From an uncultured Granulosicoccaceae bacterium (lineage in GTDB: Bacteria > Pseudomonadota > Gammaproteobacteria > Granulosicoccales > Granulosicoccaceae): a DNA stretch of 64,000 nucleotides. Positions 1 through 64,000 of this stretch are shown piece after piece (the first letter of the stretch is position 1; each line of letters begins with the position of its first letter). Where the stretch lies: assembly GCA_938035525.1 (NCBI GenBank), contig CALHOI010000056.1, forward strand, positions 1 to 64,000, written 5' to 3'. Both the position numbers and the translations under genes were made by a program. The notes beneath the pieces were generated by a model. It did no database searches, was not told the origin of the DNA, and saw nothing but the letters and a program-made list of their open reading frames with translations.

Positions 1-359
1 GCTGCTCCCAGATTGTGCGCTTTGTCGATATCCTCTTTGGCTTTTGATGTTGAGAACATCACAACGGGTAATTCTGCAAAGTGACTGTCCGCTTTCAGTT
101 TTTTGATAATGTCAAAACCATTTTCAACAGGAATGTTGATGTCCAGCAAGATAACTTGCGGGTCTTCATTTTTATTGCGCTGCTCAAACTTGCCACGTGT
201 GTATAAGTAGTCGAACAGGTTATGACTGTCGTTGACGCTGTTGAAAACCAGATCTTTTTTAAAGGCGCAGAATGCCCTACGAGTCAGATAAATATCTTCC
301 TCATCATCATCTACCATCAATAAAGTTGGGCTGGTGTGACTGAACAATTCTTTAGGCAT
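1..359 (-). CDS. Response regulator receiver protein (partial, C-terminus outside window)
   Basis: I translated this by hand from the start at 359 to the window edge, giving about 119 residues. The acidic pocket VDDDEED lies near residues 16-22, the phosphoacceptor in VILLDINIP near 79-87, and a conserved Ser/Thr in the VVMFSTS strand. The sequence follows the Rcp1-like, stand-alone receiver family that often partners phytochrome-type or other hybrid kinases. No output domain can be seen because the gene runs off the window. The role (phosphorelay signalling in the cytoplasm) is inferred from the family. No partner kinase lies nearby within the window. Confidence 0.8.
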   Translation of the reverse strand, partial: MPKELFSHTSPTLLMVDDDEEDIYLTRRAFCAFKKDLVFNSVNDSHNLFDYLYTRGKFEQRNKNEDPQVILLDINIPVENGFDIIKKLKADSHFAELPVVMFSTSKAKEDIDKAHNLGA

Positions 360-1121
360 GGTTGGAGGTGTTCAAATACTCTGCCAAATAGGCAGTCGTT
401 TATGCTTTTAAATGTAACGGCAAATAAATGGCATTCCTAAAGGCAGGCTCATGTGCTTTTGCGTTTAGTAACGAATCAGTGAGTATGGTGGACAACAACA
501 TTAAGTGCTTTGAAACTTATTGCCTCACTTGCCATGCAATATGATGCTGCAACTTGGGATAATTGACCGCACCTTTGGTTGTTTTGTGCGGCAGTCGCCT
601 GACCCAAATGGGTGCAATTGGCGTTGGTTGCCAGTATGGGAATGAATTCTGCTGCAATGTGGTTGCATTTGGGAGAAGTACGGCCAGGGATGGCCATTTC
701 CTATGCCGCCTCTCTTTCACACGTTGCCAGAATTAATCGTTAGGCTCACTTCTAAAGAATAATCGGTGCAATCTTTTTACTTTACTGCCTTGCTTAGTCG
801 TTCTGCACGAATGGGATTGTTTAGTGGCAGCCAGTCTTTTTAGTCGTACTTTTAGATACTGATAGGCCTTGCTGCCTTGCACAAAACCCGTATCGGCAAT
901 TGAAGACCTGGCCGAATAGCCGTTAACAGAGTGTTGCAGTGGTTCACCGTGTGTCACAAATTAATGGGTAATTATCGTTCTTTACTTGGGGTTAGTAGCT
1001 AATTAGTGCGTACTTATTCCATGGTAGACACAATAGGTAAGTATGCAGGCAGTCTTATTGGATTTGAGCCGGTCTATGAGTTAGGCTCATACAACGGCAC
1101 GTTGAGCATGAGCAACAGCAC
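360..1121. other. Intergenic gap of about 760 bases without a convincing gene
   Basis: Only short ORFs of 67-74 codons occur here; they overlap each other, lack ribosome sites and resemble nothing known to me. The stretch has a perfect ACCCAAATGGGT palindrome at 602-613 and a 6-bp inverted repeat (TATGAG/CTCATA) at 1075-1091 ahead of the TPR gene. It probably holds the divergent promoters of the receiver gene and the TPR gene. Confidence 0.5.
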
Positions 1122-2330
1122 ATGAAACAATCAAATACGCCACACCCCGCACCCCGGTCTCCCCAAACGCCTCGCGCGTCGTCGGTTCACGCTAACAAGC
1201 CAAAGCTATCTGAAGAGGCAGTACAAAGGAAAAAAACGGATTACGTGATTCCGCTGATACTGACTTTTTCCATAATAGCGGCGGTGCAATGGATACAACA
1301 TTATAAAAGCAGTACCACTGAGGCAACTTCTGTAGCCAGCGCGCTAACCAATGGAGCTCCTGCTGAATTAAAAAACTCCAACTTGCTAAAAGCGCTGTTG
1401 CAAAACATCGCCGAGAAATATCCACAACGCTCAGTCGAAGAGGTAAGTGAAGATTTATTAATGCAAGCCAGTGAAGCTGTTGGTCAGGATAACAACTTGT
1501 TGTTTGGCGAGTCGATGAAGATGCTAGGTGTTAATGCTTTGCGTACCCAGGACATCGATTCTGCGTCGCTGTATCTTGATGAAGCGCTGGAAATTTATGA
1601 AGAACTCGGTGATGAAATGGGTATTGCCAATGTTGAGCTGCTGCGAGGTGAGCTCAACTTAAAGAAACGCGCTCAGGCACGGCGCGCAGCATTGGCTTAC
1701 GATTCGCTGCAGCAAGCACGCTGGAAAGTGTCGCACGGCCAGTTTTACGATGCCCTTGATCAACTGCATCACATTGTTCAAGAGAACCTTGCGCTAAATC
1801 GCTTTGGAGCGGCTGCCGCAGCTTACCAAACTATTTATAAGGGCTATACCGATCACGGTCAGCTGTACGAAGCACAGCAAGCAGGTATAGAAATAGTTAA
1901 GTTGCATGCATCGTCGGGCAGGCCTTTAAAAGCCAGCGCGATGATTGAGCAACTACAAGCCAATGGGCTTGATGAAACCACTGTACAACAGCTCACTCAG
2001 GACAATCTGAATTTGCAACTTGAGTACGAAGAAAGCGTGACGCAAATGGGCAGGGCGCGCGACTACCAGCAGCTTTACCATTACTTTATCAATGCCGGTG
2101 ACCCGGTTCGCGCTTGGCAATTCCGCTTAAAGTCCCAGGCTTCTTTGAGAAGCGTGTCCAAACGTGCCATGCATCGCAGCCAGACCGGTGTGCTTGCGCT
2201 GTTGTACACATCCAATGATCACATGGAGAGCGCGCAACGCTCGCTTGATCGCGCTCAGCGTTTGTTTACCAATAACGACCGACCAGAACTGTCAGAAGCC
2301 TCTGAATCATTGCAGGAACTGGTTTTCTAG
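1122..2330 (+). CDS. Membrane-anchored TPR-like protein of unknown function
   Basis: The product has 402 residues. A Pro/Ser-rich basic N-terminus of about 40 residues precedes one hydrophobic segment near residues 42-60 (VIPLILTFSIIAAVQWI). The rest is helical, with several 30-40 residue units of tetratricopeptide type, for example around residues 120-165 (SASLYLDEALEIYEELGD) and 200-270. This points to a single-pass inner-membrane protein with a helical scaffold domain, probably periplasmic. No catalytic motif is visible. The ATG at 1122 is the first long in-frame start, but its ribosome site is weak. It stands alone, 220 bases before potD. I do not recognise the specific family. Confidence 0.65.
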   Translation: MKQSNTPHPAPRSPQTPRASSVHANKPKLSEEAVQRKKTDYVIPLILTFSIIAAVQWIQHYKSSTTEATSVASALTNGAPAELKNSNLLKALLQNIAEKYPQRSVEEVSEDLLMQASEAVGQDNNLLFGESMKMLGVNALRTQDIDSASLYLDEALEIYEELGDEMGIANVELLRGELNLKKRAQARRAALAYDSLQQARWKVSHGQFYDALDQLHHIVQENLALNRFGAAAAAYQTIYKGYTDHGQLYEAQQAGIEIVKLHASSGRPLKASAMIEQLQANGLDETTVQQLTQDNLNLQLEYEESVTQMGRARDYQQLYHYFINAGDPVRAWQFRLKSQASLRSVSKRAMHRSQTGVLALLYTSNDHMESAQRSLDRAQRLFTNNDRPELSEASESLQELVF

Positions 2331-2551
2331 CACCCTGCTGCGGCTGCGGGCCTGAAGGGACCTAAAAATTTGCCTAGCCCGGACACCAAGCCCAGACACC
2401 AAGTTCAGATTCGGTGCCCAAACCGGCACGGAGTCGTCCCCAAAGCACAAAGTAAAGGAAATCGGCTTTATAAAATGATATAAAGAGGTGAATTCCGGCA
2501 ACGCTGTGCCCAGACCGGAAGCTGTAATCACCAAATAGGGACACCTTATTC

Positions 2552-3628
2552 ATGAGCACCAACAAAATGAGCACCAAAATCAATCGTCGTCAGTTTTTAA
2601 CGGGTAGCGCAGCCGTCGGAATCAGCTTCACCATGCCCAATGGTGTGTTTGCCGATGCCGGTAAAGTCAACTTTTATAATTGGGATACGTACATTGGTGA
2701 AACCACCATTGAAGACTTTGAAAAAGCCACGGGTATCAAAGTTCAATACGACCTATACGCCGATAACGACGAACTGTTCGCCAAACTAAAAGGTGGCAAC
2801 CCGGGCTATGACATTATCATTCCGTCCAATGACTACATTGAGCAAATGCTCGATGCCGACATGCTACTACCACTGGACATGTCAAAAATTCCAAACGCCA
2901 AAAATGTTGACCCGGCTTTTATGAATCCAAGTTTCGACCCTGGTCGAAAATTCAGCCTGCCTTACATGTGGGGCACTATTGGTATCGGCTACAGAAAGTC
3001 TGCCATCGATGGTGAGATAACCTCATGGGGAGATCTGTTTGACTCTGACAAGTACAGTGGTCGCATTGCACTAATGAACGAATCAAGAACGGTGCTGCAA
3101 ATGGTTATGAAGTACATGGGCAAGTCACTCAACGATTGGACCGATGAAAACCTGGCCGCCGCTGAGGCCATGCTAATAAAACAAAAGCCGCACATCACAT
3201 CGTTTGCCCAAGATAACGGTCAGGACTTGTTGCTCTCTGGTGAGGTCGATCTTGCCATGGAATGGAATGGGGATATTCTGCAAATCATGGAAGAAGACGA
3301 TGACATTGGTTACGTTGTGCCAAAAGAGGGCACATTGCTGTGGGAAGATGCCATGTGTATACCCAAAGGCGGCGAAAACGTCGATAACGCGCACGCCCTG
3401 ATAAACAATTTGCTCGATGGCCAGGTTGGTGCGGGCATCGCTGAATACGTTTATTACGCCACGCCAAACAAGGCAGCTCAAGCGCTAATGGACGACGACT
3501 ATCTGCAAAACCCGGCTATTTTCCCTTCCGAAGAATCCACCAAAATCAGTGAAGCCGCGGTGTATGCCGGCGCGGATTGGGTGCGTAAAACCGACGAAGC
3601 CTGGACCCGTATAAAGGCTGCTGGATAA
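2552..3628 (+). CDS. potD: Spermidine/putrescine ABC transporter, periplasmic binding protein PotD
   Basis: The 358-residue product has an N-terminal export signal with NRRQFLTGS near residues 10-18, which looks like a Tat or Sec signal, followed by a hydrophobic run. The mature part begins with the typical PotD/PotF opening VNFYNWDTYIGE and contains YDIIIPSNDYIEQM, as in polyamine-binding proteins. It should capture putrescine or spermidine in the periplasm and deliver it to PotBC. The first start (2552) and a second ATG at 2567 are both possible; AGGG about 11 bases upstream favours 2552. It heads the potDBCA operon. Substrate preference between the polyamines cannot be read from the sequence. 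Confidence 0.9.
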   Translation: MSTNKMSTKINRRQFLTGSAAVGISFTMPNGVFADAGKVNFYNWDTYIGETTIEDFEKATGIKVQYDLYADNDELFAKLKGGNPGYDIIIPSNDYIEQMLDADMLLPLDMSKIPNAKNVDPAFMNPSFDPGRKFSLPYMWGTIGIGYRKSAIDGEITSWGDLFDSDKYSGRIALMNESRTVLQMVMKYMGKSLNDWTDENLAAAEAMLIKQKPHITSFAQDNGQDLLLSGEVDLAMEWNGDILQIMEEDDDIGYVVPKEGTLLWEDAMCIPKGGENVDNAHALINNLLDGQVGAGIAEYVYYATPNKAAQALMDDDYLQNPAIFPSEESTKISEAAVYAGADWVRKTDEAWTRIKAAG

Positions 3629-3640
3629 TGTTTAAACAGG

Positions 3641-3664
3641 CAGCCAGGCGCACACGCCTGGCTG
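3641..3664 (+). other. Strong intercistronic hairpin after potD
   Basis: A perfect 10-bp GC-rich stem, CAGCCAGGCG (3641-3650) and its complement (3655-3664), has a CACA loop. No T run follows, so it is not a classical terminator. Just after a binding-protein gene, such a hairpin usually protects the upstream mRNA and lowers downstream expression. That role is inferred. Confidence 0.5.
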
Positions 3665-3766
3665 TTACTGCTAATGCAATGCATGGCTGGTGAAGTTGCC
3701 GGCCATGCTTGTTGTATGATTCTGCCAGTTTCTTATTTTCTACCAAGCAAAAGTTAGTATTCGTCC

Positions 3767-4693
3767 GTGGACAGCTATAAGCAAAAACCTCTTGCCTTTC
3801 TGAGCTTTGGCATTCCGTCGATAGCTTGGTTGTTGCTGTTTTTTATGCTGCCGCTGGCCATTATTTTTATGTACAGCTTTGGCGAAAACGTGTCGGTTGT
3901 GGAAGTTAAAACCACCTGGACGCTGGATAACTACGCGCGTATTTTTCAACCCGAAATTATGACGCTGTTGTGGCGAACACTGTGGATAGCGTTGCTTGCC
4001 ACCGTTATCTGTATTGTTGTTGGGCTGCCGGTGGCTTTGGTGATTGCCACAGCGGCGCCTTGGGCGAAAGCATGGTTGTTGCTGTTAATCATGCTGCCTT
4101 TCTGGACCAACTTGTTAATTCGTACCTATTCACTGCTCAACATATTGGGTACCCGCGGGCGCTTAAACGAGTTTCTTGGCTGGTTGTGGCACAAGGCCAA
4201 CGACTTTCTTGTGTTTATTGGGGCGGGCGATTTAGGGTTGTTGGGTACCAAGTTTGTGGCGTTTAAGTTTTTGGGAACGCCTGGTGGCGTGGTACTGGGT
4301 ATTGTTTATGTGTCCTTGCCGTTTGCCATATTGCCTATCTATTCATCGTTAGAACGCATGGATACCTCGTATCTTGAAGCCAGTATGGATTTGGGAGCCG
4401 GGCAATTACAAACGTTTTTCAGAATCCTGGTACCACTGGCCTTGCCCGGTATTTTAACGGCCTTTCTCATTACCTTTATTCCAGCTTTAGGACAGTTTCT
4501 TACACCTGAGTTACTGGGCCGAGGGCAGGTGGATATGGTTGCCAATGTGATTCAAAGGCAATTTAAAGGCGCTAACGACTGGCCGTTTGGTTCTGCGCTT
4601 TCGCTCATGCTGTTGTACATCACGTTTATTTTGCTTGCGTTACGCGCGTTTGCCGACGCTGCGCGTTCCCGACGCGAAAGTCGGGCTTTGTGA
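3767..4693 (+). CDS. potB: Spermidine/putrescine ABC transporter permease PotB
   Basis: The 308-residue polytopic membrane protein has about six hydrophobic segments and the ABC permease EAA loop EASMDLGAGQLQTFFRI near residues 205-220, which couples to the PotA ATPase. It pairs with PotC to form the inner-membrane channel. Translation starts at a GTG (3767), whose next codons give the usual short cytoplasmic lead before the first helix. A 138-base gap with a strong hairpin separates it from potD. A small gap leads to potC. The length matches the PotB/PotH family (about 280-320). Confidence 0.9.
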   Translation: MDSYKQKPLAFLSFGIPSIAWLLLFFMLPLAIIFMYSFGENVSVVEVKTTWTLDNYARIFQPEIMTLLWRTLWIALLATVICIVVGLPVALVIATAAPWAKAWLLLLIMLPFWTNLLIRTYSLLNILGTRGRLNEFLGWLWHKANDFLVFIGAGDLGLLGTKFVAFKFLGTPGGVVLGIVYVSLPFAILPIYSSLERMDTSYLEASMDLGAGQLQTFFRILVPLALPGILTAFLITFIPALGQFLTPELLGRGQVDMVANVIQRQFKGANDWPFGSALSLMLLYITFILLALRAFADAARSRRESRAL

Positions 4694-4740
4694 GGTGGTT
4701 GTGATGCCCCATACAGCAATGCATAACCAGCAATGGGTCA

Positions 4741-5601
4741 ATGGCAATGGATAAAGTCAAACGCCATCGCAATAAACGCAAGCCATTTGAGTACTCCAGA
4801 AAATGGTCTTTGCGCAGTGTGTTTTTAATGGCCACCGTCTTTTTATACGTGCCCATTGTTGTGTTGATTCTGTTCTCGTTTAACAATTCGAGGCGCGGCG
4901 GCAATGTTATCTGGAAAGGCTTTACCACCAAGTACTACGACAAAGCCTTTCACAACGAAGACTTAATGCTGGCATTTGGCAATACCTTAACCATTGCCGT
5001 TATAGCAACCATAGTCAGCGTTATTTTGGGTACGTTTACAGCCATTTTGCTGTGGCGTTTTCGATTTCCATTAAAGCCATTGTTTGAAGGGTTGGTGTCT
5101 TTGCCCATTGTTATCCCGGAAATTTGCATGGGTGTGTCGCTGGCGCTGTTTTTTACAAAAATGGGCTGGCTGGGAAATACCTCCGATGTGTGGCCGTTTA
5201 ATCTGGTCAACATTATTATTGCGCATATCACATTCTGTTTTCCGTTTGCTGCCATGGTCATCAGAACGCGACTGCAAAGCTTTAATCGTGAAATGGAAGA
5301 GGCGGCCCTGGACTTGGGTGCGACAGAATTTCAGGTGTTTAAAGATATCTTGCTACCGCATTTAAAACCGGGCTTGGTGGCTGGGGCTTTATTGTCATTT
5401 ACCTTATCGTTGGACGACTTTATTGTCACGTTTTTTACGTCTGGGCCAAACACGGTGACGTTTCCGGTCAAAATATATTCCATGGTGCGATTCTCAGTCA
5501 CACCCGAAATCAATGCCGCATCAACGGTGCTTATTTTGTTAACGCTGGTCTTAACCTTTTTTGCCTTGCGTGTGCAGCGCAATTCAGACGTGGTCGAGTA
5601 A
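4741..5601 (+). CDS. potC: Spermidine/putrescine ABC transporter permease PotC
   Basis: The 286-residue product has a basic N-terminus (MDKVKRHRNKRKP) and a first helix near residues 27-45. The EAA loop EEAALDLGATEFQVFKDI lies around residues 180-198, followed by further helices. It is the second permease half of the PotBC channel. Two adjacent in-frame ATGs (4741 and 4747) could start it and neither has a clear ribosome site; the first is given. Order potD-potB-potC-potA puts the ATPase last, unlike the E. coli potABCD order but common elsewhere. Confidence 0.9.
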   Translation: MAMDKVKRHRNKRKPFEYSRKWSLRSVFLMATVFLYVPIVVLILFSFNNSRRGGNVIWKGFTTKYYDKAFHNEDLMLAFGNTLTIAVIATIVSVILGTFTAILLWRFRFPLKPLFEGLVSLPIVIPEICMGVSLALFFTKMGWLGNTSDVWPFNLVNIIIAHITFCFPFAAMVIRTRLQSFNREMEEAALDLGATEFQVFKDILLPHLKPGLVAGALLSFTLSLDDFIVTFFTSGPNTVTFPVKIYSMVRFSVTPEINAASTVLILLTLVLTFFALRVQRNSDVVE

Positions 5602-5629
5602 TGCAACGTATTAATAAAAACCTTCCGTT

Positions 5630-6805
5630 ATGAGTGAAGCCCCAATAGTTTCAATAAAAAACCTATCCAAATATTTTGGTCGGTTTGCAGCGCTCGAGAA
5701 TGTCTCGCTGGACATTCAAGCCGGTGAGATTTTTGCCTTGCTTGGGCCATCAGGCTGTGGAAAATCAACGCTGCTGCGCATTATCTCGGGGTTTGAAACT
5801 CCCAGCGAAGGCGAGCTGTTACTCGACGGTGAAGACCTTATCCCGTTAAAGCCTAATAAGCGTCCAATTAATATGGTGTTCCAGTCTTATGCGGTTTTTC
5901 CACACATGAGCGTTGAAGACAACGTGGCGTACGGCCTTAAAATGGAAGCGGTTGCCAGTAAAGACATTAAGCAACGGGTTGCCGAATCTTTGGCGCAGGT
6001 GCATTTGACTGACTTCAGCCATCGCAAACCTCACCAGTTATCCGGTGGGCAACGGCAACGTGTCGCCTTGGCCCGAGTACTGGTTAAGAAACCCAGGTTG
6101 TTATTACTGGATGAACCTTTATCCGCACTTGATGCAAAGTTGCGAGATGCCATGCGCCTGGAGTTGGTAAAACTACAAGAAGCGGTGGGCATCACCTTTG
6201 TAATAGTGACACACGACCAGTCAGAGGCCATGGCCATGGCTGATCGTATAGCCGTACTCAGTGAGGGCAAGTTGCGACAAGTGGCGACGCCGGCAGAGCT
6301 GTATCAACGACCGGTGGATGCGTTTGTTGCTGACTTTGTGGGTACCATTCACGCTTTTGATGTGGTTAGCGTCAGTATCAGTGAAAGCGATATTAATAAG
6401 CCGTTAACGATTACCACCAACGAATTAGGCGAGCTGGTATGCCCGCCGTCGATCGCGGCCGATTCAATATTCATTGATCAGGGCGTATCGCAGCTAGCTG
6501 GCCAATCGGTGCTGGCTGTTAGGCCTGAGCACATCGAACTGCATCTTGAAGCTCCACATAACAACGCAGCTATAAATCAATCGAGTCATGGTCGAGCTCA
6601 ATTGATGGGACGTCTTGGGGATATTGCCTTTCAGGGTCAGCACTCGATTGTAGAAGTAATGCTCGATGGTCGTGACTCATTGACAGCCATAGTCAGTAAC
6701 ACGGTGGCTCAAACGCTGCATCAATCCGGTCACGGATCACCAATCTGGGCAAGCTGGTCAACGGCTAATATGTTGCTGCTGCCTAATCATGCGTTGCCGG
6801 CTTAG
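5630..6805 (+). CDS. potA: Spermidine/putrescine ABC transporter ATPase PotA
   Basis: The 391-residue ATPase has Walker A GPSGCGKST near residues 39-47, the signature LSGGQRQRVALAR near 135-148, Walker B LLLLDEPLSALD just after, and the H-loop in VTHDQSEAM. A C-terminal TOBE-type domain (LAVRPEHIELHLE) follows, as in PotA and other MOI-family ATPases. It powers polyamine import through PotBC in the cytoplasm. The gene begins 28 bases after potC and ends 8 bases before a FAD oxidoreductase gene, so transport and catabolism are probably cotranscribed. Confidence 0.92.
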   Translation: MSEAPIVSIKNLSKYFGRFAALENVSLDIQAGEIFALLGPSGCGKSTLLRIISGFETPSEGELLLDGEDLIPLKPNKRPINMVFQSYAVFPHMSVEDNVAYGLKMEAVASKDIKQRVAESLAQVHLTDFSHRKPHQLSGGQRQRVALARVLVKKPRLLLLDEPLSALDAKLRDAMRLELVKLQEAVGITFVIVTHDQSEAMAMADRIAVLSEGKLRQVATPAELYQRPVDAFVADFVGTIHAFDVVSVSISESDINKPLTITTNELGELVCPPSIAADSIFIDQGVSQLAGQSVLAVRPEHIELHLEAPHNNAAINQSSHGRAQLMGRLGDIAFQGQHSIVEVMLDGRDSLTAIVSNTVAQTLHQSGHGSPIWASWSTANMLLLPNHALPA

Positions 6806-6813
6806 TTGCTCAC

Positions 6814-8103
6814 ATGGATCGCATTGATAACTACTACACGGCAACACAAAACGACACCACTACATACCCGCCACTTGAATCTGACATCAGTGTTGATATT
6901 GCCATTGTTGGTGGTGGCTTCACTGGTGTGGCTACGGCCGTTGAAATGGCTGAGCGCGGGTTCAGTGTGGCCTTGTGTGAAGCCAACAGAATAGGCTGGG
7001 GCGCAACGGGTCGTAATGGCGGGCAAGTGACCGGCAGCCTCTCTGGGGACCAGGCCATGTTGGCGCAATTGAGAAAGCGTGGCCACAAGGATGCTGAAGA
7101 TTTCATTTGGCACTTACGCTGGGAAGGCCACGACATTATTCGTGAGCGCATAGCTCGTTATGGGATTGAATGCGATTTAAAAACCGGTCATCTGCATACC
7201 GCGTGGCACGAAAACGACATACCCGAATTCCTTAACACAGTGGAAACAGCCCATCGCTATGGAATGGAAGATGACGTCGCGTGGTTGTCACAAGATGAAG
7301 TACACCAGATGCTTGACACGCCCCTGTATCACGGCGGTATTTATAACAAACGTAATCTGCACTTGCATTCGCTGAATCTGTGTCTGGGGGAGGCGCGTGC
7401 GGCCAGCTCGTTGGGTGCGCAGTTGTTTGAACAGACGCCGGTGCTTGACATAGTGGGTCGCCGGCAGCCGCACCTAAAAACCGCTAAGGGAATCATTAAA
7501 GCCAAAAAGGTGGTGCTGGCTGGTAACGCTTATCACAAGCTTGTGCGTAAGCAATTAGGTGGACTGTTGTTTCCGGCTGTGTTGGGCAACATGACAACCG
7601 AACCATTAAGTGATGAACTGGCAACAAAAATAAACAGTCATGATGTCGCCGTGTACGACAGCCGTATGGTGCTCGACTACTATCGCTTAACGGCGGACAA
7701 TCGTTTGATGTTTGGCGGTGGTACTAACTACAGTGGTCGCGAGCTGGCAAACGTTGCGGCTAGCTTAACGCCGTCCATGCTGGAGACGTTTCCGGCTTTA
7801 AAAGGCACCCGTATAGATTACGCCTGGACAGGCACAGCGGGCATTGTCATGAATCGTATTCCACTGGTTGGCAAGCTTGGTAGCAATGTTTATTACGCAC
7901 AAGGTTATTCGGGTCATGGCATTGCCACGTCTCACATTATGGCCGAAGTGCTAGCCGAAGCCGTAACCGGTACGCTTGAAAAGTTTGATGTGTTTGCCGA
8001 CTTTGATCACCGGCGTGTGCCCGGTGCACAGCTTTTCGGCAATGGCTTTTTGGCTATGGGTATGTGGTATTACCAATTTCGCGAGAAGCTACGCAACCGA
8101 TAA
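6814..8103 (+). CDS. puuB: FAD-dependent oxidoreductase, gamma-glutamylputrescine oxidase-like (copy 1)
   Basis: The 429-residue DAO-family flavoenzyme has the N-terminal dinucleotide fold VDIAIVGGGFTGVA near residues 29-42, the motif GWGATGRNGGQ near 63-73, and C-terminal FAD contacts (YSGHGIATSH). This pattern matches PuuB, which oxidises gamma-glutamylputrescine to the aldehyde. It is the last gene of the potDBCA transcription unit, eight bases after potA, so its substrate is likely an imported polyamine or its glutamyl derivative. Two further paralogues lie at 8178-9491 and 11006-12337, so which copy is the true PuuB cannot be decided. Another N-alkyl amino acid oxidase role remains possible. 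Confidence 0.75.
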   Translation: MDRIDNYYTATQNDTTTYPPLESDISVDIAIVGGGFTGVATAVEMAERGFSVALCEANRIGWGATGRNGGQVTGSLSGDQAMLAQLRKRGHKDAEDFIWHLRWEGHDIIRERIARYGIECDLKTGHLHTAWHENDIPEFLNTVETAHRYGMEDDVAWLSQDEVHQMLDTPLYHGGIYNKRNLHLHSLNLCLGEARAASSLGAQLFEQTPVLDIVGRRQPHLKTAKGIIKAKKVVLAGNAYHKLVRKQLGGLLFPAVLGNMTTEPLSDELATKINSHDVAVYDSRMVLDYYRLTADNRLMFGGGTNYSGRELANVAASLTPSMLETFPALKGTRIDYAWTGTAGIVMNRIPLVGKLGSNVYYAQGYSGHGIATSHIMAEVLAEAVTGTLEKFDVFADFDHRRVPGAQLFGNGFLAMGMWYYQFREKLRNR

Positions 8104-8177
8104 GCTGCGTGACTCAAAACGTCTTTCAACCTAACGTCTCGCAAACTAACGTCGCGCAACTTAAAATACACGCAGTG

Positions 8178-9491
8178 TTAAAACCGGTCGCGCATGGCGT
8201 ACCACGACATTGCACCCTTGAGTAGGGCAGTGCGTGCCAATGACCCGCCAGGAAAGCGCGCGCATCGCAACGCGCTCAGTTGATCAAAAGTACGGTTGTC
8301 GCCATGAATAGCATCGGCTATGGCCTTGCCGGTTTCAATGGCTAACGCCACCCCGTGCCCTGAGTAGCCACTGGCTGAATAAACGTTCGGTTTTATCTGT
8401 CGCACATAGGGAAGGCGTGAATGCGTGATGGCCAGTGTGCCACCCCACGCATAGTCGATGCGCACGTCACTTAATTGTGGAAAAACCTGCGACAAGGGTT
8501 TGCGCACCAGCGTGGCAATGTCTTTAGGGAATTGATAGCTATAGGTTTCGCCACCACCAAATAACAAACGTTTGTCTGCGCCCAGTCTGAAGTAATTCAC
8601 CACAAAGCGCGAATCAAACACGGCATGGTTGCCACTGATCAGTTGATCGGCCAAGTCGCCCAGTGGCTCGGTTGCGACGATAAAATTATTAATAGGCATA
8701 ACGCGCTGTGTCACTTGCGGCTCAAGTCCATCGAGATACCCGTTACAGGCCAGCACAATGTTGCCCGCGCGAACCGAACCGTTTTCAGTTTGTACGCTGA
8801 GACTGCCGTCGGTATTGCGTTCAATTGAACGCGCTTCGCTTAGTTCGTACAAGTTAGCGCCGAGCTTGCTGGCAGCATTGGCTATGCCAGTGGCCAGCGC
8901 TAAAGGATGGACATGTCCTGCGCCGTGATCCAGCACACCGCCATGGAAATTGGGCGAATCCACCAGTTTACGCAAATCGTTTTTGGATAATGGCTCAAGC
9001 TGGTCGTAATTGTATTGCTTGGCTAATGTGTCGCAGTACCGGTGCGCATCATTGACCAACCGCAGTCGATGTTTAGCGTCGATAATGCCGCTTTGGTAGT
9101 GCGCGTTAATGTTGTGTTGTTCGCACAGAGAATGAACCGTGCGCTTTGCCTGTTCAGCAATGCGCCAAAGCGCATGTGCTTGTTGCTTGCCGTATCGTGC
9201 TTCCAGCTCAGTCTGATCCATGTTAAAGCCGGAGCCCAGCTGTCCACCATTGCGACCCGATGCGCCCCAGGCAACCCTTTGCGCATCAAGCACAGTCACT
9301 GATAAGCCGAGTTGGCGAAGTTGCAGCGCCGCTGACAAGCCTGTATAGCCAGCACCAATGACGCACACATCGCTATCAATGTCGCTGGACAACATCGGGT
9401 ATTGCGGGGTGTCGCAAGTGGCCTGATACCAGGATGGTGGGTGCTCGCCACGCTTGCCATTGGCGTGCAGCATGTTGAGTGTGCTTGACAT
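8178..9491 (-). CDS. puuB: FAD-dependent oxidoreductase, gamma-glutamylputrescine oxidase-like (copy 2)
   Basis: The 437-residue DAO-family protein has VCVIGAGYTGLSAALQL near residues 41-57, AWGASGRNGGQ near 78-88, and YSGHGVALAIETGKAIADA near the C-terminus. It follows the puuA-like gene by 27 bases on the - strand and should be cotranscribed with it. The predicted reaction is oxygen-dependent oxidation of gamma-glutamylputrescine, making the aldehyde, ammonia and peroxide. It faces copy 1 tail to tail across 74 bases. It differs from the other two copies in the residues around the substrate side, so a different amine may be its substrate; that is inference. Confidence 0.72.
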   Translation of the reverse strand: MSSTLNMLHANGKRGEHPPSWYQATCDTPQYPMLSSDIDSDVCVIGAGYTGLSAALQLRQLGLSVTVLDAQRVAWGASGRNGGQLGSGFNMDQTELEARYGKQQAHALWRIAEQAKRTVHSLCEQHNINAHYQSGIIDAKHRLRLVNDAHRYCDTLAKQYNYDQLEPLSKNDLRKLVDSPNFHGGVLDHGAGHVHPLALATGIANAASKLGANLYELSEARSIERNTDGSLSVQTENGSVRAGNIVLACNGYLDGLEPQVTQRVMPINNFIVATEPLGDLADQLISGNHAVFDSRFVVNYFRLGADKRLLFGGGETYSYQFPKDIATLVRKPLSQVFPQLSDVRIDYAWGGTLAITHSRLPYVRQIKPNVYSASGYSGHGVALAIETGKAIADAIHGDNRTFDQLSALRCARFPGGSLARTALLKGAMSWYAMRDRF

Positions 9492-9518
9492 GTTATCTGC
9501 TGTGCTTAGCTGTGGCGT

Positions 9519-10934
9519 TTACACATTGAGCAGCAAATGCTCGCGTTCCCAGGCGCTGATCACTTGCAAAAAGGCTTCAGCTTCATTTTGTTTTATGGCG
9601 CTGTAGGTAGAACAAAATGGTTTGCCGAACAGCTCGTTAATTTGCTCATCGGCATGAAATAAATCCAGTGCTTCAAACAAACTCCTTGGCAGTGAGTGCG
9701 CCAGGGTATAGGCATCAATGCCAACCGGTTCGCGTGGCTTGGTTTTTGACTTCATGCCCAGTAAGCCAGCGGCAAGGCTTGCCGCTATTGCCAGGTAAGG
9801 GTTGCAATCCATACCAACGATGCGATTTTCAACGCGTCGATTAACCGGCGCTGAAACGGGTATGCGTAATCCCGTGGTGCGGTTATCGTGGTCCCACTCC
9901 AGATTTATTGGGGCCGCGTCATCGGGTACAAAACGACGGTATGAATTGACATAAGGTGCCAGCATACAAAACACCGATGGCAAGTGAGCCTGCTGCCCGC
10001 CAAGAAATCCATAGAACAATTCACTGGGTTCGTCTTTGTCTGTATTGAACACGTTATTACCGGTTTTGGTTTCCACCACACTTTGATGAATGTGCATGGC
10101 ACTACCGGGTTCGTTTTGCATGGGCTTAGCCATAAAAGTGGCAAAGCATCCGTTTTTTAATGCGGCTTCTCTTATTGAGCGCTTATAAATAAAGACTTGA
10201 TCAGCCAGGTGTACTGGGTCGCCGTGCGATAAATTAATTTCAATTTGCCCTGAGCCGGCTTCTTGAATAATGGTGTCTATTTCAAACCCTTGTGCTTCGG
10301 CATAATCGTATATGTCATCGATAACGGTACCGTATTCTTCGACTGCGCTCATGCTGTAGGCCTGGCGCGATATCCCTTGTCGCCCGGTTCTACCAATGGG
10401 CGGCTCAATCGGTAATGCCGGGTCGGTGTTGGGTTTGGTTAAGTAAAATTCCATTTCGGGTGCGACCACCGGCGTCCAACCACATTTTTTATATTCGTTA
10501 ATGACATGCTTTAATAAGTTGCGTGGCGATAACGGCACAGGCGTGCCATCTTGATAGTTAACATCATGGATAACTTGCATGGTGACATCCCCAGACCAGG
10601 GCACAGCGGTTGCCGAACTAAAGTCCGGTTCCAGCACCACATCCGATTCGGTCCATTGGTCGGCCATGTCGGCTAAGTCTGCATACTCACCGGTGATGGT
10701 TTGAAAGAAAATAGATATGGGCAGATACAGCGGGTCTTTTTTTGAAAACTTTTTGATCGGCATGGCTTTACCACGCGAAACACCAGCAAGGTCTGCTACT
10801 ACGCACTCCACCTCATCGAGCTTACGACCATTGAGCCACGTGTGCAAAGCATGGGGCACCTCTTTTAGAAAAGCGGGTGAGGTTCCCTTGCTGCGTTGCT
10901 GTACTGTTCTTGGGTTCGAATTCGATTCGCTCAT
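9519..10934 (-). CDS. puuA: Glutamine synthetase family, gamma-glutamylputrescine synthetase-like
   Basis: The 471-residue ligase has glutamine synthetase motifs in order: APEMEFYL near residues 160-167, AGSGQIEINLSHGD near 240-253, GSAMHIHQS near 285-293, and the ATP/glutamate segment with RRFVPDDAAP and RVENRIVGMDCNPYLA. In the PuuA branch the enzyme joins glutamate to putrescine, using ATP, to start catabolism. The neighbouring potDBCA genes and three PuuB-like oxidases support that over ordinary ammonia assimilation. It sits between copies 3 and 2 of the oxidase on the - strand. No puuC, puuD or puuR was seen in the window. Confidence 0.82.
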   Translation of the reverse strand: MSESNSNPRTVQQRSKGTSPAFLKEVPHALHTWLNGRKLDEVECVVADLAGVSRGKAMPIKKFSKKDPLYLPISIFFQTITGEYADLADMADQWTESDVVLEPDFSSATAVPWSGDVTMQVIHDVNYQDGTPVPLSPRNLLKHVINEYKKCGWTPVVAPEMEFYLTKPNTDPALPIEPPIGRTGRQGISRQAYSMSAVEEYGTVIDDIYDYAEAQGFEIDTIIQEAGSGQIEINLSHGDPVHLADQVFIYKRSIREAALKNGCFATFMAKPMQNEPGSAMHIHQSVVETKTGNNVFNTDKDEPSELFYGFLGGQQAHLPSVFCMLAPYVNSYRRFVPDDAAPINLEWDHDNRTTGLRIPVSAPVNRRVENRIVGMDCNPYLAIAASLAAGLLGMKSKTKPREPVGIDAYTLAHSLPRSLFEALDLFHADEQINELFGKPFCSTYSAIKQNEAEAFLQVISAWEREHLLLNV

Positions 10935-11005
10935 GGCGTGTCTCTCAGGCGGCTCAGCTGCAGCTCAGTTGCTGCATTGGGCTAACAGGTATTAGCTAAT
11001 GCTAA

Positions 11006-12337
11006 CTATAGGCCAACGCGGTCTTTTAAACCGTACCACCAGGACCCGATTGTTGAATAAGGTGCACGAAAACGCTGTCCACCAGGAAAGGGCCGCCACG
11101 GAATGCTTGAATACTGGGCGAAACGCTCCGTGTCTCCGCCAATGGCCTCGGCCAGTACAGCGCCGAATAAATGCGAGCCGGTGACACCGTGGCCGCTATA
11201 GCCCATGGCATGAAAAGCGTTTGGGCCAAGTTGCCCCATTTGCGGTACGCGATTAAACGACAAAGCAAAATTTCCATTCCAGGCATAGTCGATTTTGACG
11301 CCCTTAAGCTGAGGAAAAACTTTTTCCATGTTGGGTCTGAGCTTGGCTTCTACATCGGCTGCGTCTTTGCCGCCGTAAACAGTGCCACCACCAAACAACA
11401 ATCGTTTATCAGCAGACAAGCGGTAGTAGTCGAGTATGTATCGCACGTCTTCAATGCAGGCGTCACTGGGTAGAATGTTATTGGCAATATCGTCTGATAG
11501 CGGTTCGGTTGCCATGACCTGGGTTGACACGGGCATGACCCGTGGAGATAAAGCAGGCACGGCGTTACCCAAGTAGGCGTTTCCGCACAACACTAACTTG
11601 TTGCAGGTGACTGAGCCGTTCTCGGTTATAACCACAGGTTCATCACCAAGCTTTTCAATGTTAAGCACGCGAGTGTGCTCGTATATAAGTCCACCCAGTT
11701 TTTCTATTGCTGCAGCTTCGCCTAAGGCAAGATTCAGCGGGTGCATATGCCCGCCAGAGGTGTCGATCATGCCGCCAACGTAGCAATCTGAATTAACGTG
11801 TTGTTGCAGTGCTTGGGCGTCCAGCATGCGGTGATCATCCATGCCGTGTTTTTGCCATAAGGTTTGTTTGTCTTGTAAGGCCTGCATTTGCTTTGCATTA
11901 AACGCCACGTACACGTTGTTAGGTTTTAAATCGCATTGAATATTGTGATCGTTAATGAAGCGACGAATGATGTTTGCACCGGTCTGTAACTGTTTACCTA
12001 AAAATGCGGCGGTTTGAGCACCAAAGCGTTTTTCGATGGTGTCGATACCGGCATTGAATCCATTGACAATTTGCCCGCCATTTCGCCCACTAGCACCCCA
12101 ACCGACTTGTGCGCCTTCTAACACAACCACCTTGTGTCCTGCTTCAAGTAAATGTAGCGCGGTAGATAATCCGGTAAAGCCTGCACCAACAACGCAAATG
12201 TCGGCTTGAATATCGTTTGTTAATGGCGCGCTGGTATTACGCGGATTGGCACTGGCAGCGTAGTAACTTGATGTGTGAACGCCAGTGCTTGCGTAGTGCG
12301 GGCTGTTGTTATGCTTTGCGTGTGCTGGTGTATTCAT
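11006..12337 (-). CDS. puuB: FAD-dependent oxidoreductase, gamma-glutamylputrescine oxidase-like (copy 3)
   Basis: The 443-residue DAO-family flavoenzyme has ADICVVGAGFTGLSTALHL near residues 44-62, GWGASGRNGGQIVNG near 82-96, and YSGHGVTGSHLFGAV near the C-terminus. It is the first gene of the - strand unit and precedes puuA by 71 bases. By family it oxidises gamma-glutamylated or free amines. The 135-base region upstream is shared with a divergent PLP-enzyme gene and should carry both promoters. The N-terminal 40 residues are Asn/Ser/Thr/His-rich and not part of the FAD fold, as also seen in copy 2. Confidence 0.72.
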   Translation of the reverse strand: MNTPAHAKHNNSPHYASTGVHTSSYYAASANPRNTSAPLTNDIQADICVVGAGFTGLSTALHLLEAGHKVVVLEGAQVGWGASGRNGGQIVNGFNAGIDTIEKRFGAQTAAFLGKQLQTGANIIRRFINDHNIQCDLKPNNVYVAFNAKQMQALQDKQTLWQKHGMDDHRMLDAQALQQHVNSDCYVGGMIDTSGGHMHPLNLALGEAAAIEKLGGLIYEHTRVLNIEKLGDEPVVITENGSVTCNKLVLCGNAYLGNAVPALSPRVMPVSTQVMATEPLSDDIANNILPSDACIEDVRYILDYYRLSADKRLLFGGGTVYGGKDAADVEAKLRPNMEKVFPQLKGVKIDYAWNGNFALSFNRVPQMGQLGPNAFHAMGYSGHGVTGSHLFGAVLAEAIGGDTERFAQYSSIPWRPFPGGQRFRAPYSTIGSWWYGLKDRVGL

Positions 12338-12472
12338 CTGGTGTATTCAAAGTGCCGATGTGTGGGCCTGGCTGGACAGAGAAAAACTGCCTCATGTTAA
12401 CATTGACTGGCCGGAAACCATTGCCATCTGCTTTATTGCCTCGACCTTTTAACATCTTAAAAAGAGCAAAAT

Positions 12473-13639
12473 ATGAGTTCTTACACGCAAAAAAAACTCT
12501 CGCAGGCAACGCTTGTTGCAAAAGCAGATGACTACATCGACACCACCACGGGGGGCATTACACCACCCATTATTACCTCCACGACCTACGCGCGAGATGA
12601 TCGCTATAATTCTATCAACGAAGCTAACGTGTACGGGCGTGATGACAACCCAAGCTTTGTACAAGCTGAAGTGGTGCTGGCAGAATTAGAGCAAGGTGAG
12701 GCGGCATTGTTGTTTGCGTCTGGTATGGCGGCAATTGCGACGTTGTTTTATACCCTGGGGAGTGGTTCTCATGTGGTGTTGCCAGACTCCATGTACTGGG
12801 GTGTTTCTAGCTGGACCAGAAGCTACTGCGACAGGGCTGATATTCGTATCAGTTATTACGATGCTGCCAACGCCGAATCCATTGCCACAGCCATGGAGGG
12901 CGCAGCACGCACTGATATGGTTTGGATTGAAACACCGGCTAACCCCATGATGCACGTTTGCGATATTGCCCGAGCCGTGGAGATCGCTCATGCGGCTGAT
13001 GCAAAAGTGGTGGTCGACAACACCACACCGACACCGATATTTTCCCAACCATTAACGTTGGGGGCCGATCTGGTGGTGCACTCGGCCACCAAGACACTCA
13101 ACGGACACAGCGATGTACTGGCCGGCGCTATCGTGACGCGAGAGACGGACGAGCACTGGGACAAAATAGCCAGTGAGCGACACGGGGCGGGCGCAGTACC
13201 CGGCGCATTTGAAGCCTGGTTGTTACTCAGAGGCATGCGCACCCTAAGCGTCAGGGCAGAACGGGCATCTGACAATGCACAGAAAATTGCCGACTACCTG
13301 GAAGCTAACGCAGCTGTTGCGCAAGTGTTGTATCCGGGCTTGGCCTCTCATCCGGGCCACGTGGTGGCGAGCAATCAAATGCACGGTGGCTATGGTTCCT
13401 TGCTGTCTTTTCTGGTTGTGGGCGATGCGGACGCGACCGTGGCGGTAGCAGGCCGGTTAAATCTGATTGTCAGCGCCACATCACTGGGCGGTGTCGAAAC
13501 ATTAATTGAACATCGATTCAGCGTCGAGCCACCGGAAACCGGCGTACCAGAAAACCTGTTACGCCTGGCCGTGGGCATAGAGCACGTAGATGATTTAATT
13601 GCCGACCTTGACCAGGCTTTGATGCCATTGAAAGCGTAG
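12473..13639 (+). CDS. Cys/Met metabolism PLP-dependent enzyme (cystathionine lyase/synthase type)
   Basis: The 388-residue fold-type I PLP enzyme has the cofactor lysine in HSATKTLNGHSDV near residues 202-214. The phosphate-binding FASGMAAIATLF lies near 80-91, and the catalytic-tyrosine region DSMYWGVS near 103-110. The length fits cystathionine gamma-synthase, gamma-lyase or beta-lyase, or O-acetylhomoserine sulfhydrylase; sequence alone does not separate these. Its divergent position next to the polyamine genes may be chance, since S-adenosylmethionine links the pathways only indirectly. Start at ATG 12473. An AT-rich gap of 756 bases follows. Confidence 0.8.
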   Translation: MSSYTQKKLSQATLVAKADDYIDTTTGGITPPIITSTTYARDDRYNSINEANVYGRDDNPSFVQAEVVLAELEQGEAALLFASGMAAIATLFYTLGSGSHVVLPDSMYWGVSSWTRSYCDRADIRISYYDAANAESIATAMEGAARTDMVWIETPANPMMHVCDIARAVEIAHAADAKVVVDNTTPTPIFSQPLTLGADLVVHSATKTLNGHSDVLAGAIVTRETDEHWDKIASERHGAGAVPGAFEAWLLLRGMRTLSVRAERASDNAQKIADYLEANAAVAQVLYPGLASHPGHVVASNQMHGGYGSLLSFLVVGDADATVAVAGRLNLIVSATSLGGVETLIEHRFSVEPPETGVPENLLRLAVGIEHVDDLIADLDQALMPLKA

Positions 13640-13715
13640 GGCCAATCGTTAACGTTGACCTCAGCGTTGATGATCGTTGTCACAATTATTTTTGCTTTTT
13701 GGCACATTTTTAAAT

Positions 13716-13731
13716 TTGGTATTAATACCAA
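13716..13731. promoter_or_regulatory. Perfect 16-bp palindrome, possible operator
   Basis: TTGGTATTAATACCAA is a perfect inverted repeat in the gap after the PLP-enzyme gene. Its size and symmetry fit a binding site for a dimeric regulator, but I do not recognise the regulator. It has no T run and would not work as a terminator. Confidence 0.4.
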
Positions 13732-14266
13732 GGTCGATATTTTCTGGGCCAAGGCGTTTTAAAAATTTTGTATAATGCAGATAGAAAAATTGAGTGTTAG
13801 GCAAGCGCGTATACGTTAATGGATACACTTGTTATATTTTATTTTTGTATCCTTGATGCTTTTATAGAAGTGTTAAGCGGGCAGAGATATTTTTTTACGG
13901 CAGATCTTGTTAAGGGTTAATGAACTACTAACCCAATAGTATTAGTTACTCGATAAACGCTGCAATGAGCGTGCAATCAGAACGGCTTAAACGTACTTTT
14001 TTAGGCGCTATCAGCCCCATATGTAAACTTGGTTGTCAATTTCCATTTGTATTTAACAAAGCTTAATACAACATCTCTCTGATTTAGAACATCATTATTA
14101 CATCGCGATTTCGCTTGTTTTTATAAGCGCCTTTTTATTTCCAAGCTTCCTTGTAATTGTTGGTCGCGATGATTGTCAATTCGATGATTGATCTGCTTTA
14201 ATAATCGGATTGGTGTTAATGAACAAATCAGTTTCAATAAACAGATACAGATTTTTGCTTTTTCGG

Positions 14267-14305
14267 TTTGCGTTTTCATTTTGCGTTTTCATTTTGCGTT
14301 TTCAT
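14267..14305 (+). repeat. Three tandem copies of a 13-bp unit
   Basis: The unit TTTGCGTTTTCAT occurs three times without a mismatch. A second repeat, TTGTTTGGTGATTGCGC, follows at 14314-14330 and 14334-14350. Both lie within 130 bases of the start of the regulator gene at 14396. Confidence 0.85.
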
Positions 14306-14395
14306 TGGCAGGGTTGTTTGGTGATTGCGCGCTTTGTTTGGTGATTGCGCACTTAATGTGAATTGTGTTTTGTGATTTAAACAGCGGGGAATTGG

Positions 14396-15358
14396 ATGGA
14401 CTCCAGTAATACCAGTAATACTAGTCACGTTGCCGTGATCGCTTGTGAAGACACTGACAAGCAGCTCATGACACAGCTTCTGGAAAAGGCAGGTTACAGC
14501 GCCGGTGTTTTCGACAGCGTCGATTCAGTCGCTGCCTCGCAAGCAGAACACAGCGCCATTATTTTCTGCCATCGTGAAAGCACTGCGCTAAATGCTGCGC
14601 CGCAGTCAGAAAACACATCGACTATTGATTTGCCAACCGTTCTCGGTTTGCCGTCAGTCAGAGAGGCTCAACGCGTTGTGGTGTTCTCTAATAGCCCGGC
14701 CGAGGAGACGATTGTCACCGCTCTGGAACAAGGTGCGCATCATTTCTTTGATCTGTCTGAATCCCCCCAAATTCTACAGGCCCGGCTCGAAGCCGCGCTG
14801 CGGCAACATTCCATAAAGGCGAATCGAATTCTTGACGTCGCGCCATTCAAGTTTAATCTGGAACGTCGTAACGTGTACAAAGACAGTAAGCTAATTAGCC
14901 TCAGTCCCAAGGAGTACGAGTTTGCTTATTATCTTTTTGCAAACCGACATCGGGTTGTAATTAATTCTGAACTCATGACGTCCGTCTGGTCGCTTCCATC
15001 GAGCATGGACGCCAGACGCATCGACACCGCCGCGTGCCGTGTTCGGAAAAAAATGCAGTTGTCCGATGCGTCTAGTGGTTGGTGCTTGCGTCGAATTCGC
15101 AGAGTCGGATACGAATTGCTGTGGCATGGTGATCAGGAAGTGCTCAGCCATCAAGTGGAGTCTCAAGCACCGGAAGTGCAACTACCAGAGCCGCTTCCAG
15201 TTTTGGCTGAAACTCGCCACCCAGCCAGTGCTGCCAGTTCAACCAGCGCAGCCACGATCAATGCGAAACGTCGTGCTCAGGAACAACACCCCACGCAGGT
15301 TAGCGAAGTCCCGTCAGCGTCGATTGCCGCCAGCAATCAAGCACGCGAAATTGCCTGA
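14396..15358 (+). CDS. OmpR-type winged-helix regulator with degenerate receiver domain
   Basis: The 320-residue product has an N-terminal receiver-like fold (residues about 10-140). A C-terminal OmpR/PhoB DNA-binding domain spans about 150-240 (LSPKEYEFAYYLFANRHRVV, RRIDTAACRVRKKM, RRIRRVGYELLW). The strand that should carry the phosphoacceptor Asp reads AIIFCHRES, and the usual Lys near the fifth strand is absent, so phosphorylation control looks lost. A Ser/Ala-rich tail of about 70 residues follows the DNA-binding domain. No kinase gene is adjacent. It overlaps the convergent RNase J-like gene by 22 bases. Targets are unknown; autoregulation through the upstream repeats is possible. Confidence 0.75.
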   Translation: MDSSNTSNTSHVAVIACEDTDKQLMTQLLEKAGYSAGVFDSVDSVAASQAEHSAIIFCHRESTALNAAPQSENTSTIDLPTVLGLPSVREAQRVVVFSNSPAEETIVTALEQGAHHFFDLSESPQILQARLEAALRQHSIKANRILDVAPFKFNLERRNVYKDSKLISLSPKEYEFAYYLFANRHRVVINSELMTSVWSLPSSMDARRIDTAACRVRKKMQLSDASSGWCLRRIRRVGYELLWHGDQEVLSHQVESQAPEVQLPEPLPVLAETRHPASAASSTSAATINAKRRAQEQHPTQVSEVPSASIAASNQAREIA

Positions 15359-16704
15359 GGTCCCTTTTTACCGATACCGAGTCGTTGGGTGTGAACCGCC
15401 TCGCGCTGAATCGATGGCGAGGGTGCAATTCTGAACAGATCTCCGTTTTGGCCGCTTAAGGTGGTTTGAATGCCTTTTTGGCGAGCCAGTGCTGTTTGCG
15501 CCTGCATATGATGAACTTCGCCATGCACGGGTATTAGCACTCTGGGGTTAATCCACTGATACATGGTTGCCAGCTCATCAGCTGATGGGTGTCCCGATGC
15601 GTGTATCAACGGCTCTGAGGTTTCCGGTGTAATGATGTGGGTGCCCAGAGTCTGCAGGCGCTCAATCATTTGTGCGATAGCGTCTTCGTTACCAGGAATG
15701 GCCCTGGCGCTGAAAATCACGGTGTCGCCAGGTTCAATTTGCAGGTGTGCAAAATTCCCATGACTTAAGCGGTTGAGCGCGGTTCTGGGCTCTCCCTGAC
15801 TGCCAGTGGCAACCAGTAAAACCGTTTCGCGAGGCAGATAGCCCAAGTGTTCTGCATCGACCAGGGTCTCGCGATGCTCCCACAGGCCGACGCTGCGTGC
15901 AGCGGACACGGTGTTTATCAGCGAGCGGCCCAACAGACCAAGGTGACGCCCGGTCGCTGTGGCGATGTGAGCCAGTGTGACCAGGCGAGCGATATTGCTG
16001 CCAAAGCAGGCCACAATAACGCGCCCTGAGGCGGCACTGACATGCTGGTGCAGCCCATCAAATAAATCGCCCTCAGACACTGAATGTCCAGGTTTATCGG
16101 CACAGGTTGAATCGCAGATCATGGCGTCGACACCCGATACGCCGATTTGCTGGTAACACTCGGTGTTGTAGTGATGGCCGATTTGCGGCTGTTTGTCCAA
16201 TTTCCAGTCGGCTGTGTGAAAGGCTGAGCCTGCAGCTGTGCGAATCATGATGCCACAGGGGTCAGGAATTGAATGTGTGTGCGGAACCCACTCTACGTCG
16301 AATACGCCGACGTCAAACCGGTCACCGGGATTAACGACTCGAATGGGTACCTTGTCGACCAAATTGTGCTCAATTAACTTGCGTCGCAGCATTTCAGCTG
16401 TGAATTCGGTTGCGAACACCGGGCATTGCAACTGGGGCCAAAGATGTGGAACAGCGCCAATGTGGTCCTCGTGGGCATGCGTTAATAGCAGCCCCTGTAA
16501 CTGGCCAGATTGAGCTGCTACAAAGGCCGGGTCTGCCATTTGCACGTGAAAGCCGCTATTGTTGGTACCATCTGCATCGCGGAAGGTAACGCCACAGTCA
16601 ACCATTAACCATTGATCATCATGGCCATAGAGGTTCATGTTCATACCAATTTCGCCACAACCACCCAGGGGCAGGAACCAAAAATCACGTCTGTCGGGTG
16701 TCAT
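15337..16704 (-). CDS. RNase J-like metallo-beta-lactamase ribonuclease
   Basis: The 455-residue protein has the beta-CASP metallo-beta-lactamase signature. It carries HAHEDHIG near residues 75-82, HSIPDP near 143-148, the metal ligand in TADWKLD, then CDSTCAD, SGHPSADEL and IPVHGE toward the C-terminus. These order as in RNase J, an mRNA-processing 5'-3' exo- and endonuclease. It is about 100 residues shorter than classical RNase J (about 555) and seems to lack the C-terminal domain. Many Gammaproteobacteria rely on RNase E alone, so this gene is of note. It overlaps the regulator gene tail to tail by 22 bases. Confidence 0.78.
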   Translation of the reverse strand: MTPDRRDFWFLPLGGCGEIGMNMNLYGHDDQWLMVDCGVTFRDADGTNNSGFHVQMADPAFVAAQSGQLQGLLLTHAHEDHIGAVPHLWPQLQCPVFATEFTAEMLRRKLIEHNLVDKVPIRVVNPGDRFDVGVFDVEWVPHTHSIPDPCGIMIRTAAGSAFHTADWKLDKQPQIGHHYNTECYQQIGVSGVDAMICDSTCADKPGHSVSEGDLFDGLHQHVSAASGRVIVACFGSNIARLVTLAHIATATGRHLGLLGRSLINTVSAARSVGLWEHRETLVDAEHLGYLPRETVLLVATGSQGEPRTALNRLSHGNFAHLQIEPGDTVIFSARAIPGNEDAIAQMIERLQTLGTHIITPETSEPLIHASGHPSADELATMYQWINPRVLIPVHGEVHHMQAQTALARQKGIQTTLSGQNGDLFRIAPSPSIQREAVHTQRLGIGKKGPQAISRA

Positions 16705-16785
16705 AGAGTGTTGCGCTGTGGCTGATGATCAAACAAGGAATCCAAAAAACCGCTATAAGAGTAGCTGGATTTGAGCGAGTAAAGC

Positions 16786-17868
16786 ATGTACACGTTATTA
16801 ATAGTTTTTTTCCTGGTATCGATCATTTTTTCCTTTCTCTGTTCGATCTGGGAGGCAGTGCTGCTCAGCATCACCCCGTCGTATGCGGCGATTACGCAGC
16901 AAGAGGGTGGGGAGCTGGGGCAGACCATCCAGGAATTTAAAGCAAACATTGATCGTCCATTGGCAGCTATTTTGACACTAAACACCATCGCGCACACGGC
17001 GGGTGCCATTGGGGTTGGTGCGCAGGCGAGCTCTATTTGGGGCGGGTCAATTATTTCTACAGCGGTTGTGCCAGTGGTAATGACGTTGGCCATATTGCTG
17101 CTCTCGGAAATCATTCCTAAAACCATTGGCGCTAATTATTGGCGTGAGTTAGCGCCTTTTACGGTGCGCTCCCTGAAGTTTGTTATGAAAGTACTGGCAC
17201 CGTTGGTTTTTTTAAGTCAGCTTATTACCAAAGCTCTTAAGAAAGATAAAAAAGCCAGTGTGTTAAGCCGTGCCGACTTCACTGCCATGGCCGAGTTGGG
17301 CAGCAAGCAGGGTGTGTTCGATGAAGGTGAATCGAACCTGCTGAGAAGCTTTTTGCGATTCGAAAGTATTTTGATTAAAGATGTCATGACACCGCGCACG
17401 GTGGTCGTTGCGGCAGAAGAGAAAACCATGGTACGCGATTTTCACAAGGCGCACCCGAATCTGCGGTTCTCGCGCATACCTTTGTATGAAGAATCAGTGG
17501 ATAAAATCACTGGTTATGTACTCAAAGATCAGTTGTTAACCAGTCTGGTTGATCAACTCGAAGCAGACAACGGCAGTCCGACAAGCGACATTGAATTGGG
17601 TACGATGCGACGCGATATCCTGGTAGTTCAGCAACATCAACCCATTCCGGAATTGTTTGATGAATTTACCGAGAAGCGAGAACACATCGCCTTGGTGGTG
17701 GATGAGTTTGGTGGCATGGCTGGTATTGTGACCATGGAAGATGTTATCGAAACCTTGCTTGGCCTGGAGATCGTGGATGAATCTGACAACACAGTTGATA
17801 TGCAAGCGATGGCGCGTAAGCAATGGGCAGCCCGGGCTAGCGCAATGGGGTTAAAAGTAGATACTTGA
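16786..17868 (+). CDS. CNNM/CorC-family membrane protein with CBS domains
   Basis: The 360-residue protein has an N-terminal transmembrane domain of the DUF21/CNNM type. Its first helix is TLLIVFFLVSIIFSFLCSI at residues 3-21, and EIIPKTIGANYW lies near 110-121. A CBS pair follows at about 195-330, with VMTPRTVVV and GIVTMEDVIETLLGLEI. Such proteins act in magnesium/cobalt or other cation efflux and tolerance. The C-terminal CorC-HlyC domain of longer family members is missing; the protein stops about 20 residues after the CBS pair. It diverges from the RNase J-like gene and ends before a strong bidirectional terminator. Confidence 0.82.
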   Translation: MYTLLIVFFLVSIIFSFLCSIWEAVLLSITPSYAAITQQEGGELGQTIQEFKANIDRPLAAILTLNTIAHTAGAIGVGAQASSIWGGSIISTAVVPVVMTLAILLLSEIIPKTIGANYWRELAPFTVRSLKFVMKVLAPLVFLSQLITKALKKDKKASVLSRADFTAMAELGSKQGVFDEGESNLLRSFLRFESILIKDVMTPRTVVVAAEEKTMVRDFHKAHPNLRFSRIPLYEESVDKITGYVLKDQLLTSLVDQLEADNGSPTSDIELGTMRRDILVVQQHQPIPELFDEFTEKREHIALVVDEFGGMAGIVTMEDVIETLLGLEIVDESDNTVDMQAMARKQWAARASAMGLKVDT

Positions 17869-17921
17869 ATCAACGTATGGCCCCAAGGATGGGTCGCACG
17901 CATGGGCTAAACTGTACGCCA

Positions 17922-17951
17922 AAAAAAACCGGTCAGTTGACCGGTTTTTTT
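17922..17951. terminator. Bidirectional intrinsic terminator
   Basis: A perfect stem AACCGGTCA (17927-17935) and its complement (17938-17946) has a 2-base loop. It is flanked by A8 on the left and T7 on the right. It lies between the convergent CNNM-type gene (+) and HiPIP gene (-) and can stop both. Confidence 0.9.
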
Positions 17952-18042
17952 GTCAGCGCTTTACCAGCGCTCATGTTTTGCTGAAGTGGCTACTTCAGAC
18001 GTTTGCGTGGCAGTTAAGACGGCCACAATTAAGAAAGGTCAA

Positions 18043-18348
18043 TTAAGACGGCTTAGGCGCAAACGCTTTACACCAACCTTCAGCGGCTACATGCTCGCCT
18101 GGAAACAATGGGCAAGGGCCGCCTTTTGAATCAGCCTCGCCTTGAAACAAAGCGCAGCCCATGCACTTTTGCTCAGCGTTAGTTGATACAGCAACGTACT
18201 CCCAGTTTTTCGCAGCATCTGATGCTTCGTCGACCATGGCCGGGTCGGCTGCGTGACTTGGCAGTGAGCCAATTAAAGCGCTTACAGGAACGGCAACAGT
18301 GCTTGCGCCGAGTACGGTCACAAATTTGCGACGATTCTTGTCAGTCAT
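18043..18348 (-). CDS. hip: High-potential iron-sulfur protein (HiPIP)
   Basis: From the ATG at 18348 the product has 101 residues; GGGGAA lies 8 bases upstream. A twin-arginine signal (NRRKFVTVLGAS) covers about the first 35 residues, as expected for a cofactor-loaded periplasmic protein. The mature part has the four-cysteine HiPIP pattern KCMGCALF, GPCPLF and GWCKAF, binding one [4Fe-4S] cluster. HiPIPs carry electrons from cytochrome bc1 to oxidases, reaction centres or reductases. A longer reading frame to 18435 exists, but it lacks a ribosome site and would bury the Tat signal. Confidence 0.9.
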   Translation of the reverse strand: MTDKNRRKFVTVLGASTVAVPVSALIGSLPSHAADPAMVDEASDAAKNWEYVAVSTNAEQKCMGCALFQGEADSKGGPCPLFPGEHVAAEGWCKAFAPKPS

Positions 18349-18576
18349 ATTAAAATTTCCCCGTTGTACCAATTTTTGGTTTGTTGTGTGTTCATGATAT
18401 ACGACATTAGAACAGCGTTGGATGTTCCCATCCAATTGTTAACTTAGTCGCTTTTGAATGTTAAATGGAGCAAAATATTCTCCAGATTGCCGAAAAGACA
18501 GGCTTACGGGGCCATCAGCCACTCATCTTGAGGTGTGGTTCACCGATTGGTCAGGTTCCAGCGGGGTGGGCGTAAA

Positions 18577-20412
18577 TCAGTGTCGGGTTATGCCGCGTTT
18601 TCTTTCTTCTGCAGCTAGCGCACTTATGGCATTGCGAGCAATGTTGACCGCTTTACGTGTTGATTCCTGACTCTTGATACGCGCGTGCTGTTCGCGCTTC
18701 GCGGCCACTCGGCTCTCTTGTTGTGCCACTGCTGCTCGCCTTGCCAGGTGAGCTGCTGTGCGCGCCATCTTTCTTGAGCGGGCAATTTCTTGCTGCATTG
18801 CCTGTAAACGTTTGCGTTCTTTTGTTAGCAAAGTCGTGGCTATGGCTTGCTGTCTTTTTGCTCTGTCTATGAGTGCACTCTGAGCAGCAATGACCGACTC
18901 TGCGGCACGACGCGCCTGATCTTCCGATTCAATCAAGGCTTCCTTCTCTTTGATTAATTGCTGTTGATCGGAGATGTTTTGTTCTGTGGCAGTGATTGTG
19001 CTGTCACGCAGTGAGTCCAGCTCCCGGATACTCTTTTCCAGATTGCTGACTTGAGTTTGTAAAGATACTGCGGTTATCTTCGCTTCGATCAATGCTTCAT
19101 CAAGCGTTTCGGGCACTTTGTTAGCGTTGTCCAATCCTGATTCCGCCGGTTCTGAATCATCCAACACTGAATCATCCAGGTGTGAATCATCCAGGTGTGA
19201 ATCAACCAGTTGTGAATCAACCAGTTGTGAATCAACCAATTCAGTAGTGTCAGGAGAGACAGCAGTGGGGTGCGAGTATTCTCCGGTTAAATCATTGCCG
19301 AATGCAAGATCAGATTCATCAACATCGACAACTTCTGCTTCTTCAATTTCGGCATCCAGCACATTAGCGGTGTGGTCGGCTTTTTTGCTTAACGCGGTTT
19401 CATCCTTAACAACAATATTGTCGTCCAGGTTGAGTTTGGTGTCCAAATCCAGTTCTGTTCTCGAACTCGTTTGCTTTGCCTGGCGGAACTCTTCGTCATC
19501 AGGCAATTCCAGCTCGTTATGTTGTGAACGTATTTCAGCAAAAAGTTGTTCAGTTTCAGATAAATCCAGTTGTTGTTCTTCACTGGGAATGCTCGGCAGG
19601 TCCAGCTCTTCTTCCACTGCCAGCGTGTTGCTAACAGGATTATCGAACGGATTTTCGTCGATAGTCAGCTCTTCAAGGCTCTTATTGTCGTTAGCAGCAT
19701 TGGTATTACTAATTGCCTCATCCAGAGTTTGTGTACCGTCATGTTGATTGTGCAGAGGCACAACCGATTCAATGTCTTTTACATCACGCTTGGTAATATT
19801 TTCCTGATCGGCAGGCAGTTTAATTGTGTCCGCACTTTCATTGGTATTCTGATTTTTGCTTGATTCAACTGTCGCAGAATCGCTATTGTCGGCGTCTCTG
19901 CTTTTATCGATGGTGGCAGCGCTTGTGGGTTCAGGCACCGCATGGTCAGCGACGGTTGATTGTATTTGCGCTGATGATTGTATCTGCGCTGACTCGGCCT
20001 TTGCGTTTGTCGCTGGTGCATCTGCGTTTATCACGATTGGGCTCAAACCAGTTTCCTGGCTTGCGGTGCCGGTTCCTGCAGTTTGGCCGTTGATCATCAA
20101 CGGTGTGCTGGAAGCCCGGTGGCGAAGCGCTTTAAACGACCGGAACAATAAAGCGCACAGAAGCAAAGCGAGCAGGCTAATAGCGGAGATCAGCAGTGAC
20201 TGCGTTAGCAACTCTATGCCGGTATCGGTTGCTCGCCAGAAACGGCTAAGCGGTGACGCAGCCACGGCCAGAGCGGCAATAGCGCCCAACCACCGTTGGC
20301 GTCGGAGTTGAGAAGAGCGACTTTTACGATTCTTCTTAAAAACCCCAACAAGAAGCCAGAAGGCCAAAAGGCCAAGTGCCAGCATCAGCAAATGAACTTG
20401 TAGTGTTGTCAT
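18577..20412 (-). CDS. Large acidic membrane-anchored coiled-coil protein, unknown
   Basis: The 611-residue product starts at ATG 20412, with AGGA 9 bases upstream; a GTG six bases earlier is the alternative. Hydrophobic segments lie near residues 5-25, 43-58 and 70-90, separated by basic stretches, so two or three membrane passes are likely. Residues about 110-420 are strongly acidic and low in complexity, including six 5-residue repeats of the type LVDSQ/LDDSH coded by a 15-bp DNA repeat. Residues about 430-600 form a long charged coiled coil (EALIESEDQARRAAESVIA). No enzyme motif is visible. It may be a scaffold or envelope-spanning structural protein; that is inference. Confidence 0.65.
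   Translation of the reverse strand: MTTLQVHLLMLALGLLAFWLLVGVFKKNRKSRSSQLRRQRWLGAIAALAVAASPLSRFWRATDTGIELLTQSLLISAISLLALLLCALLFRSFKALRHRASSTPLMINGQTAGTGTASQETGLSPIVINADAPATNAKAESAQIQSSAQIQSTVADHAVPEPTSAATIDKSRDADNSDSATVESSKNQNTNESADTIKLPADQENITKRDVKDIESVVPLHNQHDGTQTLDEAISNTNAANDNKSLEELTIDENPFDNPVSNTLAVEEELDLPSIPSEEQQLDLSETEQLFAEIRSQHNELELPDDEEFRQAKQTSSRTELDLDTKLNLDDNIVVKDETALSKKADHTANVLDAEIEEAEVVDVDESDLAFGNDLTGEYSHPTAVSPDTTELVDSQLVDSQLVDSHLDDSHLDDSVLDDSEPAESGLDNANKVPETLDEALIEAKITAVSLQTQVSNLEKSIRELDSLRDSTITATEQNISDQQQLIKEKEALIESEDQARRAAESVIAAQSALIDRAKRQQAIATTLLTKERKRLQAMQQEIARSRKMARTAAHLARRAAVAQQESRVAAKREQHARIKSQESTRKAVNIARNAISALAAEERKRGITRH
19154..19243 (-). repeat. In-frame 15-bp tandem repeat in the coiled-coil gene
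   Basis: Six units of 15 bases beginning GAATCA start at 19154, 19169, 19184, 19199, 19214 and 19229 (+ strand). On the coding strand each gives five residues of the type L-V/D-D-S-Q/H. Copy number could vary by slippage without breaking the frame. Confidence 0.85.
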
Positions 20413-20612
20413 GTGCACACGTCCTGGGAACCCGATGTTCCATGTCGAACGGCAATTGTAATGCAGCGGGTTTGTCGGGCATTGCGCCGGAACGCAAAAT
20501 TAACTGGAGTTTGTATTCTTTTCGACTTTAAGACCGAAAACGTGACAAAGCACACAGCCTATCGATTAAGGCCGTGTGACGCAATGAGGTTTATTGGGTT
20601 AACCCGGATTTA

Positions 20613-20783
20613 TCAGGCGGGGAGGGCGCTGTCGGCCACCAGTCGATCGTATCGTGCCTGATAGAAGCGAATCAGGGCCATGTGCTTTTGAATAGCTTCC
20701 TGAGAGCAATTTGCCTTTACAGCTGGCAATGCTTTGAGCAGGTCGTGCAGTGTTCTGCGAACGTTGGTCAGACTATTTTTCAT
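20613..20783 (-). CDS. Small protein of 56 residues, unknown
   Basis: From ATG 20783 with AGGAAAG upstream the product is 56 residues: a basic start (MKNSLTNVRRTLHDLLKALP), one Cys, and a helical remainder rich in Arg, Ala and Gln. A reading frame open to 20876 exists, but the ribosome site favours the inner start. It lies 200 bases upstream of the coiled-coil gene on the same strand. I do not recognise it. Evidence that it is real is the ribosome site and the helical pattern only. Confidence 0.4.
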   Translation of the reverse strand: MKNSLTNVRRTLHDLLKALPAVKANCSQEAIQKHMALIRFYQARYDRLVADSALPA

Positions 20784-21049
20784 ATTCTTTCCTGGCTCCG
20801 TGGTGGTCCGTGCATTTACGGCACCGACGTGTGCTTTATAGAGTATTGGCGTCGGATTTCCAGCTTTGTTTCGCAAATGTTTCTTTATTTTGCTTTTGCC
20901 GGCAGTTTATCGCGAAATATTGCCATTTTTATGTCAGCTAAATGACGTAACAGCAAGCAAATCTGGCTGATCGAGGCTGAATTTGTGTCAAAAACGGCCG
21001 TTAACAGAATCAGTGAGCCCGGCTCGAATTCGATACAGGAAGTCCAGTA

Positions 21050-22924
21050 ATGCGTGTTTCTTTTAACTTGGCGTTGAGCCTTGCTATGTTTGGTTTGTTT
21101 TTACCCACTCAGCTTGCTGCGCAAACTGTGCAAACCAACGAGTACATTTACATTGGTATAGAGGCAGAAGATCACATTTCCAAGAATGAGCGTTGGGTGA
21201 CGACCACACCAACGACGCCAATGATAGAAGATGACCCGGACGGTAACCACTCTGATCAGGCCAGTGGTCAAACCTACCTGGAATTGCTCCCCGATATTCG
21301 TGTCACGCATGACGACCCATTTAGCCCGCCCATTGCGTTCTGGCCTGCCGGTGGACAAGGTCCCGATGCTGACTACGCGGTTAACTTTCCCGAGCCAGGA
21401 CGTTATTACGTTCACGTGCGAGCATACTCAACCGGTACTGAAGACAATGGCATTCACATCGGTTTCAACGGCCAGTGGCCAGATTCGGGTCAGCGCATGC
21501 AGTTTTGTTCGGCCGCTAAAAGATCATGGTGGTGGTCGAGTGCACAACGTGATTCGGGCGGCATGGGTGCTTGCGGGATTGAAAAATCCATTTGGATCGA
21601 TGTACCTAGCGCAGGTCAGCATACTGTGAGCATCAGTGCGCGCGAAGACGGTTTTGAAATTGATCGTCTGGTGTTGCTAAAAGACAAATCTGGAAACACG
21701 CGTGTTTGTACACCAGTCAACATCGATGATGTGAATTGTCGAAACGGCAGCATTGAAAGCGCCGATGAATTTGTTGATGTGCGCGTTAGAGTGATTACCT
21801 TACCCGAGGGTGCTGACCCTGACGCAGATCAACCCGACCCGGTTGAGATTGATCAGGGTGACAACATCACTTTGACTGCCAGAATCGAAAACCTGGATAA
21901 CTTTGATACGGCCAACGATATTGTGCTGACTCTGTCACCTGTGCCAGGTGAATGGAACATGCTTGCCATGGATGATCGTTGCGAGCAAGTAGGCACTGAG
22001 TTTGAATGTCTGCTCGATAGCCTGCATCCGACAGCACCTGATGAATTCGCACCGTTTGTGTTTACCATGCAAGCCGTTGAAAGCGGTGATTTGCGAATTG
22101 ATGCTGCTGTAACCAGCAGTGACGTTGATGACACACCAGCCAATGATGTCCATGCTGGATTGGTTCGAGTCATACCCGGCACGGCCCCAGAGCCATTAAC
22201 CACTGACGTCAGACTCAATATGGACACCGATAAAAATCGCTATGAGACTGGCGAGACTATTGGCTTAAGTGTGTTTATTGCAAACGAGGGCAACAACGTT
22301 GCCGAAGACGTGACGTTTCGAATTAACGTGCCTGCTGGTTTAAGTGTTAATGCAGCCGCATTACCTAGCGCCTGTATCGCTGGTGCGCAGTTGCTGTGCA
22401 GTTTTGCTTCGATTAATCCTGCCGACTCGGAAAGTTTTAGTGTCGAACTCACTGGGGAATCAGAGGGTGTGTTCACACTTAATGGCATACTTGAAGCGTC
22501 AAACGATGACAATGCCAGCAATAACATTGATGCAGATTCAGTGCTTGTGGAAGCGCCGGTTGATGCAGGTACCACAAGTGGCACAAGCACCACAAGTGGC
22601 ACTGCTGGCAGCGCGACCGATGGTGATGACACAGCGACTGATGGAGCTACTGCTGGTAGCACGACCGATGGTGATGACACAGCAACTGATGGATCTGCTA
22701 CCACGTCAGGGAGCACCACATTCAGCGCAACCGCAGGTAGCACAAGTGGCACAAGCACTACAAGTGGCACTGATGATTCCACCAGTGGCACTACTGGAAC
22801 CGGTGGAACGAGTTCGTCTAATTCAGGTGCAGCGTCACATTGGTTTGCTTTGCTGATATTGCTGGTGTTGTCAGCCCGCTGTTATGGGTGGCATCAGGGA
22901 CAACGCATCGCCGTCCGAAAGTAG
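21050..22924 (+). CDS. Secreted multidomain surface protein with C-terminal sorting-like tail
   Basis: The 624-residue protein has a signal peptide (cleavage near LAA-QT, residue 25). A carbohydrate-binding-like beta domain spans residues about 30-215 (IEAEDH, PEPGRYYVHVRAYSTG, DRLVLLKD), resembling the malectin-like C-terminal domain of GH115 enzymes. Two CARDB/DUF11-type immunoglobulin-like repeats follow at about 240-375 and 395-500. Residues about 505-590 are a Thr/Ser/Gly/Asp-rich linker. The end is a hydrophobic helix (HWFALLILLVLSA) followed by basic residues, which resembles GlyGly-CTERM/rhombosortase-type signals. It is probably exported and anchored or processed at the surface. It overlaps the MoaD-like gene tail to tail by 54 bases. 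Confidence 0.7.
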   Translation: MRVSFNLALSLAMFGLFLPTQLAAQTVQTNEYIYIGIEAEDHISKNERWVTTTPTTPMIEDDPDGNHSDQASGQTYLELLPDIRVTHDDPFSPPIAFWPAGGQGPDADYAVNFPEPGRYYVHVRAYSTGTEDNGIHIGFNGQWPDSGQRMQFCSAAKRSWWWSSAQRDSGGMGACGIEKSIWIDVPSAGQHTVSISAREDGFEIDRLVLLKDKSGNTRVCTPVNIDDVNCRNGSIESADEFVDVRVRVITLPEGADPDADQPDPVEIDQGDNITLTARIENLDNFDTANDIVLTLSPVPGEWNMLAMDDRCEQVGTEFECLLDSLHPTAPDEFAPFVFTMQAVESGDLRIDAAVTSSDVDDTPANDVHAGLVRVIPGTAPEPLTTDVRLNMDTDKNRYETGETIGLSVFIANEGNNVAEDVTFRINVPAGLSVNAAALPSACIAGAQLLCSFASINPADSESFSVELTGESEGVFTLNGILEASNDDNASNNIDADSVLVEAPVDAGTTSGTSTTSGTAGSATDGDDTATDGATAGSTTDGDDTATDGSATTSGSTTFSATAGSTSGTSTTSGTDDSTSGTTGTGGTSSSNSGAASHWFALLILLVLSARCYGWHQGQRIAVRK

Positions 22925-23146
22925 GGTGGTGTTGTAGTCAGGCCTTGCAACCATTGTGCTGTTTAAAATAATCATCAATGGTTGCTCGGCCGGAATTTGA
23001 AAGTCATCAAGCAGCATTTGCACGCTGGTGTCAGTGCTGACATTAACCGTGTGATTGTTTTTCAAGTTAGCTGAGTTTTGAACCGGCGGAGCATACTTGA
23101 CCATTGCTCCGCCAAATTTTACCTGAACCGCAATTGCCTGACTCAT
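22871..23146 (-). CDS. MoaD/ThiS-like ubiquitin-fold protein of the AOR operon
   Basis: The 91-residue product matches the small beta-grasp family in length and pattern (VQVKFGG start, LLDDF helix, LLSDGDALSLMPPITAG end). Members of this family carry sulfur on a C-terminal Gly-Gly during molybdopterin or thiamine synthesis. Here the last two residues are Ala-Gly, not Gly-Gly. It begins with a 4-base ATGA overlap with the aldehyde oxidoreductase gene, so it probably serves tungsto/molybdopterin assembly for that enzyme. It overlaps the surface-protein gene at its 3' end. Confidence 0.7.
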   Translation of the reverse strand: MSQAIAVQVKFGGAMVKYAPPVQNSANLKNNHTVNVSTDTSVQMLLDDFQIPAEQPLMIILNSTMVARPDYNTTLLSDGDALSLMPPITAG

Positions 23147-24996
23147 GCGGTGGCACTAACCTTCCTTACGCTATCGTCTAAGCCTAATCGTTCCAGAGTG
23201 GCTTGACTGGGTATGCCTTCCTGAGACCACCCGCGCAATGCGTAGTACTCGGGCAACATGATATCCAGCTCGGCCACCTTACCTTTGGCAACGCCCTCAG
23301 GGCAGGGTGTTTCAAGCAAGCGTGGCGGTAAAGTATCGTCAGCTTTGGTCAAACCAGAACGCAAATTAAACAAACGTTCCAGATTCCAGATACGTTCTCC
23401 GGCTTCCAACAATCGTTCCGAACTCCAGTGACTCCCGCAAGCGACGCTGACTTGTTGCTGAAATTCTTCAGTGTCCCAGGCCGCGGTGGTAAACAGACAC
23501 AGGCCTGTTGAATCGATCATGGCCACTTTGTCTTGCGACGTTTTGCAAGGCCAGGCTTTGCCTTTGCCAGATACATCTGCCATGTCGACGGAGAAAGTGT
23601 CATGGCGTAAATGACAAGCACCGCGATTTCCGGTTGCGTAGCCCAGACCCATACCTTGTAGTGCGCGCGAATCGTACCCGGCAAATTCCTGCCCTTTAAC
23701 TGACATGGATAGTTCGGGTCGGCCATAGTGTTCGCACATGCGCTTCGAGCCCATGCCCAGAATTTTGCCAAAGCCTTCGTACTTGCCGGTTTTTTCAGCC
23801 ATGATGGTTAAGGCTTCAGCGTTTCCGAAGTTAAGCGCAACGCCATCGGTTTCTTCGCTGGTAATAATGCCGAGTTCAAATAACTCCATGGCGGCAGCCA
23901 GGGTAACGCCAAACGAAATTGGGTCCATGCCATGTTCGTTCATTAGGTATCCGGCGAAGGTGAGTGCATCGATATCATCAATGCCCAGCACAGGCCCAAA
24001 CGCGAACGCTGTTTCGTATTCGAGTCCACCGGATGCATGCCAGTACTGTTGGCGATCTTTAATCGAGAAATGATTTTGATCGATGTGGGCAATGCGTCCG
24101 CAACCTATCGTGCAACCGAAACACGCTTTGTTGGTGATTAAGTTCGTGTGATTGTTTTCGTTTGGTGTGGTCATGGCAGTCGGGTTAATGTTGTCAGAAC
24201 CCGGGAATGTCACTTCTTGAAAGTTACGTGTTGGCAGACCACCAAACGAATTCATGGTGTCAATCATGGCGTTGGTGCCATACTCGGTAAGGTCTTTTCT
24301 GCCCGCGCTGTCTTCGAGCAGTTGATGCGTGTGCTTAACCACTTTCATAAAGGCGGTAGCATCAGCCACCGGTACGCCAACCGTGCCACGTGCTGCCACC
24401 GCTTTAACGTTTTTTGATCCCATAACAGCGCCTACACCAGAGCGGCCAGCGGCTCGATGAAGATCGTTAACCACGCACGCGTACTTAACACCTTGTTCAC
24501 CGGCAACACCGATCGAAGCCACTTTTATTTGTGGGTCGCCGTGTTTTTCTTTGATGGCTTCTTCGGTGTGCCAAACGGTCGTACCCCAGTAATCGTTGGC
24601 ATCGTGAATCACGACCTTGTCGTCCTGAATCATCAGATAAACCGGAGAGCTGGCCTTACCTTCAAGAATCAGCAGGTCGTAGCCGGCAAATTTTAGTTCT
24701 GCACCAAACTTACCACCCGAGTTGGATGCGGCAATGGCATTGGTCAGTGGGCCTTTGGTAACAACAGCGTATCGCCCACTGGTTGAACACATGGTACCGG
24801 TGAGCGGGCCGGTAGCAAAAATGAGTGCGTTTTGTGGAGACAATGCGTCAACGGCCGGGTTGGTGCATTCCATTAAATATTTGGTACCCAGACCACGACC
24901 ACCCAAGTAGTCGTTTGCCCATTCCATATTGAGAGGTTCGACTTTAGAAGTTCTGGATGTTAAATCCACGCGCAAGACGCGTTTATGCCAAGTCAT
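23143..24996 (-). CDS. aor: Aldehyde:ferredoxin oxidoreductase (tungsten/molybdopterin)
   Basis: The 617-residue product has the full length of the AOR family. The N-terminal domain contains GGRGLGTKYL and TGTMCSTSGRY. The [4Fe-4S] ligands are in ACFGCTIGCGR near residues 292-302, with a fourth Cys in NRGACHLRHD near 485; these flank the bis-pyranopterin site. It oxidises aldehydes to acids, or the reverse, passing electrons to ferredoxin. Start ATG 24996 overlaps the ferredoxin stop by 4 bases, and its own stop overlaps the MoaD-like start by 4 bases, so the three are coupled. AOR is best known from anaerobes, so its presence beside aerobic genes is unusual. Metal and aldehyde identity cannot be read. 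Confidence 0.88.
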   Translation of the reverse strand: MTWHKRVLRVDLTSRTSKVEPLNMEWANDYLGGRGLGTKYLMECTNPAVDALSPQNALIFATGPLTGTMCSTSGRYAVVTKGPLTNAIAASNSGGKFGAELKFAGYDLLILEGKASSPVYLMIQDDKVVIHDANDYWGTTVWHTEEAIKEKHGDPQIKVASIGVAGEQGVKYACVVNDLHRAAGRSGVGAVMGSKNVKAVAARGTVGVPVADATAFMKVVKHTHQLLEDSAGRKDLTEYGTNAMIDTMNSFGGLPTRNFQEVTFPGSDNINPTAMTTPNENNHTNLITNKACFGCTIGCGRIAHIDQNHFSIKDRQQYWHASGGLEYETAFAFGPVLGIDDIDALTFAGYLMNEHGMDPISFGVTLAAAMELFELGIITSEETDGVALNFGNAEALTIMAEKTGKYEGFGKILGMGSKRMCEHYGRPELSMSVKGQEFAGYDSRALQGMGLGYATGNRGACHLRHDTFSVDMADVSGKGKAWPCKTSQDKVAMIDSTGLCLFTTAAWDTEEFQQQVSVACGSHWSSERLLEAGERIWNLERLFNLRSGLTKADDTLPPRLLETPCPEGVAKGKVAELDIMLPEYYALRGWSQEGIPSQATLERLGLDDSVRKVSATA

Positions 24997-25409
24997 GATG
25001 CAACTCCGTAAGTGATGGCACCAGTGGGGCAGGCTTCAGCGCATTTTGGATCGCCATCGCAGAGATCGCACTTGGTTACTTTGCCTGAGCGCGTATTGAA
25101 GTTAATGGTGCCGTAGGGACAAGCCATGGTGCAGACCTTACAGCCAACACACAAGGATTCATCGACCACCTTGGTGCCAAGATCACTGTTAACCGATATT
25201 GCGTTGGTTGGACATACCTGCATGCACCAGGCTTCCTCGCACTGTGTGCAGGTGTAGGGGATTGAACGTTTGCCGTGTTCAAACTCGAAAATTTTTATTC
25301 TGGAAAATGCCGGGGCGAACAGGCCTTCATGTTCCAGTGAGCAGGCCATTTCGCACTGCAGGCAGCTGGTGCATTTGTCTGCATTTAAAATCAATGATTT
25401 AGGCGTCAC
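24993..25409 (-). CDS. Four-cluster ferredoxin-type electron carrier for AOR
   Basis: The 138-residue protein has 16 cysteines in four [4Fe-4S] motifs: CTSCLQCEMAC near residues 13-23, CTQCEEAWCMQVC near 54-66, CVGCKVCTMAC near 87-97 and CDLCDGDPKCAEAC near 113-126. This matches HycB/DmsB-like subunits and the iron-sulfur subunit of bacterial AOR systems. It should take electrons from the AOR encoded next; the final acceptor is not in this window. Translation begins at GTG 25409. It is the first gene of the coupled unit. Confidence 0.88.
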   Translation of the reverse strand: MTPKSLILNADKCTSCLQCEMACSLEHEGLFAPAFSRIKIFEFEHGKRSIPYTCTQCEEAWCMQVCPTNAISVNSDLGTKVVDESLCVGCKVCTMACPYGTINFNTRSGKVTKCDLCDGDPKCAEACPTGAITYGVAS

Positions 25410-25516
25410 GATGAGCTAGCTTCCATAAGTAGAGCGTGTTTATGAAGGGTAACACTAAATTTTTTGACGCTAAACAGGTTTGCGCGTCGAAAGCGAGGTT
25501 TTTTGCCCGGTGCGGT

Positions 25517-25975
25517 TTAGCTGGTGGGCGATTTATGCTCAGGGTTGGGCACAGCGGCCCGGATGGGGGAGAGTCGGAGCCGAATGGCGTCTTCCACACC
25601 GCAGTAATAGCGCTTGAGACTTCTTACTTGTTCAAAGCCCGCCGATGCGTAAAACGATTGGGCACTCAGGTTGCCCGCGCGCACCTCTAGTGATATATCT
25701 GCCAGGCCAGCGGTTTGTGCCGCGCGTAGTTGCCAGTCCAGCAGCTCCCGGCCGACGCCTTGGTGCCGCCATTTTTTTTCGACTGCCAGTAGCACTAAAT
25801 GAGCGCGGGCATCGCCCAGGCTGGCTATTGAGAACCCGGCAAATTCACCATTCACATGCGCCACGTAAGCATTGGTGCTGGCAAGGCGGATAAATTTTTT
25901 CAGGCGGCTGGGTGTCCATGTCCAGGGCAAGCCCTGCTCGATTTGCCGACGAGACAATGATCCAATCGCCACCAT
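25517..25975 (-). CDS. GNAT acetyltransferase, RimI-like
   Basis: The product is a GCN5-related N-acetyltransferase. The acetyl-CoA loop is in RHQGVGRELLDWQL, with LEVRAGNLSAQSFYASAGF after it, as in RimI-type enzymes that acetylate protein N-termini. From ATG 25975 it has 152 residues, but the fold seems to begin earlier. The in-frame upstream codons read NIRLANRHD, the usual first strand and helix of the fold, and the frame stays open without ATG, GTG or TTG. A CTG at 26017, with AAAGGA just upstream, is a candidate true start overlapping the stop of the preceding gene. The substrate is unknown. Confidence 0.72.
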   Translation of the reverse strand: MVAIGSLSRRQIEQGLPWTWTPSRLKKFIRLASTNAYVAHVNGEFAGFSIASLGDARAHLVLLAVEKKWRHQGVGRELLDWQLRAAQTAGLADISLEVRAGNLSAQSFYASAGFEQVRSLKRYYCGVEDAIRLRLSPIRAAVPNPEHKSPTS

Positions 25976-26013
25976 GTCGTGGCGATTGGCGAGCCGAATG
26001 TTGAGCTGCTGTG

Positions 26014-26559
26014 TCAGCGTAATAGTCCTTTTGCGGCCATGCCAAGCACGTCGTCCCAGATGGAACCGTCACGATCGCTGTCCAGTAGCATGCCAATCAG
26101 ACCACCAGAGCTGGCGCGATTGACCTGACTGGCCGAGTTGCCACCAATCACTTTTTTACTGATGGCGCCCATCGCCAGCGAGGCCACAATGGGCAGCATT
26201 TTTTTCAAAATGGTACTGCTGATACCCGATTGCTTTGATACTTGTGCTGCAACGTCGCGACTGACCTGCTTGTTACCAAAAATGTGCCCCAAAATGCCAT
26301 TGCCGTCGTCGATGGTTTCTGGTCGGCTGAGTGTTTTGGGTTGCTCCATGTACTGGGCGTGTTTGCCAGAGCGTAGTGCATCAAGTAGTTCATCCATGCC
26401 TTGCTCAGAGCCAGAGTTGTTTTGCATGCCACGAGACAGAGCCGGGATGAGGCCTTCGACAGCCTGGCGTGTTTGGGTTTCGTTGAGGCCGAAATTTCTG
26501 GATAGCTCTTCAAGAGCTGGCTGGTTCTCGTTTGAGAGCAGCAGGTCGAGAATATTCAT
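26014..26559 (-). CDS. DUF937-family protein (YidB-like)
   Basis: The 181-residue product is helical and follows the DUF937 pattern: LLSNENQPALEELSRNFGL at the start, FGNKQVSRDVAAQVSKQSGI near residues 93-112, LKKMLPIVASLAMGAI near 117-132, and a Gly/Asp-rich end GMLLDSDRDGSIWDDVLGM. Members are widespread in Proteobacteria with no fixed role. It precedes the GNAT gene, whose probable start overlaps this stop codon, so the two may be coupled. The start at ATG 26559 is the first in frame. Confidence 0.72.
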   Translation of the reverse strand: MNILDLLLSNENQPALEELSRNFGLNETQTRQAVEGLIPALSRGMQNNSGSEQGMDELLDALRSGKHAQYMEQPKTLSRPETIDDGNGILGHIFGNKQVSRDVAAQVSKQSGISSTILKKMLPIVASLAMGAISKKVIGGNSASQVNRASSGGLIGMLLDSDRDGSIWDDVLGMAAKGLLR

Positions 26560-26677
26560 GTAGTGTGTTCCTTTTTGGATGCGTTTATCGTATCACTTCC
26601 GCTGCGACAGACATAGCCAGGTTGAGTTGCCGGGCGCGCAATGGTGTGCAGATGGTCTGTGGATCAAAATGATTTGG

Positions 26678-27088
26678 TCAGGCCGGAGATTGGTCGTCAA
26701 GGATGAAGGCTTCCCAGTCTTCCAGCACTTCCCGAAAGTGCTTTAACCCGGTTTTATACTGAACAGTTTCGGGTTTGTCTTTAGCGCCTTTTGCTTCAAT
26801 GTCTTTTTTATTATCTAAGTTTGTATCAATGGGGCCCGCATCATCAATGTTGCATTCGATGGTGACGCCCTCAGCACTGATAACCACTGAATGTGCGTTA
26901 CCGATGAATTCGCGCGATTCTGCTGACTCATCTTCAATTGCGGTCAGGTCATCCATGAGGTCGTGACAAATATGATCGCTGCCCTGAACGTCGGATTCGA
27001 GGAACGCCATGAGGATTTTCTCGCTACTGGGTCCACGGACACGTGGCGAGCCATCGTTATCAAAAAAGAGTTTTAAGTTTCTAGCCAT
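26678..27088 (-). CDS. Small acidic protein, YacL (UPF0231)-like
   Basis: From ATG 27088 the product has 136 residues, beginning ARNLKLFFDNDGSPRVRG. It has an acidic middle (LESDVQGSDHICHDLMDD) and an end with LKHFREVLEDWEAFI. The pattern matches the small YacL/UPF0231 family, with an inserted Lys/Asp-rich linker before the last helix. No function is established for the family. A reading frame open to 27292 exists, but its extra 68 residues look non-coding. It diverges from the ABC ATPase gene at 27396 across 307 bases. Confidence 0.5.
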   Translation of the reverse strand: MARNLKLFFDNDGSPRVRGPSSEKILMAFLESDVQGSDHICHDLMDDLTAIEDESAESREFIGNAHSVVISAEGVTIECNIDDAGPIDTNLDNKKDIEAKGAKDKPETVQYKTGLKHFREVLEDWEAFILDDQSPA

Positions 27089-27395
27089 TGTTAAAAGAAG
27101 CGGGTTACGCCTAGTTCGAATGCCTATCCTACTGAAACTACACAAAAATGCCAGCTTTCTTCCCAAAATCTTACAATGGACCCATGCTTGCGCGCGGACT
27201 GCACCTTGAAACCAAGCTTCGCGGAGGCTTAAATCCGCGCAGATGCCGGAAAAGTGCCGCCAAACGATGTGATCTTGTGTCGTCTCCATCACTTTTCCGA
27301 TAGCGCGAGTCGTCGACTCTGGCTACACTGGCGCGCTGGCAGGTTGGATCAGCGGTCACTGGCCGACAAAAGCAAATTCAGGAGTACGCATTTTT

Positions 27396-28193
27396 ATGAG
27401 CGATTTAATCGCAGATCATGTCGACATGACATTCACAATGCCTTCGGGTGAACAGGTACATGCGCTTAAAGATGTGAGTTTCACGTTGAAAGAAGGAGAA
27501 TTGCTTTCTGTTTTAGGCCCATCGGGTTGTGGCAAAACAACACTGCTCAATTTGATTGCCGGTTTTTTACGTCCCACTGGCGGGCGCTTCGAGCTCAACG
27601 GTGCTGAAATCGACGGACCCGGTGTAGAGCGAGGCATGGTATTTCAGCAGGGAGCGTTGTTTGAATGGCTAACAGTGGCCGAAAACGTCGACTTTGGTTT
27701 GCGCATGAAAAAATCGCCTAAGGCCGAGAATGCCCGAAAAGTAGAAGAGTGGTTAGAGATAGTGGGTCTGCAGGGCTTTGGTGATACGCCCACTTACCAA
27801 CTCTCTGGTGGCATGCAGCAGCGCGTGGCCTTGGCTCGTTGTCTGATCAATGACCCTGACGTTATCTTAATGGATGAGCCTTTGGGTGCTCTGGATGCGT
27901 TGACCCGTGAAAAAATGCAGTCGCTGGTACTCAAAATCTGGAAAGAAACCGGCAAAACAATCATGATCATTACGCACTCGGTGGAAGAGGCCTTGTTGTT
28001 GGGCGAACGCTTGTTTGTTATGGCACCACGCCCAGGCCGACTGCACAAAGAATACAATCTGCCGTTTGCCGACATGGGCTTGCAACAAGATTTGCGTGAC
28101 GTAAAAAAGCTTGATCAGTTTGGTGAAGTCAGAGATGAAATACTCACCATGATCTGGAATATGGAAGAAGAAATCATGGGGAAATCCGCATGA
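27396..28193 (+). CDS. ABC transporter ATPase, nitrate/sulfonate/taurine type
   Basis: The 265-residue ATPase has Walker A GPSGCGKTT near residues 43-51, the Q-loop FQQGALFEWLTVAEN, the signature LSGGMQQRVALAR near 135-147 and Walker B VILMDEPLGALD near 154-165. Domain length and motifs match the TauB/SsuB/NrtD family, which drives uptake of taurine, sulfonates, nitrate or related compounds. It overlaps the permease gene by 4 bases (ATGA), so the pair is translationally coupled. No binding-protein gene is adjacent on either side. The substrate is unknown. Confidence 0.85.
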   Translation: MSDLIADHVDMTFTMPSGEQVHALKDVSFTLKEGELLSVLGPSGCGKTTLLNLIAGFLRPTGGRFELNGAEIDGPGVERGMVFQQGALFEWLTVAENVDFGLRMKKSPKAENARKVEEWLEIVGLQGFGDTPTYQLSGGMQQRVALARCLINDPDVILMDEPLGALDALTREKMQSLVLKIWKETGKTIMIITHSVEEALLLGERLFVMAPRPGRLHKEYNLPFADMGLQQDLRDVKKLDQFGEVRDEILTMIWNMEEEIMGKSA

Positions 28194-30088
28194 GCGACAT
28201 ATTTCAAAGTCCTCGCGGCATTTTTATCGCCGCTCTGTTTATCGCTTTAATCAGTGCATTAATCTGGGCCATTATTTATGGTCGTCGCCTGGCCAAAAAC
28301 GAAGTAACTGACCTGGTTTTTGGTAATCCGCAAAAGGCGCTGGGTGGTTATCACTGGGTTATATCGGGTGTGGCGACCGTGCTGTTATTCTGGCTGTATT
28401 TTTCCTGGGACGCGGCCAGGGCGTTTTTCCCGAACGCCGCTAACGAACTTTGTCAGGTCGCAAAAGTGGAAAGTGCGTTAATTCCTTTGCGCAGCTCTTT
28501 TCCATTTGAGGAGCGTTTGCTGCGTGGCACCACGCTCTTAAATCGAGACAACACGCAACTCGACATTTTACGAAACCGAGCTAACAGTAATACATTCGAT
28601 GACGAGCAGCGGGCGTTACTGTTGCCGTTGCTTGATCGGTTGGTTGCCTTACAAAAAGGCATGGCGTCGCCAGATAATTTTCCGGCTGAAATTGGCGATG
28701 CGCTTGGTGGCATTGCATCAAGAATAGATGCCGTCACGGCAAAGCTTGCCGCTGGCGAACTCAGTGCTGATCAAAGGGCCGAGTTAGAGGCTGCAAAAGA
28801 AGGTGCACCAAAGTGGGGTGAAAAATCGCCCGAAGTGCCAGACGCGCCGGTTACTGAGCGCGGTGCTCTGTTTGCATCGGTTGCTCCCGAACTCACCGAA
28901 ATTTCCAGCGACTTTGTTGGCGTGCGTAACACCAGCCCGGCTTTTTTGGCCGAAGTTGAAGCGCTTGAAGCCGAACTAAAGGCGATCGGTAAAGAGCCTG
29001 AAGTCGTCGATGATTTTCGCAAACAACTTAACAAGATGTTAAGGCGTATTGACGACGGCGCGGTGTTCCCGCCCGGTGCGCTACAACCGGTTGAGCAGTC
29101 ACTGGCAAAATTTCATGACGTGCAGCTCGATCAAAAAGGCAGTTTGAATCTGATCGATGCGTTTGCCATGCCTGGCGGAAAAATCGTTGCTGGCAACACC
29201 AGCTGCAGTGAACAGGGCTCTGGCCGATGGCTGCCTAAACCGTCGGACACCGTTGGCACGTTTGCCCGCATGGCCGATCCCGATATCGGTTTTAAAAATA
29301 TTCCTTTGCTTTCCATCAAGCAAAAACCGTTGGCTGAAATGGTTGGTTTTGTCGTACCTGACTGGATTGCTGACTTGGTACCCGGTGCTTACCCGCGCCA
29401 CGACGCTGATGGGACAATAGGCGAGAATCTCAAAAGTAAGGTACTGAACGTGGCAACAGGTAACTTCCCATCTGTGTCTGTACCGGTACCAACAGGGCAC
29501 ATCTGGGATTCTATTATGCGCGTGGTTACCGGTTTGTTTTTCGGTATCCTTTTCGGTGTGCCTTTGGGGCTATTGATGGGGCTGTCGCGATTGGCAAAAG
29601 GTTTCTTCGACCCATTAATCGAGCTCTACCGACCGGTGCCACCACTGGCGTGGGCACCGTTGATTCTGACCATATTCGGCATTCAGGATGACGGTAAGAT
29701 CTTCCTGCTGTTCATGGTTGCCTTCGCCATCATGGTTATTTCTGCACGAACGGGTGCGACGGGCACGCAGTTATCCAAAATTCATGCATCGCATTCACTG
29801 GGGGCATCGCGTTGGCAGATACTGCGCAATGTTATTTTGCCTAACTCGCTGCCCGAGATACTCACCGGTATTCGTATCTCCATCGGTGTATGCTGGGGAA
29901 CACTCGTAGCGGCAGAAATGCTTGCTGGTACAACGGGGGTGGGCTTTGTAGAGAATGTTGCTCGAAAGCAATCAGATTACGAAGTCATCTGGATTACCAT
30001 TATCATCCTTGGACTTCTCGGTCTGATGTTTGATTTGATCATGCGCTGGATTATCAACAAAACGATACCATGGCGCGGTAAAGGCTAA
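28190..30088 (+). CDS. ABC transporter permease with large extracytoplasmic insert
   Basis: The 632-residue product is more than twice the usual 250-280 of TauC/SsuC permeases. Two hydrophobic segments (residues about 9-30 and 57-75) are followed by a hydrophilic region of about 350 residues. That region is rich in charged helices (DEQRALLLPLLDRLVALQK) and holds Cys residues near 86 and 330. The normal permease domain with about five helices and the EAA loop HSLGASRWQILRNVILPNS near 530-550 comes next. The insert should be periplasmic and could replace or dock a binding protein. The next gene, a response regulator, starts 21 bases downstream. Confidence 0.8.
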   Translation: MSDIFQSPRGIFIAALFIALISALIWAIIYGRRLAKNEVTDLVFGNPQKALGGYHWVISGVATVLLFWLYFSWDAARAFFPNAANELCQVAKVESALIPLRSSFPFEERLLRGTTLLNRDNTQLDILRNRANSNTFDDEQRALLLPLLDRLVALQKGMASPDNFPAEIGDALGGIASRIDAVTAKLAAGELSADQRAELEAAKEGAPKWGEKSPEVPDAPVTERGALFASVAPELTEISSDFVGVRNTSPAFLAEVEALEAELKAIGKEPEVVDDFRKQLNKMLRRIDDGAVFPPGALQPVEQSLAKFHDVQLDQKGSLNLIDAFAMPGGKIVAGNTSCSEQGSGRWLPKPSDTVGTFARMADPDIGFKNIPLLSIKQKPLAEMVGFVVPDWIADLVPGAYPRHDADGTIGENLKSKVLNVATGNFPSVSVPVPTGHIWDSIMRVVTGLFFGILFGVPLGLLMGLSRLAKGFFDPLIELYRPVPPLAWAPLILTIFGIQDDGKIFLLFMVAFAIMVISARTGATGTQLSKIHASHSLGASRWQILRNVILPNSLPEILTGIRISIGVCWGTLVAAEMLAGTTGVGFVENVARKQSDYEVIWITIIILGLLGLMFDLIMRWIINKTIPWRGKG

Positions 30089-30108
30089 AAGCTAAAAAGG
30101 CTAATAAG

Positions 30109-30774
30109 TTGCGCTTGCTCTTAATTGAAGATGACCCAGAGTTGGTTGCTTACATGCGAACCGACTTATCCAAAGCCGGGTTCGCCGTCGATGTTGCTGA
30201 CAATGGCATAGACGGTGAATTTTTAGGGGACAACGAACCCTACGATGCTGTTGTTCTTGATCTCGGGCTACCGCAAAAGTCAGGATTGGAAATATTAGCC
30301 GCCTGGCGTAAACGCAGTAACCGCGTTCCCGTGATCGTGCTAACGGCGCGGGATGCCTGGTATGAGCGAGTCGATGGGTTTAAAGCTGGTGCTGATGATT
30401 ACCTGGGAAAACCATTCCACATTGAAGAACTGATCGCGCGTATACGGGCGCTGATATATCGGCGTCACGGTTCGCCCACAAACAGCATCGAAACAAAAAC
30501 ACTGCGTCTTGACGAAGACTCGCAGCAGGTGTCTGTTGCCGACCAGGAACCGCATCAGCTGACCGGTACCGAATTTCGTTTACTGCGCTACATGATGCTC
30601 AATCGCGGCAAAATTTTATCCAAGTCAAATTTGTCAGATCACGTCTACGATCAGGACTCCGACAGAGACAGTAACCTAATCGAAGTTTATGTTCGGCGAT
30701 TGCGGGAAAAAATTGGTAATCAAATGATCTTGACCAAGCGTGGCCAGGGCTATGTGTTTAACGATCCCAGTTAG
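30109..30774 (+). CDS. OmpR-family response regulator (PhoP-like)
   Basis: The 221-residue regulator has a complete receiver: acidic pair EDD near residues 7-9, phosphoacceptor in VVLDLGLP near 49-56, Thr in VIVLTARD, and Lys in LGKPFH near 101. An OmpR-type winged helix follows at about 125-218 (LTGTEFRLLRYMMLNRGKIL, VRRLREKIG). Translation starts at a TTG (30109). It lies 21 bases after the ABC permease and 55 bases before its sensor kinase, so it may control or respond to that transporter. Confidence 0.88.
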   Translation: MRLLLIEDDPELVAYMRTDLSKAGFAVDVADNGIDGEFLGDNEPYDAVVLDLGLPQKSGLEILAAWRKRSNRVPVIVLTARDAWYERVDGFKAGADDYLGKPFHIEELIARIRALIYRRHGSPTNSIETKTLRLDEDSQQVSVADQEPHQLTGTEFRLLRYMMLNRGKILSKSNLSDHVYDQDSDRDSNLIEVYVRRLREKIGNQMILTKRGQGYVFNDPS

Positions 30775-30829
30775 GCCGTTAACCCTGGGAAGCCGCCTAC
30801 ATGTGTAACCGCCTTATTGAATCAGCCCG

Positions 30830-32164
30830 GTGAATTCACTAGAGCGCTCCTTACAACTGGGTTTGGTCGTCAGCCTTGTTCTGCTCATGTTGATTTTCTG
30901 GTGGACCGCATCCCTTGCAAGCCAGTTGCTGGCCAACAGTTTTGTTTATAGTCGTCTGGAATCAGAAGCCGATATTCTGGCTGCATCGATTGACTACTCT
31001 GAAGTATCCATAGGCAACCCTCGACTCAACACTGAGCGTTTGCATCCTGCCTACGATAAATTAAGTTCGGGCAAATATTATCTTGTGCACTTTCGTGACA
31101 GCGATGATTTTGTGTCCCGTTCTGCGTGGGAACAGCCATTGGCTATTCCGGAACTGGCCCCAGGTCAAAAAAGCAAACTCTCGGTGGAGGGTAAAGCGCA
31201 AGAGCCCTTACTGGTTTGGTTTGGCGGCTTTTCCAAAAAGGGTCACGAATTTTCCATTGCTGTTGCCGAAGACATATCACCCATCCAGGAGCGGCTTCGC
31301 ATATTTCAGTGGTATTTCGCGGCCATCGCTTTATTGTTGTTGCTGGCCTTGCTGGCTGTGCAACACGTGATTTTACGTCACTCGGTGCGTAAGCTCGACG
31401 CCATTCGCAATGACATGAATCGGCTGGAACATGGGCAGGCTGTTTCATTGTCTGAAGATGTACCCAGCGAAGTATTGCCTTTGGTGCGAGAATTCAATCG
31501 CTTGCTGCTGCGCTTTGATCAACGACTTAGGCAATCGCGTAATTCTGTTGGCAACCTGGCACATTCGTTAAAGGGGCCGCTTAACTTGTTGCTGCGTAAC
31601 ACCGAAACATCAGAGCTTTCTGCCGAGCAACGCCAGGCGTCAGTGGAGCAAAACGCTGAGCGTATCCGCCAGCTTATTGAAAGTGAGCTCAAACGGGCAA
31701 GGCTAGCCGGGCGTGGTGCGGCAGGACAAATATTTGATCTGGACGCCGAACTACCCATGCTGGTTGGACTGTTAGAGCAAGAGTATTCACACAAAACATT
31801 CGACGTGCGATGGACGCTGGGTGCAGGTGTATCGTTGGCTTACGATCGGCAGGATATGCTCGAACTGATAGGAAACCTTGTCGACAATGCCGTTAAATGG
31901 TGTAACAGTGTGGTGCTGATAAATGTGCGCCATGCCGACGGGGTACTGTTTGATGTTGAAGATGATGGCCCGGGTTGCTCGCCTGACGAATTCAGTCGTT
32001 TAATTGAGCGCGGGGTCAGGCTTGATGAGTCGGTATCGGGACACGGGCTGGGTTTGTCGATAGTCAAAGATATTGTTGATACTTATAACGGCACGCTGAC
32101 ATTTAACCAGTCATCGCGATTGGGAGGCTTACGGGTGAGTGTGTTTCTACCCGATGAGGCTTAG
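30830..32164 (+). CDS. Sensor histidine kinase (PhoQ-like)
   Basis: The 444-residue kinase starts at GTG 30830. Transmembrane helices lie near residues 9-33 and 160-182, with a periplasmic sensing domain of about 125 residues between them. The HAMP-like linker is followed by the phosphoacceptor box NLAHSLKGPLNLLL near 242-255, which has the H-S-L-K form found in PhoQ. ATP-binding boxes are NLVDNAVKW, DDGPGC and GHGLGLSIVKD. The cognate partner is the preceding regulator. In PhoQ the signal is divalent cations or antimicrobial peptides; whether that holds here is unknown. Confidence 0.87.
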   Translation: MNSLERSLQLGLVVSLVLLMLIFWWTASLASQLLANSFVYSRLESEADILAASIDYSEVSIGNPRLNTERLHPAYDKLSSGKYYLVHFRDSDDFVSRSAWEQPLAIPELAPGQKSKLSVEGKAQEPLLVWFGGFSKKGHEFSIAVAEDISPIQERLRIFQWYFAAIALLLLLALLAVQHVILRHSVRKLDAIRNDMNRLEHGQAVSLSEDVPSEVLPLVREFNRLLLRFDQRLRQSRNSVGNLAHSLKGPLNLLLRNTETSELSAEQRQASVEQNAERIRQLIESELKRARLAGRGAAGQIFDLDAELPMLVGLLEQEYSHKTFDVRWTLGAGVSLAYDRQDMLELIGNLVDNAVKWCNSVVLINVRHADGVLFDVEDDGPGCSPDEFSRLIERGVRLDESVSGHGLGLSIVKDIVDTYNGTLTFNQSSRLGGLRVSVFLPDEA

Positions 32165-32205
32165 TTGCCAGACGCAGCCGCGCCCGGCAAACATTGCATT
32201 GGCCG

Positions 32206-32835
32206 TTAGAGAATTTCCATTGAATCAAAGAACACGTTAAGTTGTTCAGGCGTCAGGCCGACACAGAAAAGTATATGGATGTAGCTGTCTTCGTAGGCGA
32301 GTTGAGCTGCGCCATCAGTACCGGCGCTTGCAATCTGACCCGACACACGCGACATACTGGTGCCGTTAACCGTAACAAATGATACGTCTGGGATGGGTTG
32401 GGCGTCGAATAAATCAACAAACGCTTCGGTTAGCTCCAACAAACTTCCGCCAGGTGCAAACGTAGAGCCAACCCCACAATTACTCCCGCCAAACGCGCTT
32501 GACAGAAACTGTGCATCGAGCGCGTCATTGCTGGTGTCAACAATCCAGTCGGAAGGGTAGTTTAGTCGTATCAGGGATGTTGAATAGCTGGTGACATCAA
32601 TGTTGGATTGATTGGTATTGCTGGTGATGTTGTCGTTTGAACCAGCGCCGCCGGTGTCGCCAGTAACCGTGTTGTCGGTGGTGGTGTTGGCATTAGCTTC
32701 ATTTGTTCCAACCTGCGAAGCTGAATTATCCAGTGCGCCATCGTCGTCGTCGTCGCTGCTGCTACTGCAACCAAACAATGTGAGCGCTAGCGAGATAAGT
32801 AGCGTTCTGAGCATCAGTGTTTTTACAGTTGTCAC
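32206..32835 (-). CDS. Lipoprotein with Asp/Ser/Thr-rich linker, unknown
   Basis: The 209-residue product has a lipoprotein signal with lipobox LTLFGC (Cys near residue 23), then SSSSDDDDDG. An Asn/Thr/Gly-rich linker runs to about residue 80, and a globular domain follows (LIRLNYPSDWIVD, SFVTVNGTSMSRVSGQI) with two further Cys. The N-terminal Asp run is coded by a GTC/GCT trinucleotide array at 32742-32766. It is probably an outer-membrane lipoprotein with a C-terminal domain of about 125 residues. The end faces the kinase gene tail to tail over 41 bases. I do not recognise the domain. Confidence 0.65.
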   Translation of the reverse strand: MTTVKTLMLRTLLISLALTLFGCSSSSDDDDDGALDNSASQVGTNEANANTTTDNTVTGDTGGAGSNDNITSNTNQSNIDVTSYSTSLIRLNYPSDWIVDTSNDALDAQFLSSAFGGSNCGVGSTFAPGGSLLELTEAFVDLFDAQPIPDVSFVTVNGTSMSRVSGQIASAGTDGAAQLAYEDSYIHILFCVGLTPEQLNVFFDSMEIL

Positions 32836-32880
32836 AAGTTTTCTCCTAACAATTGGCCAAGGGCATCGCTGTTGGTACGG

Positions 32881-32918
32881 CTTTGTTATGTCTAGTTTAC
32901 TTTGTTATGTGTAGTTTA
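32881..32918. repeat. Two tandem 19-bp repeats upstream of the lipoprotein gene
   Basis: A 19-base unit starting CTTTGTTATGT occurs at 32881-32899 and again at 32900-32918 with one mismatch. It lies 46-83 bases upstream of the start of the lipoprotein gene read from the - strand, so it may be a double operator. Confidence 0.7.
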
Positions 32919-33016
32919 TGCAGTGCAGCTTATAGAATCTGTCAGTTATTACCGTAGAAACGCTTCACAGGAAAAACCGAGTGCTCTGTGTGGCGGTTCA
33001 CACTTTGTGTGCTTTG

Positions 33017-33328
33017 CTAAGCATCGGCGCCGGCCAGATCAATCACCGGCTTTTTGGGATTTGCCCTGAACAGCACAACCATGCTGCCGATGCTTTGGAC
33101 AACCTGTGATTTGGTTTTCTGACTCATGTCGAGCAACATGGCGCTGCGCGCGTCTCTGTCGTCTGCTGCTACTTTAACTTTCACCAGTTCGTGGTGATCC
33201 AGGGCAATTTCCAGTTCTTTGTACAGTGCCTCGCTAAGGCCGTGTTGACCGACGCGAACGACCGGGTTCAGGGCGTGCGCTTGCGCCTTAAGAAATTTGA
33301 TTTGCTTTTTCGACAGTTCAGCTTTCAT
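33017..33328 (-). CDS. yhbY: Ribosome-associated RNA-binding protein YhbY
   Basis: The 103-residue product is a CRM (CRS1-YhbY) domain protein. It begins with basic LSKKQIKFLKAQAHAL, then VVRVGQHGLSEALYKELEIALDHHELVKVKV (the conserved helices and GxxG-type loop), and ends in IGSMVVLFRANPKKP. YhbY binds pre-50S ribosomal particles and helps assembly. The gene is divergent to rlmE, the same arrangement as in E. coli. The ATG at 33328 gives the standard length. Confidence 0.92.
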   Translation of the reverse strand: MKAELSKKQIKFLKAQAHALNPVVRVGQHGLSEALYKELEIALDHHELVKVKVAADDRDARSAMLLDMSQKTKSQVVQSIGSMVVLFRANPKKPVIDLAGADA

Positions 33329-33460
33329 ACGGTGGTGATCGACTCAGGGGGTTTAAGCGTAAAAGTTAGGTAAATAATGCATCGCTGGCATGGCACGCGG
33401 GGCTTATTGGCCCTACACTGGTAGGCCGCAAGGTGACAAGTGTAACCGCCGCAGCTAATT

Positions 33461-34087
33461 GTGGGTCGAAGCAAAAACAAAAGTAGTGACCGGTGGCTCA
33501 AAGAGCACGAAACCGATCCGCACGTGAAACAGGCGGCCGCAGATGGTTATCGTTCCAGAGCAGTCTATAAACTAATAGAGCTCGATAAAAAAGATCACCT
33601 GATCGCCCGTGGCGCCACGGTGCTCGAATTGGGTGCTGCGCCGGGTGGTTGGACGCAATATATTGCCGAAAAAGTCGGTGATCGTGGCAAAGTAGTGGCC
33701 TCTGACATCCTTTGGATGGATTCAGTCGCAAATGTAACGTTCTTGCACGGCGACTTCAATGACAATGAAGTGGCAGAAAACATCGAATCTGCCATAGGAA
33801 AACACGGGGCAGACCTTGTTTTGTCTGACATGGCGCCCAATATTTCTGGGGTAGCGTCCAGCGATCAGGCCCGCGCCATGGGGCTGGCTGAGCTTGCACT
33901 CGATATGGCCAGCACTGTTTTGAACAAAAATGGTGGTTTTGCGGTCAAGTTGTTTCAGGGAGAGGGCTTTGATGCCTACATAAAGGATGTGCGCAGCCGA
34001 TTTCAAACTGTGAAATTGCGCAAGCCCGCGGCATCACGGCCCCGCAGCCGCGAGGTCTATGTGGTGGCAAGGAACTTGATATCATAG
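33461..34087 (+). CDS. rlmE: 23S rRNA 2'-O-ribose U2552 methyltransferase RlmE
   Basis: The 208-residue enzyme has the FtsJ fold. The SAM-binding motif is LELGAAPGGWTQYIAEKVG near residues 56-74, the acidic SDILWMD follows near 85, and the catalytic region is SDMAPNISGV near 122-131. The invariant Lys lies in FAVKLFQGE. It methylates the 2'-OH of U2552 in the 50S A-loop. Translation starts at GTG 33461, giving MGRSKNKSSDRWL, a typical start for the family. ftsH follows after 72 bases, the same order as E. coli rlmE-ftsH. Confidence 0.95.
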   Translation: MGRSKNKSSDRWLKEHETDPHVKQAAADGYRSRAVYKLIELDKKDHLIARGATVLELGAAPGGWTQYIAEKVGDRGKVVASDILWMDSVANVTFLHGDFNDNEVAENIESAIGKHGADLVLSDMAPNISGVASSDQARAMGLAELALDMASTVLNKNGGFAVKLFQGEGFDAYIKDVRSRFQTVKLRKPAASRPRSREVYVVARNLIS

Positions 34088-34159
34088 TCGTTACGCCCAT
34101 TACGGGGCTGACGGCCTAAAACGAAGCGCTGCACTGGCAGGTTTCATTGGAGTAAACAT

Positions 34160-36115
34160 TTGAACGACCTCATCAAAAACGTCCTGCTCTGGGTAGTCAT
34201 TGCGATTATTCTTATGGCGGTGTTCAACAATCTCGGTGGTCAGCGGCAACCGGCGAACACCATTCCGTATTCAGAGTTTCTTAGCAGCGTGCAATCGGGT
34301 AGTGTCAATAACGTGCAGTTCGACGGTGTTGAAATTACTGGCATGCGCGGCTCCGAGCGTTTCACGACGTTCAGCCCTGAAACTGACAACAGCTCACTGA
34401 TAGGCGAACTGAATCGTTCAGGCGTTGACTTCCAGCGCACACCTCCTGAAAACCCCAGCTTCCTGCTGAACATTTTTATCAGCTGGTTCCCGTTCTTTTT
34501 TCTTATCGGGTTGTGGATTTTCTTTATGCGCCAAATGCAGGGTGGCAGCGGCGGTCGTGGCGCTATGTCTTTCGGCAAAAGCAAGGCGCGTCTGCTCAAC
34601 GAAGACCAAGTCAAAGTCACGTTTGCTGATGTTGCTGGTGCAGAAGAAGCCAAGGAAGAAACCGGCGAGCTGGTTGAGTTCCTTCGCGAACCGGGTAAAT
34701 TCCAGAAGCTCGGTGGCAAAATTCCACGCGGTATTTTGATGGTTGGCCCTCCGGGTACGGGTAAAACACTGTTGGCCCGAGCCATCGCCGGTGAGGCAAA
34801 AGTGCCGTTCTTCACGATTTCGGGTTCCGACTTCGTTGAGATGTTTGTCGGTGTTGGTGCGTCACGTGTGCGCGATATGTTCGAGCAAGCGAAAAAGCAT
34901 TCACCGTGTATCATTTTTATCGATGAGATCGATGCTGTAGGTCGTCACCGTGGCGCTGGTTTGGGTGGCGGTCACGATGAACGTGAACAAACACTTAACC
35001 AGTTGTTAGTAGAGATGGACGGCTTTGATGGTAACGACGGCGTTATTGTTATCGCTGCAACCAACCGTCCTGACGTGTTAGACCCGGCGTTGCTGCGTCC
35101 TGGTCGATTCGATCGTCAAGTGGTGGTACCTCTGCCCGATGTGCGTGGACGAGAACAAATTCTTCGTGTACACATGAAAAAAGTACCGTTGGCCGATGGT
35201 GTACGTCCAGACTTACTCGCGCGTGGTACACCAGGTTGTTCGGGTGCTGATTTGGCAAATCTGGTTAATGAGGCAGCGTTGTTTGCAGCCCGAGAAAACT
35301 GCAAGCATGTGGACATGACCCACATGGAACAAGCCAAAGACAAAATCATCATGGGTGCCGAGCGCAAGTCCATGGTCATGAGCGAAAAAGAAAAACGTAA
35401 TACCGCATACCACGAAGCCGGTCACTGTATCGTTGGCTATCAGTTGCCTGAGTACGCGCCGGTTTACAAAGTCACCATTATCCCGCGTGGTCGCGCACTG
35501 GGTATGGCCTTGTTTTTACCAGAAGGTGATAAACACAGCCGTTCCAAACTCGAATGCGAATCATGGATATCGGTTGCCTATGGCGGGCGAATTGCCGAAG
35601 GTCTTATCTTTGGTGAGGAGAACATCACCAATGGTGCTGCCAGTGATATTCAACAAGCCACCAACATGGCTCGCGATATGGTAACGCAATGGGGTTACTC
35701 CGATAAGCTCGGCCCTTTGGCTTACAGCGAACCTGAAGGTGAAGTGTTTTTGGGTCGTAGCTCAGGCGCCACTCAGCAGAAATTAAACTCTGATGAAACC
35801 ATCAACGATATCGATGAGGCCATTCGTTCCATTATCGATACCAACTATGAGCGAGCAACCACCATCCTCAAAGACAACATCGATATTCTGCACAAAATGG
35901 CTGATGCGTTAATGAAGTATGAAACCATTGACCGTGGTCAGATAGATCGTTTGATGCGACGCGAAGAAGTTGGCGAGCCTGCTGATTGGGGCGGTGACAA
36001 TGCAACCGGTGGTGGAACCATGTCTGGCGGTGCATCATCAAACGAGTCTGACTCTGCTGAAGACGCAGACGAAGATGACGACACACTCGACGATGGTGCA
36101 CCAAGCTTGCACTAG
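34160..36115 (+). CDS. ftsH: ATP-dependent zinc metalloprotease FtsH
   Basis: The 651-residue membrane protease has two transmembrane segments near residues 7-24 and 103-122. The AAA+ module has Walker A GPPGTGKT near 196-203, Walker [10 protein letters not shown] and the second region of homology [15 protein letters not shown]. The zinc site HEAGH lies near 417-421. The C-terminus is Gly/Asp-rich and acidic. It degrades misfolded membrane proteins and regulators such as LpxC and sigma-32 homologues. The start codon is TTG 34160 with a GGAG site about 10 bases ahead. A clear terminator follows at 36177-36199. Confidence 0.96.
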
Positions 36116-36176
36116 GTTGTCATACACTGGGTAGGTATACGCAGTGTTAAGCTGCTAGATAAACGAAAAACAATGA

Positions 36177-36199
36177 AGCCGCAGCAATGCGGCTTTTTT
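36177..36199 (+). terminator. Intrinsic terminator after ftsH
   Basis: Stem AGCCGCA (36177-36183) and its complement (36188-36194), loop GCAA, then a T run to 36199. It lies 61 bases after the ftsH stop and separates ftsH from folP. Confidence 0.85.
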
Positions 36200-36293
36200 G
36201 TGCGCGACGAACGCTGCTCATTCGGTTTTTTTACCGATGTGTTGCGTTTGTTTGCCGTTACTGTCATCTGTTTGGGTAGTCAATACAAGCATA

Positions 36294-37172
36294 ATGTCGC
36301 CCAGCAACTATAGTCACGATATGGCGGTACCGAGGTTGAAGTGTCGAAGCTTGAAATGCGGGGCTCACCAACTGAGTCTTGATCGAGCACAGATCATGGG
36401 CATCCTGAATGTCACACCCGACTCCTTTTCCGATGGCGGGAAATTTGTCGGTATTGATCAAGCTCTGGCGCAAGCCCAACACATGCTTAACGCCGGTGCC
36501 AGCATCATTGATATCGGCGGAGAATCCACTCGCCCAGGCGCTGCAAGTGTTGATGACCAGCAAGAGATCGATCGGGTTTTGCCGGTGCTAGAGGCCATTG
36601 TCCAACGCTTTGATGTCATCGTCTCTGTGGATACCAGCAAGCCGTCGGTAATGCGCTCCGCTGCGGCTGGAGGTGCCGGGATGTTGAATGATGTCAGGGC
36701 TTTGAGCGAACCCGGTGCGTTGCAGGCTGCAGCCGAGCTTGGCTTGCCCGTATGCCTAATGCACATGCTCGGCGAGCCACGAACCATGCAGAACGACCCG
36801 AAATATGTCGATGTGGTGAAAGAAGTGACTGATTTTCTTAAAGAAAGAGTGCAGATGTGCCGCTCTGCTGGTATTGGCGCAGATCAGCTGCTGATAGACC
36901 CGGGATTCGGATTCGGCAAAACATTGTCGCACAATCTCGAATTGCTAAGAAATTTGGGCAAACTAGCCGATATAGCTCCTGTATTAACTGGATTGTCGCG
37001 CAAAAGCATGATTGCCGGTTTGTTGGGTGATGAAGGGGCTGATCGGATCATTGCCAGTGTTGCGGCCGCCATGCATTGTGTATTAGGCGGCGCGAGCATT
37101 ATTCGGGTACACGATGTTGAGCAAACTGCTCAGGCTTTAAAAGTATTGAACGCCGTTGAACATGGCGTTTAG
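36294..37172 (+). CDS. folP: Dihydropteroate synthase FolP
   Basis: The synthase condenses p-aminobenzoate with hydroxymethyl-dihydropterin diphosphate in folate synthesis. Motifs include MGILNVTPDSFSDGGKF, STRPGAA, SVDTSKPSVM, NDVRAL, DPGFGFGKTLSHN and GLSRKSM in the usual order. The frame is open from 36198, but that start would overlap the ftsH terminator, and the first 30 residues there are Cys-rich and unlike the family. ATG 36294 or ATG 36321 are more plausible; the first is given and yields 292 residues. The gene lies between ftsH and glmM, as is conserved in Gammaproteobacteria. Confidence 0.9.
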   Translation: MSPSNYSHDMAVPRLKCRSLKCGAHQLSLDRAQIMGILNVTPDSFSDGGKFVGIDQALAQAQHMLNAGASIIDIGGESTRPGAASVDDQQEIDRVLPVLEAIVQRFDVIVSVDTSKPSVMRSAAAGGAGMLNDVRALSEPGALQAAAELGLPVCLMHMLGEPRTMQNDPKYVDVVKEVTDFLKERVQMCRSAGIGADQLLIDPGFGFGKTLSHNLELLRNLGKLADIAPVLTGLSRKSMIAGLLGDEGADRIIASVAAAMHCVLGGASIIRVHDVEQTAQALKVLNAVEHGV

Positions 37173-37189
37173 ATCTTTAAATGAAGTAC

Positions 37190-37212
37190 ATGATCAGGTT
37201 TGGCCTGATCAT
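37190..37212 (+). other. Hairpin between folP and glmM
   Basis: A 9-bp perfect inverted repeat with TGATCAGG and its complement and a 5-base loop lies 17 bases after folP and 20 bases before glmM. There is no T run, so it may stabilise or partly attenuate the transcript. Confidence 0.4.
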
Positions 37213-37231
37213 CAATAAATGAAGAACAGAT

Positions 37232-38569
37232 ATGTCTAGAAAATATTTTGGTACTGATGGCATTCGCGGTCGCGTAGGGCAATTCCCAATGACAGCCGAA
37301 ACCGTGCTTAAGCTCGGCTGGGCGGCGGGTAAGGTGCTGGCCTCAAAAGGTAATCGCGAAGTGCTGATTGGTAAAGACACGCGTGTGTCTGGCTACCTGT
37401 TCGAATCTGCACTGGAAGCCGGTTTGGCTTCCGCGGGAATTAACAGCGGTATGTTGGGCCCCATGCCAACACCTGCCATAGCGTATTTAACCAGTACGTT
37501 TAGAGCTGCAGCGGGCATCGTCATCAGTGCGTCGCACAATCCGTATTACGACAACGGCTTGAAATTCTTTTCTTCCGAAGGTGCAAAGCTACCAGACGAA
37601 GTTGAACTCGAAATCGAATCCATGATGGAAGAAGACATGACCACGGTTGACTCGGCCGACCTGGGTCGTGCTGTAAGAATAAACGATGCGGCCGGGCGTT
37701 ATATCGAATTTTGCAAAAGCACGTTTCCCTCTGGCTTAAAACTCACCGGCATGAAGATTGTTGTCGATGCAGCCAACGGCGCAGGTTACGACATTGCCCG
37801 TCGTGTGTTTGATGAACTGGGCGCTGATGTTATTTCTGTGGGTGCCGAACCCAATGGACTTAACATCAATAAAGATTGCGGCGCCACAGCACCAGACAAC
37901 TTGCGTGCACACGTGTTGCTGGAGCGAGCCGATGTCGGGATTGCACTCGATGGTGACGGTGATCGACTCATCATGGTTGATCATCGTGGCGAGATAGTCG
38001 ATGGTGACGAGATTTTATTTGTACTGGCTAAAGCCCGGCAAGAGCAGGGCACCATGGTTGGTGGTGTCGCTGGAACGCTTATGACAAACCTGGGGCTTGA
38101 GCATGCTTTAAGCTCAATGGACATTCCGTTTGCGCGCGCCGGCGTTGGTGATCGATACGTCATGGAATTACTCAAACAGCACGAATGGCAGCTCGGCGGT
38201 GAAAACTCAGGGCATATCATTTGTCTTGATCGGGTCACCACAGGTGATGCGATTGTGGCAGCACTTGAAGTACTGTCGGTCATCAAAAACAGTGGCGAGC
38301 CACTGGCAAAGCTGCGCTCCGACATGAAGCTTTATCCGCAGGTACTCAAAAATGTACCGTTAACTAAGAAAGTCGACTTCAGTGAAAACACCGCAATCAA
38401 TGCGGCTGTTAAGCAAGCGGAAGAATCACTGGGCGATAGCGGCCGAATTTTACTTCGACCCTCAGGTACCGAGCCTTTGGTGCGTGTTATGGTTGAAGGG
38501 CAGGTGGCTAACGATGTTGAGCGCATTTGCGAGCAAGTGGCTAAAACCGTTAATGACGAGCTCGGCTGA
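37232..38569 (+). CDS. glmM: Phosphoglucosamine mutase GlmM
   Basis: The 445-residue enzyme interconverts glucosamine-6-phosphate and glucosamine-1-phosphate for peptidoglycan and lipopolysaccharide precursors. The active phosphoserine is in [16 protein letters not shown] near residues 100-112. The metal site DGDGDR lies near 241-246, the sugar loop GGENSGHI near 324-331 and the phosphate-binding [12 protein letters not shown] near 410-421. Full family length, ATG start. The product depends on GlmU downstream, not in this window. A 19-base hairpin covers its stop codon. Confidence 0.95.
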
Positions 38570-38580
38570 TAGTCAGCCGA
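38562..38580. other. Inverted repeat over the glmM stop codon
   Basis: TCGGCTGA and its complement, 3-base loop, overlap the stop of glmM. No T run follows; it could be a weak termination or stability element between convergent genes. Confidence 0.35.
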
Positions 38581-38611
38581 ACGTCGGTACTTAGGTAATT
38601 ATTTAGATAGT

Positions 38612-39352
38612 TTAAATCACGCCGCCGCGAATAAACTCAACCGAGTTAAGCACAGCACGCAGTTGTGCTTCGTTCTGACCAAACCGGTCGGTCGGTGAGG
38701 CGCATTCAACTGAGCTCAATGCCGCTAAGCCAAACGAGACATCGTCGGGGCTAAAGTAATTAACGTGAACCACGGACGTTAAATCCAGATCTTCAGTGCC
38801 AAAGCTGTAAATGTATTCGATGCCAACATTGTCGGTTGGCCCATTGATATCCACGATTGAAACCGTTTGCGTATCGTTGGCTTCTGTTGCTTGTACGAAG
38901 CTGGTGTAAGCCGCGTTAGGTCCCACATCTTCTTCCATGATGGTGAACGTGGCCACACAAATCACGATCGTCACGTTATCCAGTGCAGCGTATAGCGTTT
39001 GCTGTACTCGCGAATCGTAGTCAATGTCGTTTTGTTCTGTGATGTTCAGTCTGCCCAGATCGACCGTGTGTTGACCGTTGAACAAACCCGGATTCAATTC
39101 GCCGCCCGTATTAGTGGATGTGCCACCAGTGCTGTCACCGCCTGTCGTGTCTCCGGTGCCGCCCGTACCGCCCGTTGTGCCATCGGTTGTGCCGCCATCC
39201 GTACTTCCAGAATTGCCACCAACTTCGGTCGTGTTAGTCGGCAGTCGCACCAAGTCATTCTGATCATCACCTGAACTTCCGCAAGCGCTTAGCATGCTGA
39301 CCAGAGCTGTGGCCAGGGTCGCGTGCAGGGTGGTTGTTAATGTTGCCTTCAT
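38612..39352 (-). CDS. Lipoprotein of a three-member paralogous family (member A)
   Basis: The 246-residue product has a lipobox (MLSAC, Cys near residue 24) followed by GSSGDDQND. A Gly/Thr-rich linker runs from about residue 42 to 82, and then a conserved domain of about 160 residues follows. Landmarks are NPGLFNGQHTVDLG, CVATFTI, GPNAAY, GPTDNVGIEYIYSF, VECASP and GQNEAQLRAVLNSVEFIRG. These landmarks and two Cys recur in members B and C upstream. It is probably an outer-membrane lipoprotein, with a 212-base gap from member B that can hold its own promoter. I do not know the family. Confidence 0.68.
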   Translation of the reverse strand: MKATLTTTLHATLATALVSMLSACGSSGDDQNDLVRLPTNTTEVGGNSGSTDGGTTDGTTGGTGGTGDTTGGDSTGGTSTNTGGELNPGLFNGQHTVDLGRLNITEQNDIDYDSRVQQTLYAALDNVTIVICVATFTIMEEDVGPNAAYTSFVQATEANDTQTVSIVDINGPTDNVGIEYIYSFGTEDLDLTSVVHVNYFSPDDVSFGLAALSSVECASPTDRFGQNEAQLRAVLNSVEFIRGGVI

Positions 39353-39564
39353 CGCTTGTTACCTTTTTCCGTGGGTCAGTCGTCCCGGTTATTCGTACAT
39401 GTTAGCTCGGCCCGGAACGTTTTGCCCGTACTGTGCCGCAATAGCGGTGGTTTTGCCGCTAACGGATGCTCAATATGGCTCACAGCGCGAGTTTTTCTGG
39501 TGCCACGCGCTGTTTTACTCGCCCCAGCCCCGTTTTAATTGACTGGATTCCGTTGCCATAATGG

Positions 39565-40209
39565 CTAGTTCGATGTGCCTTCGTTGCCCCGAAGGTGCAC
39601 TACAGAATCCAATACCGACCTGATTTGTGACTCGTTCAGCCCATAGCTGTTGGTTTGCGAGGCGCATTCGATCACTGAGAGCATCGGGTTGTCGAATATG
39701 ACGTCCTCGGCGTAGAAGAAATGCGCATGCATCAGCGTGGTAAAGCTTGTTTCGTTAATGGTAAAGCCATAGCTATATTCAATGCCAACAACGTGTGTTG
39801 GTCCTGGTATGTCTTTTATCGAAATCGTGAAGATGCTGTCGTCCTGCGCCAGGTTGTTCTCAATTAAGGCGGTGTAGTTAGGGTTTGGGCCAGCGTTGTT
39901 TAACAGTATGGTTATTGAGCCAACGCATTGAACGCCGGTTGCCCTGTCTATCGCCTGATATAAAACTTGTGAAGATCGTAAGTCGTAGTTTAGCGGTGTA
40001 ACAGAGACTAACTCCAGTGTGCCCAAATCGACGGCATGCAGACCATTGAACAAATTTGAATCAATGTCCTCACCATTGTTATTGTTTGTCTCTGTGACGA
40101 AAAAGTCGGGGTCGATAAGCATTCCCGAATCATTGCTGGCAGAGCCGCTGCAGCCAATGAGCATGAGGACAGCGCAGGCACTAATGAGTGAGTAGATCAA
40201 GCCATTCAT
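39565..40209 (-). CDS. Lipoprotein of a three-member paralogous family (member B)
   Basis: The 214-residue product has a signal with lipobox LMLIGC (Cys near residue 20), then SGSASNDSG and a short acidic Asn-rich linker, so it lacks the long Gly/Thr linker of member A. The domain repeats the family landmarks LFNGLHAVDLG, CVGSITI, GPNPNY, GPTHVVGIEYSYGF, IECASQ and GLNESQIRSVLDSVVHLRG. Its start overlaps the stop of member C by 4 bases, so the two are translationally coupled. No catalytic residues stand out. The two conserved Cys may form a disulfide. Confidence 0.68.
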   Translation of the reverse strand: MNGLIYSLISACAVLMLIGCSGSASNDSGMLIDPDFFVTETNNNNGEDIDSNLFNGLHAVDLGTLELVSVTPLNYDLRSSQVLYQAIDRATGVQCVGSITILLNNAGPNPNYTALIENNLAQDDSIFTISIKDIPGPTHVVGIEYSYGFTINETSFTTLMHAHFFYAEDVIFDNPMLSVIECASQTNSYGLNESQIRSVLDSVVHLRGNEGTSN

Positions 40210-40916
40210 TGTGGCGCTCCGAGTATTATGTTTTCTTCGCCCTCGGTACCTCTGAGGTATTCAACAGAATCCAGAACTGCGCGCATCAGTGCTTCGTTCT
40301 GACCGTATTTTTCCGTCAGCGTTGCGCATTGAGTTGTGCTTAACGCGGGAAGACCAAAAGTGACGTCCTGCGGACTCAAATAGTGCGCATTATTGATGGA
40401 CGTGAATATGACCACGGTTCCATCTTCGGCAGTGAAATCGACGCTATAGATGTATTCAATGCCAACATTATTCGTTGGGCCTTCTATGTCTCTGATGGAA
40501 ACGGTTTCCACGCCGCCAGCTTCGATGCTTTGAATAAAGTTAATGTAACTGGGGTTTGGTCCGGTGTCTTCGGTTGTGATCTCCAGTGTGGCAATGCAAA
40601 CGACATCTTTTTCGTCATCAAACGCCTGCAAAAATATTTGCAACAGCCGCGAGTTGTAATTGATCGGCGCGCTTTTTTCGTCATCGAGCGTCAGGGACCC
40701 CAAGTCGATGCCAATGCGACCATTGAGCAGAGTGGGGTTAAGCGCCCCGCCAGAATCTGTAGGGTTGGGGCCGGCGCCGCCAATAGTCAGTCCAGACTCT
40801 GTGGTGCTGACCCTGTCATTAGGGTCATCACCTGAGCTGCCGCAACCGGTTAGCATCAGCACCAGGAGCAGCTTTACCAATAGCCCGTTGCGCTGGATTG
40901 AGAATAGGGTCTTCAT
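40206..40916 (-). CDS. Lipoprotein of a three-member paralogous family (member C)
   Basis: From ATG 40916, with AAAGG 7 bases upstream, the product has 236 residues. Its lipobox is LMLTGC (Cys near residue 24), followed by GSSGDDPNDRV almost as in member A. The conserved domain has LLNGRIGIDLG, CIATLEI, GPNPSY, GPTNNVGIEYIYSV, TQCATL and GQNEALMRAVLDSVEYLRG. A frame open 27 codons further upstream is less likely because it lacks a signal. This is the first gene of the lipoprotein run, and it diverges from tpiA across about 270 bases. Function unknown. Confidence 0.68.
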   Translation of the reverse strand: MKTLFSIQRNGLLVKLLLVLMLTGCGSSGDDPNDRVSTTESGLTIGGAGPNPTDSGGALNPTLLNGRIGIDLGSLTLDDEKSAPINYNSRLLQIFLQAFDDEKDVVCIATLEITTEDTGPNPSYINFIQSIEAGGVETVSIRDIEGPTNNVGIEYIYSVDFTAEDGTVVIFTSINNAHYLSPQDVTFGLPALSTTQCATLTEKYGQNEALMRAVLDSVEYLRGTEGEENIILGAPQ

Positions 40917-41185
40917 GCAAATACCTTTGTCATTTGGGTCAATATACCCAATAGTTGGGCTACTAGTAGCGAACCTTAGTTTACATTGGTCATACATTGC
41001 CGAAAAACCACGTTTTTTGCCGCAATCGATTGCTCAATATGAGTAGTTGGCTGATCTTGTTTACGCCTCTGTTCATTGGGTCAATTGGGCACAATTTCTG
41101 TCCACAAAGTCGTTTTTGAGAGAAGCTGGACTAAGTAGATCGAAATCAGGTACCCTATCGGGTTTTGGTCGGCGAGAGTTCTTGC

Positions 41186-41941
41186 GTGAGTACGCGTACC
41201 CCATTAGTAGCAGGAAACTGGAAGCTGAACGGCTCCAGAGAGTCGGTTGCCAGCCTGGCAAAAGCCATTGCTGATGGCATGGCGGGTAAATCATGCGAGG
41301 TGCTTGTGTGTCCGACTTTCGTGCATCTTGCCGATGTGCAGAGCGTGCTCGCAGGCTCGTCAGTGCTGTTGGGTGCGCAAAATTGTTCGGTTGAACAAGA
41401 AGGCGCTTACACCGGCGAAGTGTCGTCACCGATGATCAAAGCGTTTGGCGCCCAGTACGTTATTGTTGGTCATTCTGAGCGGCGCGCCATGTACGCAGAA
41501 ACCAGCGACCTGGTTGCGCAAAAAGCGCAAGCTGTGCAGCAAGCTGGAATGCAGCCTATAGTTTGCGTTGGCGAGACATTGGAGCAACGTGAAGCCGGGC
41601 AATTGCAGGCCGTGCTGGACGAGCAGCTGGATGCCGTCGTCAACCTGTTAGGTATTGGCTCAATGGCTCAGTGTGTTATCGCGTACGAGCCGGTTTGGGC
41701 CATCGGCACTGGGCGCTCTGCCAGCAGCGAGCAGGCGCAGGAAGTGCATGCCATGATCAGACAGAAGTTAGCCGTTCTCGATGCTGGAGTGGCTCAGCAG
41801 GTGCGCATTTTGTACGGCGGTAGTGTCAAACCCGACAATGCACAAGAGTTATTCATGCAGCCCGATATTGATGGTGGATTAATTGGCGGTGCGGCTTTAA
41901 AGGCTGAATCGTTTTTGGGTATTTGTGCGGCGGCCGTCTAG
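41186..41941 (+). CDS. tpiA: Triosephosphate isomerase TpiA
   Basis: The glycolytic enzyme interconverts dihydroxyacetone phosphate and glyceraldehyde-3-phosphate. Motifs are VAGNWKLNGS at the start, the catalytic His in IVGHSERR near residues 90-97, the catalytic Glu in AYEPVWAIGTG near 162-172, and phosphate-binding GGSVKPDNA near 205-213. From GTG 41186 the length is 251, normal for the family, and GGCGAGAG lies 7 bases upstream. A frame open to a TTG at 41165 lacks a ribosome site. In the conserved locus tpiA directly follows glmM; here about 2.6 kb of lipoprotein genes intervene. Confidence 0.93.
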   Translation: MSTRTPLVAGNWKLNGSRESVASLAKAIADGMAGKSCEVLVCPTFVHLADVQSVLAGSSVLLGAQNCSVEQEGAYTGEVSSPMIKAFGAQYVIVGHSERRAMYAETSDLVAQKAQAVQQAGMQPIVCVGETLEQREAGQLQAVLDEQLDAVVNLLGIGSMAQCVIAYEPVWAIGTGRSASSEQAQEVHAMIRQKLAVLDAGVAQQVRILYGGSVKPDNAQELFMQPDIDGGLIGGAALKAESFLGICAAAV

Positions 41942-42045
41942 GCGCACGACGCGTCAATACCACGTACAATCAGCGAGCTGTTTAAACAGCGCATCACTAA
42001 TTGATGTTTATAACCGTATTTAAGTTAGAAGTTTAGAGATCAACT

Positions 42046-42438
42046 ATGCAGTCCTTAGCTTTGGTAGTTCATGTGGCGTTGGCCATCGGTGTAATAGGCC
42101 TTGTGCTCATACAGCACGGAAAAGGCGCAGAAGCCGGTGCTGCATTTGGTAGTGGTGCATCGTCTACAGTGTTTGGTGCGCGAGGTTCAGCCTCATTTCT
42201 AACCCGAATTACTACGGTAATGGCGTTTCTGTTTTTCCTGACCAGCATGACTTTGTTCTACATGGCTGCGCACCGAGAGGGCGGTATCGCCAGTGTGACC
42301 GATTTGCCGAGCGCGCAATCCGCGCCAGCGGCCGAGTCCGATTTGCCCGCCATTACCCCGGGTGGTGATGCTGCTCCTGCGTCCAGCGGCAGTGAAAGCG
42401 ACCTTCCCAGCGTTGCACCAGCGGAAAAGTCAGAGTAA
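42046..42438 (+). CDS. secG: Protein translocase subunit SecG
   Basis: The 130-residue protein has two transmembrane helices near residues 3-20 and 56-76. They are joined by the conserved cytoplasmic loop with GKGAEAGAAFGSGASSTVFG and SFLTR, typical of SecG, which assists the SecYEG channel. The C-terminus (about residues 80-130) is Ser/Pro/Ala-rich with SDLP repeated. It lies 104 bases after tpiA and 35 bases before tRNA-Leu. Its order tpiA-secG-tRNA-Leu is standard for Gammaproteobacteria. Confidence 0.93.
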   Translation: MQSLALVVHVALAIGVIGLVLIQHGKGAEAGAAFGSGASSTVFGARGSASFLTRITTVMAFLFFLTSMTLFYMAAHREGGIASVTDLPSAQSAPAAESDLPAITPGGDAAPASSGSESDLPSVAPAEKSE

Positions 42439-42473
42439 CTAGCGCTCCTATGAGTTTGAGTGCAGTCATCCAC

Positions 42474-42558
42474 GCCGATGTGGTGGAATTGGTAGACACG
42501 CTATCTTGAGGGGGTAGTAGCGAAAGCTGTCCCGGTTCGAGTCCGGGCATCGGCACCA
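42474..42558 (+). tRNA. tRNA-Leu (anticodon GAG)
   Basis: The 85-base sequence folds as a class II tRNA. The acceptor GCCGATG pairs with CATCGGC, the anticodon stem CTATC/GGTAG carries loop TTGAGGG with anticodon GAG at 42508-42510, and a long variable arm (TAGCGAAAGCTG) is present. CCA is encoded at the 3' end. A T run follows at once. It sits between secG and nuoA, the usual position. Confidence 0.95.
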
Positions 42559-42782
42559 TTTTTTGGTCTATAACCATGCTATGGCACTGTTTTTTCATCC
42601 AACTGCCATGGTCGACCAGCTTCTCACGTAATAAAGTTGCTCTTGACGGTTTGCTTGATCGACCCTGTGGAAGGGATTTGATCAGCTGGTTAGTTGTATA
42701 AAAAACCTTTGCGTTTTTGCAGCAAAACACGTCTTTATCTGCGATAATTGGGGGTTGGGCGCGGCTTTGCGGAGAAACCACC

Positions 42783-43139
42783 ATGCTAGCTAATTATTTT
42801 CCAGTGTTGTTGTTCATAGCCATCGGCTTAACGGTTGGTGTTGTGCTGCTCAGTGCCGGGTTCCTTATCGGGCCATCCAATCCTGATCAACAGAAAAATT
42901 CACCGTACGAGTGCGGCTTCGAAGCTTTCGAAGATGCACGAATGAAATTCGACGTGCGGTACTATTTGGTTGCCATTCTGTTCATCATCTTTGATCTGGA
43001 AATCGCCTTTCTGGTGCCTTGGGCCGTTGTCCTCGACAGTATCTCTGGAGAGGCGTTTGCGGCCATGGCCTTGTTCCTGTTTATTTTGGTTATTGGCTTT
43101 ATTTACGAATGGAAAAAAGGGGCTCTTGAGTGGGAATAG
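42783..43139 (+). CDS. nuoA: NADH-quinone oxidoreductase subunit A
   Basis: The 118-residue membrane subunit of complex I has three hydrophobic segments and the conserved [23 protein letters not shown] loop, split around residues 38-60. The start is ATG 42783 with GGAGAAA 6 bases before; an open frame from 42717 lacks one and has an unrelated lead. NuoA helps form the quinone-binding junction near NuoH and NuoJ. It is the first of the 14 nuo genes, all on the + strand. Confidence 0.95.
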
Positions 43140-43606
43140 AAGGCGTTCTGGAAGAGGGGTTTGTCACTACCTCTGCCGACAAGCTAATTAACTGGGCCCG
43201 AACCGGTTCCATGTGGCCCATGACATTTGGTCTGGCTTGTTGCGCAGTGGAAATGATGCACGCCGGTGCAGCTCGATACGACCTTGATCGTTTTGGCGTT
43301 ATTTTCCGACCCAGCCCGAGACAATCAGATGTCATGATCGTGGCCGGCACCCTGGTTAACAAAATGGCGCCAGCGTTGCGCAAGGTATACGATCAAATGC
43401 CAGATCCCAAGTGGGTTATCTCAATGGGTTCATGTGCCAACGGTGGTGGGTACTATCACTACTCTTACGCGGTGGTGAGAGGCTGTGATCGCATTGTGCC
43501 GGTCGACGTTTACGTGCCGGGCTGTCCGCCGACAGCCGAAGCCTTACTGTACGGCATCATGCAGTTGCAAAATAAAATCCGTAACACCAACACCATTGCA
43601 CGTTAA
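43130..43606 (+). CDS. nuoB: NADH-quinone oxidoreductase subunit B
   Basis: The 158-residue subunit carries the terminal [4Fe-4S] cluster N2 that reduces quinone. Its ligands are in [10 protein letters not shown] (two adjacent Cys), [10 protein letters not shown] and [11 protein letters not shown], in the usual order. Translation starts at GTG 43130, overlapping the nuoA end by 10 bases. The last codons (Ile-Ala-Arg-stop) form the first unit of a 12-bp tandem repeat that continues past the stop. NuoB lies at the interface between NuoD and the membrane arm. Confidence 0.95.
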
Positions 43607-43657
43607 ATTGCACATTAAATTGCACATTAAAGATTTGGCCGTTAAATTGCGCATTAA
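43595..43657 (+). repeat. 12-bp tandem repeat at the nuoB end
   Basis: The unit ATTGCACGTTAA (43595-43606, the last four codons of nuoB with its stop) is followed by two close copies at 43607-43618 and 43619-43630 and a fourth at 43646-43657. The nuoC start at 43667 lies 9 bases after the last copy. Confidence 0.85.
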
Positions 43658-43666
43658 GGATTTATC

Positions 43667-44395
43667 ATGAGTTCTCGACAACAGCAGATGTGCGAGCAAC
43701 TGCAGACGCTTTTTCCAGACAACGATTCGATTCATGTCGACATCGATATTGTCAGTATGTCTGTTGCACCAGAAAAGCTGATCGAAGTCGCCACCGAGTT
43801 GCGCGACAACCCGGCTTGTGCATTTGCGCAATTAACTGATCTTTGCGGCGTTGATTACGCCACCTACGGTCAAAGTGAGTGGTCAACCGAAACAGAATCC
43901 AGCGCCAGCTTTAGTCGAGCGGTGAGTGGGTCGGGTGTTGGCTCACTCACCTTCAACACCGGGTTGGATTTACCCAAGCTTTCACACGCGCGTTTTGCCG
44001 CAGTCACTCACCTGTTATCGCTTGATCATAATGTACGATTGCGATTGCAGTGCATGGCCCCTGACGATGACATCCCAATGGTGCCGTCGCTTACGTCAAT
44101 ATGGTCGTGCGCAGATTGGTTCGAACGCGAAGCGTTTGATTTGTTCGGCATCCTGTTCGATGGCCACAACGATTTACGCCGTTTGTTAACCGATTACGGA
44201 TTCACCGGTCATCCGTTTCGCAAAGACTTTCCTCTGGTGGGTAACGTTGAAATGCGCTACGACCCGGTCAAAAAACGTGTGGTGTACGAGCCGGTAACCA
44301 TAGAGCCCCGCGTGCTGGTGCCGCGTGTTATACGCGAAGACTCTCGATACGAAAGCGGCGAAGTGCCAGCCGAGGAAGATGCCAACAATGCCTGA
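43667..44395 (+). CDS. nuoC: NADH-quinone oxidoreductase subunit C
   Basis: The 242-residue peripheral-arm subunit has the 30-kDa subunit signature [31 protein letters not shown], beginning near residue 148. HPFRKDFPL follows near 185-193. It is separate from NuoD, unlike the fused NuoCD of E. coli. An Asp-rich N-terminus of 40 residues precedes the domain. The end overlaps the nuoD start by 8 bases (44388). GAAGG-type site before ATG 43667 is weak. Confidence 0.94.
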
Positions 44396-45641
44396 GATTC
44401 GTAACTACACACTCAACTTTGGTCCTCAGCATCCGGCTGCGCATGGCGTATTGCGCCTTGTGCTTGAAATGGATGGCGAGGTTGTTGAACGCGCCGACCC
44501 GCATGTTGGTTTGCTGCACCGTGGCACCGAAAAACTGGCTGAAAGTAAACCTTATAACCAAAGCATTGGTTACATGGACAGGCTCGACTATGTGTCCATG
44601 ATGTGTAACGAGCACGGCTATGTTCTCGCCATTGAAAAGCTACTAGGCATAGAAGTGCCAGAGCGAGCCCAATACATTCGAGTGATGTTCGACGAAATAA
44701 CGCGACTGCTCAATCACCTTATGTGGCTGGGCGCACATGGCCTTGATGTTGGCGCTATGTCGATGTTCCTGTATTGCTTCCGCGAACGCGAAGACCTCAT
44801 GGATTGCTACGAAGCAGTATCCGGTGCTCGATTGCATGCAACTTATTATCGCCCGGGTGGTGTGGCGCGCGATCTGCCCGATCGTATGCCGCAATACGAA
44901 GCGTCAAAGTGGCGTAGTGTCTCGAACGCCGAAAAAATGAATGCCAGTCGTGACGGTTCCATGCTGGATTTCATCGAAGACTTCACCAATCGCTTTCCTG
45001 GCTACGTCGATGAGTACGAAACCCTGCTAACCGATAATCGCATCTGGAAGCAGCGCACTGTGGGGATTGGCGTTGTGTCTCCAGAGCGTGCACTGCAGTT
45101 AGGCTTTACTGGTGCCATGTTGCGTGGTTCAGGTATTGAGTGGGATTTGCGCAAGAAGCAACCTTACGAAGTGTACGACAAGATGGATTTTGATATTCCG
45201 GTGGGCAGCAACGGCGACAGCTACGATCGTTACCTGGTTCGAGTTGAAGAAATGCGCCAGTCCAATCGGATTATTAAACAGTGCGTCGAATGGCTGCGTA
45301 ACAACAAAGGGCCCGTACTGACCGAAGACCATAAAATTGCACCGCCACGTCGTGCCGATATGAAGGGCGACATGGAAGCACTTATCCACCACTTTAAATT
45401 GTTCACTGAAGGTTTTTGTTTGCCAGCAGGCGAGGCCTACGCAGCAGTTGAACATCCTAAGGGTGAGTTTGGTTGTTATCTCATTTCAGATGGCGCTAAT
45501 AAACCCTATCGCTTAAAAGTACGTGCGCCGGGTTTTGCTCATTTGGCTTCGCTCGATGAAATGGCAAGAGGGCATATGTTGTCGGATGTGGTCGCTATTA
45601 TTGGTACACAAGATATTGTGTTTGGCGAAATAGATCGATGA
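44388..45641 (+). CDS. nuoD: NADH-quinone oxidoreductase subunit D
   Basis: The 417-residue 49-kDa subunit begins [20 protein letters not shown], the conserved start that sets ATG 44388 over an open frame from 44325. It retains [10 protein letters not shown] near residues 46-55, [11 protein letters not shown]-type residues near 120 and FGEIDR at the C-terminus. NuoD and NuoB make the quinone cavity next to cluster N2. Overlaps nuoC by 8 bases. Length matches separate NuoD proteins. Confidence 0.95.
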
Positions 45642-45732
45642 ATTCGACATCTGAATTCAACAATTGAGTTCGATTGGAAAAGTTAAACAGGTTCATGATT
45701 AAAGCGACGATCAAAACAATAAAGGTGAGTGC

Positions 45733-46254
45733 ATGAGTTCGTTACCTTCAGATGTGACCTTACCCGATCCGGCATCGGTGCTAAGCCAACACTCGATTGA
45801 CGAAATCAACGAGGCCATGGCTTTGTTCCCGGATGATCAAAAGCAGAGTGCCGTGTTGGCAGGCCTGCACGTGGCGCAACATCAGAATAAAGGTTTTTTA
45901 ACCACCGAACTTATGGACGCAGTGGCGGCTATGCTCGATATGCCCCCCATTGCTGTGTATGAGGTAGCCAGCTTCTATTCCATGTACGAGACTAAACCGG
46001 TTGCTCGACACAATGTGGCGATTTGCACCAACATCAGTTGTATGTTGATGGGGTCTGACGCCATTGTTGATCACGTTGAAAAAAAATGCGGTATCAAGCT
46101 GGGGGAGAGCACTCCTGATGGTCGTATCTATTTAAAAGTTGAAGAAGAATGTCTGGCTGCATGTTCTGGCGGACCAATGATGCAAGTCGATCACGTTTAT
46201 CACACTAATCTCACCACCGAAAAGGTTGACGAGATTCTCGACTCACTCGACTAG
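45733..46254 (+). CDS. nuoE: NADH-quinone oxidoreductase subunit E
   Basis: The 173-residue subunit binds the [2Fe-2S] cluster N1a. Its ligands are in CTNISCML near residues 97-104 and CLAACSGGPMMQV near 139-151. The N-terminal part has the MDAVAAMLDMPPIAVYEVASFYSMY helices, beginning near residue 60. It lies 91 bases after nuoD, the largest gap inside this side of the operon, and 56 bases before nuoF. It forms the NADH module with NuoF and NuoG. Confidence 0.94.
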   Translation: MSSLPSDVTLPDPASVLSQHSIDEINEAMALFPDDQKQSAVLAGLHVAQHQNKGFLTTELMDAVAAMLDMPPIAVYEVASFYSMYETKPVARHNVAICTNISCMLMGSDAIVDHVEKKCGIKLGESTPDGRIYLKVEEECLAACSGGPMMQVDHVYHTNLTTEKVDEILDSLD

Positions 46255-46310
46255 TTAACATTGGATCAGGCAGCGCTGGACTAAATGAACAACGTAAGGG
46301 CTATTAAAGC

Positions 46311-47612
46311 ATGAGTGTTCCTCCACAGAATCAAGTTTGTTACACGACCTTGCAGTTTGACGAGCCGTGGACATACGAAAATTATTTGAAAATTGGCGGC
46401 TTTAAGGCCATTCAAAAAATCGTTGATGAAAAACTCTCTCCAGATGATGTGGTTGACATTGTTAAAGAGTCAGGGCTTCGTGGCAGAGGCGGTGCTGGTT
46501 TTCCTACTGGCCTTAAATGGAGCTTTATGCCCAAAGAAAGTCCGCAGAGCTATTTTGTTGTTAACTCTGACGAATCCGAACCCGGTACCTGCAAAGACCG
46601 CGACTTAATCCGGTTTAATCCTTACGCCTTGGTTGAAGGTATGGTCATTGGTTGCTACGCCATTCGCGCCAGTGTTGGATACAACTATATGCGTGGCGAA
46701 TTCATGGACGAGGTTTACACACGTTTTCAGGACGCGTTAAAAAAATCCTATGCCGAAGGCTGGGTTGGTAAAGACATAAAAGGCAGTGGTATCAATATCG
46801 AGGTTATCGGTACCTTGGGTGCCGGTGCGTATATATGCGGTGAAGAAACCGCTTTGCTCGAATCACTTGAGGGCAAAAAAGGTCAACCTCGATTTAAACC
46901 ACCCTTTCCGGCAGGCTATGGTTTGTATGGCAAGCCAACCACCATCAACAATACCGAATCAGTTGCATCGGTTCCGGCCATATTGCGTAACGGCCCTAAA
47001 TGGTTTGCTGACATGGGTATTGAGAAGGCCGGTGGGCAAAAATGTTTTTCAGTGTCGGGTCACGTTGCAAAGCCAGGTAACTTTGAAATTAACCTGGGTA
47101 CGCCGTTTAGCGATCTGCTTGAGCTGGCTGGTGGCTTGAAAGACGGCATTGCGTTAAAGGCGGTAATCCCGGGCGGCTCATCAGTTCCGGTTGTCCCCGG
47201 CGATCAAATGATGCAAACCAACATGGACTACGACTCAATAGGTGCCGTGGGTTCCATGTTGGGTTCGGGCGCCGTCATTGTTATGAATGAAACCACCGAC
47301 ATGGTGCAAGCGCTGCGTCGACTATCACGATTTTATTTCTCAGAAAGCTGCGGACAATGCACACCGTGTCGTGAAGGCACAGGCTGGTTGTATCGCATGC
47401 TGACTCGCATTGTTGAAGGGCAGGGTTTGCCTGAAGACATCGACAAGCTTGAAGACGTTGCGGGCAAAATCGCGGGGCGCACTATTTGTGCTCTGGGTGA
47501 TGCGGCCGCCATGCCAGTGCAGAGTTTTGTAAAGCACTATCGCCACGAATTTGAATACTACATTGAGCACAAGCGAAGCCTGGTTGGTGAAAAGCTTGGT
47601 GCCGTAGCTTAA
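46311..47612 (+). CDS. nuoF: NADH-quinone oxidoreductase subunit F (NADH- and FMN-binding)
   Basis: The 433-residue subunit has the FMN/NADH-binding GRGGAGFPTGLKWSFMPK near residues 59-76. GAGAYICGEETALLESLEG lies near 167-185, and the N3 [4Fe-4S] ligands are in ESCGQCTPCREGTGW near 344-358, plus a later Cys in TICALGDAA. NADH is oxidised here and electrons pass through FMN to NuoG. The gene starts at ATG 46311. nuoG follows after 14 bases. Confidence 0.95.
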   Translation: MSVPPQNQVCYTTLQFDEPWTYENYLKIGGFKAIQKIVDEKLSPDDVVDIVKESGLRGRGGAGFPTGLKWSFMPKESPQSYFVVNSDESEPGTCKDRDLIRFNPYALVEGMVIGCYAIRASVGYNYMRGEFMDEVYTRFQDALKKSYAEGWVGKDIKGSGINIEVIGTLGAGAYICGEETALLESLEGKKGQPRFKPPFPAGYGLYGKPTTINNTESVASVPAILRNGPKWFADMGIEKAGGQKCFSVSGHVAKPGNFEINLGTPFSDLLELAGGLKDGIALKAVIPGGSSVPVVPGDQMMQTNMDYDSIGAVGSMLGSGAVIVMNETTDMVQALRRLSRFYFSESCGQCTPCREGTGWLYRMLTRIVEGQGLPEDIDKLEDVAGKIAGRTICALGDAAAMPVQSFVKHYRHEFEYYIEHKRSLVGEKLGAVA

Positions 47613-47626
47613 GACTTATAGACACT

Positions 47627-49975
47627 ATGAGCGACGACGATATATCGATAACCGTTGATGGCCAACCGCTAACCGCGAAACGTGGCCAGATGCTAATTGA
47701 GGTAACAGATGCTGCCGGCATAGATGTGCCGCGATTCTGCTATCACAAAAAACTCTCGGTCGCGGCTAACTGCCGCATGTGTTTGGTGGAAGTGGAAAAA
47801 GCGCCAAAGCCACTGCCAGCCTGTGCAACGCCCGTTATGCCAGACATGGTCGTTAAGACCAAATCCAAGCTGGCTCGCGAAGCACAGCAAGGCACCATGG
47901 AATTTTTACTCATCAATCACCCATTGGATTGCCCCATCTGTGATCAGGGTGGTGAGTGCGAATTGCAGGACGTTGCCATGGGTTATGGCGGCAGCGCATC
48001 GCAATACACAGAAGGTAAGCGCGTGGTCATGGACAAGTACATCGGTCCACTTATCGCAACCGAAATGACGCGTTGTATCCATTGCACACGTTGCGTTCGG
48101 TTCGGTGAAGAGATCGCTGGCATCCGCGAGTTGGGCGCAACCGGACGTGGCGAGCAAGTACGCATCGGCACCTACATCGAAAAATCAGTTGTGTCTGAAG
48201 TGTCCGGTAACGTTATTGATATTTGTCCGGTGGGTGCACTCACGGCGCGGCCATCGCGCTACACCGCACGATCATGGGAGCTTAATCAGGCACCCGCCAT
48301 AGCACCTCACGACAGCGTGGGTTCTAACTTGTTTGTGCACGTTGATGGCAATAAGGTAAACCGCGTTATTCCTCGTGACAACGAAGCGGTTAACGAGGTC
48401 TGGATATCTGATCGTGATCGTTTTAGTTATCAGGGCCTGACCAGCAGCGATCGCGTGACCAAACCCATGGTGCGTGTGAATGGCGAGCTGGTCGAATCAG
48501 ATTGGTCCAGTGCTTTAGATAAGGCCGCTGAAATACTGCAAGCTGGCGGTAAAGACTTGGGTGTCCTGGCATCTGCGTCATTGCCGGTCGAAGAATTATT
48601 TGCCACGCAAAAATTAGCGCGAGCACTGGGCTCTAACAACATTGATCATCGTGTTGGGCAAACCGATTTCACCGCCCAGGAGCACAGCCCGGTCATGCCT
48701 TGGTTGGGAATGGAGCTATCTGAGCTTGAAACCCTTGATGCCGCATTACTGGTTGGTTCCAACATTCGTAAAGACCAACCGATAGCAGCCTTGCGTTTAA
48801 GAAAGTCAGCGTTGACGGGCGGCAAAATCAGCTTTATAAATCCTAAAACCTTCGCTTTACATTTTGATGCGCAGGAATTAATCACCGCACGTTACGACCT
48901 CCTGGTTAATGAACTGGGTTGTGTGGCAACCGCTGCGGGTGCAAAACTGAGTGGCTTGGACAACGCACCCAAGTTTGATGTTAACGAACAGCACCAGCGC
49001 ATTGCCGATGCGTTAAAAGACGGTGAGCGAACAGCGGTCATGCTAGGCAATATTGCTGTGCAGCACCCAGCCTTTGCACAACTGCAATATTTGGCCGGGC
49101 AATTATCGGTTGCAACGGGCGCCACGTTTTCCATGTTGCCAGAACGTGGCAACACGGCCGGCGCCTGGTTGGCTGGTGTGCTGCCGCATCGTTTGGCGGG
49201 TGGAAGCGATGCAAGCCAAACCGGTATGCACGCTCGAGACATGTTGGAAAAAGGCTGCAAGCACTTTTTACTCGTTGGTATTGAGCTTGAATTTGATGCA
49301 GCCAATCCGGCACAGGCAGTCAGCACGTTAGCTAAATCCGAAGGTGTGCTTAGCATCAGTGCTTTTTTAAGCGATTCGTTACGCGCGCATGCCGATGTTG
49401 TTTTGCCTATGGCCACTTTTCCTGAAAGCTATGGCACCTACGTTAATGCCACGGGTAACTGGCAAACCGCTAAAGGCGTGTCTTTGCCACCGGGTGATGC
49501 CAGACCAGTCTGGAAAATCATGCGTGTATTGGCAGAAGGTCAATCACTGTCAGGTTTTGAATACGAAAGCCCAGAATCGCTGACCCGCGAAGTGCAGCAG
49601 CAATGCAGCTCGGTGCAACTGAATAACGTCACTGATATGAAAGGCGTCAGCTACGTCGGTCACTTAAGTGATGCGCTGGTAAGAGCAGGTGAAACACCCA
49701 TCTACGCCACCGACCCGTTGGTGCGTCGCTCCATGCCGCTGCAAAAGTCGGCCGATGGCAAGCAGGCGTTTGCCTCCATGGCGCAAAGCGAATTAGATCG
49801 CTTAAAACTGAGTGATGGTGACACGGTTAAAGTGAAGCAGGGCAGTGGTCAGGCTGAATTGCCAGTGCGCTTGGATAACACCGTACCTTCGGGTTGTGTG
49901 TGGGTGCCAACAGGATTGCCGCAAACCCAAGCTCTGGGTGACGTGTTTGCTGCAGTAGAGGTGCAAAAAGCATGA
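47627..49975 (+). CDS. nuoG: NADH-quinone oxidoreductase subunit G
   Basis: The 782-residue subunit binds several Fe-S clusters. The [2Fe-2S] ferredoxin-like start has [15 protein letters not shown] near residues 38-52. The His-liganded cluster is in [18 protein letters not shown] near 97-114, and further ligands in [10 protein letters not shown] and DICPVGAL follow. The C-terminal molybdopterin-oxidoreductase-like domain of about 500 residues is retained. It is shorter than E. coli NuoG (908). Its stop overlaps the nuoH start by 4 bases. Confidence 0.94.
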
Positions 49976-50991
49976 TTGATGCAATCCTGTTAACGATAGT
50001 CACCATACTTAAAATCTTATTGGTGCTGGTGCCATTGATTATCAGCGTGGCATACCTGACGCTGGCGGAACGTAAAGTCATTGGTTCAATGCAGGTGCGA
50101 GTCGGGCCAAACCGGGTTGGTTGGAAAGGTTTAGGTCAGCCGTTTGCTGACATGTTCAAGTTGATGACCAAAGAGATCATCATCCCCACCAACTCGTCAA
50201 AATTTTTATTTCTTGGTGCGCCTATTTTATCTTTGGCACCCGCCTTGGCAGCGTGGGCCGTTGTGCCGTTTGCCGACGGCTGGGTTTTGGCTGATGTCAA
50301 TGCAGGCTTGCTTTACATACTGGCCATGACATCGTTGGGTGTTTACGGCGTTATCATCGCCGGCTGGGCATCTAACTCCAAGTATGCATTTTTGGGTGCC
50401 ATGCGGTCCGCGGCTCAAATAGTGGCTTATGAAATTGCCATGGGCTTTGCGCTTATAGGTGTACTGATGGTGGCCGGTAGTTTGAATCTGGGCGATATTG
50501 TTCGTGCTCAAAGCGGCGGCTTTTTCAGCTGGTTTCTGATTCCATTGTTCCCGCTGGCCGTTGTCTATTTTATTTCGGGCGTAGCCGAAACCAACCGTGC
50601 ACCGTTTGATGTAGCTGAAGGCGAATCAGAAATTGTTGCAGGCTTTCATGTCGACTACTCCGGCATGGCCTTCGCGGTATTCTTTTTGGCTGAATACGCC
50701 AACATGATCATGATTGCAGCGCTAACTGCCATTATGTTTCTGGGTGGTTGGATGTCGCCAATCGATGGCTTTGGCGATGGCATTCACTGGTTTTTGATTA
50801 AAACGGCTTTCTGCCTGTTTCTATTTTTATGGTTCCGCGCGACTTTTCCGCGTTATCGCTACGACCAAATCATGCGACTGGGCTGGAAGGTGTTTATTCC
50901 AGTCACCATTGTGTGGATTGCGGTTGTTGGCTTTGCGGTTTATTTCGAACTCGGCCCTTGGTTTCAAATACGCGCTAACGGGATGTCCTGA
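49972..50991 (+). CDS. nuoH: NADH-quinone oxidoreductase subunit H
   Basis: The 339-residue membrane subunit has about eight helices and the conserved quinone-site loops [19 protein letters not shown] near residues 30-48 and [19 protein letters not shown], split around 205-225. It joins the peripheral arm to the proton-pumping arm. Start ATG 49972 overlaps nuoG by 4 bases and its stop overlaps nuoI by 1 base (TGATG). Confidence 0.95.
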
Positions 50992-51482
50992 TGACTGGTT
51001 CTATTAAAGATTACGTCAAAACGTTTGCGCTTTGGGAGCTTCTCAAAGGCATGCGCTTAACGGGTAAGTATTTTATTTCCAAAGGTATCACCATTCAGTA
51101 CCCTGAGGAAAAAACGCCACAGTCGGCACGCTTTCGTGGCTTGCATGCGTTACGTCGTTACCCCAACGGCGAGGAACGCTGCATTGCTTGCAAATTATGC
51201 GAGGCCGTCTGTCCGGCTTTGGCGATTACCATTGAGTCAGAGCAACGCGCAGATAACACGCGCCGCACCACACGCTACGACATCGATTTATTCAAATGTA
51301 TTTTTTGCGGTTTTTGTGAAGAGGCTTGCCCGGTTGATTCCATTGTAGAAACGCGCATTTTTGAATACCACTTTGAAAATCGTGGCGAACAAATCATGAC
51401 CAAAGACAAGTTACTTGCCATTGGTGACAAATACGAAGATCAGATTGCCGCTGATCGCGCCGCTGACGCAGCGTTTCGCTAG
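50991..51482 (+). CDS. nuoI: NADH-quinone oxidoreductase subunit I
   Basis: The 163-residue ferredoxin-type subunit binds clusters N6a and N6b. Two CxxCxxCxxxC motifs are visible: [16 protein letters not shown] near residues 64-79 and [16 protein letters not shown] near 103-118. It links NuoG to NuoB in the electron chain. Its start overlaps the nuoH stop by 1 base. The length is normal for the family. Confidence 0.95.
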
Positions 51483-51492
51483 GATACTGCCC

Positions 51493-52095
51493 GTGAGTTT
51501 TGAACTGTTTATATTTTATGTGTTTGCGGCTATTTTGGTGTTCGCCGCGTCCCGGGTCATCACCGTGAACAATCCGGTGTATGCGGCGATGTTTCTGGTA
51601 CTGACGTTTTTCACTTGCGCCGGTATCTGGATGTTGCTCGAAGCCGAATTCCTGGCAATCACGTTAGTGCTGGTTTATGTCGGCGCGGTCATGGTGTTGT
51701 TTTTGTTTGTTGTGATGATGCTGGATGTCAATGTTGAACCCCTTCGCGAAGGCTTTGTCAGTTATTTGCCTGTGGGTTTGTTGGTTGGCGCCATCATGCT
51801 CATTGAAATGGTGTTCCTTATTACGCAACGTTATTTCAAAAATGAGCAGTTCCCGGCACCAGAGCGGGCAGGGGCCGATGTCAGTAATACTCAAGAGCTT
51901 GGTCGACTGCTGTACAGCGAATACCTGTTCCAGTTTGAAATTGCGGCGATCATCTTGCTGGTTGCCATTGTTGCTGCTATTGCCTTAACCATGCGTCGTC
52001 GGCCAGACACCAAGTATCAGACACCGTCAGAGCAAATTTCCGTGACTAAATCAGATCGTTTGCGCGTTGTGCAAATGCCACCTGAAAAACGCTAA
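51493..52095 (+). CDS. nuoJ: NADH-quinone oxidoreductase subunit J
   Basis: The 200-residue membrane subunit has about five helices, including VITVNNPVYAAMFLVLTFF near residues 20-38 and the conserved FLAITLVLVYVGAVMVLFLFV, split around 50-72. GTG 51493, just after the nuoI stop, begins with SFELFIFYVF, the normal family start. An in-frame ATG at 51415 would overlap nuoI by 68 bases and add a non-family lead. It interacts with NuoA and NuoK in proton transfer. Confidence 0.93.
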   Translation: MSFELFIFYVFAAILVFAASRVITVNNPVYAAMFLVLTFFTCAGIWMLLEAEFLAITLVLVYVGAVMVLFLFVVMMLDVNVEPLREGFVSYLPVGLLVGAIMLIEMVFLITQRYFKNEQFPAPERAGADVSNTQELGRLLYSEYLFQFEIAAIILLVAIVAAIALTMRRRPDTKYQTPSEQISVTKSDRLRVVQMPPEKR

Positions 52096-52113
52096 GGGCC
52101 GGAATTACAGAAC

Positions 52114-52419
52114 ATGATTTCACTGTCTCATTATCTAACGCTTGCAGCGCTGCTATTTTGCTTAAGTGTGGTTGGCATATTTTTAAATCGCAAAAACGTG
52201 ATTATTCTGCTGATGTCGATCGAACTGATGTTGTTATCGGTCAATTTAAATTTTGTCGCGTTCTCACATTTTCTTGGCGATGGCGCTGGGCAAATATTTG
52301 TTTTCTTTATTCTGACCGTAGCAGCAGCTGAAGCTGCAATCGGTTTGGCTATCTTGGTGGTGTTGTTCAGAAATCGACAAACCATCAATGTTGCCGACCT
52401 AGATCACTTGAAGGGGTAG
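52114..52419 (+). CDS. nuoK: NADH-quinone oxidoreductase subunit K
   Basis: The 101-residue subunit has three helices with the conserved Glu residues in [13 protein letters not shown] near residues 35-47 and [11 protein letters not shown] near 69-79, which take part in proton pumping. ATG 52114 follows nuoJ by 18 bases. nuoL begins 3 bases after its stop. Length is exactly that of the family. Confidence 0.95.
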
Positions 52420-52422
52420 GAC

Positions 52423-54372
52423 ATGAAATTTATCTATACCCTAATACCGTTAGCGCCGTTGTTTGCAGCCATTGCCGCCGGCTTTTTTGGCAAGCGCCTG
52501 GGTCGGGTTAATTCTCATCGCGTGACTATTGCCGGTGTTGCCATTGCCTTTTTGCTCTCGTGTGTGGCGTTTACCAAAGTCGTAATGGGTGATGCCCCGG
52601 TTTTTAATGAAACGCTGTACACCTGGATGGTCAGTGGTGGTATCAGCTTTGAAATCGGGTTTATGGTCGATAAGCTCACTGTGTTAATGATGCTGGTGGT
52701 CACCTTTGTATCGTTAATGGTGCACATCTACACCATTGGCTACATGGACGAAGACCCAGGTTATCAGCGCTTCTTTAGTTACATCTCGCTGTTTACGTTT
52801 TCCATGCTGATGCTGGTTATGTCCAACAACTTTTTGCAGCTGTTTTTCGGCTGGGAAGCGGTGGGCTTGGTGTCGTACCTGTTGATCGGATTCTGGTTTA
52901 AAAAAGAGACCGCCATTTTTGCCAACATGAAAGCTTTCTTGGTTAACCGTGTCGGTGACTTTGGATTTCTACTGGGTATCGCCGGTATCGTTTACTACAC
53001 CAACAGCTTGTCCTATACCGATGCGTTCGCCGCCAAAGAAGTAATAGCCGGACAGACGATGACGATATTCGGTGGTGTTGAATGGCAAGCCATTACCGTT
53101 ATCTGCATCTGCTTGTTCATTGGCGCTATGGGTAAGTCGGCTCAGGTTCCGTTGCACGTCTGGCTACCTGATTCCATGGAAGGCCCAACGCCTATTTCCG
53201 CATTAATACACGCGGCCACCATGGTAACTGCCGGTATTTTTATGGTGGCACGTATGTCGCCCATGTTTGAATTGTCTGAAGCGGCATTGAGTTTTGTGCT
53301 GGTTATTGGGTCTATCACGGCGCTGTTCATGGGCTTTATGGGCATCATTCAAAACGACATCAAGCGAGTGGTTGCCTATTCAACGTTATCGCAGTTGGGA
53401 TACATGACGGTGGCGCTGGGTGTGTCGGCATACTCTGCTGCAATCTTTCACTTAATGACACATGCGTTTTTTAAAGCCTTGTTGTTCCTGGCAGCGGGCT
53501 CGGTGATTATCGCGTTGCACCATGAGCAGGACATACGAAAAATGGGTGGCCTCAAAAAGTATATGCCCATCACTTACTGGACATCGCTAATTGGTTCGCT
53601 GGCCTTAATTGGTTTTCCGGGTTTGTCAGGCTTTTTCTCAAAAGACATCATCATTGAGGCCGTGCACAAATCAACCATTACCGGTGCCGGGTTTGCGTAT
53701 TTCTGTGTGCTGGCCGGTGTGTTCGTAACCGCGTTCTACTCGTTCAGAATGTTCTTTTTGGTGTTTCATGGCAAAACCCGCATGGACAAACACACAGCAG
53801 AACACGCGCACGAGCCACCTGGGGTTGTTACCTGGCCACTTATATTGTTAGCGATTCCGTCCATCGCCATTGGTTGGATGACAGCAAGCAGTGTGGTGTT
53901 CGGGGATTACTTTAAAGGGGCTATAGAAGTGCTGCCCGATCACGATGTTATTGCCAAGCTAGGTGAATACCATGGTGGCCTTGGGTTTATTGTTCATGGA
54001 TTCCAGGGACCAGCTGTGTACCTGTCGGCAGCTGGCGTCCTAACCGCTTGGGTGTTTTATCTGGTGTCTCCGGGAATACCTGCCAAGATCGACAGCAAGC
54101 TGGGTTTCTTCAGACGCATTCTGGAAAACAAATACGGTTTCGATGACTTTAACCAGGCAGTATTTGCTGGTGGCAGTGTAGGGCTAGGCCATAAGTTATG
54201 GAAGATTGGCGACATGGGCATCATTGACGGTGCCATGGTTAATGGTTCTGCAAAAGGTGTGGGTCTGTTTGCAGGCTTCGCCCGGTTTTTTCAATCGGGT
54301 TACTTATATCACTATGCGTTTGCAATGATTGTTGGTTTGCTTGGCATGCTGACATGGTTCCTGTTCAGTTAG
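52423..54372 (+). CDS. nuoL: NADH-quinone oxidoreductase subunit L
   Basis: The 649-residue antiporter-like proton pump subunit has about 16 helices. Conserved residues are in FFGWEAVGLVSYLLIGFW (Glu near residue 144) and GKSAQVPLHVWLPDSMEGPT near 228-247. A C-terminal lateral-helix region extends to residue 649. It forms the distal pump of complex I. It starts ATG 52423, 3 bases after nuoK. nuoM follows after 65 bases. Confidence 0.95.
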   Translation: MKFIYTLIPLAPLFAAIAAGFFGKRLGRVNSHRVTIAGVAIAFLLSCVAFTKVVMGDAPVFNETLYTWMVSGGISFEIGFMVDKLTVLMMLVVTFVSLMVHIYTIGYMDEDPGYQRFFSYISLFTFSMLMLVMSNNFLQLFFGWEAVGLVSYLLIGFWFKKETAIFANMKAFLVNRVGDFGFLLGIAGIVYYTNSLSYTDAFAAKEVIAGQTMTIFGGVEWQAITVICICLFIGAMGKSAQVPLHVWLPDSMEGPTPISALIHAATMVTAGIFMVARMSPMFELSEAALSFVLVIGSITALFMGFMGIIQNDIKRVVAYSTLSQLGYMTVALGVSAYSAAIFHLMTHAFFKALLFLAAGSVIIALHHEQDIRKMGGLKKYMPITYWTSLIGSLALIGFPGLSGFFSKDIIIEAVHKSTITGAGFAYFCVLAGVFVTAFYSFRMFFLVFHGKTRMDKHTAEHAHEPPGVVTWPLILLAIPSIAIGWMTASSVVFGDYFKGAIEVLPDHDVIAKLGEYHGGLGFIVHGFQGPAVYLSAAGVLTAWVFYLVSPGIPAKIDSKLGFFRRILENKYGFDDFNQAVFAGGSVGLGHKLWKIGDMGIIDGAMVNGSAKGVGLFAGFARFFQSGYLYHYAFAMIVGLLGMLTWFLFS

Positions 54373-54437
54373 TGAACGTCACCATTACTTAGTATGCAAG
54401 CAAACAACATCAACATGAACTTATTCGGACTGAAGCC

Positions 54438-55943
54438 GTGACAGATTCCAGCTCAATCATTCTCAGCTTGACCATCTGGATTCCCATACTTGGGGGTCTG
54501 GCCATCATTGCCATGGGCAATGCGAAGTCGCGACCGTTTGCCTTAGTGGTATCGCTGCTCACTTTGCTGGTGAGCTTGCCACTGTATTTTGGTTTCGACA
54601 AAACCACGGCGGCCATGCAGTTCACGGAAAAAGCGTCCTGGTTATCCAGCTTTGATATCTACTACGCGTTGGGCGTTGACGGTATCTCCATGCCGCTGGT
54701 TATTCTGACCACCCTAATTAACGTGATTGTGGTGATATCGGCATGGGAAGTCATTAAAGACCGACCTGCCATGTACCTGGGTTCGTTCCAGATCATGACG
54801 GGCTTAATGGTCGGTGTATTCTCTGCGCTCGATGCGGTGTTGTTTTACATCTTCTTTGAAGCCACGCTTATTCCGATGTTTTTGATTATCGGTATCTGGG
54901 GTGGACCTAATCGCGTTTATGCCACCATAAAATTCTTCCTGTACACCTTTCTGGGCTCGGTGTTCATGCTGATTGCGCTTATCTATCTTTACAAAGAAGG
55001 ACAGACGTTCAGTATCCTGGGCATGCACACGTTAGAACTCGGTGAGCGTCAGCAGTTCTGGATTTTCCTGGCATTCTTTGCAGCGTTCGCGGTCAAAATT
55101 CCAATGTGGCCGGTCCACACCTGGTTACCCGATGCGCACGTGGAAGCGCCAACGGCGGGCTCGGCTGTACTGGCAGCCATCATGTTGAAGATGGGTGGCT
55201 ATGGCTTTTTACGATTCAGCTTACCCATAACACCCGATGCCAGCGCCAAGCTGGATATCTTCATGATTACCATTTCACTGATAGCGGTGGTGTATATCGG
55301 TTTTGTTGCACTGGCACAGCGAGACATGAAAAAGCTCATTGCATATTCGTCGATATCGCACATGGGCTTTGTGACGCTCGGTATTTTTATCGCCTTCATT
55401 TTAATTGGTAAAGGTGATACGGCAGGGGTTGAACTGGGTATTGAAGGTGCGATCATGCAAATGATTTCGCACGGCTTTATTTCGGCGGCCATGTTCCTGT
55501 GCGTTGGCGTTATGTACGATCGTGTTCACAGCCGCGAAATCGCCGACTACGGCGGTGTGATCAACACCATGCCGTACTTTGGTGCGTTCATGATTTTCTT
55601 TTCCATGGCTAACGCAGGTTTGCCTGGCACGTCGGGTTTTGTTGGCGAATTCATGGTGATATTGGCCAGCTTTAAAACCAACTTCTGGATAGCATTTCTG
55701 GCTGCATTAACGCTGATACTGGGTGCGGCTTATACCCTGTGGATGGTTAAGCGAGTCATTCTGGGCGAGATTGCCAATGATAAAGTCGCAGCGCTTACCG
55801 ACATTAATCGTCGTGAGTTCTGGATGCTGGCCATTTTGGCGGTGTTTGTTCTGTTGCTAGGGGTATTCCCCAATATCATTGCCAGCGTCATGCATGCATC
55901 GGTGGAGAACCTGGTGCAACACATTTCAATTTCAAAGTATTAG
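54438..55943 (+). CDS. nuoM: NADH-quinone oxidoreductase subunit M
   Basis: The 501-residue antiporter-like subunit has about 14 helices. Key residues are in FFEATLIPMFLIIGIWGG (Glu near residue 140) and KIPMWPVHTWLPDAHVEAPT near 220-240. The translation start is GTG 54438, following a GGAC-type site; no ATG in frame is closer. It is one of three proton pumps in the membrane arm with NuoL and NuoN. Confidence 0.94.
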   Translation: MTDSSSIILSLTIWIPILGGLAIIAMGNAKSRPFALVVSLLTLLVSLPLYFGFDKTTAAMQFTEKASWLSSFDIYYALGVDGISMPLVILTTLINVIVVISAWEVIKDRPAMYLGSFQIMTGLMVGVFSALDAVLFYIFFEATLIPMFLIIGIWGGPNRVYATIKFFLYTFLGSVFMLIALIYLYKEGQTFSILGMHTLELGERQQFWIFLAFFAAFAVKIPMWPVHTWLPDAHVEAPTAGSAVLAAIMLKMGGYGFLRFSLPITPDASAKLDIFMITISLIAVVYIGFVALAQRDMKKLIAYSSISHMGFVTLGIFIAFILIGKGDTAGVELGIEGAIMQMISHGFISAAMFLCVGVMYDRVHSREIADYGGVINTMPYFGAFMIFFSMANAGLPGTSGFVGEFMVILASFKTNFWIAFLAALTLILGAAYTLWMVKRVILGEIANDKVAALTDINRREFWMLAILAVFVLLLGVFPNIIASVMHASVENLVQHISISKY

Positions 55944-55952
55944 GCGCGCAAC

Positions 55953-57377
55953 ATGGATAATCTACGTATTGCTACGCCAGAAATTTTCTTACTCACAGCC
56001 ACGTGTGTGGTGTTGGTAGTAGGCCTGTTTCTGAAACCAGAACAACGTCAACTTAACTACTGGATGGCTCAGGCAGCATTGGTGGTAACGCTAATCATGT
56101 CGACGTCGCAAATCGGTGATGCGCCAGCCTCAGCCTTTTCAGGTGCTTACAGTATTGACGCAATGAGTGCGAGTTTAAAAAGCTGGATACTCGCTATTGT
56201 GTTTGGTGGTTTTCTGTACTCACGCGACTACTTGAGCGAACGTCAAATTGCCCGTGGCGAATACTACACGCTGGGCTTGTTTGGTACCGCAGGCATGATG
56301 ATCATGGTGTCTGCAACCAACATGCTCACCATATACCTGGGGCTCGAACTACTCGCCCTGTCGTTGTACGCCATGGTCGCCTTGTATCGCAATAACGCGG
56401 CAGCATCAGAAGCCGCCATGAAGTACTTTGTGCTGGGCGCACTGGCATCGGGCATGTTGTTGTACGGTATCTCCATGATTTATGGCGCTACTGGGTCGCT
56501 TAATCTGGCCGTGGTTAACGATGTGCTGGTTGGTGGTAGCGAACGCAGTGTGGGTGCGCGTTTCGGGCTGGTGTTTGTGGTAGTGGGGCTGGCGTTTAAA
56601 TTTGGTGCTGTGCCATTTCATATGTGGGTGCCCGATGTCTATGACGGTGCACCAACGTCGGTAACCCTGTTTATTTCAACGGCACCAAAGATCGCCGCGT
56701 TTGCGATGTTAATTCGCTTACTGGTTGATGGCTTACCGGTACTGCACGCTGATTGGCAGCAAATGCTTTCAATACTGGCAGCACTGTCCATGATAGTGGG
56801 CAATCTGGTTGCCATAGCGCAAACCAACATCAAGCGCATGCTGGCTTACAGTACCATTTCGCACGTTGGCTTTTTGCTGATGGGCATTGTGGGTGCCAGC
56901 GCCGAAGGGTATAGCGCTGCTATGTTTTATGCCATTGTTTATGCGTTTACCACGCTGGCAGCCTTTGGTGTTTTACTGGCCTTGTCACGTGACGGCTACG
57001 AAGCGGTCAACCTGAACGACCTGGCAGGACTGGGTAAACGTAATGTGTTGCTCGCTGCGGTCATGATGCTTGCCATGATCTCTCTGGCTGGCGTGCCGCC
57101 TCTGGTTGGTTTCTACGCCAAGCTATCGGTGCTCAAGGCAGCCATAGGTGGTGGGTACATGTGGCTGGCCATTGTTGGCGTGTTTATGTCGGTTATCGGT
57201 GCGTTTTATTATTTGCGCATCATCAAGCTGATGTTTTTTGATGAGCCTATTGTTAAAGCCGAAATTAACGCGGCCTCCGATGTTTCGGCAGGTCTGGCCG
57301 TTAATGGATTGGCGCTGGTTGTGTTTGGTGTCGTGCCTGGGCTCATTATGGGTGCCTGTGTTGCCGCATTCGGTTGA
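55953..57377 (+). CDS. nuoN: NADH-quinone oxidoreductase subunit N
   Basis: The 474-residue antiporter-like subunit has about 14 helices. Typical residues are in YLGLELLALSLYAMVALYR (Glu near residue 130) and FKFGAVPFHMWVPDVYDGAPT, split around 210-230. It is the last gene of the complex I operon, 10 bases after nuoM. A weak inverted repeat (TGCCGCA/TGCGGCA, 57362-57385) covers its stop codon but has no T run. Confidence 0.94.
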   Translation: MDNLRIATPEIFLLTATCVVLVVGLFLKPEQRQLNYWMAQAALVVTLIMSTSQIGDAPASAFSGAYSIDAMSASLKSWILAIVFGGFLYSRDYLSERQIARGEYYTLGLFGTAGMMIMVSATNMLTIYLGLELLALSLYAMVALYRNNAAASEAAMKYFVLGALASGMLLYGISMIYGATGSLNLAVVNDVLVGGSERSVGARFGLVFVVVGLAFKFGAVPFHMWVPDVYDGAPTSVTLFISTAPKIAAFAMLIRLLVDGLPVLHADWQQMLSILAALSMIVGNLVAIAQTNIKRMLAYSTISHVGFLLMGIVGASAEGYSAAMFYAIVYAFTTLAAFGVLLALSRDGYEAVNLNDLAGLGKRNVLLAAVMMLAMISLAGVPPLVGFYAKLSVLKAAIGGGYMWLAIVGVFMSVIGAFYYLRIIKLMFFDEPIVKAEINAASDVSAGLAVNGLALVVFGVVPGLIMGACVAAFG

Positions 57378-57418
57378 TTGCGGCATCAAATTAACTGCAC
57401 CAAATAAGTAAAAGGGGC

Positions 57419-57447
57419 TTGTATCAAACGAATAACTCCCCTATAAT
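57419..57447 (+). promoter_or_regulatory. Sigma-70 promoter of tRNA-fMet
   Basis: TTGTAT (57419-57424) and a consensus TATAAT (57442-57447) are separated by 17 bases. Transcription should start near 57454, leaving a very short leader before the tRNA at 57461. Confidence 0.8.
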
Positions 57448-57460
57448 CCTCCGACTCAGG

Positions 57461-57537
<77 letters not shown>

Positions 57538-57586
57538 ACATCATCTTTGTACCCTCACTAAATTACCCTTTTTAAGTGTACCGCCG

Positions 57587-57641
57587 GAACCTACGACCTG
57601 GTCGTATACCGCCGGCGGCCCCGTTCGAATCCTATCCCTGC
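57587..57641. repeat. Fragments resembling the tRNA-fMet 3' half
   Basis: GAACCTACGACC at 57587-57598 is the exact reverse complement of tRNA positions 57506-57517. Then 57624-57641 repeats the tRNA T-arm and acceptor sequence (57515-57532) in direct orientation with 16 of 18 matches. A 9-base direct repeat, TACCGCCGG, occurs at 57579 and 57607. These may be remnants of recombination at the tRNA. Confidence 0.5.
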
Positions 57642-57775
57642 GTGAGTTTGACCCCTTGTATCAGTGTGTAGCTCAGGGGTGTGTCTCGTTATTCTTCTGA
57701 TTGATTGCTTCTATACTTGGTGGTACGGCTGTCGAACGCGCCTTATTCAGGTTGTCGAACACAAGGGAACGGTAG

Positions 57776-58267
57776 ATGATAAATCGAGTAATCGAGTGCT
57801 TACGCATGGCGACTATGGGGGCGGGCTTACTGATGTCGGTGGGGTGTGCCAGCTTCATGAATTCGCCCATTACCTCGGTGACCATCGACAGCAATCCGCA
57901 GAACGCGCAATTTGTCATCGAAGACCACAATGGTGAGGTGATTCATTCGGGTACCACGCCTGCAGACGTGTCATTGCGTAATTCCAAAGCCGTTTTTCAA
58001 CGAGCGCAGTACGTTGTGCGGTTTGAATCTGCTGGTTTGTCACCCCAGACCACACCACTTAATGCAACGTTATCGCCGTTCTATTTTGGCAACTTGCTGA
58101 TTTTGTACCCCGGCGTATTTGGTTTTTTGGTTATAGACCCGTTTACCGGGGCAATTTACGATTTACCCGACGTCCATTATGTAGATCTTAATACACTGAA
58201 CAATGAAGCTGCCACAACCATCTCCAGTGCTGATTTACTGACCGTGGCGCTTGGAGGTAAACAATGA
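57776..58267 (+). CDS. PEGA-like lipoprotein, unknown
   Basis: The 163-residue product has a signal with lipobox LLMSVGC (Cys near residue 24). A short beta domain follows that resembles PEGA-type folds (VTIDSNPQNAQFVIEDHNG near residues 35-53, PADVSLRNSK near 62-71, YVVRFESAGLSP). A hydrophobic stretch (LLILYPGVFGFLVIDPFTGAIY) lies near residues 106-127. It is probably anchored to the outer or inner membrane. It overlaps the next gene by 4 bases and the two are likely coupled. The family is not known to me. Confidence 0.62.
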   Translation: MINRVIECLRMATMGAGLLMSVGCASFMNSPITSVTIDSNPQNAQFVIEDHNGEVIHSGTTPADVSLRNSKAVFQRAQYVVRFESAGLSPQTTPLNATLSPFYFGNLLILYPGVFGFLVIDPFTGAIYDLPDVHYVDLNTLNNEAATTISSADLLTVALGGKQ

Positions 58268-58908
58268 TCAGGCAATGGCATGCTTTTGTTGCGTTGGTAT
58301 TTTTGACTGTCTTTATAACGTCTTGTTCGTTGGCCCCGCTAACTCCCAGAGTGGATGCGGCGTCGGTTGGCAAAGGCAAAGTCTTAATACAAAACAATTT
58401 TTTACCCACGACCTCTGTCAGCGTCATATACGGCGTCAATGAGCAATTTGATATTGGCTTGGATTTGGAGCAAGCGATACTGGGCACGGCTTGGGGGCGC
58501 TACAGCTTTATCAATAATCCCGAGGGTTTTTCTTTGGCGGCCAACGGCGGTGTTTTTATTTACACCGACGTTCAAAAATCCAATGGTTTTTACACAGGGC
58601 TTATCGCCAGTAACCAATGGAGTCCAAGGTTTCGTACCACTGCCAGCCTCAGGTACGCTGATTTGGACTACGAGTTTAGCCCCGAAGATGATGGTGGGTA
58701 TTTCGACTTCGATGAAGGGTTTGGTTTTGACAATCCGGATGACGGCTCAGCCAACATCCATGCTGACTTAACCTTTTCTATTTTGATTAAGTCACATATT
58801 GAATTGGCTTTAGGCGCAATATGTCAGTACTTACCCAGAAACGAAGACCCAGAACGTTCAAGCGAAATTTGCGCACCAACCATCGGGTTTACGTACTACC
58901 GGCTATAA
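58264..58908 (+). CDS. Lipoprotein/outer-membrane beta-barrel-like protein, unknown
   Basis: The 214-residue product has a signal with lipobox VFITSC (Cys near residue 21). Alternating hydrophobic strands of outer-membrane type follow (VSVIYGVNEQFDIGLDLE, YTGLIASNQWSPRF), and the end is aromatic (TIGFTYYRL), typical of small barrels. An acidic Asp/Gly stretch lies near residues 138-165. With the coupled upstream lipoprotein it may form an envelope pair. The stop lies 5 bases before the end of a convergent dehydrogenase gene. No specific family is recognised. Confidence 0.62.
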   Translation: MIRQWHAFVALVFLTVFITSCSLAPLTPRVDAASVGKGKVLIQNNFLPTTSVSVIYGVNEQFDIGLDLEQAILGTAWGRYSFINNPEGFSLAANGGVFIYTDVQKSNGFYTGLIASNQWSPRFRTTASLRYADLDYEFSPEDDGGYFDFDEGFGFDNPDDGSANIHADLTFSILIKSHIELALGAICQYLPRNEDPERSSEICAPTIGFTYYRL

Positions 58909-58912
58909 GCCG

Positions 58913-60067
58913 CTAACCAAGCTTTATCCAATTACCGTTCTTCTTGTTCGAGCTTACAGCGGCGCTGATAAACGCAATACCTTCAGCGCCTTCTTTAATG
59001 CCGGGGCAGAGTGTGTCGATTGATTTGCCATCGCGTGCGGCGTATATGGCTTCGGCGGTTTCTTTGTACAGTGTGGCAAAGCCTTCCAGATAACCTTCTG
59101 GGTGACCAGCCGGTATGCGTGAGACATCGTTAGCGGCATCAGTTGCACCCGGTCCGGCACGAGTCATTAATTGTGTTGGCTCGCCAAGTGGTGAGTACCA
59201 AAGCTTGTTTGGTTCTTCCTGCGCCCAGCTAATGCCACCTTGTGAGCCATACACTCGCAAACGTAATCCGTTTTCATTGCCTGGCGCTACCTGGCTGGAC
59301 CACAGCATGCCTTTTGCACCGCCTTCGTAGCGCAGCATAATGTGTACATTATCGTCTAGTTGCCTGCCTTCAACAAAGGTGTGTAAATCGGCGCACAAAG
59401 ATTCGGCTTTAAGCCCAGTGACAAAGCCTGCCAGATTAAAAGCGTGAGTACCGATATCGCCTATGCAGCCACCAGCGCCAGAGCGCTCGGGGTCAACTCG
59501 CCAGCTGGCTTGCTTTTGATCGGTGGCTTCAAGTTCGGTGGATAACCAGTCTTGTGCATACTCCACTTGTACCACACGCATATCACCAAGCTTGCCAGCT
59601 GCAACCATCTCGCGTGCCTGGCGAATCATAGGGTAGGCTGTGTAGTTGTGCGTTAACATGAACAATGCGTCAGAGTCGTTAACCAGGTTCACGAATTTTT
59701 TGGCATCGCTTGCCGTAGACGTTAAGGGTTTATCGCAAATAACGTGAATACCGCGTTTCAGGAATTCTTTTGCAACAGAGAAATGCAAGTGATTTGGCGT
59801 AACAATACTAACGGCTTCAATGCCGTTCTTTAATCGGGCTTCACGAATGGCCATTTCCTTAAAGCTGCCATAGCTTCGATCTTCATCGATACCAAGGTCA
59901 AGCCCACTGAGTTTGGATTTTTCTATTGTGGATGAGAATGCGCCTGCCACCAGCTGATAATGATCATCAATACGTGATGCAATGCGATGCACACCGCCAA
60001 TAAACGCGTCCCGACCGCCACCGACCATGCCTAAACGAATTCTGTCTGGTTTGGCTTGAACGGCCAT
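58913..60067 (-). CDS. Gfo/Idh/MocA-family oxidoreductase
   Basis: The 384-residue dehydrogenase has the N-terminal Rossmann motif LGMVGGGRDAFIGGVHRIA near residues 12-30. The conserved catalytic-region CDKPLTST lies near 111-118, with GGCIGDIGTHAFNLA near 196-210. Such enzymes use NAD(P) to oxidise sugars or inositols. It lies downstream of frcBCA on the same strand, so its substrate is probably the imported sugar or a derivative. A gap of 63 bases separates it from the ATPase gene. Confidence 0.8.
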   Translation of the reverse strand: MAVQAKPDRIRLGMVGGGRDAFIGGVHRIASRIDDHYQLVAGAFSSTIEKSKLSGLDLGIDEDRSYGSFKEMAIREARLKNGIEAVSIVTPNHLHFSVAKEFLKRGIHVICDKPLTSTASDAKKFVNLVNDSDALFMLTHNYTAYPMIRQAREMVAAGKLGDMRVVQVEYAQDWLSTELEATDQKQASWRVDPERSGAGGCIGDIGTHAFNLAGFVTGLKAESLCADLHTFVEGRQLDDNVHIMLRYEGGAKGMLWSSQVAPGNENGLRLRVYGSQGGISWAQEEPNKLWYSPLGEPTQLMTRAGPGATDAANDVSRIPAGHPEGYLEGFATLYKETAEAIYAARDGKSIDTLCPGIKEGAEGIAFISAAVSSNKKNGNWIKLG

Positions 60068-60130
60068 GCGCTTTTCTCCAAGTTAGTATTATTTTAGTTT
60101 AGTGTTATGTATTGAATAGTAGTTACCGAC

Positions 60131-60922
60131 TTAAGCCGATTCTGCCTGGACAAGTTCGTCCGGTGTTTTCGCACCTGTCATAAAAGCCACCGCATCCGAC
60201 ATCGAATGTTCTTTTGGGTCAATGACGCACAAGCGCTTACCGAGGCGGTGAATGTGGATGCGATTCGATACTTCGAATACATGTGGCATGTTGTGTGAGA
60301 TTAAAATAATGGGAATGCCGCGTTCGCGTACATCCTGAATAAGTTCGAGTACTCTGCGTGACTCTTTTACACCCAACGCCGCTGTTGGCTCATCCATAAT
60401 AATAACTTTTGAACCAAACGCGGCCGCGCGGGCAACAGCAACACCTTGACGTTGCCCACCAGACAACGTTTCGACCGACTGCGATATATTTTGTATGGTG
60501 AGCAAGCCTAACTCTGATAACTTGGCCCGTGCCTGTTTTTCCATTTCTTTTCGATCAAGCATGCGCAAGTGTTTGCCCAGTAAGCCTGACTTGCGAAGTT
60601 CACGCCCTAAAAATAAATTATCTGTGATGGACAGAGCCGGGGAGAGCGCCAGATTTTGATACACGGTTTCAATGCCGGCATCGCGCGCCTGAATAGGCGA
60701 ATTAAACTGAACTTCCTCACCGTTTAACCAGATTGAACCGCTGTCGGCGCGCATGGCACCTGAGATAGCTTTAATTAATGAAGACTTGCCTGCACCATTA
60801 TCACCAATCAGGCCCAATACTTCGCCTGGATACAAATCCAGGTCTGCATGATCGAGTGCAACGACTCGGCCGAAGCGTTTGGTTAGCCCGCGGGCTTTTA
60901 AAACCGGCTGAGTCTGGTTCAT
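60131..60922 (-). CDS. frcA: Sugar ABC transporter ATPase, FrcA-like
   Basis: The 263-residue protein has one nucleotide-binding domain: Walker A GDNGAGKSSL near residues 39-48, signature LSGGQRQGVAVAR near 154-166 and Walker B VIIMDEPTAAL near 172-182. Single-domain sugar ATPases of this length occur in the fructose FrcABC system, in contrast to the double-domain RbsA type. Start ATG 60922 overlaps the permease stop by 4 bases. It drives uptake through FrcC. Confidence 0.82.
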   Translation of the reverse strand: MNQTQPVLKARGLTKRFGRVVALDHADLDLYPGEVLGLIGDNGAGKSSLIKAISGAMRADSGSIWLNGEEVQFNSPIQARDAGIETVYQNLALSPALSITDNLFLGRELRKSGLLGKHLRMLDRKEMEKQARAKLSELGLLTIQNISQSVETLSGGQRQGVAVARAAAFGSKVIIMDEPTAALGVKESRRVLELIQDVRERGIPIILISHNMPHVFEVSNRIHIHRLGKRLCVIDPKEHSMSDAVAFMTGAKTPDELVQAESA

Positions 60923-61977
60923 GTTGACACCTTTCTAATCCATTGATCGACGGCCACCGCTAATATAATGAGTAAGCCAATTAGCAGGTAGGTCCATTGC
61001 GGGTCGGTACCAATGAGTCTGAGCCCCAACGAGAACACCCCAACAATTAACGCGCCGAACAACATACCAAGTATGGAACCGCGCCCGCCAAACAAAGAAA
61101 TGCCACCGATCACCACGGCTGTTATTGATTCTATATTGGCGAATTGACCGGCAGTGGGTGACACGGAACCAATACGACCAATAAGTGCCCATCCTGCCAG
61201 CGAGCATATGAGCCCTGCAACCACATAGACTGAAATAAGAATACGTTTGGTTCTGACACCACTGAGTTCAGCGGCTTCTATGTCGTCGCCTACGGCATAA
61301 ACATGGCGACCCCAGGCTGTGTAATTGAGTACATAAGATAGCAGCAGTACCAACAGAACCAAGGCAATAACACCATAGGTAAACACCGCGCCTTCGTATT
61401 TAATTTTGCTGCCAAAGAATTGCAGTATCTGCGCTTTTTCGGCTATGTCTTGTGAGCGTATGGTTTCATTGGCCGAGTACAAGAAGTTGGATGCTAAAAC
61501 TATTTGCCACATGCCCAAAGTAACAATAAATGGCGGTAGCCTTACAATGGCCACCAGCACGCCGTTTATATATCCACACAAAGCGCCAACAGCGAAGCCG
61601 CACAACACAGCTAGCTCGGCTGGTAGTCCGTACCGGAACGTGAATTGCCCCATGACAACAGAGGAGAGCACCATGATAGCGCCAACGGACAGATCAATGC
61701 CGGCAGTTAAAATAACCAGTGTTTGTGCGGCACCAACAATACCGACAATAGCCACTTGCTGGAGTATTAATGTGAGTGCAAACGGCGAGAAAAACTTTGG
61801 ACCAAGATATAAACCGAACCCGGCTATTGAGGCAACTAAAACGATTAAGGGCACCAGGGAAGGGTTGCGGTGCAGCGTGGATTGAATCCAGGTTAACACC
61901 CCGTTACGCTCGTTGTCGAATGTGGCTACATTATCAGCGCTCTCGTTGAGGCTTGCTTCATAGTCTTGTGTCGACAA
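60919..61977 (-). CDS. frcC: Sugar ABC transporter permease, FrcC-like
   Basis: The 352-residue membrane protein has about eight to ten helices and the BPD_transp_2 family features, such as GIDLSVGAIMVLSSVV near residues 92-107 and GRGSILGMLFGALIVG near 298-313. Translation starts at TTG 61977 with GGAGAAA upstream. It sits between the frcB terminator hairpin and frcA. It transports ribose- or fructose-type sugars; fructose is favoured by the close match of the binding protein. Confidence 0.82.
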   Translation of the reverse strand: MSTQDYEASLNESADNVATFDNERNGVLTWIQSTLHRNPSLVPLIVLVASIAGFGLYLGPKFFSPFALTLILQQVAIVGIVGAAQTLVILTAGIDLSVGAIMVLSSVVMGQFTFRYGLPAELAVLCGFAVGALCGYINGVLVAIVRLPPFIVTLGMWQIVLASNFLYSANETIRSQDIAEKAQILQFFGSKIKYEGAVFTYGVIALVLLVLLLSYVLNYTAWGRHVYAVGDDIEAAELSGVRTKRILISVYVVAGLICSLAGWALIGRIGSVSPTAGQFANIESITAVVIGGISLFGGRGSILGMLFGALIVGVFSLGLRLIGTDPQWTYLLIGLLIILAVAVDQWIRKVST

Positions 61978-61993
61978 GTTAATTTCTCCAACT

Positions 61994-62021
61994 AAAAAAC
62001 GGCGCGTTTTACCGCGCCGTT
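61994..62021 (-). terminator. Intrinsic terminator or attenuator after frcB
   Basis: On the - strand, stem AACGGCGCG (read as the complement of 62013-62021) pairs with 61998-62006, with a 6-base loop and a T run from the A6 at 61994-61999. Its position after the binding-protein gene suggests partial termination so that FrcB is made in excess of FrcC and FrcA. Confidence 0.8.
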
Positions 62022-62063
62022 CAAGTTTACTGCTATCGTTAAATGGTTACAACTTGCTGTGAT

Positions 62064-63089
62064 TTAGCCCCAGCACTTTTCCGTGCCTTCGGTGGTGTCA
62101 ATAGATTCAACGCCATCGGCAGGTTGGTCGGTGACAAGGTTAACACCCGTATCAAAGAAGTCCAGGCCTGGTGTGTTTTCAGGCTTGGTGCCATCTTTTG
62201 CCCAAGCGGCGATAGCTTCAATGCCAAGCGATGCCATTAGCAGTGGGTATTGTTGAGATGTTGCGCCGATAACTCCAGCCTTTACATCTGCTACACCCGG
62301 GCAACCACCGTCAACTGAAACAATAAGCACATCACCTTCGCGACCTACGGCCTTCAGTGCTTCGTATGCACCAGCTGCAGCTGGTTCGTTAATGGTGTAC
62401 ACCACGTTAATGCCTGGATCTTTGGTTAAAAGATTTTCCATGGCTTTGCGGCCACCTTCTTCATTACCTGCAGTGACTTCGTTACCAACAATGCGTGGGT
62501 CGGTTTCGTCACCCCATTTGTTTGGGTCGCCCAGATCGATACCGAAGCCCTGTAAAAAGCCTTGATCGCGTAGTACGCCGACAGAAGGTTGGCTAACGGC
62601 AAGATCGAGCATGGCGATTTTCGCATCTTTAGCACCATCGCCCATGGCGGCGGCGGCCCAGGCTCCAATGAGTTCGCCGGCTTTAAAATTATCTGTTGCG
62701 AACGTGGCATCTGCCGAGTCAATTGGCTCTAATGGGGTATCAAGTGCAATAACCAACAAGCCTGCATCACGTGCTTGAGTGACGGCTGGCACAATACCTT
62801 TGGTGTCTGATGCGGCTATTAAGATACCCTTGGCACCATCGGCGATGCAGGTTTCAATAGCAGCAACTTGACTTTCAGAGTCGCCATCAACTTTGCCAGC
62901 ATAAGACTTGAGCGTTACACCCATTTCTTCAGCTTTTGCCGTTGCACCTTCTTTCATTTTCACAAAGAACGGGTTGGTGTCTGTTTTGGTGATCAGACAG
63001 GCTGCCGTTTGTGCTTGTGCGAATGTTGCTGCGCCCATGCTCAGTGCAATTGCACTGGCAGTAAGGCAGATAAATCGGATAGGTCTCAT
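62064..63089 (-). CDS. frcB: Sugar ABC transporter periplasmic binding protein, FrcB-like
   Basis: From ATG 63089, with GGAG 9 bases upstream, the product has 341 residues. A Sec signal peptide covers about the first 25 residues (ends AQAQT). The mature part has the periplasmic-binding fold with [51 protein letters not shown] and [10 protein letters not shown], which agree well with FrcB of the rhizobial fructose system as I recall it. An upstream TTG at 63104 is less likely. It heads the frcBCA and dehydrogenase unit. Confidence 0.84.
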
Positions 63090-63426
63090 ACCGTTCGTCT
63101 CCAAGTTTTGGTTGTTATGTTAGCGTTTCAAGTCTCACACGCTGTAAGTTCGGTTGTCAATTCACAAGTGGTGATGAAAAGCCGTAGCCATGAAATTCAG
63201 TTAGTACGACCGGTGCAATTTGTGCCACCCCATTCAAATGGGTACAAATGCCCTACATCATATTTATAGAAGGGCAAACAAGGTGTTTTGTGCGCCATGT
63301 CTCATTCAAATTGTTACAGGCTATGGGCTTCGGTGGACTATTTGCGTTATTCGCCGATAACACAGATGTTGCGGAAGACTGAAAGACTGGTTTGTTGTAC
63401 CGCCTTGTGAACACTAAGGAATTACA
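63090..63426. other. Divergent control region between frcB and glgC
   Basis: These 337 bases hold no gene. There is a perfect CCCATTcaAATGGG inverted repeat at 63229-63242, within an 18-base stretch (63235-63252) that matches 605-622 in 15 of 18 positions. It should carry promoters for frcB (-) and glgC (+). Confidence 0.5.
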
Positions 63427-64000
63427 ATGAATTCTTCCTCACTCATCGAGGCCCAGAGTCGTTTTGGAGGGAGCCAGCGACTGAACAGCTACAATCTGCC
63501 AACCCGAACGCTGGCGTTGGTGCTGGCTGGTGGTCGCGGGTCGCGCTTGCATGGCTTAACTGATTGGCGGGCAAAGCCAGCCGTGCCGTTTGGTGGTAAG
63601 TATCGCTTGATCGATTTCGCTTTATCCAATTGCCTTAATTCAGGGATTGGCAGAGTCGGTATTCTCACTCAGTACATGTCGCATTCTTTAAATCAGCACG
63701 TACAACAAGGCTGGGGCATGACTACGCCTGATGGCTCACCCATGATGCAGTTGCTTCCCGCGCAGCAACGCACAAAAGAGCATAACTGGTACACCGGTAC
63801 CGCTGATGCTATTTATCAAAACCTGGATATCATCCGTGGTTATGGCGCCGAATACGTATTGGTTCTGGCAGGTGATCATGTTTATAAAATGGATTATCGT
63901 CCTTTGCTCGAAGAACACGTTCGCACCGAAGCCGATATGACCATTTGCGCCATAGAAACCAGCCGCGAAGATGCAAAACAATTTGGTGTCTTAAGCGTTG
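63427..64000 (+). CDS. glgC: Glucose-1-phosphate adenylyltransferase GlgC (partial, C-terminus outside window)
   Basis: I translated from ATG 63427 to the window end, giving about 191 residues. The nucleotidyltransferase motif [20 protein letters not shown] begins near residue 31. Then come [20 protein letters not shown] and GTADAIYQN, and [12 protein letters not shown] near 150-161 holds the catalytic Asp. GlgC makes ADP-glucose for glycogen synthesis. The N-terminal 25 residues are typical of bacterial GlgC with a Ser/Glu-rich lead. The remaining half, with the hexapeptide-repeat domain, is outside the window. Confidence 0.93.

Follow-up and report, generated by a model that had tools for sequence, protein, structure and literature searches.

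Two questions are raised by the junction of glmM and tpiA in this genome: what are the three lipoprotein genes that lie there, and how did they come to separate two genes that are direct neighbors in related bacteria? The window analyzed is a stretch of 64,000 nucleotides from an uncultured Granulosicoccaceae bacterium; among 80 named glmM loci, 11 carry the label Granulosicoccaceae or Granulosicoccus, the closest one included. The first-pass annotation had proposed three paralogous minus-strand lipoprotein ORFs at this site, and all three are present. LpA (38612–39352, 246 aa) has the lipobox LSAC, a long Gly/Thr linker, and a 159-residue core with two Cys; LpB (39565–40209, 214 aa) has the lipobox LIGC, a short Asn-rich linker, and a core with two Cys; LpC (40206–40916, 236 aa) has the lipobox LTGC. 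The difference in linkers between LpA and LpB, also pointed out earlier, can be read directly from the sequence. The true neighbors are glmM on the left (37232–38569, plus strand, stop at 38569) and tpiA on the right (41165–41941, plus strand, start at 41165).

A longer LpC ORF runs from 40997 (40206–40997, 263 aa as listed). The start is probably the ATG at 40916 rather than 40997, because AAAGG stands upstream of this ATG and the signal peptide and lipobox are then placed at the N terminus. The LpC stop overlaps LpB by 4 bases, and 212 bases separate the LpB stop from the LpA start. LpC and LpB probably form one transcript; in front of LpA lies a separate copy of the upstream element described below. 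Promoter and terminator scans of the locus returned one match each, below the number given by shuffles.

The three proteins are clearly paralogs. Pairwise BLAST of their cores gives identities of 45% (A–B), 50% (A–C), and 42% (B–C), with E values from 7e-41 to 1e-54, far past chance; over their full lengths, the identities to LpA are 41 and 52% (MAFFT). The landmarks GPN-x2-Y, GPT-x2-VGIEY, and G-x-NE-x3-R-x-VL-x-SV-x3-RG are invariant in all three, as are the two Cys, at spacings slightly different from those first given. Differences at first, second, and third codon positions number 72/51/101, 58/38/98, and 58/55/95 in the three paralog pairs, and the NG86 method gives dN of 0.38–0.55 with dS above 2 or undefined. 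Third positions thus vary most, which, taken with the NG86 dN and dS, points to LpA–C being selected coding sequence. In the phylogenetic tree, the three split from two more distant relatives, in genomes G029 and G065 of the same family, with support of 99/96; the relatives form long branches, and within the array LpB and LpC pair with support of 87/88. Synonymous sites are saturated or undefined among the paralogs, and likewise for glmM and tpiA against four sister genomes, so the duplication is not datable against the species split.

The idea that the copies diversified after duplication is backed both by this split in the tree and by an upstream element that was duplicated as well. The element, 27 bp long, occurs on the minus strand at 39451–39477, 99 nt from the LpA start, and at 41015–41041, 99 nt from the LpC start when this is placed at 40916. 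Its two copies are identical at 23 of 27 bases. The alignment score of 34 was reached in 0 of 1000 mononucleotide shuffles, the shuffle maximum being 27. When a 24-base form was sought across this genome with up to three mismatches, it was found exactly in two places, the LpA and LpC copies, and at three mismatches in two others; nothing nearer than three mismatches was found elsewhere in the genome. Since the element stands in two upstream regions and has no closer copy in the genome, the duplication probably carried its upstream or promoter region along, and the element was then held while its surroundings diverged.

How unusual is the position of the array? Among 48 family genomes (our own included), 43 have a glmM match, and the locus was fetched for 29 of the 42 others. 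In all 29 family relatives read, tpiA directly follows glmM on the same strand, and no LpA–C gene lies there; the array is thus not universal at this locus, and its description as inserted between neighbors stands. The gap between the two genes, measured from tblastn ends, is −5 to 237 bases in these relatives, with a single exception of 859 bases in the sister genome G020. The broader claim that glmM and tpiA are normally adjacent applies within the family; in other lineages, tpiA was matched on the same strand, 44–311 bases from glmM, in 22 of 69 glmM loci, and no tpiA match (E 1e-8) was found in the remaining 47 within the stretch covered. Across 130 glmM loci scanned, with some genomes represented more than once, only the window's own has an LpA, LpB, or LpC match (E 1e-8).

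The sister genome G022 allows the extent of the insertion to be gauged. By short blastn matches, a segment of ∼2.56 kb (38568–41124) is without counterpart there, where ∼0.16 kb takes its place; its right edge is set by a blastn match at E 1e-9 and its left edge by the glmM end at E 0.05. This insertion is genuine, and no other genome read shares it; the data fit a gain in this genome as well as a loss from its sisters. In the exceptional G020 gap lies an unrelated ankyrin-repeat ORF of 221 aa (L045, 6685–7350, minus strand). A different insert at the same place shows that the glmM–tpiA gap tolerates insertions. We also observed a short, perfect inverted repeat, CGGCTGA-TAG-TCAGCCG, at 38563–38579, which spans the glmM stop codon and has no T-run; a hairpin with a T-run is found instead in four of five sister gaps compared by eye.

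The sequences of the proteins suggest where they go. A signal peptide and lipobox can be read in LpA, LpB, LpC, and both relatives. Lipoboxes follow the rule [LV]-x-[GA]-C near the N terminus, and a residue other than Asp at position +2 directs sorting to the outer membrane. With LSAC-G, LIGC-S, and LTGC-G, none of the three has Asp at +2, as expected of outer-membrane lipoproteins; lipidation and outer-membrane sorting can therefore be predicted for LpA–C. The first-pass annotation had suggested that the set could be surface lipoproteins: the sequence speaks for a lipid anchor and, under the +2 rule, for sorting to the outer membrane, but does not give the exposed face. After the lipobox Cys, all five proteins have exactly two Cys, 83–90 residues apart and invariant in the alignment. 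As this pair lies in the exported mature domain of every member, a disulfide between the two is likely. The linkers vary freely among the five, and the core is conserved.

The family had not been recognized at first, and no curated family claims it. LpA–C have no match above the curated cut-offs of Pfam and NCBIfam, nothing convincing in PHROGs (best E 0.011, in the linker region), and no match in PADLOC. Several marginal candidates were set aside. Sequence matches in the PDB to gp120, PLK4, and a terpene synthase had E values of 0.4 or worse; LptM reached no more than 15.7 and 13.9 bits where the cut-offs are 27.3 and 27.7, and its match is confined to the signal peptide and lipobox region; DUF6660 and SDR-type matches were short and under the cut-off (E 0.003 to 0.16); and DUF4785_2nd (E 0.039) and FtsH_ext (E 0.12) matched single members only. 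Titles and abstract openings of the papers found on Granulosicoccus and lipoproteins mention no such family; it is apparently undescribed until now.

Clear relatives exist in 2 of the 47 other family genomes, which have one copy each, at loci unrelated to this one. The G029 relative, from another genus of the family, was found at E 4.1e-17 with a three-row profile, and the G065 relative, from the same genus as G029, at E 4.0e-13 once the G029 protein had been added. Pairwise BLAST gives E 2e-18 for LpA against the G029 protein and E 2e-12 between the two relatives. The first adjoins what we take, from its translation, to be a subtilase-like ORF; the second lies between ORFs that are presumably endonuclease III-like and LacI-like, again judging by their translations. 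A five-row profile found only our own genome among 369 class genomes (E 0.01) and 398 phylum genomes (E 0.001), samples that overlap and contain few other members of the family. A pattern scan of genome contigs, an insensitive method, returned no relatives from 36 stretches tested. Weaker hits were rejected. Those in the class genomes G277, G349, and G090 (E 8–9e-4 with an earlier profile, partial in long frames) did not reappear when the five-row profile was run at E 0.01, and that in G026 (E 5.5e-4) covered largely the signal and linker region. Hits in G001 and G008 (E 0.04–0.05) and in G066, G005, G058, G000:C17, G065:C62, and G023 (E 0.16–0.93) were dropped among low-complexity, partial, or weak matches. 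What remains is a genuine, ordinary lineage-specific lipoprotein family.

An HMM or structural search had been recommended as the way to place the shared domain. The profile searches assign it to no curated family, and structure prediction provides a tentative hint. A Mog1p/PsbP/LpqN-like fold was proposed from the strand–helix pattern and a C-terminal L-x-SV-x-F, before the core model was made and after the secondary structure of the full-length model had been seen. The core model, built from three sequences, has a mean pLDDT of 36.8. Its best VIA match is DcrB (6e8a; Z 8.6, rmsd 3.8 over 112 residues), and the first ten rows (Z 8.6 to about 6.7) comprise DcrB, three SciW entries, PA94 (presumably an Eag protein), a Jonesia protein, EagT6, two MTC28 entries, and photosystem II chain P, which we take to be PsbP. 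Nine of these ten belong to the Mog1p/PsbP-like superfamily, the exception being the uncharacterized Jonesia protein. Best Z values of 7–8 are common in VIA without true relation, and beta-lactamase chains appear from row 11 (Z 6.6), level with rows 8–10. Foldseek returned nothing at E 0.001 for the core model; DcrB, MTC28, and Mog1p appear in its list together with Bet v 1-like proteins, which score equally well. The full-length model (mean pLDDT 33.4) best matched eRF1 chains at Z 4.6, and no Mog1p/PsbP-like row was among its best 50 matches listed. At the level of sequence, hhalign against a profile of 10 DcrB domains gave a probability of 0.14%, Pfam and NCBIfam gave no PsbP, DcrB, or LpqN match for LpA–C, and PF01789 had no match at E 0.01 in the 48 family genomes. 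We rate the Mog1p/PsbP-like alpha/beta fold of the modeled core at roughly even chances.

It is useful to compare LpA–C with known proteins of this kind. DcrB (DUF1795) is described in PMC7716261 as a lipid-anchored, small periplasmic alpha/beta domain. LpA–C likewise have a small domain with a predicted lipid anchor, and DcrB is the best structural match of their low-confidence core model; unlike DcrB, they have a conserved Cys pair and a long linker, and the two share no sequence-profile similarity. The mycobacterial proteins LpqN (Z 6.3) and MTC28 (Z 7.1) are also among the core-model matches, but LpA–C match neither the NCBIfam LpqN model nor any PDB sequence, and no literature connecting LpqN with Mog1 was found. 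A further comparison is the N-terminal domain of PA1624 from Pseudomonas aeruginosa, which PMC7716261 presents as lineage-restricted and periplasmic, with a distant Mog1p/PsbP-like fold that was unpredictable from sequence. As described there, PA1624 differs from LpA–C in having no N-terminal lipid-anchor Cys and in carrying a second, OmpA-like domain.

The reading that we favor, tentatively and at a little under even chances, is that of a small, lineage-restricted outer-membrane lipoprotein family, duplicated in situ in a single Granulosicoccaceae species, whose members bear a disulfide-held binding domain on a linker. LpA–C would be exported, receive a lipid at the lipobox Cys, and be borne on a flexible, low-complexity linker. 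This linker would present a domain of ∼160 residues with one disulfide, most likely, if the core model can be trusted, of the Mog1p/PsbP-like alpha/beta fold. By analogy with what has been proposed for DcrB-like proteins, the domain could, speculatively, act in the envelope as a nonenzymatic module for binding or assembly. No conserved neighbor or partner indicating a binding role was found.

A plainer reading is that these are ordinary accessory lipoproteins that evolve fast, have no specific partner, and come and go among related species, so that the duplication means little functionally. The scatter of relatives over unrelated loci in two genomes and the insertion of an unrelated ankyrin gene at this gap in G020 both suit it, and we consider it possible, though somewhat doubtful. 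Against it, the diverged copies still share the domain core, the Cys pair, and the upstream element, which argues for selection on those copies.

A bolder version of the favored account, which we regard as unlikely, is that an undescribed family, found so far only in Granulosicoccaceae, broadens the Mog1p/PsbP-like fold to include envelope receptors or orphan immunity proteins that are pinned by a disulfide and presented on a linker, as a co-regulated array amplified in one species. Immunity taken by itself is less likely still. On that hypothesis, LpA–C would be Tsi3-like periplasmic blockers of an incoming T6SS effector, a small array kept without effectors of its own. Tandem, diverged paralogs and a patchy distribution would suit such a role. 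The Tsi3 chain 4n80_B, a related sandwich fold, is indeed among the matches of the core model, and PMC3792639 reports MOG1P and PsbP as structural neighbors of Tsi3 in its authors' DALI search. However, the fold match is weak (Z 6.1), and the array, unlike Tsi3, adjoins no effector-like gene, its neighbors being glmM and tpiA. The T6SS sheath gene VipB, present in 9 of the 48 family genomes (G029 included), was not found in G065 or in our own genome, which is 87.78% complete in 114 contigs. Least likely of all is mobile-element or phage cargo: a ∼2.56-kb segment absent from a conserved junction in the relatives read could have arrived in this way, but its ORF list has no integrase- or transposase-like ORF, LpA has no plasmid match, LpC no phage match, a viral-contig pattern scan was negative, and its GC content of 0.46–0.55 is like that of the flanks.

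The locus is relevant in several ways. First, a small and apparently undescribed family of lipoproteins comes to light in a marine lineage. Second, the glmM–tpiA gap tolerates species-specific insertions, two different ones having been seen. Third, if the fold is true, the domain would be one more Mog1p/PsbP-like domain lying under sequence detection, as PA1624 did. Otherwise, this is an ordinary lineage-specific duplication.

Elsewhere in the window, a fourth orphan lipoprotein is encoded at 32206–32835 on the minus strand, with a GTG start, the lipobox LFGC, an Asn/Thr linker, and two Cys in its domain. It contains the motif LNYPSDW, ends in FFDSMEIL, and weakly matches PsbP_2 (E 0.061) and, in its N-terminal half, LpqN (E 0.0047); it does not significantly resemble LpA or the G065 protein and has no PDB sequence match. 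An aldehyde ferredoxin oxidoreductase, which we did not expect in a marine gammaproteobacterium, is encoded at 23143–24996 on the minus strand (AFOR_N E 3.3e-81, AFOR_C E 9.5e-128). Finally, a 613-aa ORF at 18577–20418, also on the minus strand and without a Pfam match at E 1e-5, has stretches of hydrophobic residues at its N terminus, short repeats LVDSQLVDSHLDDS within a long acidic middle part, and a charged C terminus that resembles a coiled coil.
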